A stretch of 31,466 nt of DNA. Origin: a bacterium. GTDB lineage: Bacteria > UBP15 > UBA6099. A model generated the notes under the pieces. That model worked only from the letters and a program-made list of their open reading frames with translations. It ran no database searches and was not told where the DNA came from. Position numbers and translations under genes: made by a program. Shown one piece after another: positions 1 through 31,466 of this stretch. The DNA lies in the NCBI GenBank assembly GCA_029564595.1, contig JAKQPS010000004.1:1-31466 (forward strand), given 5' to 3'. The stretch's first letter is position 1. Each line of letters opens with the position of its first letter.

Positions 1-50
1 AGGAACGAAGAAAATTCATAAGAGGGCAGCGTAAGGCTTTGTGGAAATCT

Positions 51-78
51 GCCCCCTCCCCTCCGGAGGGGAGGGGGC
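51..78. repeat. Perfect 28-bp G/C palindrome
   Basis: Two 14-base arms (GCCCCCTCCCCTCC and its exact complement) meet with no spacer. The sequence after it has no T-run on either strand, so it is not a standard intrinsic terminator. It lies about 110 bases before the first promoter-like -10 box. It could be a transcript-end hairpin for a gene outside the window or a cruciform. Confidence 0.7.
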
Positions 79-190
79 ATCGCCATCATCATACGCTTTA
101 CCTTGGAGATACTGATTTCGCAGAAACTACTTTACACAACTCTTTGAAGTCCTTTCTTCAATGACTTTCCGGCGCGAGGCGAGAGTGCGT

Positions 191-196
191 TATAAT
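191..196 (+). promoter_or_regulatory. -10 box of the first methyltransferase gene
   Basis: A perfect TATAAT lies 8 bases before the in-frame GTG at 205 and 17 bases before the ATG at 214. Transcription from it would begin near 203, giving an almost leaderless mRNA. No convincing -35 box is visible at 17-18 bases spacing, and there is no Shine-Dalgarno before either start. Confidence 0.5.
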
Positions 197-213
197 ATGC
201 GACTGTGACGCGT

Positions 214-1176
214 ATGAAGAAGAGAATCAGGTATATAGATTTATTTTGCGGAATCGGAGGGTTCCGGCTGGCGGTGGAGTCGGCGGCGGCGCGGCGGGGG
301 CTTGATGCGCGTTGCGTGTTTTCGTGCGACATCGACAGGCATTGCGCGCGGGCGTATGAGGCGAATTTCGGCGAGATTCCGGTCGGGGATATTACGGAGG
401 TAGAAGCGGCGCGGGCGCCGGATCACGAACTGCTGGTGGCGGGTTTTCCCTGTCAGCCTTTCAGCATTATCGGCAGGATGGAAGGCTTCGAGGACGCGAG
501 GGGAACGTTGTTTTTCGACATAGCGAGGATAGTCGAAAAGAAGAGGCCGGAGGCGTTGATACTTGAAAACGTGAAGACGCTCAAGGGGCACAACGGCGGA
601 AAGACGCTGAAGCGAATACTGGGCGCGCTTTCGGAGTTGGGGTACGCGACCGATTGGCGCACGCTAAACGCGCTGGATTTCGGGCTTCCGCAGAAGAGGG
701 AGAGGATATGGATTGTGGGCATGAGGGACGGCGGGGAAATGAAATGGCCGAGCGGGTCGGCGCGCATGACGCCTCTTTCCGAGTTGCTTGAAAAGAACCC
801 GCCGGAAAAGTTTTTTGCTTCCGAGCGAATCAGAGAAAAGAGGCTGTCGTCCGCAGCGAGAAAGCCGGGAGGACCGACGATCTGGCATGAGAACAAATCC
901 GGAAATGTCAGCGCGCATCCTTACTCGTGCGCGCTCCGCGCGGGAGCTTCCCACAACTATCTGCTGGTGGACGGCGAACGGCGGCTCACGCCTAGGGAGA
1001 TGCTGCGACTTCAGGGTTTTCCGGACGATTTCAAGATAGCGTGCAGCGACTCGCAGACGCGGAGGCAGGCGGGCAACAGTCTTCCGGTGAACGTGGCGGA
1101 AGCGGTGGCTGGGGGATTGTTCGACGCGCTTGGCTGGGGCCGGGGCGGCTCCCCGGACGCGTCCGGCGCGGAGTGA
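214..1176 (+). CDS. DNA (cytosine-5) methyltransferase
   Basis: This enzyme transfers a methyl group from S-adenosylmethionine to C5 of cytosine in a specific DNA site. The conserved C5-methyltransferase motifs appear in order: motif I DLFCGIGGFRLA (residues 9-20), motif IV GFPCQPFS with catalytic Cys80, the ENV motif, QKRERIWIVG (motif VIII), and the closing RLQGFPDDF and QAGNSLPVNV motifs (IX-X). At 320 residues it is a compact, complete member. I chose the ATG at 214 because motif I then starts close to the N-terminus; an in-frame GTG at 205 is possible. A Vsr gene follows after 5 bases, the classic dcm-vsr pairing. No restriction nuclease is adjacent, so it may be a solitary methyltransferase. 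The recognition sequence cannot be read from the protein. Confidence 0.95.
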   Translation: MKKRIRYIDLFCGIGGFRLAVESAAARRGLDARCVFSCDIDRHCARAYEANFGEIPVGDITEVEAARAPDHELLVAGFPCQPFSIIGRMEGFEDARGTLFFDIARIVEKKRPEALILENVKTLKGHNGGKTLKRILGALSELGYATDWRTLNALDFGLPQKRERIWIVGMRDGGEMKWPSGSARMTPLSELLEKNPPEKFFASERIREKRLSSAARKPGGPTIWHENKSGNVSAHPYSCALRAGASHNYLLVDGERRLTPREMLRLQGFPDDFKIACSDSQTRRQAGNSLPVNVAEAVAGGLFDALGWGRGGSPDASGAE

Positions 1177-1181
1177 TATTC

Positions 1182-1670
1182 ATGGACTCTGTTTCGAAGC
1201 AGAAACGCTCTTGGATAATGTCCCGCGTGAAGTCCTCCGGGAACAAGTCCACAGAGATTAAAATGATTTCCGTGTTCAAGAAGAACGGGTTTTCGGGCTG
1301 GCGCAGGAACTACCCGCTGGAAGGGCGGCCCGACTTTGTTTTCCCCAAACAGAGAATCGCCGTGTTTGTGGACGGTTGTTTCTGGCACGGCCATCCGTCC
1401 CGATGCCGAATCCCGGCGTCGAACCGGGAATACTGGGCGGGGAAAATAGAAAAGAACAGGAAACGCGACCGGCTGGTGAACAGGCGATTGAAGGAGATGG
1501 GGTGGAAGACGTTGCGGGTGTGGGAACACGAGATAGAGAGTCAGAAAACCGCGCGCAGGATAGAGAAGGCGCTGGAAGAGGGGGCCGCAGAGGCGGGAAA
1601 AGCTGGGGCGGTTTCAGCCTCGAAAGGTTCAAAAGCGAAAGCGCCGGGGAGCCGGCCGCGAACAAAATGA
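1182..1670 (+). CDS. vsr: Vsr-type DNA mismatch endonuclease
   Basis: Vsr enzymes nick DNA at T:G mismatches produced when 5-methylcytosine deaminates, starting very-short-patch repair. The 162-residue protein has the family core: the start region SKQKRSWIMSRVKSSGNKST, GRPDFVF with the catalytic Asp, VDGCFWHGH with the active-site His residues, YWAGKIEKNRKRD, and GWKTLRVWEHEI. Two Cys residues near the active site (in GCFWHGHPSRC) could contribute to the structural zinc site of the family. The reading frame is open further upstream inside the methyltransferase gene, but the ATG at 1182 fits the family N-terminus. It follows the methyltransferase by 5 bases, so the two are probably cotranscribed. 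The C-terminus is a Lys/Ala-rich tail beyond the family core. Confidence 0.93.
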   Translation: MDSVSKQKRSWIMSRVKSSGNKSTEIKMISVFKKNGFSGWRRNYPLEGRPDFVFPKQRIAVFVDGCFWHGHPSRCRIPASNREYWAGKIEKNRKRDRLVNRRLKEMGWKTLRVWEHEIESQKTARRIEKALEEGAAEAGKAGAVSASKGSKAKAPGSRPRTK

Positions 1671-1744
1671 AGTTGACGGTTGTTGTTAGGCAGTATAAGG
1701 CGGCAGGCGCGAAAAAATATCAGCCGCCGAACATGGGGGGCGAT

Positions 1745-2698
1745 ATGAAAAACAACAGGTTGTGCGGCCTGCTTGGAATAGAGCATCCGATAATACAGGC
1801 GGGGATGGTTTGGGTGAGCGACTGGCGGCTGGCGTCCGCGGCGTCGGAAGCGGGAGCTCTCGGCACAATCGGGACAGGCTCGATGACGGTCGAGCAGGCG
1901 GCGGACAACATCCGCAAAGCTCTGGAAGCCACCGCCAAGCCGTTCGCGGTGAACATCCCGATGCTGCGCCCCGACGCCGCAGAGATGGGAGCGGCGGCTA
2001 TGGAGGCGGGAGCGAAAATATTCATCACTTCCGCCGGAAACCCAGCCAAGATAGTCCCGCTGATAAAGAGGCCGGACAACCTGCTGATACATGTCGTGCC
2101 GTCGGTCAAAGGGGCGATAAAGGCGGAGGCGGAGGGGGTGGACGCGGTGATATGCGAGGGCTACGAGGCGGGCGGACACAACAGCCCGTTCGAGACGGCC
2201 ACGCTGCCGCTCGTTCCCCAAGTGGCGGACGCGGTGAAAATCCCTGTGGTCGCGGCGGGCGGAATCGCGGACGGCAGGGGCATCGCCGCTGTTATGGCGC
2301 TCGGCGCGGACGGCGCTCAACTCGGAACGCGGTTCATCGCAACCGCCGAATGCCCCGCGCACGACAACTATAAGAAGCTGATTGTCGACTCGCTCGACTT
2401 CGACACGTGCATCATAGGCAGGAAGCTGAACATGTTGCGAGTGATAAGGAACGAATTTGCGAAGCGGATGGAAGAGGCCGAAAAGAAGGGCGCGTCGGAA
2501 GAGGAGCTTTTCAAAATTATCGGAAGCGAGTTCAACCGCAATCGCGCGGCGTCTTGGGAAGGCGACATTGCGGAGGGCGCGTTTCAGGCGGGCCAGTCAT
2601 CGGGCCTTGTCAGGGACATCCCGACTGTCGCCGAACTTGTGTCCCGGCTCGTCGCCGAGCACGACGCGGCGGTCGGCAAGCTTGAGAAAATGGGCTGA
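1745..2698 (+). CDS. Nitronate monooxygenase / FabK-family flavoprotein
   Basis: This is an FMN-dependent TIM-barrel enzyme. The family includes nitronate monooxygenase (2-nitropropane dioxygenase) and the enoyl-ACP reductase FabK. Visible signatures are LLGIEHPIIQAGMVWVSD at the N-terminus, GTIGTGSM, PFAVNIPM, ICEGYEAGGHNSP with the family His, VVAAGGIADGRGIAA, and GADGAQLGTRFIA for FMN phosphate binding. It has 317 residues, normal for the family. The frame is open back to 1376 across the vsr gene, but a GGGGGG ribosome site 5 bases before the ATG at 1745 and the family N-terminus fix the start. The EGYEAGGH and LGTRF motifs resemble FabK closely, so a fatty-acid role is as plausible as nitronate oxidation. 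Its place between DNA-modification genes has no clear functional meaning. Confidence 0.88.
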   Translation: MKNNRLCGLLGIEHPIIQAGMVWVSDWRLASAASEAGALGTIGTGSMTVEQAADNIRKALEATAKPFAVNIPMLRPDAAEMGAAAMEAGAKIFITSAGNPAKIVPLIKRPDNLLIHVVPSVKGAIKAEAEGVDAVICEGYEAGGHNSPFETATLPLVPQVADAVKIPVVAAGGIADGRGIAAVMALGADGAQLGTRFIATAECPAHDNYKKLIVDSLDFDTCIIGRKLNMLRVIRNEFAKRMEEAEKKGASEEELFKIIGSEFNRNRAASWEGDIAEGAFQAGQSSGLVRDIPTVAELVSRLVAEHDAAVGKLEKMG

Positions 2699-2725
2699 GG
2701 CAACGCTCCCGATTAACAGGTTTTT

Positions 2726-3709
2726 ATGGATAGAGAAAACGACAGAGAAAATCGAGGGCGGGCCGTTAGCGCTGCCGCCGCCGCGTTCGAGCGGGGGGAA
2801 AACCTTTTGGTCGAGGGCGATTGTTTGGACGCGCTGGCGGAACTGCCGCCGGAATGTCTGGACCTGATATATATCGATCCGCCGTTTTTCACGGGCAAAA
2901 CACGCGCTGCCGGAGGCGGACGCGGCGCGGGAGCGGCGTCGTTCGGCGACTCATGGCCGCTCGGCATGGATGAATACCTCGACATGCTGCGACCGAGGCT
3001 TGCGCTCGCCCGACGGTTGCTGTCTGTCACAGGCTCAATATTCGTCCACCTAGACTGGCATGCCTCGCACTATGTCAAACGCGAGATGGACGGAATCTTC
3101 GGCGCGGACAATTTCAGAAACGAGATAGTCTGGAGTTATGAGAGCGGGGGACGGGCGACAAAGTTTTTCGCGCGGAAACACGATGTTATACTCTGGCACA
3201 CGAAAACGTCGAAATGGAAATTTAACCCCGAAGCGTCCGCCGCGCCGCGGAACGCGTGCCGCATGTGCGGCGCTCCCGACGTGAACCGCAATCACATGAA
3301 GAAAAGCGTCGGCGCGGACGGCCGCGTCGTAAGAAGCATCCGCTCGGCGGGAAAGGTATATTCATACGCCGACGACGCCCCGGTACCGGCGTCCGACGTA
3401 TGGGTTGACATACCGCATCTTCACCAGAAGGACCCCGAACGCCTCGGATACCCGACGCAGAAACCTGAAGCGCTCGTCGCCCGCGTGATAGAGTCCGCAA
3501 GCCGCGAAGGCGACGTTGTGGCGGATTTCTTCTGCGGCAGCGGCACGACATGCGCGGTAGCTGCCAGACTCGGCAGACGATGGGTCGGCTGCGACATCTC
3601 TGCGGCGGCTATGGATATAGCCTCGAAACGTCTCCGCGCGCTTGCCGACGCCGGGGTCTCCGCCGCCGGCTTCCGCCTCGTCTCCGCCGATGCCCGCAAA
3701 CAGGAATGA
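2726..3709 (+). CDS. Beta-class N6-adenine/N4-cytosine DNA methyltransferase
   Basis: The enzyme is predicted to methylate an exocyclic amino group (adenine N6, less likely cytosine N4). Motif IV, LIYIDPPFFTGK (about residues 47-58), comes first. The S-adenosylmethionine-binding motif DFFCGSGTT comes near the C-terminus (about 267-275), preceded by YPTQKPEALVARVI. This order defines the beta class. The middle carries a Cys-x2-Cys pair (ACRMCGAPDV) in the expected target-recognition region. The catalytic tetrad reads DPPF rather than DPPY, a known variant. It has 327 residues and looks complete. It begins 27 bases after the flavoprotein gene with a weak AGG ribosome site, possibly in one operon with the C5 methyltransferase and Vsr. 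No nuclease partner is nearby. Confidence 0.92.
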   Translation: MDRENDRENRGRAVSAAAAAFERGENLLVEGDCLDALAELPPECLDLIYIDPPFFTGKTRAAGGGRGAGAASFGDSWPLGMDEYLDMLRPRLALARRLLSVTGSIFVHLDWHASHYVKREMDGIFGADNFRNEIVWSYESGGRATKFFARKHDVILWHTKTSKWKFNPEASAAPRNACRMCGAPDVNRNHMKKSVGADGRVVRSIRSAGKVYSYADDAPVPASDVWVDIPHLHQKDPERLGYPTQKPEALVARVIESASREGDVVADFFCGSGTTCAVAARLGRRWVGCDISAAAMDIASKRLRALADAGVSAAGFRLVSADARKQE

Positions 3710-3785
3710 ATGCGGGAAGCGGAAAGAGAAATGAAAGAAAAAAGCAAAATGCTTTCAGGACGACTTTAGGCGATTGGGTAAAACC

Positions 3786-3951
3786 TTTCCTGATTCCCCC
3801 TGAAACTCAGATATTTATCGCGGCGAGCGGGACTTTGGAGTGCGGCGAATCGCCGCACTCCAAAATTAATGCGACTCGAGAAGATATTTGTTAAGTGAAA
3901 CGGGGCTTTTTTAGGTTTTCCAATATATGAGTTTCAGGGGGAATCAGGAAA
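3786..3951. mobile_element. MITE-like element, family A, short copy
   Basis: A non-coding element of about 166 bp with perfect 24-bp terminal inverted repeats; the outer part reads TTTCCTGATTCCCCC. The centre holds a small palindrome, CTTTGGAGTGCGGCGA followed by TCGCCGCACTCCAAA. The same ends and the same inner arms recur at 31212-31466 in opposite orientation, where the centre is longer. This copy therefore looks like an internal deletion derivative or a shorter subtype. It sits between the convergent ends of the beta-class methyltransferase and the minus-strand hydrolase. No transposase is encoded and no target duplication is obvious. The remaining gap sequence (3710-3785 and 3952-4018) shows no gene. 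Confidence 0.88.
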
Positions 3952-4018
3952 CTTTTTCTTTTATGCATGATCGAAAACAGTAACATTCATAAGTGATTTA
4001 AAAAATAAGTCGCATAAT

Positions 4019-5095
4019 TCATTTAGCGTCAGTCGCAGCCGGATTTTCAAGCCCGCATCTGTCTCTGATGAAATCCGCTATCTCGTTCACCAGAGTCCTG
4101 CCGAACATCCCGATTGCGATGTGCCCGCAGGGCATCACGCGCGCCCGCTCTATTCCCCATTTCCTTTGCAACGACACCACGTTCTCTATCGGTATCATCA
4201 TGTCGAACTCGCCAGCGATGGGGTAAATATTATCAGGGGACACTTTCGGCTTGAAGCTGCAAGGCGTTATAACGCGCCAGTTTTTTTCAACGGTTTCGAG
4301 CGAAATCCCCGCGGCCTTGAGGTCTCTTGCGATGGTGTCGCCGACGATGCTTTTGTCTATGTTTTCCAGCAGGTCTCCTGCGGCGATCACCGGGATGACG
4401 AACTTCGGGCGGTCGTCCGCGCAGGCCGTCAGAAGCGATATGAACCCGCCGAGGCTCAGCCCCACCAGCCCGACCGGGCCGGGAAAGGTCCCGCTCGTCC
4501 ACGTCAGCAGCGACCGCACGTCGCACACCGACTGCCTGAACGCCTTCACCGTCTGCTCCATGTCGGCGGACATCATCAGGTCTCCGTCGTGAGAGCCTCG
4601 CGGCGCTCGCGGCCCGTGATACGGCTGGTTGTACATCACGCAGTTTATCCCGTATCTGGCCAGCAGCCAGCACATCAGGTAGTAATAAGAGGCGAACGCT
4701 CCGCTCTCCCTCCACCCGTGTATCACTATCGCGCACGGCGCGTCTTTTCCGTGCACATCATCCCTCGCCCGGAATATCCTTCCCACAACCGTGTCGTTTT
4801 CCTCGTGCCCGGAGACCGTCTCGCTCTTGAACGAATACCGCGAGACGCGCACGTCCGCTTTCACGTGTTCCGGCGTAATCGTCAGTTCCGGCATATCGCA
4901 TCCGAGATTGTAGAACTTCTCCGGCGACTCGAAATACTCCGGCCTGTTGTAGTCGGACAAATCGATGTTTTCCGGCGCGTGCCGCTTGCGGCCCTTCGAG
5001 GCCCCTTCGTACAAAACAATCAGCTTGTCCACCGAGCGGGAAACGCTTCTGTAAACCGGTCTCATAGTCGCCACCTGCGGGATATCATAGCGCAT
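4019..5095 (-). CDS. Alpha/beta hydrolase, possibly ABHD18-like
   Basis: A serine hydrolase fold with unknown substrate. The sequence shows IVIHGWRESGA (oxyanion-hole region), the nucleophile elbow GLVGLSLGGF with Ser, IAGEFDMMIP with the probable acidic residue, and MPCGHIAIGMFG with the catalytic His, in the normal order. The overall pattern (a long N-terminal section, YNQPYHGPR after strand 4) recalls the ABHD18-type family; that assignment is inference. There is no signal peptide or membrane segment. The ATG at 5095 has a poor ribosome site. A second in-frame ATG at 5065 has AGGTGG 7 bases upstream and may be the true start. The gene is divergent from deoB and ends next to a MITE-like element. 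Confidence 0.82.
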   Translation of the reverse strand: MRYDIPQVATMRPVYRSVSRSVDKLIVLYEGASKGRKRHAPENIDLSDYNRPEYFESPEKFYNLGCDMPELTITPEHVKADVRVSRYSFKSETVSGHEENDTVVGRIFRARDDVHGKDAPCAIVIHGWRESGAFASYYYLMCWLLARYGINCVMYNQPYHGPRAPRGSHDGDLMMSADMEQTVKAFRQSVCDVRSLLTWTSGTFPGPVGLVGLSLGGFISLLTACADDRPKFVIPVIAAGDLLENIDKSIVGDTIARDLKAAGISLETVEKNWRVITPCSFKPKVSPDNIYPIAGEFDMMIPIENVVSLQRKWGIERARVMPCGHIAIGMFGRTLVNEIADFIRDRCGLENPAATDAK

Positions 5096-5225
5096 GCCCG
5101 CGCAAAAGTCCGCAACCGGGAAACCCTCGCTTGTCGCCGCGCGAGCGGAAATTTGTTAAGATTCATCGTGAGGTCGGGGGAAAAACAAAGTCCCCCCGCT
5201 CGATGCGCGGTCGCGAGGCTCGTTA

Positions 5226-6413
5226 ATGAAAGCGGTTCTGATAATTCTGGACGGGGTGGGGATCGGGGCGCTGCCGGACGCTCCGGACTACGGCGACGCC
5301 GGAGCGGACACGCTCGGCAACCTGTCGCGCGCGCGCGGCGGGCTTCGTCTGCCGAACCTGCAACGGCTGGGACTGGGGAATATTGCGGACATCGCGGGGG
5401 TTTCGCCCGCCGCGCGCCCGGAGGCTTCTTTCGGACGCATGGCCGAGATGTCTCCCGCGAAGGATTCTACCTCCGGGCACTGGGAGATAGCGTGTCAGGC
5501 GCGCGAAGCGCCTCCCGCCGTCTACCCGGACGGGTTTCCGCCGGATGTCGTGTCGATGTTCGCCGAAAAGACTGGCCGGAAACTGATCGGCAACAAGGCG
5601 GCGAGCGGCACGGCGATAATAGACGAGCTTGGGGCCGAGCATCTGCGGACGGGCCGCCCCATCGTCTACACTTCCGCGGACAGCGTGTTTCAGGTCGCGG
5701 CGCACAAGGACGTCATGCCGGTCGAGGAGCTTTACCGCGTCTGCCGGGTCGTTCGGGAAGAGATAATGAACGGCCGCCCGCGCTCTGTGGACAGGGTGAT
5801 AGCCAGACCGTTCGAGGGGAAGCCGGGGGCGTTCAGGCGGACGCGGCTGCGCCGCGATTTCTCCATCCCGCCTCCGTATCCGACTCTTTTGGACATGGCG
5901 CGGAAGGCGGGCGTTTTCGTCTTCGGCATTGGAAAGGTGGACGACCTGTTCGGCGGACGCGGGTTCGACGACTGCGTCCACACAAGCTCGAACGCGGACG
6001 GAATCGAGCGGCTGCGGGCGGCGCTGTTGGAAAAAAGGCCGAAAGATAATAGAATGTTAATCTTCGCCAACCTGATCGATTTCGATCAGGAGTATGGGCA
6101 TAGGAGGGACGAGGAGGGTTTCGCAAAGGCGCTCGAGGAGTTCGACGCGGCGCTTCCGGGCCTGCTGGCAGGGCTTGGGCCGGACGATATGGCGGCGGCG
6201 ACCGCCGACCACGGCTGCGACCCCACCCTCAAGAGGCACACCGACCACACGCGGGAGTATGTCCCGTTGCTCGTGGCCGGAGGCGGCGCGGGAAAACCCC
6301 GTCCGCTGGGGACTCGCGAGTCGTTCGCGGACTTGGGCGCTTCTGTCGCCGCGTTCCTCGGTCTTCCGCCCGCGCCTCGCGGGGTTCCTTTTCTGCCCGC
6401 CGCAGTGGATTGA
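5226..6413 (+). CDS. deoB: Phosphopentomutase
   Basis: DeoB interconverts ribose/deoxyribose 1-phosphate and 5-phosphate in nucleoside salvage. It belongs to the alkaline phosphatase superfamily and uses two metal ions. Family signatures are present throughout: IILDGVGIGALPDA at the N-terminus with metal ligand Asp9, GADTLGN, PAKDSTSGHWEI with the phosphoacceptor Thr, GKLIGNKAASGTAI-type central motif, YTSADSVFQVAAH, FANLIDFDQEYGHRRD, and TADHGCDPTLKRHTDHTREYVPLL with the C-terminal metal ligands. The length of 395 residues is standard. The ATG at 5226 follows a GAGG ribosome site in a leader that also holds a G/C hairpin (GGGGGA/TCCCCC). It is followed after 10 bases by the LptA-like gene, so it may head that operon. 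Confidence 0.96.
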   Translation: MKAVLIILDGVGIGALPDAPDYGDAGADTLGNLSRARGGLRLPNLQRLGLGNIADIAGVSPAARPEASFGRMAEMSPAKDSTSGHWEIACQAREAPPAVYPDGFPPDVVSMFAEKTGRKLIGNKAASGTAIIDELGAEHLRTGRPIVYTSADSVFQVAAHKDVMPVEELYRVCRVVREEIMNGRPRSVDRVIARPFEGKPGAFRRTRLRRDFSIPPPYPTLLDMARKAGVFVFGIGKVDDLFGGRGFDDCVHTSSNADGIERLRAALLEKRPKDNRMLIFANLIDFDQEYGHRRDEEGFAKALEEFDAALPGLLAGLGPDDMAAATADHGCDPTLKRHTDHTREYVPLLVAGGGAGKPRPLGTRESFADLGASVAAFLGLPPAPRGVPFLPAAVD

Positions 6414-6423
6414 AGGCTTTTAT

Positions 6424-7695
6424 ATGACTTTGACTATGAGATTCCGTATTGCGGCCCGCGCGGCGCTCCTAGCCGCCGTCTCGCTTGCGATTGTGAGCGC
6501 TTTCGCGCCCGCCATTGCCGCGCCGTCCGCCGCCCCCGCAAAACAAACCGTTACCATCAAGGCGGACCGCTTCGAGGGCGACCTCGACGCGGAGATACTT
6601 TCGGTGTCCGGCGGAACGGTCATCGAGACGGACGGGCTGAAGATAACGGGCGACAAGCTGGAGCTTAACAGGAAAACGAACATGGCGCGGCTGTCCGGGA
6701 CGCCCGCAAGAGCTTACGCGGCGGCGCGCGGAAAAGACTCAGGCGCGGGAGCCGCCGATCTGAAAACAGCGGTTTGGAAAATGGACAGCGGCGGGTTTCC
6801 GGGAACGAAGATAGCCGAGTTCGCGAAGGCGGCGGAGCGGACGCCGGGCGCGGCGGGAGCCTCGTCGGTGATAGCCGCAGCGTCGATATCCGCGGACATC
6901 GACCGGGGGCTGATAACCGCCGAGGGCGGATGCTCGGCTCTCAGCGCGGAAGGCGGAGCGGTGATGTTCGCGCAGACGGGCCGCGCGACCGCCAAGGTGT
7001 CCACCGAAGGCGGAGACGCCGGGAGCGGGTCAAGGCTGCTGTGGGCGGAGAGCCGGGAGAACGCGAAAGTGTTCTACGCGGCCCCGGCGGCAACGGACGG
7101 CAGCCGGGAGGAGTTCGTGATATCCGCCGGGAGGTTCCGGTATGACGCCGTCGCGGCGCTGTTCGAGGCGTCCGGCACGGCGAGGATCGAGTTCGAGGAC
7201 GGGGAACTGGCGGCGGAATCGCTGATAGGCAATCTGCCGGGGGGCGAAGGCTCTGCGCGCGGCGGCGGGAAAGTGGCTATGCGAGGGACGGTCTCCGGCA
7301 GGATAGGCGCGCTGAGCGTCTTCGCCGGGGAGATATCCGTCGCGCTGGAGGACGCGGAGTCGAGAGAGAAACGCGAAAAAGCGGCGGCTGCGAAGAAGAA
7401 GAAAGATTTAGAGACGGAAGGCGCGGACGGAAAAGAAGGCGGGAGCCAAGAGCGACGGGCGCGCTCGGCGACGCTGACGGCAGGCCGCGCGGACATCGAC
7501 CTGCCCGGCCGCTTCGCGGATATTTCCGGCGGCGCAACCTTGGAAACTTCCGACGGCAACAAGTTCTCGGCGTCCGGCGGCAGGATCGAGTTCGGCGACG
7601 ATCTGGCGTCGGTGAAAAAGATACGGATGGAAAACGTGCGGATACAATACAACATGGAGAGCGAGGCGCTCGCGCCCGCCGGGGGGAAACCCTGA
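6424..7695 (+). CDS. Long LptA/OstA-like periplasmic LPS transport protein
   Basis: LptA forms the periplasmic bridge that carries lipopolysaccharide from the inner to the outer membrane. A signal peptide is visible (hydrophobic core about residues 10-32, ending AIAA). It is followed by an OstA-type beta segment, TVTIKADRFEGDLDAEILSV (42-61), running to about residue 98. Similar beta-repeat sequence recurs at about 230-270 (ISAGRFRYDAVAALFEASG) and 348-410 (TLTAGRADIDLPGRFADISG). A charged insert of Lys/Glu/Ala (about 310-345) separates the last repeats. At 423 residues it is more than twice the length of E. coli LptA, so it may combine LptC- and LptA-like parts. An AAGG ribosome site 7 bases before 6424 fixes the start. 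Its stop overlaps the lptB start (TGATG), implying translational coupling. Confidence 0.8.
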   Translation: MTLTMRFRIAARAALLAAVSLAIVSAFAPAIAAPSAAPAKQTVTIKADRFEGDLDAEILSVSGGTVIETDGLKITGDKLELNRKTNMARLSGTPARAYAAARGKDSGAGAADLKTAVWKMDSGGFPGTKIAEFAKAAERTPGAAGASSVIAAASISADIDRGLITAEGGCSALSAEGGAVMFAQTGRATAKVSTEGGDAGSGSRLLWAESRENAKVFYAAPAATDGSREEFVISAGRFRYDAVAALFEASGTARIEFEDGELAAESLIGNLPGGEGSARGGGKVAMRGTVSGRIGALSVFAGEISVALEDAESREKREKAAAAKKKKDLETEGADGKEGGSQERRARSATLTAGRADIDLPGRFADISGGATLETSDGNKFSASGGRIEFGDDLASVKKIRMENVRIQYNMESEALAPAGGKP

Positions 7696-8456
7696 TGGAA
7701 CAGTGTCTCAGAGGCGAGGGGCTGGTTAAATCCTACAAACAGCGGAAAGTGGTCAGCGACGTCACTCTCGACGTCTCTCCCGGCCAGATAGTGGGCCTGC
7801 TCGGCCCCAACGGAGCTGGCAAAACAACCACCTTCTACATGCTCACCGGCATAGTGTCTCCCAACAAAGGCAAAATCTTCCTCAACGGCGAGGATGTCAC
7901 CCGGCTGCCGATGTACATGCGCGCCCGCAACGGCATGGGCTACCTCCCTCAGGAGGCGTCCATTTTCCGCAAGCTCAGCGTCGAGGACAACCTCCGCCTC
8001 ATTCTCGAACACCAGAAGATTACGGAGAAACAAAGGAACGAAAAAATCGACTCGCTGATAGAGGAGTTCGGCATAGGCCACATAAGGAAGCTGAAGGGGA
8101 GCGTGCTTAGCGGCGGCGAGCGGCGCAGGGTGGAAATTGCTCGCGCGCTGGCCACCGACCCGGCGTTCCTGCTGCTGGACGAGCCTTTCACCGGCATCGA
8201 CCCCATCTCCGTTCAGGAGCTTCAGGAGCTGATGCGCAAACTCAAGGGCCTCGGCATGGGCGTGCTTATCACCGACCACAACGTGCGCGAAACGCTCGAA
8301 ATCACCGACCGGGCGTACATCATGTACGACGGAAAAATCCTTATATCCGGCACGTCGAAGGAAATCATACAGGACGAGATGTCGCGGAAACACTACCTCG
8401 GAGACAGGTTCAGGATGGACATCGACGAAGAGGAGGGGGAGCCGAAGGAGAGCTAG
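7695..8456 (+). CDS. lptB: LPS export ABC transporter ATPase LptB
   Basis: LptB hydrolyses ATP in the cytoplasm to drive extraction of lipopolysaccharide by the LptFG permease. The protein has Walker A GPNGAGKTT, a Q-loop (GYLPQEASIFRKLSVEDNL), the ABC signature LSGGERRRVEIARAL, Walker B LLLDEPFTGIDP and the H-loop His in ITDHNVRETL. The combination YLPQEASIFRKL with ITDHNVRETL is characteristic of LptB rather than other ABC ATPases. It has 253 residues, slightly longer than the usual 240, with an acidic C-terminal tail. The start codon overlaps the stop of the LptA-like gene. The downstream gene is an LptF/G-type permease, so the transporter parts are encoded together. Confidence 0.96.
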   Translation: MEQCLRGEGLVKSYKQRKVVSDVTLDVSPGQIVGLLGPNGAGKTTTFYMLTGIVSPNKGKIFLNGEDVTRLPMYMRARNGMGYLPQEASIFRKLSVEDNLRLILEHQKITEKQRNEKIDSLIEEFGIGHIRKLKGSVLSGGERRRVEIARALATDPAFLLLDEPFTGIDPISVQELQELMRKLKGLGMGVLITDHNVRETLEITDRAYIMYDGKILISGTSKEIIQDEMSRKHYLGDRFRMDIDEEEGEPKES

Positions 8457-8507
8457 CCCGCGTTTTTTGACGTCGCGGTCCGGAGTCCGGAGGCGCCGAA
8501 CGGCGCT

Positions 8508-9596
8508 ATGAAGCTTACCGACAGAGCCGTCCTCGGAGAGATAGTCCCGACGTTCGCTTTCGGCGTTCTCGCGTTCACCGCGCTGCTTCTGGGGGTCGGC
8601 GGGATATACGAAATAATCCGGCTCGCCGCCGACTACTCTGTGAGCGCGCCCACCGTCGTCAAAGTGTTTCTGCTGAAGATGCCGTGGATAGTGGCGCTCA
8701 CGCTTCCGATGTCGGCGCTGTTCAGCGTGCTTCTGGCGTTCAGCCGGTTCTCGACGGACCTAGAGATGACGGCGTGGCGCTCCGGCGGGGTCAGCTTCTC
8801 CCGGCTTCTTGCCCCCACTCTCGTCTTCGGCCTGACAGTAAGCGTGCTGACCCTTCTGATGAACGACACTCTGGCCCCTATGGCCAACACCGAATTCAAC
8901 GCGCTGGTGGACCAGATAAAAGTTGAGGCGGGAGAGAATATACGGAAAGAAAACGCGCTGATACCCGAATTCGGAGACGAGGGTCTGAAAAGCGTGCTTT
9001 ACGCGGACTCGATGGAGGGCAGGCGGCTGGTGGACGTGTGCTACACGCAGATGGAAAACGGGCGGGTCTCGAAAATAACCATCGCGCGGGAAGCGGTATG
9101 GGTGGACAACGTCTGGCGCTTCAGGAACGGCTCGCAACTGCTTTTCAACTCCGCCGGAGAGCTTAAAAACCTTGTAACGTTCGAAAGGCTGGATATAATA
9201 TTTAAACAGAAGCTGGAAGACATGGCCCGGCAGAAGACTCGCGCGGGCGACTACACATTCAGGGAATTGAAGGACAGGATAGAACTGCTGGAGAAGCAGC
9301 AAATCGAAAAAACGGCGCTAAACAAGCTGAAAGTGGATTTTCACAGCAAACTGGCCATCCCGTTCGCCAGTTTCACTTTCGTCCTGATAGCCGCGCCGTT
9401 GGGGCTGAAGCCGCAGAGGTCCGGCTCGTCTGTGGGATTCGGGTTGAGCATAATTATAATTTTAATATATTATATATCGCAGATGATACTGCGAGGGTTG
9501 GGACAGGCGTTTCTGAACCCGGCGCTCGCCGCGTGGCTGCCGAATATCGCCCTGATGATAGCCGGAGCGGCGCTTTGTTACAGGGCATCAAGATAA
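8508..9596 (+). CDS. LptF/LptG family LPS export permease (YjgP/YjgQ)
   Basis: This is a membrane subunit of the Lpt inner-membrane complex. The N-terminal half has three or more hydrophobic segments (IVPTFAFGVLAFTALLLGVG; KMPWIVALTLPMSALFSVLL; LLAPTLVFGLTVSVLTLL). A periplasmic beta-rich domain follows (about residues 140-265), then C-terminal membrane segments after FHSKLAIPFASFTFVLIAAP, the typical YjgP/YjgQ pattern. It has 362 residues, the family norm. The family usually works as an LptF-LptG heterodimer; only one is present here, so the partner must lie elsewhere or the protein may act as a homodimer. The ATG at 8508 has GGAGG unusually far upstream (14 bases), with a small GCGCC/GGCGC hairpin between them. 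It follows lptB by 51 bases. Confidence 0.9.
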   Translation: MKLTDRAVLGEIVPTFAFGVLAFTALLLGVGGIYEIIRLAADYSVSAPTVVKVFLLKMPWIVALTLPMSALFSVLLAFSRFSTDLEMTAWRSGGVSFSRLLAPTLVFGLTVSVLTLLMNDTLAPMANTEFNALVDQIKVEAGENIRKENALIPEFGDEGLKSVLYADSMEGRRLVDVCYTQMENGRVSKITIAREAVWVDNVWRFRNGSQLLFNSAGELKNLVTFERLDIIFKQKLEDMARQKTRAGDYTFRELKDRIELLEKQQIEKTALNKLKVDFHSKLAIPFASFTFVLIAAPLGLKPQRSGSSVGFGLSIIIILIYYISQMILRGLGQAFLNPALAAWLPNIALMIAGAALCYRASR

Positions 9597-9648
9597 ATAC
9601 GCGCCCGGCGGGGCGTTCAACTTTCCGCCGCACACGGGAGGGATTCCA

Positions 9649-10215
9649 ATGAAAACCATGAAAATCGTCATCAAAGGCAACAACGTCAAAGTGACTCAGT
9701 CGCTTCGCGATTACGTAAACGACAAGATCGGCCGGCTCTCGAAATACTACGACAAAGTGTCCCGCGCGGAAGTCGAGTTGCAATATCAAGACAACAAGAG
9801 CGCGGAGGAAACCCAGCGGGTGGAGGTCACACTGACCGCCAACGGCTCCATATTCCGCTGCGAAGAGGCCTCCATCAGCATGTACGCCTCGATCGACATC
9901 GCCGCCGAAAAACTCGAACGCCAGCTCAAACGCTTCAAACAGAAACAAGTCGGACGCGGGCGCGGAGTGAAACACAGCGCGGAACTAGACCCCATCGCCC
10001 CGCCTTACGAAGACACGCCCGGCAAACGCGAACCGGAAATCGTTAGAACCAAAAAGTTCGCCGTCAAACCCATGACCCCTTCCGAGGCCAGCCTTCAGAT
10101 GGAGATGCTGAATCACAGCTTCTACGTCTTCCTGAACTCGGATACGGATCAGATAAACGTGCTCTACGCCCGCAACGACGGCGACTTCGCCCTCATCGAG
10201 CCGGAATACGAATAA
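9649..10215 (+). CDS. hpf: Ribosome hibernation promoting factor, long form
   Basis: Long HPF dimerises 70S ribosomes into inactive 100S particles in slow growth. The N-terminal domain (about residues 1-100) shows the family pattern IVIKGNNVKVTQSLRDYVND, KIGRLSKYYDKV and DIAAEKLERQLKRFKQK. A linker leads to the C-terminal dimerisation domain, IVRTKKFAVKPMTPSEA then YVFLNSDTDQINVLYARNDG. The 188 residues match long HPF, not the short YfiA/HPF of enteric bacteria. GGGAGGG lies 6 bases before the ATG at 9649. In many proteobacteria hpf follows rpoN downstream of lptB; here rpoN is absent and an LptF/G gene takes its place. Confidence 0.95.
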   Translation: MKTMKIVIKGNNVKVTQSLRDYVNDKIGRLSKYYDKVSRAEVELQYQDNKSAEETQRVEVTLTANGSIFRCEEASISMYASIDIAAEKLERQLKRFKQKQVGRGRGVKHSAELDPIAPPYEDTPGKREPEIVRTKKFAVKPMTPSEASLQMEMLNHSFYVFLNSDTDQINVLYARNDGDFALIEPEYE

Positions 10216-10245
10216 ACTCTGACAACGGATTATCCGTGTGAGTTT

Positions 10246-10345
10246 ATAAGGGGAAACTTCTGAAAAGGTTTTCCTTACTACATCTATCAACATAGCGTTT
10301 TATCGCCGCGCCGAAGGCGGAGCTTCGCTCTATCCTCGGAGCATT
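10246..10345 (+). repeat. Dispersed repeat family C, decayed copy
   Basis: The stretch begins with an imperfect hairpin (AAGGGGAAACTTC then GAAAAGGTTTTCCTT) and continues to GCGCCGAAGGCGGAGCTTCG. The reverse complement of about 23.1-23.22 kb shows the same two parts in the same order. The distance between them is almost equal (61 bases here, 59 there), which argues for common descent. It lies between hpf and the GH31 gene. A short palindrome (ACGGATTATCCGT) just before it may help end the hpf transcript. Confidence 0.6.
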
Positions 10346-10415
10346 TCGCGGAAAAATTTTCAGAAACCGAAATGCCGGAATCGATGAACCGCGTTGGCGA
10401 GAGCAAGGAGCAAAC

Positions 10416-12137
10416 ATGAAAAAATCAGGAATAATCAATGTCGCGCTTATGTGTGTCGCGGCGGCGTTCGGAAGCGCTGCGCTCGCGCAAAATCCTCCTC
10501 CGTTCGCGGTGGAAAAAAGCGACCAGCCGCCGGTGTCTCCCGCATGGGTGTTCGACCACTGGGTCTGGGAAGACGACGTCAACACCGAGGCGGCGGTGTG
10601 GGAGATGGTTGACGGATACGAGAGCCGGGGCATCCCCGTCGGCGCTGTGGTGATAGACAGCCCGTGGTCCACTGAATACAACAATTTTATATGGAACACG
10701 GAAGCGTATCCTGACCCGCAGGGGATGATAGATCGACTCCACGCGCGCGGCATAAAAGTCATCCTATGGGCGACGTCCATGATGAACGAAAACAGCGATT
10801 CCGGAAGGTTCGAGCCTAAGACCAACGAGGTGTTCACGGAAGCGCGCGACAAGGGATACCTTTGCAACGGCGGAAGAACGATAAAGTGGTGGAAAGGCTC
10901 CGGGGGATTCGTCGACTTCACGAACCCGGAGGCGCGGGCGTGGTGGCGCGGGCTGAAGGCGCGCGTGGTTGATATGGGAATCGACGGCTGGAAAGTGGAC
11001 GGCACGGACCCTATGTTTCCGGCGGACGGCTGGTGCGCATCCGGCCCGGTCAGCCCGAAGGAATACAAAGATATGTATTACATGGAGATGCAGGATTACA
11101 TAACGTCGCGCAATCCCCGCGCGGTGGCATGGTCTCGCGCGGTGGACATGCTGGTCGCAAACCCGAAAGGTTTCGCTCCAATCAGCCACTCCCCGGTGAA
11201 CTGGATGGGAGACGAGAAACACAACTGGGGAGACTTCGGTTTCATGAAGGCTCTGAGAAACGTGTTTGACGCCGCGCGGCTCGGTTACACCGTTATCGGC
11301 ACGGACATAGGAGGCTACCACGGCGACGAAAAAATCACAAAGGAACTGCTGCTGAGATGGGCGCAGTTCGGCGCGCTGAACCCGCTGATGGAAAACGGCG
11401 GCCATGGCGCTCATTTCCCGTGGCTTCACGACGAGGAAACGGTCTCCATATACCGCAAGTTCGTGAAACTGCACCTCGAATTGAAACCATATTTCTATTC
11501 GATGATGATGAAAAGCCACAACATCAAAGGCCCGATAATTCACCCCGCAAAAGGACAATGGCAATATGTTCTGGGCGACAGCCTTCTGGTGTCAGTCATC
11601 CACGAGCCGAAGATGGAAAAAGAAGTGGAATTCATGGGCGCGAGGTGGAGGGACTTCTGGGACTTGGGGACGGTTTACGAGCCGGGGCAGAAAACAACCT
11701 ACGACGTCCCGCTGGACAGATATCCGCTGTTCGTCCGTGTCGGCTCTATAGTTCCGTTGCGGGTTAGCGACGGGGAGCTTGGGCGCGGGGACGAGTCGTT
11801 CGCTGGAAAAGTCACGCTCGACATATCTCCGGGCGCGCCCGCGCGCTTCCTCCTGTACGAGGAAGGTTTCGAGCGCGCAGACATAACGCTTGAGATGGAT
11901 TCGGAAAAGGATTTCACGGTCAGAGCGGGCGGGGGCGCGGGGCGGCAGTACATGATAACCGCGGCGAGCGCGGAGGCCCCCGTCTCGGTCGTAGTTAACG
12001 GGACGGCTGCGGCGCGGGACGACTCACTTGCCGGAATCGGCGACCGCCCCGAAAGATGGGCTTTCTCGCCTGTTTTCAAAAGGATATACGTCAATCCCGG
12101 CGCGGCGGACGGTGTCGTTGTCGAAGTAAAATACTGA
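10416..12137 (+). CDS. Secreted glycoside hydrolase family 31 enzyme
   Basis: GH31 enzymes are retaining alpha-glycosidases (alpha-glucosidase, alpha-xylosidase, sulfoquinovosidase and others). A signal peptide is clear (MKKSGIINVALMCVAAAF, ending ALAQ). The barrel shows VVIDSPWS, GIKVILWA, the nucleophile region GIDGWKVDGTD (probable nucleophile Asp195), NWMGDEKHNW with the probable acid/base Asp266, and GTDIGGYHG. A C-terminal beta-sandwich follows (about residue 430 on). The protein is 573 residues, short for GH31, and largely lacks the usual N-terminal beta domain. Which sugar it cleaves cannot be read from the sequence. AAGGAG 5 bases before the ATG fixes the start. It appears to be transcribed alone. 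Confidence 0.9.
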   Translation: MKKSGIINVALMCVAAAFGSAALAQNPPPFAVEKSDQPPVSPAWVFDHWVWEDDVNTEAAVWEMVDGYESRGIPVGAVVIDSPWSTEYNNFIWNTEAYPDPQGMIDRLHARGIKVILWATSMMNENSDSGRFEPKTNEVFTEARDKGYLCNGGRTIKWWKGSGGFVDFTNPEARAWWRGLKARVVDMGIDGWKVDGTDPMFPADGWCASGPVSPKEYKDMYYMEMQDYITSRNPRAVAWSRAVDMLVANPKGFAPISHSPVNWMGDEKHNWGDFGFMKALRNVFDAARLGYTVIGTDIGGYHGDEKITKELLLRWAQFGALNPLMENGGHGAHFPWLHDEETVSIYRKFVKLHLELKPYFYSMMMKSHNIKGPIIHPAKGQWQYVLGDSLLVSVIHEPKMEKEVEFMGARWRDFWDLGTVYEPGQKTTYDVPLDRYPLFVRVGSIVPLRVSDGELGRGDESFAGKVTLDISPGAPARFLLYEEGFERADITLEMDSEKDFTVRAGGGAGRQYMITAASAEAPVSVVVNGTAAARDDSLAGIGDRPERWAFSPVFKRIYVNPGAADGVVVEVKY

Positions 12138-12178
12138 CCCTCGGCCGGCCTGAGCGCGGACGATAATCCGCGAGACGC

Positions 12179-12208
12179 TTCACAAAACAGGCCGCTTGAG
12201 TTTAGAAT
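12179..12208 (+). promoter_or_regulatory. Sigma70-type promoter of the VWA/flagellin-like gene
   Basis: A -35 box TTCACA (12179-12184, five of six consensus bases) and a -10 box TAGAAT (12203-12208) are separated by 18 bases. The expected transcription start coincides with the ATG at 12215, so the mRNA would be leaderless. No Shine-Dalgarno is present. Confidence 0.55.
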
Positions 12209-12214
12209 TGCCGT

Positions 12215-13513
12215 ATGGAAATTGGAAACCTTAAAACGGCGGGACCGCTCCCGGCGGCGCTGGCGAACCCGGCGGCGATAGAGAAGGTGGCGCGCAAACG
12301 CGTCTCCGCTCCCGCGCCCGCAATCCGCGCCCGCCTCATTCCCCCGCTGCATGTGCAACTGGGACGCAAACATCTCGATTCCATCCGGGACGAGATAGCG
12401 TCCGCCGAAGACGTGTTGCTGAACGTCTATGAAGATATCGAGATGTTCGACGCGCGCGCGTCGGCGCTGGACGACATCGCGTTTCTGCTCATGCGGATGA
12501 AGGACAGGCTGGACGATGTGGTGAGCGGGCGCGACAGGCGGGCGGATATCCGGGCCGGGATGAACGCGCTGGCCGAAGGGCTGGAACGCGCCGCCGAGTC
12601 CGCTAAAAGGCGCAATATCCCCCTTCTGAAACCTGTCTCGCGCGTCGCTTCGCCTCCCGAATCAGCCCCGGCGGTTCTGGCGGATATCGTGTTCGTCGTA
12701 AGCCGCTCGACCTCTATGAAAACCGACGCCGAGGCAATGCTGCGAGGCATGAACGCCTTCAGCTCAGACTTGGCGAACCGGGGAATCTCCGCCATGTTCG
12801 GCGCCCAGCCTTTCGAGCGCTCCTCTCAACCCGCCGGCCCGCTGCGCTCCTCCATCTTTGATATCTCGGACGACCTCCGCTCCATATTCTTCAACGGCGA
12901 GACCGCCAATGCGCTGGCCGCCGTGCGCCAAACCCTCGAAGACCAGTCTTTTAGAGAAAACTCGCTGAAAGCAATCGTCGTGGTGTCCGACCGGGACGCG
13001 GACGACGACTACGCTTCGGCGGGCGAAGAAGCGCTTGAAGCCGTCTCTAACGCGGGCGCGGTCGTGTTTGCCATAGCCGGAAAAGACTTCTTTTCCAACA
13101 GGCCGTTCTCCGCTCTCAACAGGCTGGTGGAAGGCTCAGGCGGGGAATACCTGAGCATAAACAAAGCGTCGTTCGCGGACAACTTCGCCGCGCTCGCCGA
13201 AAGAATCGCCGAAGCCCTGCTGTCTCGCGGAGCGCACGTGACGGAGACGAGCGAGCGAATCGTTCACATCGGCCCCGCCCCGGCTGACTCCTTCCTCGTT
13301 CAGTTCCCTGACTATCGCCCGGACGCGCTCGGCTTGAGGAACCTTCCTCTCGAAACCGAGGAAGACTTCGCCGCCGCGCTAGAAAAGATATCAGACGCCA
13401 TCGCCGCGCTCGCCGAAGACAAAACCGAAAAAGGCGCGCTCCTTGAGCGGCTCCGGCGCATCCTCCAGTTCTTCGACGGCATACGCGCCTTCAGGCTCGA
13501 TTTCCGCGCGTGA
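12215..13513 (+). CDS. VWA domain inserted between flagellin-D1-like segments
   Basis: Residues about 51-138 follow the pattern of the flagellin N-terminal D1 helices: SALDDIAFLLMRMKDRL aligns with the flagellin segment EGAL-x(5)-LQRMRELAV, followed by RADIRAGMNALAEGLERAA. Residues about 348-420 follow the flagellin C-terminal D1 region: HIGPAPADSF, FPDYRPDALGLRNLPLETEE, ALEKISDAIAAL, GALLERLRRIL. Between them (about 155-335) lies a von Willebrand factor A domain, ADIVFVVSRSTSM to FAIAGKDFF. Its metal site reads SRSTS instead of DxSxS (Ser163 in the first Asp position), while Thr230 and Asp259 are plausible remaining ligands. The terminal D0 segments needed to build a flagellar filament appear to be missing, and there is no signal peptide. 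Function is unknown; the architecture resembles a flagellin whose variable domain has been replaced. No other flagellar gene lies in the window. Confidence 0.72.
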   Translation: MEIGNLKTAGPLPAALANPAAIEKVARKRVSAPAPAIRARLIPPLHVQLGRKHLDSIRDEIASAEDVLLNVYEDIEMFDARASALDDIAFLLMRMKDRLDDVVSGRDRRADIRAGMNALAEGLERAAESAKRRNIPLLKPVSRVASPPESAPAVLADIVFVVSRSTSMKTDAEAMLRGMNAFSSDLANRGISAMFGAQPFERSSQPAGPLRSSIFDISDDLRSIFFNGETANALAAVRQTLEDQSFRENSLKAIVVVSDRDADDDYASAGEEALEAVSNAGAVVFAIAGKDFFSNRPFSALNRLVEGSGGEYLSINKASFADNFAALAERIAEALLSRGAHVTETSERIVHIGPAPADSFLVQFPDYRPDALGLRNLPLETEEDFAAALEKISDAIAALAEDKTEKGALLERLRRILQFFDGIRAFRLDFRA

Positions 13514-13617
13514 CCGATATGGCAAGCAGCGCGCCATTTTGCGCAAGCGAGCGAGCGGCGTTTCCAGATTCCTTTCCAGACAAATAACAACCGCTACATT
13601 TTTCCACTCTGGGGACA

Positions 13618-13623
13618 TATAAT
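13618..13623 (+). promoter_or_regulatory. -10 box before the GDPD gene
   Basis: A perfect TATAAT lies 63 bases before the ATG at 13686. The -35 position has no good match, so the call rests on the -10 box and the gene start. Confidence 0.4.
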
Positions 13624-13685
13624 AATCATTAGCAATCGGGCGGCGCGCGAGATGGCGTCGCGCGGGTTGCGGAATGGAGACTAAT

Positions 13686-14558
13686 ATGAAAATGAAAAAG
13701 ATATCGGCCAAGGCGGGGCGGGTTTTCGCCGCCGCGATGATAGCGGGAACAATTCTAGCGTGCGGAGCGGCGGAAGCCGCGTCTCTGCCCCCCACCCTTT
13801 ACGGAGCGCGAGTAATAGGCCACAGGGGCGCGTCAGGTTCCGCGCCGGAAAACACTATGGCGTCGTTCAAACGCGCTCACGAACTGGGCGCCGACATGTT
13901 CGAGTTGGACATTCACCGGGCCGCGGACGGCGTTCTCGTCGTGATTCACGACGACGACACCGAAAGAACCACCGGCGTTCCCGGCAAGGTGGCCGAGATG
14001 ACATCGGCGCAGATAGCCGCACTCGACGCCGGCTCGTGGTTCTCGAAAGATTTCGCAGGGGAGCCTATCCCCACGTTGCGGCAAGTCCTCGATTGGGCGA
14101 AAGACAAGATTCAGGTGAACATCGAGATAAAGTCCGCCGGATGCGAAGAAGGCGTAGTGGCCATGGTCAACGAGTTCGGCATGAAAGACAAAGTGATAGT
14201 GACTTCTTTCGAGCATTCGTTTCTTAAAAAGATTAAAGAGCTGGACCCCGACATAACAACCGGGGCGCTTACGCGGGACATTATCGACCTCGGAGACATC
14301 GACAAGATAATCGAGGCGTGCGCGCCCGACGCGCTCAATCCTCGCTACATCATGGCGAACAAAAAAGTAATCCGGCGCGCGCAGGAGCGCGGGCTGAGCG
14401 TGAACATATACACCGTCAACGACCCCATTACGATGAACAGGCTTGCGCGGGACGGCGCGAACGGCATAATCACCGACCACCCGGACGTTCTGATAGAGGT
14501 TCTCAAGAAGCTAAAAACTAAAGGGCCGGATTCCGGAGCGGAGGAAGCGGCAAAATGA
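13686..14558 (+). CDS. Exported glycerophosphodiester phosphodiesterase
   Basis: GDPD enzymes split glycerophosphodiesters (from phospholipid breakdown) into glycerol 3-phosphate and an alcohol. After a signal peptide (KAGRVFAAAMIAGTILA, about residues 9-25) come IGHRGASGSAPENT with catalytic His and Glu, MFELDIHRAADG with metal ligands, VVIHDDDTERTT with the second His, VNIEIKSAG, and VYTVNDP-like VNIYTVNDP near the end; all match the family. A Cys in ILACGA could be a weak lipobox, otherwise cleavage after AEA is likely. GGAG 6 bases before 13686 supports this start over the ATG at 13674. It has 290 residues. Its stop overlaps the next start (ATGA), so the two genes are probably coupled. 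Confidence 0.94.
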   Translation: MKMKKISAKAGRVFAAAMIAGTILACGAAEAASLPPTLYGARVIGHRGASGSAPENTMASFKRAHELGADMFELDIHRAADGVLVVIHDDDTERTTGVPGKVAEMTSAQIAALDAGSWFSKDFAGEPIPTLRQVLDWAKDKIQVNIEIKSAGCEEGVVAMVNEFGMKDKVIVTSFEHSFLKKIKELDPDITTGALTRDIIDLGDIDKIIEACAPDALNPRYIMANKKVIRRAQERGLSVNIYTVNDPITMNRLARDGANGIITDHPDVLIEVLKKLKTKGPDSGAEEAAK

Positions 14559-15055
14559 TGGAAGACAACGGCGCTCACGGAGACGGAAGGCCTTCACCCC
14601 CGAAAATCAGCATTGACCGCGACGGGAACTGGTTCGCGGACGGAAACCCCGTGGCGCACGAGAAGATACTTAGACTGTTCCAAGAGTCGCTGGCGATCGA
14701 GGACGGGCGGCATATATTGCGCATCGGCAACGAAACCAACCCGGTGGCTGTCGAGGACGCGCCGTTCGTGGCGCGGCAGTTCTTCGTGGAGAACACGGAG
14801 GACGGCACGGATGTGGCGCGGCTGACTCTCAACGGCGGCCTCTGCGCCGAGCTTGACCCCGGAACGCTCAGGGCGGCTGAAGGCGGCGCGCTGTACTGCT
14901 CGCTGCCGGGCCGCAACGGCCTCGAAGCCCGCTTCTCCCGCGCCGCGCTCTCGCAAATGGCGAAATTCCTCGAACGCGACGAAGCCGGCGGCTTCTACTT
15001 GGAACTTAACGGAACCCGCAACTATATCGACCCGCCCCCGCTGAACGAAGATTGA
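14555..15055 (+). CDS. DUF1285-like protein
   Basis: A 166-residue soluble protein without signal peptide. The pattern ISIDRDGNWFADGNPVAHEK, LRLFQESL, EDGRHILRI, then VAVEDAPFVARQF matches the domain of unknown function DUF1285 as I remember it (an RDGxW start and a VEDAPF motif). The C-terminal half continues with beta-rich sequence (YCSLPGRNGLEARFSRAALS). No biochemical function is established for this family. The start overlaps the GDPD stop by ATGA, which suggests joint expression. A second ATG three bases later cannot be excluded as the start. Confidence 0.68.
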   Translation: MMEDNGAHGDGRPSPPKISIDRDGNWFADGNPVAHEKILRLFQESLAIEDGRHILRIGNETNPVAVEDAPFVARQFFVENTEDGTDVARLTLNGGLCAELDPGTLRAAEGGALYCSLPGRNGLEARFSRAALSQMAKFLERDEAGGFYLELNGTRNYIDPPPLNED

Positions 15056-15197
15056 GCGCAACGGGCAACATTGTGCCATGCGGAAGGATATTGTATTATA
15101 AACGCGAATCCGTCGGAGCGTTCAGGCCCGCCTTATTGGCAGGCGGCCCGGACGGCGGCGGAGCGTTTGCGCTTGCGGCGCATTTCGTGAGGTCGTT

Positions 15198-18146
15198 ATG
15201 ATATACAGTCTAGTCGTTCTCAACAAACCGGCCATCAATTCCGACAGGAACGAGAAAATGGGCAGGGTCAAAGGCTATGTTATCGACCCTGACGCCCGCA
15301 AGGTCCTCGCCTTCATTCTCGCTCCCGACGCCGAAAAAGGCTCGCTTGATGTGGTTCCTTTCGACGCGGTGAAACGGATTTACGACAACGCCGTCATCTG
15401 CGAGGGCATCCCTGCCCCCATCCCAATCTCGGACAGGCCCGACCTGCTCAACGTATTCCTAAAAGACGTCGCGCTAATCGGCTCTCAGGTTATCACGGAC
15501 TCCGGAATGCTGGCGGGCGCGGTGCACGACTTCGCGTTCGACGAAAAGACGGGCGACCTCGCCCAGCTTGCCCTCCTGCCGGAGATGCCCGCCGCAAAAC
15601 GCGTCTCCGCAAAATACATCCTGAAAATCACGCAGTCCAGAATAATGATAAAAGCCGAGGCGCTGGACGATGTGCCTCCGGCTCCCGAAAAACCGGGAGC
15701 GCCGGGAGACGCCGCCAAGAAGGTAGAATGCGCGCCCCCGCCTCCCCCGCCCGAACCTGAACGCCCGGCGGCGGCTCAGCCGCCCGCGCAGGAGCAGGCT
15801 TTCGAGACCCCGCAGCCCGCCGCAGAAGAACCCGCCCAAACTCCATCCGAGCCGGAACCCGCCGACTCCATATTCGACTCGACGGACTTGAAGGAGTTCA
15901 TCAAACAAGCTTTCTTCGAAATGACAGGCATGATAGTCGAGAGAGTCAACGCGCTCGACGCGTCGGAATCCATAAAAAGCCTCGGCGAGAGACTGCCGGA
16001 AATGCTGAAATCCATAGGAGGCGCGCGCGCGGAGGCCGACCCCGCAGACGAGTTGATTATCGAGGAAAAAATCAAGCGCGCCCTATCGCCTCACATTAAA
16101 GAGTTGAAGGCCGACATAAACAAGCTTCTGGAAATAGCGTCCTCAATGAGCGCGGCCCCGCAGGCTGAGCCGCCCGCCCCTCCCGACCTCTCCCCCATCT
16201 CAAAAGCGCTCGCCTCCGCAGAAGCCTCCTTGTCAGAAAAAATAGACGCGGCGTTCGATTCTATCCCGCGCAGCGAACCGAAAGACATCGAGGCCGCCGT
16301 CGGCTCGCTCACAAAAATCACGAGCGCCCTTGAAGACATCAAAGAGCGCGTCCCGGCGAAAGAAGACATAAGAAAACAAATAAGCGACTACAGCGTCAGG
16401 TTCGAGGAGCGGGCGAACGCCCTTAACAGCGCGTTTCTGGCCGAACTGGACAAACAGATGGGCGCGGCGCGCGAAGCCATCGCCTCCGTCGAGCGGAAAC
16501 GCTCCGGTCCGGACGCGTCCGAAATCGTCTCGAAACTCGACGACCGGATATCGAACGCGATGGAAGACTTCCGGGACAGGTTCGCCGCCCAGTTGTCCGT
16601 CGAACTTGAGGAAAACTTCGCGCAGAAGCTTGAGCGTTCTATCGCCGCCGGAATGAGGGAGGCCGCAGAGGTGGCCCGCTCTCAGGCGGACAACTTGGCC
16701 CTTCAGGCGAAATCCGCGAAGGACGCCGTAGCCAAACTTGCGGAAGCGCAGGCGGCTCTGCCGGACAGGCTGAACTCAGCGCTCGACGCGGTGAGAGCGA
16801 AACTCGACGAGATAGCCGGAAGACCCCGCGACGAATCCGCCGGTTTCGACGCTGACGCGCTCGAAGCGAGGCTCGCAGAACGGCTGGACAGGATATCAGC
16901 CGCGGTGACGGCGGGAACACAGGAAACAAAGGCGGGAGCAGAGCGCGCGCTCGACGGGTTGAAGGCGGCGGCGGAAAACATTAAAGAATCCGTCGACAGC
17001 CGGTTGGCAGAGCGCGCGGACGTCTGGAAGAAATATCAGGACGATTCCCTCGGCGCGGCCAGAAGGCTCGAAGAGCGCGTCCTTGAGTTGCGCGAACGCA
17101 ACGTCAGCCTTGAGGCCGCCTTTGATTCCGCCCGCTCCGCCATCCTCGACGAGGTGCGATCCTACACCGACACCACGCTCAAACCGGAAGACCTCATGAT
17201 CGTCCGCGAGTGGCTCGGCGAGATAGCTCCGAAACTCAGCGACGCCGTCGCCCTGAAAGTGGACGAAGGGATACGCTCCGCCGCCGAAGAAATAAAACGA
17301 GTGGCCGAAAACACGCGCGGCCAGTTCGACGCGCTCACGGACTCAATAGGGCTGGCCGGCGAAAACCTCAGCGGCCTCGCAGACCAGCTCGTGAACGAAC
17401 TCGGAAAACAGTTCGACGAAAAGATGTCGTCATTGCCGGAAAACGGTCTGGGCCGCGAGGCGCTGGAGCAGTTCAAGTCGGAAATCGCAGAGCGCGTTCA
17501 GGCGTCCACGGACGCCGTTCGGGAACGGCTCGACGCCGCCGCACGCGACCGCGCGGAAGAACGCGACGCCCTCTCTCTAAGGCTCAACGAATCTCTCGAA
17601 AACGCCGTCTCGAAAATCAGAGAGAGCCTCTTGTTGGGAATCGAGGCGGGCAGGCAGGAACTGGCGGAAATGAAAGACCTCGAAAGCCTCCGGGACCGGC
17701 TCGAAGGCCGCATCGGCGACGTCGTGGACGACATGGTCGGCAAAATCGAAAACAGACTCGACCAACGAGACAGATACTACGAGGAAGGCGTAAGCTCCAT
17801 ACTCGCAAACTTGGAAAAACTCGTCAGCAGGGGGCTTAAACCAGATTTCGAGGGCATGTTCTCCGGCGGCGGCCTTATCAGCAGCCTGTTCGGACAGAAA
17901 CCCGCGCCGCAGAAGATAACTGGGAAGACCTCGCCGTACGCCGGCTCGCAGCCGCAGAGCGCTTCCGACGCCTCCCTGCGCCGATTCGCCTACCTCATCG
18001 GGAAAAAAATAAAGTCGGATATCGTAGACGCGGACGGCTCGACAATCGCCGCAGCCGGAGACACCGTCAACGAGGCCCTAATACGCTCGCTCAGGGATAA
18101 GCAACGCACGCTCGACCTGATACGAAGCGTCGATTTCAACGCCTGA
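15198..18146 (+). CDS. Large PRC-barrel / coiled-coil protein
   Basis: Function unknown; 982 residues. Two PRC-barrel-like units form the N-terminus: residues about 1-72 (KMGRVKGYVIDPDARKVLAF, VVPFDAVKRI) and about 85-155 (LIGSQVITDSGMLAGAVHDF, VSAKYILKI). A Pro/Glu/Ala-rich linker follows (about 158-225), with nine prolines in a row in one stretch broken only by Glu and Ala. A very long, highly charged Ala/Glu/Lys/Arg coiled coil spans about 230-890. The last 50 residues (FAYLIGKKIKSDIVDADGST then IAAAGDTVNEALIRSLRD) form a small separate domain. There is no signal peptide or membrane segment, suggesting a cytoplasmic structural or scaffold role; that is inference. GAGG 6 bases before the ATG at 15198 supports the start. 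A TATTATAAA-type AT patch lies at about 15093. Confidence 0.85.
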   Translation: MIYSLVVLNKPAINSDRNEKMGRVKGYVIDPDARKVLAFILAPDAEKGSLDVVPFDAVKRIYDNAVICEGIPAPIPISDRPDLLNVFLKDVALIGSQVITDSGMLAGAVHDFAFDEKTGDLAQLALLPEMPAAKRVSAKYILKITQSRIMIKAEALDDVPPAPEKPGAPGDAAKKVECAPPPPPPEPERPAAAQPPAQEQAFETPQPAAEEPAQTPSEPEPADSIFDSTDLKEFIKQAFFEMTGMIVERVNALDASESIKSLGERLPEMLKSIGGARAEADPADELIIEEKIKRALSPHIKELKADINKLLEIASSMSAAPQAEPPAPPDLSPISKALASAEASLSEKIDAAFDSIPRSEPKDIEAAVGSLTKITSALEDIKERVPAKEDIRKQISDYSVRFEERANALNSAFLAELDKQMGAAREAIASVERKRSGPDASEIVSKLDDRISNAMEDFRDRFAAQLSVELEENFAQKLERSIAAGMREAAEVARSQADNLALQAKSAKDAVAKLAEAQAALPDRLNSALDAVRAKLDEIAGRPRDESAGFDADALEARLAERLDRISAAVTAGTQETKAGAERALDGLKAAAENIKESVDSRLAERADVWKKYQDDSLGAARRLEERVLELRERNVSLEAAFDSARSAILDEVRSYTDTTLKPEDLMIVREWLGEIAPKLSDAVALKVDEGIRSAAEEIKRVAENTRGQFDALTDSIGLAGENLSGLADQLVNELGKQFDEKMSSLPENGLGREALEQFKSEIAERVQASTDAVRERLDAAARDRAEERDALSLRLNESLENAVSKIRESLLLGIEAGRQELAEMKDLESLRDRLEGRIGDVVDDMVGKIENRLDQRDRYYEEGVSSILANLEKLVSRGLKPDFEGMFSGGGLISSLFGQKPAPQKITGKTSPYAGSQPQSASDASLRRFAYLIGKKIKSDIVDADGSTIAAAGDTVNEALIRSLRDKQRTLDLIRSVDFNA

Positions 18147-18220
18147 CGCTCCGCGCGCGGCGGCGGTCGGAAACGCTTACCGTCCCGCCTCCCTGCGGAG
18201 CGCGCCGATTCGCTTTTTTT
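18147..18220 (+). terminator. Possible terminator after the coiled-coil gene
   Basis: CGCTCCGC just after the stop codon pairs with GCGGAGCG at 18195-18202, and a run of seven T follows at 18214-18220. The long loop and the ten bases between stem and T-run make it atypical. Confidence 0.35.
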
Positions 18221-18317
18221 GACAGCGCGGGCAAAAACCTAAGCCGGGACAAACATGCCCGGAATCCATGCTTTTCGAGTTTCTCCCCGCATTGATGAAA
18301 AATTCGGCCTGAAATTG

Positions 18318-18323
18318 TATAAT
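18318..18323 (+). promoter_or_regulatory. -10 box before the unknown 276-residue gene
   Basis: A perfect TATAAT lies 28 bases before the ATG at 18352. TTGATG at 18292-18297 is the nearest -35-like match, but at 20 bases spacing. Confidence 0.45.
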
Positions 18324-18351
18324 ATCTCAAACTTGCGCGCAGAGGTGACTT

Positions 18352-19182
18352 ATGGACAGACTGTACTGGGACATTTACGCCGTCAATACGGAGGACTTCC
18401 CGACCTTCATCGACCGGACCTCCAGCCACCTTCACATATATCTGGGCGACGTGCGCGAAGCCGTCGCGCACACAGACCAGATCAGCAAGTACGGCCGCGT
18501 CATCTACAACCAACAGGCTTGGGACACAGATAAGTTCAAGGAAATCAAAGACGAAGTCACCCAGCCTAACCACTACGACGTTATCAAGGAAACCATCCTC
18601 CGCGTGAACAAATACAAATGCGACAAGGTGGACATGGGATACGTGGGCCGCTGGAAAAACCCATATCAGATTGCCGACACTCATCTGCCGACCGGCATAA
18701 CCATCTCCTACGAGAAAAGACCCGAATGCCACTTCATCCGCACTGTTTTCTTCTCGCCGGAACACTGGTTCAATCTTCAGTGCAAGCCGCTGTTCCGCAC
18801 AGACCCCATAGTGGAAAAGGAGCCGAAAGGCTCTTGGAACATGAACCCGGTGGGGTTGATCGCCCCCAAACCGGAAAAATCTGCGGCGAACCGCCGCGCC
18901 ATGTTCAACATCGTTTCCGACTTCATCAAGGAGTTCAGGCCCGCCTTCACCGGCCTCGGCCTCTCCCAGTTCTACTTCAACTTTGAATCCGGAAACGCCT
19001 ACCTGACGGACAACGAAGCCAAAGAGCGGGAAGACCTGCTTCCTCTGATTTTTAGTTTCAGGGAAGACGGCAACCGCCCGATGTTCAGCGACTCTACGGA
19101 GATTCCGATCGACAACTTCGACAACACGCTTGCGCGCGACCAGAGGATGTTTTTCGACCGGAGATATTTTGAATTCCTCTAG
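18352..19182 (+). CDS. Protein of unknown function, 276 residues
   Basis: I do not recognise this family. The protein is soluble-looking (no signal peptide, no membrane segment) and rich in aromatic residues. It contains clusters such as DRLYWDIYAVN at the N-terminus, GYVGRWKNPYQIADTHLP, FFSPEHWFNLQCKPLF, and a C-terminal LARDQRMFFDRRYFEFL. The mixed charged and aromatic pattern looks like a folded alpha/beta enzyme or binding domain, but no catalytic motif is clear. It has its own -10 box and a good ribosome site (GAGGTG before 18352), and base composition like its neighbours. It is followed after 17 bases by a diguanylate cyclase in the same direction, so the two may work together; this is inference. 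Confidence 0.8.
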   Translation: MDRLYWDIYAVNTEDFPTFIDRTSSHLHIYLGDVREAVAHTDQISKYGRVIYNQQAWDTDKFKEIKDEVTQPNHYDVIKETILRVNKYKCDKVDMGYVGRWKNPYQIADTHLPTGITISYEKRPECHFIRTVFFSPEHWFNLQCKPLFRTDPIVEKEPKGSWNMNPVGLIAPKPEKSAANRRAMFNIVSDFIKEFRPAFTGLGLSQFYFNFESGNAYLTDNEAKEREDLLPLIFSFREDGNRPMFSDSTEIPIDNFDNTLARDQRMFFDRRYFEFL

Positions 19183-19199
19183 ATCGGCCTTCTCGACGG

Positions 19200-20891
19200 A
19201 TGAAAAGGGATAAAGGCAGCAGGCAGTTCGCGCCCCCATCGGCGCCGGACGGACGCGACCGCTTCTTCCTCGCGCCCCGGCTCGTCCTCTTCGCCGGAAC
19301 AGCCGTCTGGCTCTTCACAACATCCCAACAGATGGTCTTCCTCGAAGGCGAAAGCTCCCGACTCATCTCCGGCGTGGTCCCCCTGCTTGTGATGTTCGCC
19401 GTCTACACCGGCATGTTCCATCTTCTAGCCCGGCTCTACCCCTCGCGCGCAAAAGGCGTCTATTTCATATCCACCGTCGTGGACGTCGCCTTCATCACGC
19501 TGCTCATCCGCGCCACAGGCTCGTGCCAGAGCAATTTCTATCTCGCCTACTACCCGTTCATCGCGCTGGCTGTGTTCTATTTCGGCGTAGGCGGAGGGGG
19601 CGTCGTCGCCGCTCTTTCCTCCGCCGCCTACCTCCTGATTTATCTTGCCAATCCTCAACAGCTTTTCGCCGCCGACTTCGCCCTCCGCCTCGGTTTCATG
19701 TTCATGGTGTTCTTCGTCCTCGCCTTCTTGGAAGAGAATGCCCGGAGAGCGCGCGCGGATATAGAACGGCAGAAAAACACCATCGACGCGCTCAACGCCC
19801 GTCTCGAAGAGCGTTTCATGGACATCGTCGAGGACAAGGAAAACCTCTCCCGCCTAGTAGAGGAGAAAGAACGTCTGCTCAACTCCCAGAATCTCCTGAC
19901 AGCCCGGCGCCGCGCCCACATCTCTTTCGCAAAAGAACTGAACGCCCAGAACGACGTCGCCAAAACCGCGATGCTCTTCAACAGGTACGCCAAAGGACTG
20001 CTCGAAACCGACAGGGCGGACATCGTGATAGTGAACTTCTCGGCGAAAACCGCCGCCCTCCACCCGGACGACTCTGAAGACCGTCCGACCGAAATCCCCA
20101 TCGACCATCCGCTGATACTGAAGGCCGAGCGAGAGGCCGACTCCGCCGGATTCTTCGAGGCGACTTGGAACAGCGCCGAGGCCGCGGACATCCCCTGCTC
20201 CATCCTCGTCGCCCCCACCCAGCCTTCCGCCATGCACGTCCAAACACTTTCGGGCGCAGGCGAAAAATTCACCGGCCTCTTCATCGCCTCAAGCTACGAC
20301 GACTACGTTTTCGACCCCGACATCCTCGACGAGCTTCGCATCCTCTGCAACCACCTCGCCGTCGCAATCGAAAACATGTCCCTCAGAACAAAACTTCAGG
20401 ACATGGCGGACACCGACGGCCTCACCGCCGTCTTCAACCACAGGTATTTCCAGAGCGCGTTGGAGCGGGAAATCATCCGCTACAGAAGATACAAACGCCC
20501 CCTGACGCTCCTGATGATCGACATAGACCACTTCAAAAAGCTCAACGACTGCCACGGCCACCAGACGGGCGACATCGTCCTTCGCGGCATGTGCGACATT
20601 GTCAAAAAGCAACTGCGCAACTCCGACATCCTCTGCCGCTACGGCGGCGAGGAGTTCGGCGTCGTCATGCCGGAAACCGACGTTTCGGGAGCGATGGTGG
20701 TGGCTGAACGCGTCCGCAGCGCCGTCGAAAAACAGCCGTTCACATCCGTAGACGGCGAACCCCTGAATATCACCGTCAGCCTCGGACTCGGCGCCTTCCC
20801 GCCTGCCGAAGACGCCGAATCCATTGTCAAAGCCGCAGACGAAGCCCTCTACCGCGCAAAAGAATCCGGCAGAAACCGCGTCGCCTGCTGA
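19200..20891 (+). CDS. Membrane diguanylate cyclase (GGDEF)
   Basis: The protein makes the second messenger cyclic di-GMP. The N-terminal 180 residues carry about five or six hydrophobic membrane segments (for example LISGVVPLLVMFAVYTGMF, VVAALSSAAYLLIYLA, LGFMFMVFFVLAFLE). A coiled-coil signalling helix follows (about 180-235), then a GAF-like region (about 245-395), then the GGDEF domain (about 400-563). The active site is intact, YGGEEF at 481-486, with LLMIDIDHFKKLND. The product-inhibition site RxxD (Arg473-Asp476) sits exactly five residues before it, so feedback control by c-di-GMP is expected. No EAL domain is present. A PilZ-REC protein 2.5 kb downstream is a plausible reader of the signal. 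Confidence 0.95.
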   Translation: MKRDKGSRQFAPPSAPDGRDRFFLAPRLVLFAGTAVWLFTTSQQMVFLEGESSRLISGVVPLLVMFAVYTGMFHLLARLYPSRAKGVYFISTVVDVAFITLLIRATGSCQSNFYLAYYPFIALAVFYFGVGGGGVVAALSSAAYLLIYLANPQQLFAADFALRLGFMFMVFFVLAFLEENARRARADIERQKNTIDALNARLEERFMDIVEDKENLSRLVEEKERLLNSQNLLTARRRAHISFAKELNAQNDVAKTAMLFNRYAKGLLETDRADIVIVNFSAKTAALHPDDSEDRPTEIPIDHPLILKAEREADSAGFFEATWNSAEAADIPCSILVAPTQPSAMHVQTLSGAGEKFTGLFIASSYDDYVFDPDILDELRILCNHLAVAIENMSLRTKLQDMADTDGLTAVFNHRYFQSALEREIIRYRRYKRPLTLLMIDIDHFKKLNDCHGHQTGDIVLRGMCDIVKKQLRNSDILCRYGGEEFGVVMPETDVSGAMVVAERVRSAVEKQPFTSVDGEPLNITVSLGLGAFPPAEDAESIVKAADEALYRAKESGRNRVAC

Positions 20892-20930
20892 CAAGCCCCT
20901 TATTCTCTTTGTTTTATCCCGGATTCGTCA

Positions 20931-21119
20931 TTGAACCTGAATCCGCCATTAGGATTCGGACGCGATTGTTCAGAGCGGATGAAATGCGAGACGCAAGGCG
21001 CGTTTTTGCAGCGAATAGAACATACGGTTCATGAACAAAAAAACGCGGCGGCAACGAAGCAGTTCGCCGCTATGAAAATCGCCCCGGTTCGTCGGCTCTA
21101 TCGGCGAATCCGGGTTGAA
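20931..21119. repeat. Foldback repeat family B, copy 1
   Basis: About 190 bp between the diguanylate cyclase and the STAS gene. The ends are imperfect inverted repeats (TTGAACCTGAATCCGCC at left; GGCGAATCCGGGTTGAA at right), and inner segments can pair too (TTCAGAGCGGATGAA with TTCGCCGCTATGAA). Clear relatives lie at about 22764 and, reversed and truncated, at about 24173. No open frame of interest and no transposase. Confidence 0.72.
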
Positions 21120-21165
21120 AGCATTGCGTTTCTTAAAATAGCGCAAAACAACGCAACAGCGACGT

Positions 21166-21537
21166 TCAGCCGCGGGAAGAGGCGATTCTATCAAGCGCGT
21201 CTTTTTCGTCGGGCAGAATCATCAGTATCTGGTGAAGAGAAAACTGGTCGAACACCCTTGCAAGCTCGCCTTCGAGGCCGACCACCCATATTTGCTTTCC
21301 GGCTTTTTTGAACGACTGGCTGCTTTCGACAAGCAGCCCGATTCCGCTGCTGCTTATGAAGTCCATCTCTTTGAAGTTGAGCACAAGATTCTTCACCGGC
21401 CTGTCCAGTTGCGGTTTCACAGCGCGGCGGAAATCTTCCATGTTCGACATAAAGACGCCGCCAATCAGGTCGACCACCACCGTGCCGTTATCGGGGTCGA
21501 CATCGCGCGCCCTGTATTCAAACTCGTTGACTCTCAT
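21166..21537 (-). CDS. STAS-domain anti-sigma factor antagonist
   Basis: A 123-residue single STAS domain of the SpoIIAA/RsbV type. These proteins bind an anti-sigma kinase when unphosphorylated and release its sigma factor, or act in related partner-switch circuits. The motif NFKEMDFISSSGIGLLVE contains the Ser residues at the usual phosphorylation site (DxSSSG/xGL). VVVDLIGGVF at the start and QIWVVGLEGELARVFDQ near the end fit the fold. The frame is open 15 residues further upstream, but the ATG at 21537 has GGAG about 7 bases upstream. A -10 box TATAAT (21587-21592, minus) lies in the divergent gap. No partner kinase or phosphatase gene is adjacent. Confidence 0.9.
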   Translation of the reverse strand: MRVNEFEYRARDVDPDNGTVVVDLIGGVFMSNMEDFRRAVKPQLDRPVKNLVLNFKEMDFISSSGIGLLVESSQSFKKAGKQIWVVGLEGELARVFDQFSLHQILMILPDEKDALDRIASSRG

Positions 21538-21586
21538 AGCGTGTCTCCGCCGTCGACAGGTTGGATGAATCCGTGTTTCCAATGTG

Positions 21587-21592
21587 ATTATA
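21587..21592 (-). promoter_or_regulatory. -10 box of the STAS gene
   Basis: A TATAAT on the minus strand lies about 50 bases before the STAS start; the -35 region is weak. Confidence 0.45.
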
Positions 21593-21666
21593 CCCCAAAA
21601 GAAAGAGTCGTCCCGACGGTCCGAAAAAAAACACGCCCGCGAGCGCTCGAAAAAACGCGCAACTTT

Positions 21667-21696
21667 TTCACTCTTAAAGAGACACTATTCTATACA
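21667..21696 (+). promoter_or_regulatory. Promoter of ddl
   Basis: TTCACT (21667-21672) and TATACA (21691-21696), spaced by 18 bases, lie about 55 bases before the ddl ATG. It is divergent from the STAS promoter. Confidence 0.4.
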
Positions 21697-21750
21697 GCGC
21701 GAGCGGGCGAGAGGCCCGCGACGCAGCGCGGAACCGCAGGGGATCAGAGC

Positions 21751-22698
21751 ATGAAAAAACCATTCGAGGGAAATCGCGTCGGCGTGTTGATGGGCGGGAC
21801 GTCGGGAGAGCGCGAAGTGTCGTTGCGCTCCGGAAAAGGAGTCCTCGACTCTCTGACGAGGCAGGGCTACGACGCCGTGGGAATAGATGTCGGATCGGAT
21901 GTCGCCGAAAATCTGAGAGCAGAGAAGGTGGAAGTCGCGTATATCGCCCTGCACGGCAAAGGCGGAGAGGACGGCGCTATACAGGGACTGCTCGAAACAA
22001 TGCGGCTTCCCTACACCGGCTCCGGCGTGGCCGCCAGCGCGATTGCGATGGACAAAGAACTGACTAAACTGCTCTTCAGGCACAGAGGCGTTCCCGTCCT
22101 CGAAGACTCCTATCCTGACAGGTCGAAAAAACTGAGCGAATGTTGCGCCGCAGCCATAGCGGCGACCGGGCTGCCTGCGATCGTTAAACCTCTGTCCGAA
22201 GGCTCAAGCCTCGGCGTGGAAATCGCGCGCGACGAACGCGCCCTCAGAGACTCCGTCGGCAGACTCGTCGATAAGTTCGGCCGGGCTATGGTGGAGCGGT
22301 TCGTCTCAGGCCGCGAGATTACTGTCGGCGTCCTCGGATGCGGCGAATCTCTTCGCGCCCTTCCCATTCTCGAACTGGTCCCGAAAAACGAATTCTACGA
22401 CTTCGAGGCAAAATATACCAAGGGAATGACTCAGTTGATATGTCCCGCAAGACTGGACTCTGCGACTACGGAGCGGGCGATGGGGCTGGCTGTGGCGGCG
22501 CACCGCGCTCTCGGCTGCCACGGGGTCTCCCGCGTCGACTTCATAGTGGCTCCCGACGGCGGCATGTTCGCCCTCGAACTGAACTCCATCCCCGGCATGA
22601 CCCCCACCAGCGACTTGCCCGAAGAAATCGCCGCCGAAGGCGGCTCCTACGACACCCTAGTCCTCGAAATCCTCTCTTCCGCCACTCTGGACAGATGA
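21751..22698 (+). CDS. ddl: D-alanine--D-alanine ligase
   Basis: Ddl joins two D-alanines for peptidoglycan precursors, using ATP. The protein shows the ATP-grasp features: VGVLMGGTSGEREVSLRSG at the N-terminus, ALHGKGGEDGAIQGLLE, LPYTGSGVAASAIAMDKELT, PAIVKPLSEGSSLGV, FYDFEAKY, and the metal-binding end FALELNSIPGMTPTS. It has 315 residues, the standard length. The frame continues upstream through the STAS region, but AGGGGAT about 7 bases before the ATG at 21751 and the family N-terminus fix the start. In many bacteria ddl lies in the mur cluster; here it stands alone between regulatory genes and repeats. Confidence 0.96.
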   Translation: MKKPFEGNRVGVLMGGTSGEREVSLRSGKGVLDSLTRQGYDAVGIDVGSDVAENLRAEKVEVAYIALHGKGGEDGAIQGLLETMRLPYTGSGVAASAIAMDKELTKLLFRHRGVPVLEDSYPDRSKKLSECCAAAIAATGLPAIVKPLSEGSSLGVEIARDERALRDSVGRLVDKFGRAMVERFVSGREITVGVLGCGESLRALPILELVPKNEFYDFEAKYTKGMTQLICPARLDSATTERAMGLAVAAHRALGCHGVSRVDFIVAPDGGMFALELNSIPGMTPTSDLPEEIAAEGGSYDTLVLEILSSATLDR

Positions 22699-22763
22699 TA
22701 ACGGCGCTTAAGCAATGACAAAAAGAAGGCCGAAGAAAAAGAAACAAACGCCAATTAGCAGCC

Positions 22764-22992
22764 ATTAAATCCGAATCCGCCGTTAGGGTTCGCAAGCCAT
22801 TGTTCAGAGCGGATGAAACACGGAACGCAACGCTCTTTTTTGCGGCAGGGGCGGGATTGCCCCGCCCCAAATTGTCGCAGTTGTCGGGCGCGGAAACCGC
22901 GCTCCTGCTAACAAAAAAGCGCCGGCAACAATTCGGTTCGCCGCTGTGAAAATCGCCCCGCTTCGCCGGCTCCATCGGCTAATCCGGGTTGA
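22764..22992. repeat. Foldback repeat family B, copy 2
   Basis: Same orientation and same conserved blocks as the copy at 20931-21119 (for example TTGTTCAGAGCGGATGAAA and ATGAAAATCGCCCC or near-identical forms). The centre is different and longer, with an extra G/C hairpin GGGGCGGG-ATTGC-CCCGCCCC. This points to a family with conserved ends and a variable middle. It lies in the 650-base gap after ddl. Confidence 0.72.
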
Positions 22993-23084
22993 ACCTCTTC
23001 AAAACGTTTCAATGGTAGTCGCGGAAGAATACCTATCGCGCTTCCCTCCCGATGCCCTTGTTAAATGTTTTTGAAGTGTATTTC

Positions 23085-23217
23085 CTTGAAAACCCTTTCC
23101 CAATATCTTTTCACATGATACGCGCCGAAAGCGGAAGCGAAGCTCCGCGTTCGGCGCTAGCGTGAAATGTTTTGAAAGGGATTTTAAGGGAAAACTTTTT
23201 CAAAAGTTTTCCCTTAA
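23085..23217. repeat. Repeat family C with long AT-rich hairpin
   Basis: An imperfect inverted repeat (AAAACCCTTTC paired with GAAAGGGATTTT) encloses a G/C hairpin (GCGCCGAA with TTCGGCGC). It is followed by a perfect 16-bp stem with a 2-base loop at 23184-23217 (TTAAGGGAAAACTTTT and its complement), then TTTTT. The last part could work as a terminator in either direction. The unit recurs in reverse orientation at 10246-10345. The rest of the ddl-to-PilZ gap (22993-23084, 23218-23324) shows no gene. Confidence 0.65.
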
Positions 23218-23348
23218 TTTTTCCCATAATAAATTCCCATAAATTTCCGGCCGCGCGATTGCTTTAATGCGTTTTTGATTTATCATTATCTTGTCACGCT
23301 GAAAAGACGGAGAAACCGCGCGGGTTGCCGCGCGACAGGAGCGCAATA

Positions 23349-24119
23349 ATGGGGCAGGACAAACGCAAACATCCCAGACTCGACCTCGATTGTCCGGTCA
23401 AGTACAAAGTGCCCGAACAACTGGAGATAAGCATAGCCAGCCTGAAAAACATAAGCGGCGGCGGCTTAGCCTTCATGTCCGAAAAACACGTCGAAGCCGG
23501 CTCCACCATTGAAATGGAATTCGCGCTTCCCGGCGACTCCGAGCCGTGCGTGGCTCGCGGCGAAGTCAGGTGGAGCGAAACCATGGAGGAATCCGAGGGC
23601 CGCTTCACACACCGCGTCGGCGTCGAATTTATCGAAATATCCGAAAAACGCAGAAAAGCCATCACTGGATTCGTCGTCAACCGCCTCCGCTCTCAGGTCA
23701 ACCGCGAAATCAGGGACGAAAAACCCCCTCTCAACAGGCGGCTCTCCATGCTCGTAGTCGACGACGACCGCGTCGTGCTCAAACTCATCGAGGAAATCTT
23801 CAAGGACAGCTTCAACGTCATCACCGCCCGCGACGGCTACGCAGGCATCGAAAAAGCCCGCGAATGGCGCCCGGACATCATCCTCCTCGACATCGTCATG
23901 CCAGACCTCGACGGCTTTTCCACCCTAATGCTCCTCAAAGACTTCCCAGAAACCGCCAATATCCCCGTAATCATGCTCTCCGTCCTCCGGCAGAAAAGCA
24001 AAATATTCCAAGCCGTCCAGCACGGCGCCCACGACTACGCCCTCAAACCCTTCACCGCCGAATCACTCCTTCGCAAAATTAGAAAAGTCCTCGGCGAATC
24101 CGCCCTGAATAAACCCTGA
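23349..24119 (+). CDS. PilZ-receiver fusion response regulator
   Basis: A two-domain, 256-residue regulator. The PilZ domain (about 1-120) carries the c-di-GMP contacts RKHPR (Arg6, Arg10) and NISGGG (34-39). A receiver domain (about 133-250) follows with the acidic pocket VVDDDR (138-140), phosphoacceptor Asp181 in LLDIVMPDLDG, a Ser at 211 and Lys233 in ALKPF. It can therefore be controlled by both c-di-GMP and phosphorylation by a histidine kinase not present in the window. No DNA-binding domain is attached. AGGAG 7 bases before the ATG at 23349 fixes the start; a TTG further upstream is less likely. Confidence 0.93.
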   Translation: MGQDKRKHPRLDLDCPVKYKVPEQLEISIASLKNISGGGLAFMSEKHVEAGSTIEMEFALPGDSEPCVARGEVRWSETMEESEGRFTHRVGVEFIEISEKRRKAITGFVVNRLRSQVNREIRDEKPPLNRRLSMLVVDDDRVVLKLIEEIFKDSFNVITARDGYAGIEKAREWRPDIILLDIVMPDLDGFSTLMLLKDFPETANIPVIMLSVLRQKSKIFQAVQHGAHDYALKPFTAESLLRKIRKVLGESALNKP

Positions 24120-24172
24120 CGCAATTATTCCGCCGCATGCTAAAAAAGAAACCATATACAGAAACGAATTTG

Positions 24173-24285
24173 TCAGCGGCGCCCATCTTGTTGTTCGCTA
24201 TTCATATGCAATATTCACTGAAAAACGCTCTTTGCGCTTCGAAAACGACCGCTTCAGCGGACGAATCCGAAACAATGGCGGCGCG
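24173..24285. repeat. Foldback repeat family B, truncated reverse copy
   Basis: Read in reverse complement, this stretch follows the family B order: (T)GGCGGCGCC-type end, CAGCGG, CGCAAAGAGCGTTTTT and AGCGGCG. It is more diverged and lacks one terminal repeat. The following bases, 24286 to about 24435, contain no gene or clear element. Confidence 0.5.
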
Positions 24286-24435
24286 AGGGATTGCCCCCTG
24301 AACGGCTGGAGAATATTGTTGATAAAAGGCAACAAAACGGACATTGTGAATGATTTCACAAGCCTTGGGGTTGTGTAAAGTTTTTTAATTCCCGCCTATA
24401 CAAGGGTTATTCGCTTTGCGATAATTGCATTGTCA

Positions 24436-24466
24436 GAAAAAAAGAAGCGGTTCGCACAGGAACCGC
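24436..24466 (-). terminator. Intrinsic terminator of the small RNA
   Basis: On the minus strand a 7-bp stem GCGGTTC/GAACCGC with a 6-base loop is followed by TTCTTTTTTTCT. This is the best rho-independent terminator in the window. Confidence 0.8.
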
Positions 24467-24680
24467 CTAAGGTGTCGTAATAGACACTAAGAGGAAATTG
24501 AGGATTTAAGAGGCCTCGTCAACGCGCGCAACACTCCCCGCGCGCGCCCAGATCGAAATTTAAGATTTATCCGCCTTTCAAAACGCCTTTTCAGGCGTTA
24601 TTGTGTCTTTTTAACAGCCTCGCCGCCCTTAAAACCTATCCCTCAGCCATCCGGCTGTCATACGATGTAGGGATTCAACA
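24436..24680 (-). ncRNA. Candidate small RNA, about 240 nt
   Basis: Minus-strand transcription unit without a convincing open frame, bounded by a strong -10 box (24686-24691) and an intrinsic terminator (24436-24466). Hairpins visible in the transcript, in order: AGCC/GGCT near the 5' end, ACGCCT-GAAA-AGGCGT, a CGCGCG stem, GTGTC-TATTAC-GACAC, and the terminator. Between the CGCGCG stem and the last two hairpins lies a single-stranded-looking stretch with three CCTC units (CCTCTTA, CCTCAAT, CCTCTTA), complementary to Shine-Dalgarno sequences. I do not see signatures of tmRNA, SRP RNA or RNase P RNA. 6S RNA is not excluded, since it is defined mainly by structure. Confidence 0.55.
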
Positions 24681-24685
24681 CCCCA

Positions 24686-24714
24686 ATTATACCTGTTTAT
24701 TTTTAAAAATCCAG
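24686..24714 (-). promoter_or_regulatory. Promoter of the small RNA
   Basis: A perfect TATAAT (24686-24691) with a weak -35 (CTGGAT, 17-base spacing). It is preceded by long A/T tracts at about 24701-24730 that resemble an UP element. Confidence 0.55.
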
Positions 24715-24727
24715 ACTTTTTTTAATT

Positions 24728-24745
24728 TTTGACCTAGAGGTCAAA
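24728..24745. promoter_or_regulatory. Palindrome upstream of the small RNA promoter
   Basis: TTTGACCT-AG-AGGTCAAA, an 8+2+8 palindrome about 50-65 bases before the predicted RNA start. The symmetry and position would suit an activator or repressor site; it could also be part of transcript termination for the gene at 24816. Confidence 0.4.
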
Positions 24746-24756
24746 CCGCCGGATTG

Positions 24757-24790
24757 ACGCCCCCTGTCAGGCCGGTTAGACAGGGGGCGT
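24757..24790. terminator. 12-bp G/C hairpin after the degenerate receiver gene
   Basis: ACGCCCCCTGTC and its exact complement flank a 10-base loop, 26 bases after the stop at 24816 (minus). No T-run follows directly, so it may be a transcript-end stabiliser rather than a full intrinsic terminator. Confidence 0.5.
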
Positions 24791-24815
24791 CCCGGACCGT
24801 GTCCCGCCGCTCCGA

Positions 24816-25232
24816 CTATGATGCCGCGGAGACCCCGGAGAACCTGATGCCCCGCAAACGTTCCCTCGCTGACTTTAACAACATTCCCCGGTTCATGGCC
24901 TCCATCGCCTGTGATGCTGATGGAGCTTCGAGACATTCAAAAATCTGTAAATTATCATTTTCGGCATCGGCTTCGCTGTCGCAGCCGACGGTTATAACAA
25001 AAACATCCGGATGAAGCTCGTTCACTCTGCGGATGAAGTTCGCCTGTTTTTCGGGCCGACCATCAGAGAGAGCCAACACGCAATCGAACCCGCGCTCATT
25101 GAGTAGTTTCAGGGCGATTGAAAGTTTAGACGTGGACTGCGCGCGCCATCCAGCTTCGCGCAACTCGTCCGTCAGCGCCATTCGCCTGAAATCCATCGTC
25201 CCCGCTATGAGCGCAGAACCTATCTCTCTCAT
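24816..25232 (-). CDS. Degenerate receiver-like protein
   Basis: A 138-residue protein whose strand/helix rhythm follows a response-regulator receiver: SALIAGTMD, ELREAGWRAQSTSKLSIALKLL, GFDCVLALSDGRPEKQANFI, DVFVITVGCD, LQIFECLEAPSASQAMEAM. The key residues are missing. There is no acidic pair after the first strand, the phosphoacceptor position lies in ALSDG without a clear Asp at the strand end, and the conserved Lys before Pro is replaced (LEAP). It probably cannot be phosphorylated in the usual way and may act as a protein-binding pseudo-receiver. It starts 13 bases after the true receiver gene ends, so the pair is likely cotranscribed. The start at 25232 was chosen because the longer frame overlaps the upstream gene. 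Confidence 0.65.
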   Translation of the reverse strand: MREIGSALIAGTMDFRRMALTDELREAGWRAQSTSKLSIALKLLNERGFDCVLALSDGRPEKQANFIRRVNELHPDVFVITVGCDSEADAENDNLQIFECLEAPSASQAMEAMNRGMLLKSARERLRGIRFSGVSAAS

Positions 25233-25245
25233 CAGCCCGACTCCT

Positions 25246-25632
25246 TTATCGCCTTGTCTCTGCCGCAAAATCCATTTCTCTTATCATGTTTTCGAGGACG
25301 GAGGAGTCTATCGGCTTCTTGAAAAAACTCTTCGCCCCCGCCTTTATCGCCCTCGCTATCATGTCGTACTCGCTGTGGGCCGTCATTGCCAGCACGTTCG
25401 CTCCCGGTTTCTGCCCCATTATTCTGCTGAGTGTTTCCACCCCGTCCATCCCCGGCATCACCAAGTCCAGCAGAATCACGTCATACCTTCGGGAAGTGAC
25501 TTTTTGCAGGGCGTCGAACCCATCCTCCGCCGTGTCGGCTTCAAATCCTTTGACGTTCAGCAGTTCGCTCAAGCCTTCCCGAACGAATCTGTCGTCGTCG
25601 ATTACCAACACGCTTTTCTTTCTTTCGTCCAT
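25246..25632 (-). CDS. CheY-like single-domain response regulator
   Basis: A 128-residue stand-alone receiver. All active residues are present: VLVIDDDR (Asp12-14), the phosphoacceptor Asp56 in VILLDLVMPGMDG, Thr84 in LAMTAHS, and Lys106 in FFKKPID. It lacks an output domain, so it would act by protein contact, for example with its degenerate receiver neighbour or a motor or kinase partner elsewhere. No histidine kinase is encoded in the window. It is the first gene of a two-gene minus-strand unit. Confidence 0.93.
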   Translation of the reverse strand: MDERKKSVLVIDDDRFVREGLSELLNVKGFEADTAEDGFDALQKVTSRRYDVILLDLVMPGMDGVETLSRIMGQKPGANVLAMTAHSEYDMIARAIKAGAKSFFKKPIDSSVLENMIREMDFAAETRR

Positions 25633-25949
25633 TCGGGCCTTCCCTCGATGATCTTCTACTTATATAAATCAAAACCCGTGCCAACCTTTCATAATACGAA
25701 ATATTCTTTTTACAACTGGGTTTTATATTTTTCGCTTGCTTTGAGAAAAGCCGGGGTTGCGCATTATGACAAAGGCTTTATACATTGTCTTAACCCGGCA
25801 CGTTAAGTTTTCTTTACACGGGTTTTAGGGCCTTGTTTTCAGGCTTTTCAAGCAGTTGTTTGTTAAATGTTTTTAACATCAGGGCGTGGCGACAGTAAAT
25901 CGGAATCTGGCAAGTAAGAGATTTGTATTTGAAAAATGCATATAAATTA
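25633..25949. other. AT-rich intergenic gap between hisS and the receiver gene
   Basis: No convincing gene in 317 bases. It contains an inverted repeat CTTAAC-CCGGCAC-GTTAAG at 25789-25807 followed on the plus strand by TTTTCTTT, a short palindrome GTTAAATGTTTTTAAC at about 25862, and an incomplete sigma54-like TTGGCACGGG on the minus strand at 25675-25684. It must hold the hisS transcript end and the receiver promoter. Confidence 0.6.
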
Positions 25950-27443
25950 CTAGATATCGCTGCCGGAAAGCATTTTTTTAATTGTGGCTACCAATTCGGA
26001 GCGGGGGGCTGTGACCTGCGCAGGGCGGTCGTCCACCCATGATGCGCGGTCTTTGATGTCTTTGGACAGCTCGCGCCCGAGTAGAAGGTCTTTAATGGAA
26101 ACGGTTCTGGAGTTGAGTTCGTCTTCGCCGCAAATCACCGCCAGAGGGAGGTTTCTGCGGTCGGCGTATTTCAGTTGTTTTCTGAATCCGCCGCTTCCGG
26201 TGAAAAGTTCGGCGGGAATGCCCGCGCCCCTGATTTCGAACACCAGCTTCTGATATTCGGGCATAAGGGAGGGGTCCATTGTGGTGACGAGGACGGGGGC
26301 GGAATATGCCGAAGCGTCCGGCGGAAGGAGTTGTTTGAGGGCGGACATCAGCCTGTCTACGCCGATGGAGGCCCCGGTGGCGGGGACTTTGCGTCCGAGG
26401 AACCGTTCTACCAGAGTGTCGTATCTGCCGCCGCCGGCGACTGAGCCGAACTGTTTCTTTTCGCCGCGCTCGTCGACAGTCTCAAAAGTGAGGGCGGCTT
26501 CGAACACCGGGCCGGTGTAATAGGCGAGGCCTCTGACGATGAGCGGGTCGAACACGGCGCGGTCTTCGCCGAACCCGGCGGCGGACAACATGTCGTGTAT
26601 GGCGCGGAGTTCGGAAACTCCTTCGCGGCCCGTCTCTGAGTCTTTGACGGCTTCGAAGAGCGCGTCGCAAACGTCCGAGCGCCCGTCTCCCGATGCCCGC
26701 AGGTATCGGACGATGGAATCAATCTGAGAGTTGGTCAGGCCGGCTCCTTTGGTAAAATCGCCGGACTCGTCTTTTCTGCCCTCTCCGAGCAGACGGATAA
26801 CGCCGTCCATGCCGACGCGTTCGAGCTTGTCGATGGCGCGCAGGACGACAAGGGAGTTGTCCGAAGAAGATTCGGCGACTGATGCCGGGGCGACGCCTGC
26901 GGCTTCCAGCGCGCCGTTGAGAGCCTTGCGGTTGTTGATTTTCACGATATAGCCGCCGCGTTCGACGCCTGCGGCTTCCAGCGCGTCGGCCAGAGCGCAA
27001 CAGGCTTCGGCGTCTGCCGCCGGGGAGCCTGCGCCAACCGTGTCGAAGTCGCACTGGTAGAATTCCCTGAACCTGCCGGGACCGGGTTTTTCCAGCCTGA
27101 ACACCGGGCCGACCTGATAGCGGCGGTAGGGGAAGACGATTTCTTTTTCGTGTTCGGCCACATAGCGGGCCAGAGGCGCGGTGAGGTCGTATCTGAGGGC
27201 GACCCATTCGGCGCTGTCGTCGCGGAAGGCGAAAACGCCGCCATCCGGCGCGTCTACGTCGGGCAGGTGCTTGCCTAGGGCGTCCAGATACTCGATGTGG
27301 GGAGTTTCGAGCGGTTCAAAGCCGTATCTTCGATATACGGAGCAGACGGAGGCGATCATGCGTTCGCGCAGGAGAACATCCTCCGGGGGGATGTCTCTGA
27401 AGCCGCGCGGGAGGCGCGGGATCGGGCCTGTTTCGATATTCAT
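25950..27443 (-). CDS. hisS: Histidyl-tRNA synthetase
   Basis: HisRS charges tRNA-His with histidine. The class II core is complete: RLPRGFRDIPPEDVLLRERM at the start, motif 1 region, LRYDLTAPLARYV (histidine-binding), motif 2 YQVGPVFRLEKPGPGRFREF followed by YQCDFDTVGA, RGLAYYTGPVFEA (the HisRS-specific motif), motif 3 VAGGGRYDTLVERF ... GASIGVDRLM, then an anticodon-binding domain. At 497 residues it is longer than the usual bacterial enzyme of about 420. The EKPGPGRFREFYQCDFDTVG motif 2 resembles the derived alphaproteobacterial type more than the E. coli type (PxKGRYRQF). The gene lies just downstream of its own tRNA on the same strand. AGGA about 7 bases before the ATG supports the start. 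Confidence 0.97.
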   Translation of the reverse strand: MNIETGPIPRLPRGFRDIPPEDVLLRERMIASVCSVYRRYGFEPLETPHIEYLDALGKHLPDVDAPDGGVFAFRDDSAEWVALRYDLTAPLARYVAEHEKEIVFPYRRYQVGPVFRLEKPGPGRFREFYQCDFDTVGAGSPAADAEACCALADALEAAGVERGGYIVKINNRKALNGALEAAGVAPASVAESSSDNSLVVLRAIDKLERVGMDGVIRLLGEGRKDESGDFTKGAGLTNSQIDSIVRYLRASGDGRSDVCDALFEAVKDSETGREGVSELRAIHDMLSAAGFGEDRAVFDPLIVRGLAYYTGPVFEAALTFETVDERGEKKQFGSVAGGGRYDTLVERFLGRKVPATGASIGVDRLMSALKQLLPPDASAYSAPVLVTTMDPSLMPEYQKLVFEIRGAGIPAELFTGSGGFRKQLKYADRRNLPLAVICGEDELNSRTVSIKDLLLGRELSKDIKDRASWVDDRPAQVTAPRSELVATIKKMLSGSDI

Positions 27444-27462
27444 AACGCCATCCTGTGAAAAC

Positions 27463-27497
27463 GCCCGGCCGTCAGCCCGAATGGGCGTCCGCCGGGC
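27463..27497 (-). promoter_or_regulatory. Hairpin between tRNA-His and hisS
   Basis: Outer arms GCCCGGC and GCCGGGC with an inner GCCC-ATTC-GGGC stem are followed on the minus strand by GTTTTC and, 20 bases after the hairpin, the hisS start. It could terminate the tRNA transcript, attenuate hisS, or mark the processing point. Confidence 0.5.
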
Positions 27498-27510
27498 CGG
27501 GTCTTTGAAG

Positions 27511-27585
27511 TACCGAGGAGGGGATTCGAACCCATGCTCTCTTGATCCACAGTCAAGCGCTTTAGACCAGCTAAGCTACCTCGGC
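27511..27585 (-). tRNA. tRNA-His (anticodon GTG)
   Basis: A full cloverleaf can be drawn: acceptor GCCGAGG with CCTCGGT, D-stem GCTT/AAGC, anticodon stem CTTGA/TCAAG around loop CTGTGGA (anticodon GTG), and a T-arm GGG-TTCGAAT-CCC. The T-stem has one T-C mismatch. CCA is not encoded. The extra G at -1, usual for tRNA-His, is absent: position -1 is T, the first pair is G1-U72 and the discriminator is A73. A TATAAT (27608-27613, minus) lies 22 bases upstream. Confidence 0.95.
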
Positions 27586-27607
27586 ATGTTCGCGCAAGAT
27601 TCAGCGC

Positions 27608-27613
27608 ATTATA
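27608..27613 (-). promoter_or_regulatory. -10 box of tRNA-His
   Basis: TATAAT on the minus strand, 22 bases before the mature tRNA 5' end. A TTGAAA lies upstream but at about 23 bases spacing. Confidence 0.5.
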
Positions 27614-27745
27614 AAAATACATAAAAACCGGGCCGTTTTCAAGCGCCTTGCCAAGTCATGTAAGGTTTAAAATCTGACTAATGCGTTTTTTTCTCTTTTT
27701 TTACGCACAATCTGATGTCTGCTCTCAGCAAAAAAAAACATTTCT

Positions 27746-28171
27746 TTATTGTTTTTTATCAATCTCTTTAATCAACTTTTCAACGCACTTTTCAAAATTA
27801 TTGTTAATGTCATATTCCCAGAAACGCAAAACTATCCATCCGTCCTTTTTCAAGGAATTAGTCACTCTCCTGTCGCGTTTGCGGTTGTTTTCAATTTTTT
27901 CCTTCCAGTAACCATAGTTTGTTTTAGGTATGGTTCCTCTTGATTTATGTCCATGCCAAAAATCGGAATCAATAAATACGGCTATCTTTTTTCTTTTGAA
28001 TACAATGTCTGGCTTGCCGAGTATTGAAGCCACGTTTTTAGAAAAGTAAATCTTTCTTCTATTTAGCTCGCGAATCATTTTTATTTCGGGAGCGGTGCCG
28101 AAAGAGCGGATATTGCTCATGTTTTTTTTTCGTTGCTCAGGAGTGAGATTATCCAAATCAAAAAGGCTCAA
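27746..28171 (-). CDS. Vsr-type endonuclease of the RM cassette
   Basis: A second very-short-patch-repair endonuclease, 141 residues. It has SNIRSFGTAPEIKM, GKPDIVF with the catalytic Asp, AVFIDSDFWHGHKS with the active-site His, YWKEKIENNRKRDRRV and GWIVLRFWEYDI. Unlike the copy at 1182, the Cys residues around the active site are replaced (DSDFWHGH for DGCFWHGH), so the structural zinc site is probably absent, a variant common among RM-linked Vsr proteins. It is the last gene of the AT-rich cassette, starting 2 bases after the nuclease gene ends. Its role is expected to be repair of T:G mismatches at the site modified by the neighbouring C5 methyltransferase. Confidence 0.93.
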   Translation of the reverse strand: MSLFDLDNLTPEQRKKNMSNIRSFGTAPEIKMIRELNRRKIYFSKNVASILGKPDIVFKRKKIAVFIDSDFWHGHKSRGTIPKTNYGYWKEKIENNRKRDRRVTNSLKKDGWIVLRFWEYDINNNFEKCVEKLIKEIDKKQ

Positions 28172-28173
28172 TA

Positions 28174-29124
28174 TTAAACGCTGAAATCCAGATAGTAGTT
28201 TTCATCGTCTATTTTGTAAATGGCGATGTCTGTTCTCCCATAGATATCCAAATGATCGGCAAGAACTAAAGCGCCGGAAGGCAAACCCAGTCTTCTTCTG
28301 AAATAAGAACCTAGTATGGCGTTGCTTGGTTTTGATTCTATGGCTTTGTCATTGTCCTGAGCAATAACACAAAGAATGCTTTCTCCATCGTCAGTGACAA
28401 CATTAAAATGATGCCGTCTTGGCGGGAAAAAACCAGTTCTGGCAATCTCGGCAGGAATTCTCAAATATGCTTGATTTTTATCTCTTCCCAGCCTTTGACC
28501 CCAATTTAGACCTGACTGAACCGGAACCCTGCCTTGCCTGTCAAGAAATGATAATCTAATCGAATCAGGACCTTTATAAGGTATTTCTTTTTTCTTTTTC
28601 GATACAACATTTTCAACATCCTTTGTTCTGCGGCACCTTTCGTCATAAAAAATCACCATGCTTTCAACATCTGCATTGTCACAAGAAACACTTCTATCAA
28701 AAAGCTGTTTAAACATGCTGTGTGTTTCTTTGGGATCCGATTCAGAAACAACCTCTGTATATCCTCCGAAAAAACCATTGTGTGTGTAGTTGGCCGAACC
28801 GACAAAAGATATACTAGGCTTTTCACCAGCTACCCATGTGTATGTTTTCGCGTGAACAGGAGGACCGTCCATAATATATCTGCAATAAAATCGATCTTTT
28901 AAATCCCGTTCTACCATTTTTTTAAAAGAAAGATGATTTCCAAATCCAATACCGTCTTTCGGGCACATTCCGACAATCAAGCATATTTTCGTTGATGCCG
29001 GAATCGCCTCAAAGTGCTTTGACGCCATCGCCGCCGAAGCATATCCCGATACAATCAGAAGTTTTTCACAGCCGTGTTCTGCTGGCTTGACCAATACATT
29101 ATTAAAAAGATCGTCTTTAATCAT
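28174..29124 (-). CDS. PLD-family restriction endonuclease (NgoFVII/BfiI-like)
   Basis: A 316-residue nuclease with one phospholipase D-type HxK motif: PPVHAKTYTW (His91, Lys93) followed by SFVGSANYTHNGF (Ser110, Asn112). A single motif per chain implies a dimeric active site that needs no metal, as in BfiI. The C-terminal half (from about residue 190) contains a likely DNA-binding domain (WGQRLGRDKNQAYLRIPAEI, FFPPRRHHFNVVTDDG). This arrangement is typical of NgoFVII-family restriction enzymes. It lies between a C5 methyltransferase (2 bases upstream) and Vsr, which strongly supports a type II restriction role. The recognition site cannot be deduced. Base composition is clearly AT-richer than the rest of the window. 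Confidence 0.9.
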   Translation of the reverse strand: MIKDDLFNNVLVKPAEHGCEKLLIVSGYASAAMASKHFEAIPASTKICLIVGMCPKDGIGFGNHLSFKKMVERDLKDRFYCRYIMDGPPVHAKTYTWVAGEKPSISFVGSANYTHNGFFGGYTEVVSESDPKETHSMFKQLFDRSVSCDNADVESMVIFYDERCRRTKDVENVVSKKKKEIPYKGPDSIRLSFLDRQGRVPVQSGLNWGQRLGRDKNQAYLRIPAEIARTGFFPPRRHHFNVVTDDGESILCVIAQDNDKAIESKPSNAILGSYFRRRLGLPSGALVLADHLDIYGRTDIAIYKIDDENYYLDFSV

Positions 29125-29126
29125 GC

Positions 29127-30338
29127 TTAAAGTCCGCCAAATGAGAGCTCCAAATTCGTTTCCTCAAAACTCATGTTTGCGCTTATTGAATTATACTTGA
29201 CTCCGGCGAAGGTTTTTAAAACAGCGGTTGTGATAATTTCCGACAGCTTTGGGGGAACAGCCATTCCTATTTGCTTTCTGACGCTTTCTTTCGATCCTTT
29301 GAATTCATAACCATCTGGAAAAGTTTGTAATCTTGCGCGTTCTCGATTTGTCAAAGCCCGTGGTTCTAACCAGTGATAACAATGTGTTCCGCCACCGCCG
29401 CTTCCAGTAATAGTATATGAAGGTTTATCTGGATGCAGTCTCCTATATATTTGACTTATTCTTGCACCCTTTACGTTGAGTCTTAAATGCTCTGGCATGT
29501 TTGAGTTCCAAACATTATCCCCGGGTTGAATATGCTTTAATCTTTCCACAACAGTTTTCGACTGTGTTGTTCTGTCTTGATTCATCGCCGTGCTGGGTAT
29601 AGGCGGTATTTCCAATGCTTCTCTAGCGGTAATATGCTTTCCTAATGTCGTAGGAGCAGGAACCTGAAAAGACAACCCAAGCGATTCATGAATACCGACA
29701 ATAATAATACGATGCCGGGTTTGCGGAATGCCGTATTCTTCAGCTTTATATAAATGCGCGGTCAATTTGTATCCGCCTCCCGAAGATTTCAAATCCCTAA
29801 CTATAGTTTTAAATGCGCTTCCATTATTGGCGCTCACAATACCGCTTACATTTTCAGCAATGAAAAACTTCGGTTTTAAGCAGTCAATAACTTTGATCCC
29901 ATAATTATACAGCGGGCCATATTTTCCATTAATTCCTTTCTTATCTCCAACCAAGCTGAAATCGTTGCATGGAAAACCGAAAGCAAAAGCCTCTATCTCT
30001 TCGAGTTTCGAAATGTTTAAGAAGCGCACATCCTTAGTAATCACTGATTTAGGAGAGTCAGGACAAATGTTGTGTCTATATGTTTCACACGCGTCTTCGT
30101 CAAAGTCGCTTGCCCAAACGTGTCTTAAGCGGTATGTCTCCTCTTCGTTATGCGCGCATGCTCGTAAAGCTCCGTATGCCAGCCCGCCGGGACCACAGAA
30201 TAACTCTCCATAATTCAAATAAACGGCTTCTCTGTTTCCAAATCCAGAATGCTCCTCAGCAACCTTTCCATATGAAGAGCAATATGTAGTGTAAGTCTTT
30301 TTTCTGGTTTTGCTTTTTTTCACAATCTTTTTTTTCAT
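29127..30338 (-). CDS. DNA (cytosine-5) methyltransferase of the RM cassette
   Basis: A 403-residue C5 methyltransferase that would protect host DNA from the adjacent nuclease. Motif I is YGELFCGPGGLAYGAL (about 43-58). Motif IV is GFPCNDFS with catalytic Cys124; the usual Gln after Cys is Asn. ENVSG, YGIPQTRHRIIIVG (motif VIII), and ARLQTFPDGYEF with KQIGMAVPP (IX-X) follow. The target-recognition region (about 230-320) includes SYTITGSGGGGTHCYHW. The N-terminus is Lys-rich. AGAGG is 5 bases before the ATG, and a TAAAAT -10 box lies upstream. It heads a tightly packed three-gene unit. AT-rich codon use unlike the flanking genes suggests recent gain. Confidence 0.95.
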   Translation of the reverse strand: MKKKIVKKSKTRKKTYTTYCSSYGKVAEEHSGFGNREAVYLNYGELFCGPGGLAYGALRACAHNEEETYRLRHVWASDFDEDACETYRHNICPDSPKSVITKDVRFLNISKLEEIEAFAFGFPCNDFSLVGDKKGINGKYGPLYNYGIKVIDCLKPKFFIAENVSGIVSANNGSAFKTIVRDLKSSGGGYKLTAHLYKAEEYGIPQTRHRIIIVGIHESLGLSFQVPAPTTLGKHITAREALEIPPIPSTAMNQDRTTQSKTVVERLKHIQPGDNVWNSNMPEHLRLNVKGARISQIYRRLHPDKPSYTITGSGGGGTHCYHWLEPRALTNRERARLQTFPDGYEFKGSKESVRKQIGMAVPPKLSEIITTAVLKTFAGVKYNSISANMSFEETNLELSFGGL

Positions 30339-30462
30339 GCAAGCCTCTTTCGGCGTATTTTACAGCATTCAGGCTAAAAAAACCACAGGCGAATACCGCG
30401 TTAACATTAGACGCTTCTTGTGCCGCAAATTGAAGATCAACACTCTGTTCGCGGTTGATATC

Positions 30463-31101
30463 TTAAAGCGTTTTCACTTCCACCAAGCCGCGGACGGCGT
30501 TGCAGCAATAGAGGGCGGAGGCGTTTTTGATGTCGCGCGCAGAAAGGATTCTTTCCTCCGCCAAGCCGCGTTCGAGGAGGTTTTGCCTGAACACGCCGGG
30601 AAGCAGCCCGCAGGAGACAGGAGGGGTGAAGAGCGCTCCGTCAATCTCTGCGACGATGTTGTTCCACGCGCCTTCCGTAGCTTCTCCGCGCTCGTTGAGG
30701 AAAAGGATGTCGTACAGCCCGCGCGCGCGGGCTTCGGCGAGGCGGGAGTCATAGAATTCCCTGCGGGTGGTCTTGTGGCGCAAAAGAGGGTCGGCGCTGT
30801 CGGCGGCGTCCGCGCTGAACGAAACGTGGCGCGGAGACGCGGGAGGCTCAAGCTCGACAGGCTCCGCGGTTATGTCCAAGGCTCCGTCGCTGGAAAGCAA
30901 TAAGCGGACTTTTAGGGGCGCGCCGGGGCTGGAATATCCAGCGGCGGCGGCCACGCCAGCGCGGGCCGCTCGCTCGTCCAGCGCGAATCCGAGAGCGGAC
31001 GCGGACGCGCGCAACCGGCTCATGTGTGACTCCATCAGCGGGAAGTCATCCCCGCTCATGCAAAGCATGGTTTCTATAAGTTTGAATTGCGGCTCTTTCA
31101 G
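30463..31101 (-). CDS. Class IV aminotransferase, PabC-like
   Basis: A PLP enzyme most like 4-amino-4-deoxychorismate lyase or the C-terminal part of PabB-PabC fusions (folate synthesis). The conserved patterns are FKLIETMLCMSGDDFPLMES then HMSRLRASASALGF, LLRHKTTRREFYDS with the PLP-binding Lys, ILFLNERGEATEGAWNNI and PPVSCGLLPGVFRQNLLERG. With the start used here it is 212 residues, shorter than stand-alone PabC (about 270) and about the size of the fusion domain. No ATG, GTG or TTG is suitably placed. A CTG at 31101 has a perfect GGGAGG 6 bases upstream and keeps the conserved LKEPQFKLIETM start; the first usable ATG would cut into this motif. It could instead be the remnant of a longer fusion gene cut by the adjacent element. 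Confidence 0.78.
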   Translation of the reverse strand: MKEPQFKLIETMLCMSGDDFPLMESHMSRLRASASALGFALDERAARAGVAAAAGYSSPGAPLKVRLLLSSDGALDITAEPVELEPPASPRHVSFSADAADSADPLLRHKTTRREFYDSRLAEARARGLYDILFLNERGEATEGAWNNIVAEIDGALFTPPVSCGLLPGVFRQNLLERGLAEERILSARDIKNASALYCCNAVRGLVEVKTL

Positions 31102-31144
31102 AACAATCCTCCCGCGCAGATTCGAGCATACGAGTATAAAAGGT

Positions 31145-31150
31145 ATTATA
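31145..31150 (-). promoter_or_regulatory. -10 box of the PabC-like gene
   Basis: TATAAT on the minus strand, about 44 bases before the CTG start. It implies that the gene has its own promoter between the MITE-like element and the coding region. Confidence 0.45.
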
Positions 31151-31211
31151 CTCGCGCTCAAAAAAATATTTATATTTGCGGGGAAACCATTTTTAAATCG
31201 GCTTTTTCGTT

Positions 31212-31466
31212 CCTGATTCCCCCTGAAACTCATATAGTGGTAAAACCTAAAAAAGCCCCGTTTCACTTAACAAATATCTTCTCGAGTCGCATTAATTTTG
31301 GAGCGCGGCGATTCATCGCCGCTTTAATCGCGATCAACGCTGACAAGAGCCGGGAATTAATTCCCGGCTCCGGGATGGCTCACATCGCTGGGAAAAGCGG
31401 CGATGAATCGCCGCACTCCAAAGTCCCGCTCGCCGCGATAAATATCTGAGTTTCAGGGGGACTCAG
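31212..31466. mobile_element. MITE-like element, family A, long copy
   Basis: About 255 bp to the window edge, with the same terminal repeats as the copy at 3786-3951 but in opposite orientation (CCTGATTCCCCCTGAAACTC at left; TGAGTTTCAGGGGGACTCAG at right, one mismatch). The inner arms (GTTTCACTTAACAAATATCT and the GCGGGACTTTGGAG-type arm) are also shared. The centre is about 90 bases longer and contains nested palindromes (GCGGCGATTCATCGCCGC twice in inverted arrangement; GAGCCGGGAATTAATTCCCG). No transposase gene is present. Confidence 0.87.

Follow-up and report, generated by a model that had tools for sequence, protein, structure and literature searches.

A D0-less flagellin paralogue with a VWA domain between its D1 ends in UBP15 bacteria

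The gene at 12215-13513 (+) of the window, the whole stretch of 31,466 nucleotides analyzed here, encodes a 432-aa protein (P0001) that keeps the D1 body of flagellin at both ends, has a VWA domain where D2/D3 would be, and lacks both D0 segments. This architecture is supported by the reading frame, Pfam, an orthologue alignment, hhalign and a PDB-sequence profile search. The gene is present in one copy in each of the seven genomes searched from the candidate phylum UBP15, which suggests that a filament protein was recruited to a new, non-filament job. We favor, at a probability of about 0.5, a flagellin paralogue that would work as a soluble, non-polymerising and probably cytoplasmic binding protein.

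Flagellin D1 ends around a VWA domain

Pfam analysis of the single 432-aa sequence returns the VWA domain and no flagellin domain, thus the flagellin homology becomes visible with family profiles. Five lines of evidence concur on it. An HMM built from VWA-free flagellins scores the D0-less family at 7.8-29.2 bits (12.3 for P0001, 29.2 for P0007, the orthologue from G005), compared with at most 6.8 among 4,207 decoys made by shuffling or reversal and ≤0.4 for the other proteins of the window. NCBIfam flagellin models are the best hits of the orthologues P0007 and P0005 (E 1.8e-5 to 1.9e-4). Using hhalign, the family aligns with VWA-free flagellins at E 2.9e-12; family positions 61-424 fall on flagellin 53-219, with both halves aligned and the VWA domain skipped. 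The top matches of the family profile among PDB sequences are all flagellins (best E 3.5e-10), over an N-terminal (61-144) and a C-terminal (351-424) stretch. In genomes of other phyla the same profile matches at query positions 60-146 and 352-426, and those matched ORFs that were checked score as flagellins. Both ends are homologous to flagellin D1. A sequence-only reading of this DNA had recognized D1 patterns at both ends and would have abandoned them had the terminal regions failed to match flagellin profiles; the significant family-profile matches uphold it.

The N-terminal part (residues 51-138, 12365..12628, +) comprises the ND1 helices and the start of the hairpin, as placed by hhalign, by the alignment with D1 rows and by modeled helices 51-103 and 109-129. 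The C-terminal part (residues 346-431, 13250..13507, +) comprises the D1 beta-hairpin (347-363) with the motif HIGPAP at 351-356, followed by DALGL at 370-374 and the CD1 helix at 382-431; it is placed by hhalign, alignment, NCBIfam, the PDB profile and the model. Note that a MAFFT alignment with full-length flagellins misplaced the C-terminal half, and that trimming the flagellins to D1 corrected the placement.

An AlphaFold model computed from the seven-member D0-less family only yielded a good VWA domain with ends at low pLDDT, and a fold search with it listed only VWA chains. The low-confidence ends are not evidence against D1. A second model, for which flagellin D1 rows from loci found in viral contigs were added to the alignment, reached a mean pLDDT of 78 and a pTM of 0.74, with helices 51-103, 109-129 and 382-431 and strands 347-351 and 359-363. 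In VIA-align the flagellin filament subunit 9oxk_A ranked second (Z 17.7, rmsd 3.1, 183 residues aligned, model 47..432 on chain 44..230). The two ends thus pair into a D1 as the sequence-only reading expected, in a model that needed flagellin rows to do so; it shows that the sequence fits a D1 fold, an outcome which the added rows favor.

The VWA domain occupies residues 155-340 (12677..13234, +), the variable-region position proposed earlier. Pfam PF00092 matches residues 157-309 with E 1.8e-5, above the gathering score. The domain is modeled at a pLDDT of mostly about 80-90, and its Rossmann-like fold aligns to VWA/I domains with Z 16-18, up to 17.8 in the model with flagellin rows. The family alignment reveals a degenerate metal site: the MIDAS motif DxSxS reads SRSTS at residues 163-167 (12701..12715, +), with Ser 163 replacing the first metal-site Asp, as already noticed from the sequence. 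Elsewhere in the family the position holds SRSTS/SRSAS, DRNRW, SRAKS or DRREN, so that an intact MIDAS (DxSxS...T...D) was not found and DxSxS is lost in every lineage. Among the closest fold matches of the VWA domain are subunits of TFIIH and of the 26S proteasome, both of them intracellular complexes. The VWAs of p34 and Rpn10 have no metal site. TFIIH p34 and Rpn10 resemble the D0-less family in a VWA fold (Z 16-18) without a metal site, but they belong to eukaryotic complexes and have no flagellin body.

A VWA domain inside a flagellin, which the sequence-only reading took to be undescribed, is already known. vWFA is the 8th most frequent domain in flagellin variable regions, with 21 cases listed in 2017 (PMC5595980 Table 1), and about ten VWA-flagellins, the majority retaining D0 intact, occur in UBP15 itself. 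VWA-flagellins (PMC5595980; L030, L073, L115-L118 and L033 here) share the order N-D1, VWA, C-D1 with the D0-less family but keep D0 and an intact DxSxS-type metal motif, D-x-[ST]-x-S being kept in 9/9 compared; the D0-less family has neither. For the D0-less branch we found no published description. Flagellinolysin (NF033876) likewise carries a foreign domain in the flagellin variable region, and among the NCBIfam models it is its C-D1 part that P0007 and P0005 match best. However, its insert is a metallopeptidase, D0 is present and it assembles into filaments; the 432-aa sequence has no HExxH, its insert being the VWA domain.

The flagellin set of UBP15 is unusually varied, with 7-21 Flagellin_N loci per genome. 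Two flagellins, L024:2254-3921 (-) (G000:C138) and L119:152-1819 (-) (G006:C328), carry an insert containing HExxH (HEMTHAV); the match of L024 to the flagellinolysin model NF033876 (6e-24) falls short of the curated cut-off. Others are 570-980 aa long (L120:170-2026 (+), L079:639-2396 (-), L023:3528-6476 (+) and L022:1397-4153 (-)), and by eye the inserts of L120, L079 and L023 resemble TolB/PD40 beta-propeller repeats (SPDGxxIAF...). In another flagellin gene, L028 (G000:C36:20820-21223), the Flagellin_N match is divided between two frames and TGA stops interrupt the 5' part; the copy may have decayed, or the assembly may be wrong there.

Loss of D0 and the new termini

Both D0 segments are absent, in agreement with the sequence-only reading. 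The hhalign match covers flagellin positions 53-219 out of 288, which leaves the N- and C-terminal D0 outside the match. In place of the N-terminal D0 segment (the ERLSSGxRINxAxDD region) there is an unrelated extension (residues 1-50, 12215..12364, +) with a conserved motif around [LI]P-x(5)-[DN]P-x(2)-[IL]-x-K-[VL] and a basic patch in the family alignment. About 48-50 residues of this extension have a pLDDT of about 33-44 and are predicted to be disordered. Outside the D0-less family, no convincing second copy of the motif was found in the seven UBP15 genomes at E<0.005. At the other end, flagellins run on for ~65 residues beyond the point where the D0-less family stops, and the C-terminal D0 with its FliS-binding segment is missing. 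Instead, a new conserved terminus, FD-x-[IV]-R-x-[FY]-[RK]-LDF-x (residues 420-432, 13472..13510, +), replaces the spoke and CD0 in every orthologue with a complete 3' end.

The ORF starts with ATG at 12215 and its stop ends at 13513, as first described. The in-frame opening begins just 3 codons 5' of the ATG (open frame 435 aa), therefore no upstream in-frame D0 can be hidden. A misannotated start or a frameshift concealing D0 is ruled out by this closed frame and by the conserved termini, and a pseudogene by a dN/dS of 0.09-0.12 within the genus over the whole gene, which indicates purifying selection.

Distribution, gene context and origin

Orthologues are 94-96% identical within the genus and about 40% across families; the one in G004 is cut by a contig end. 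Family searches of ~380 genomes from elsewhere gave ordinary flagellins, VWA-flagellins and other VWA proteins only, and no further D0-less member. Scans of viral contigs with two family alignments, and searches of plasmids, gave no relatives either. Statements on the window's own genome rest on searches of its sequences. The sequence-only reading had suggested looking for homologues of the same architecture near flagellar genes: the homologues exist in 7/7 UBP15 genomes, but no flagellar gene lies beside any of them.

The order GH31, D0-less gene, GDPD, DUF1285, PRC-coil is conserved within the genus only, and in the window the GH31 gene end adjoins the ORF on its upstream side. Between families the context differs and includes cell-envelope or house-keeping genes. 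Flagellins co-occur with the D0-less gene in all seven genomes. Two genes downstream of GDPD, a 982-aa protein (15198-18146) with a PRC-barrel N-terminus and a long apolipoprotein-like coiled coil is 95-97% identical in the genus. A 276-aa ORF without Pfam match (18352-19182) is 99-100% identical across the genus members covered, exceeding the conservation of its neighbors. At opposite ends of the window are two separate modules of a C5-cytosine methyltransferase and a Vsr-type endonuclease (205-1670 and 27746-30338), the latter also with an NgoFVII-type PLD restriction enzyme.

Upstream of the ATG lies a sigma-70-type promoter-like site, TTCACA-N18-TAGAAT (12179..12208, +), a consensus match at 10/12 positions where 0.2 such matches are expected in shuffles. 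Only 6 nt separate the end of its putative -10 box from the ATG, which makes a leaderless mRNA probable. By sequence, the orthologues in G002, G004 and G005 have TAGAAT or TAAAAT at the same 6-nt distance. Late-class (sigma-28-type) sites precede several, though not all, canonical flagellins: 5/7 of the ordinary-sized ones tested have a site with 0-1 mismatch, as do the eroded VWA-flagellins, and among the canonical flagellins of the window's genome two sites are perfect and the others have one mismatch. None of the five D0-less members tested has such a site within one mismatch.

The D0-less family is collinear with VWA-flagellins in hhalign (E 2.3e-25). Complete proteins with Flagellin_N, VWA and Flagellin_C occur in UBP15 (G001, G005, G006), and Flagellin_N plus Flagellin_C were found in L030, L073, L116, L117 and L033. 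In the D1 tree the D0-less family forms one clade (100/100) on a long branch. It groups with UBP15 flagellins as a whole (84/99) and, in the best tree, weakly with seven UBP15 VWA-flagellins (50/79). A constraint uniting it with all nine VWA-flagellins, a set that includes one from another phylum, was rejected (p-AU 3e-5), as is expected if the VWA-flagellins are not one clade themselves. A further complete VWA-flagellin is present in another family (f32: G035, plus a probable one in G317). By its D1, the G035 protein clusters with flagellins from other phyla and apart from UBP15; flagellins therefore acquired VWA on more than one occasion, or it passed from one flagellin to another. Whether the domain of the D0-less family came from VWA-flagellins is not settled by the VWA tree. 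Descent from a D0-bearing UBP15 VWA-flagellin is most likely, if unproven. In G003 (92% complete) the D0-less gene is kept and no D0-bearing VWA-flagellin was found. A second VWA-flagellin lineage with eroded D0 consists of L072:1185-2687 (-) (G000:C107), the one VWA-flagellin of the window's own genome, and L031:623-2125 (+) (G001:C614). L072 has no Pfam Flagellin_N or Flagellin_C match and the lineage still has a sigma-28-type site; it may be an independent route towards D0 loss.

A binding protein and its rivals

In flagellins, D0 builds the core of the filament and lines its channel, and the C-terminal D0 is the part that FliS grips (PMC7248283). A paralogue that kept only the D1 body, with VWA for D2/D3, and that probably arose inside UBP15 from a D0-bearing VWA-flagellin, could neither join the filament core nor offer FliS, the export chaperone, its C-terminal site. 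It should not polymerise or be normal FliS cargo, and would most likely stay in the cytoplasm as a soluble monomer. The suggestion of a D1-like scaffold that no longer polymerises, one of two offered by the sequence-only reading, fits this picture, with the loss of polymerisation following from the loss of D0. The D1 body may serve as a rigid frame, or mimic flagellin, and so offer a partner both the conserved new ends and a VWA surface that works without metal; residence in the cytoplasm is inferred, as is any partner.

A precedent exists in HP1076 of H. pylori, which resembles flagellin D1, stands on its own without any D0 and forms no polymer. In its binding to FliS it uses the D1 site; it competes with flagellin in vitro, is membrane-associated and has no motility phenotype (PMC7248283). 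The D0-less family shares the D1-like fold without D0 and presumably the lack of polymerisation, while HP1076 has 171 aa, no VWA and proven FliS binding, which is conjectural for the D0-less family. The HP1076 entries 3K1H, 3K1I and 6LEA do not appear among the PDB-sequence profile matches to E 1, a negative that holds for this sensitivity only. As a pathway for the partner, flagellin handling would be the most economical, with D1 competing for or assisting FliS. FliS is found in 4/7 UBP15 genomes and was not found in the window's own (97% complete), which weakens the FliS step; taken alone, we regard it as a tentative lead. The fuller version, a phylum-wide domesticated flagellin that regulates or chaperones flagellin traffic as a cytoplasmic D1 mimic with a metal-independent VWA, is possible but doubtful.

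Points against the favored binding protein are the missing flagellar neighbors, the use of flagellin rows in the high-confidence D1 model and the long branch in the D1 tree. The first of these, together with contexts that vary between families, the sigma-70-type promoter-like site and the TFIIH and proteasome fold matches, suits a cytoplasmic scaffold without flagellar link, in which D1 is only a coiled-coil frame for a protein-binding VWA, like intracellular MIDAS-less VWAs. We hold this scaffold to be a speculative alternative, as flagellins are also present in 7/7 carrier genomes. The cytoplasmic location is itself open to challenge, because the N-terminus, being disordered and basic, could direct export. 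If it were a flagellar type III signal, the protein might leave the cell through the filament and act in soluble form as a VWA effector or adhesin. Campylobacter FlaC would be a parallel: PMC5466977 describes it as a flagellin that is secreted and has no structural role. FlhA, the export gate, is present, the N-terminal motif is conserved, and cysteines are nearly absent from the D0-less family, as in flagellins. On the other hand, FlaC still has its flagellin ends whereas the D0-less family has no FliS-binding C-terminal D0, no sigma-28-type site was found within one mismatch, and the VWA has lost the MIDAS that extracellular adhesive VWAs usually have; we consider export rather unlikely. Least convincing is the other suggestion of the sequence-only reading, a filament-associated adhesion or sensing protein that still joins or decorates the filament via D1. 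The D1 outer-tube helices are retained and related D0-bearing VWA-flagellins plausibly do so, but with both D0 segments missing, a degenerate MIDAS, no sigma-28-type site within one mismatch, no flagellar genes nearby and no signal peptide in evidence, this role is highly improbable.

Flagellins are normally viewed as dedicated polymer subunits. If the favored binding protein is real, a lineage-wide paralogue that shed D0 while its D1 stayed under selection would mean that D1 is useful by itself, something HP1076 already hints at. It would also provide a natural non-polymerising flagellin with which D1 alone could be probed in FliS/FlhA traffic.
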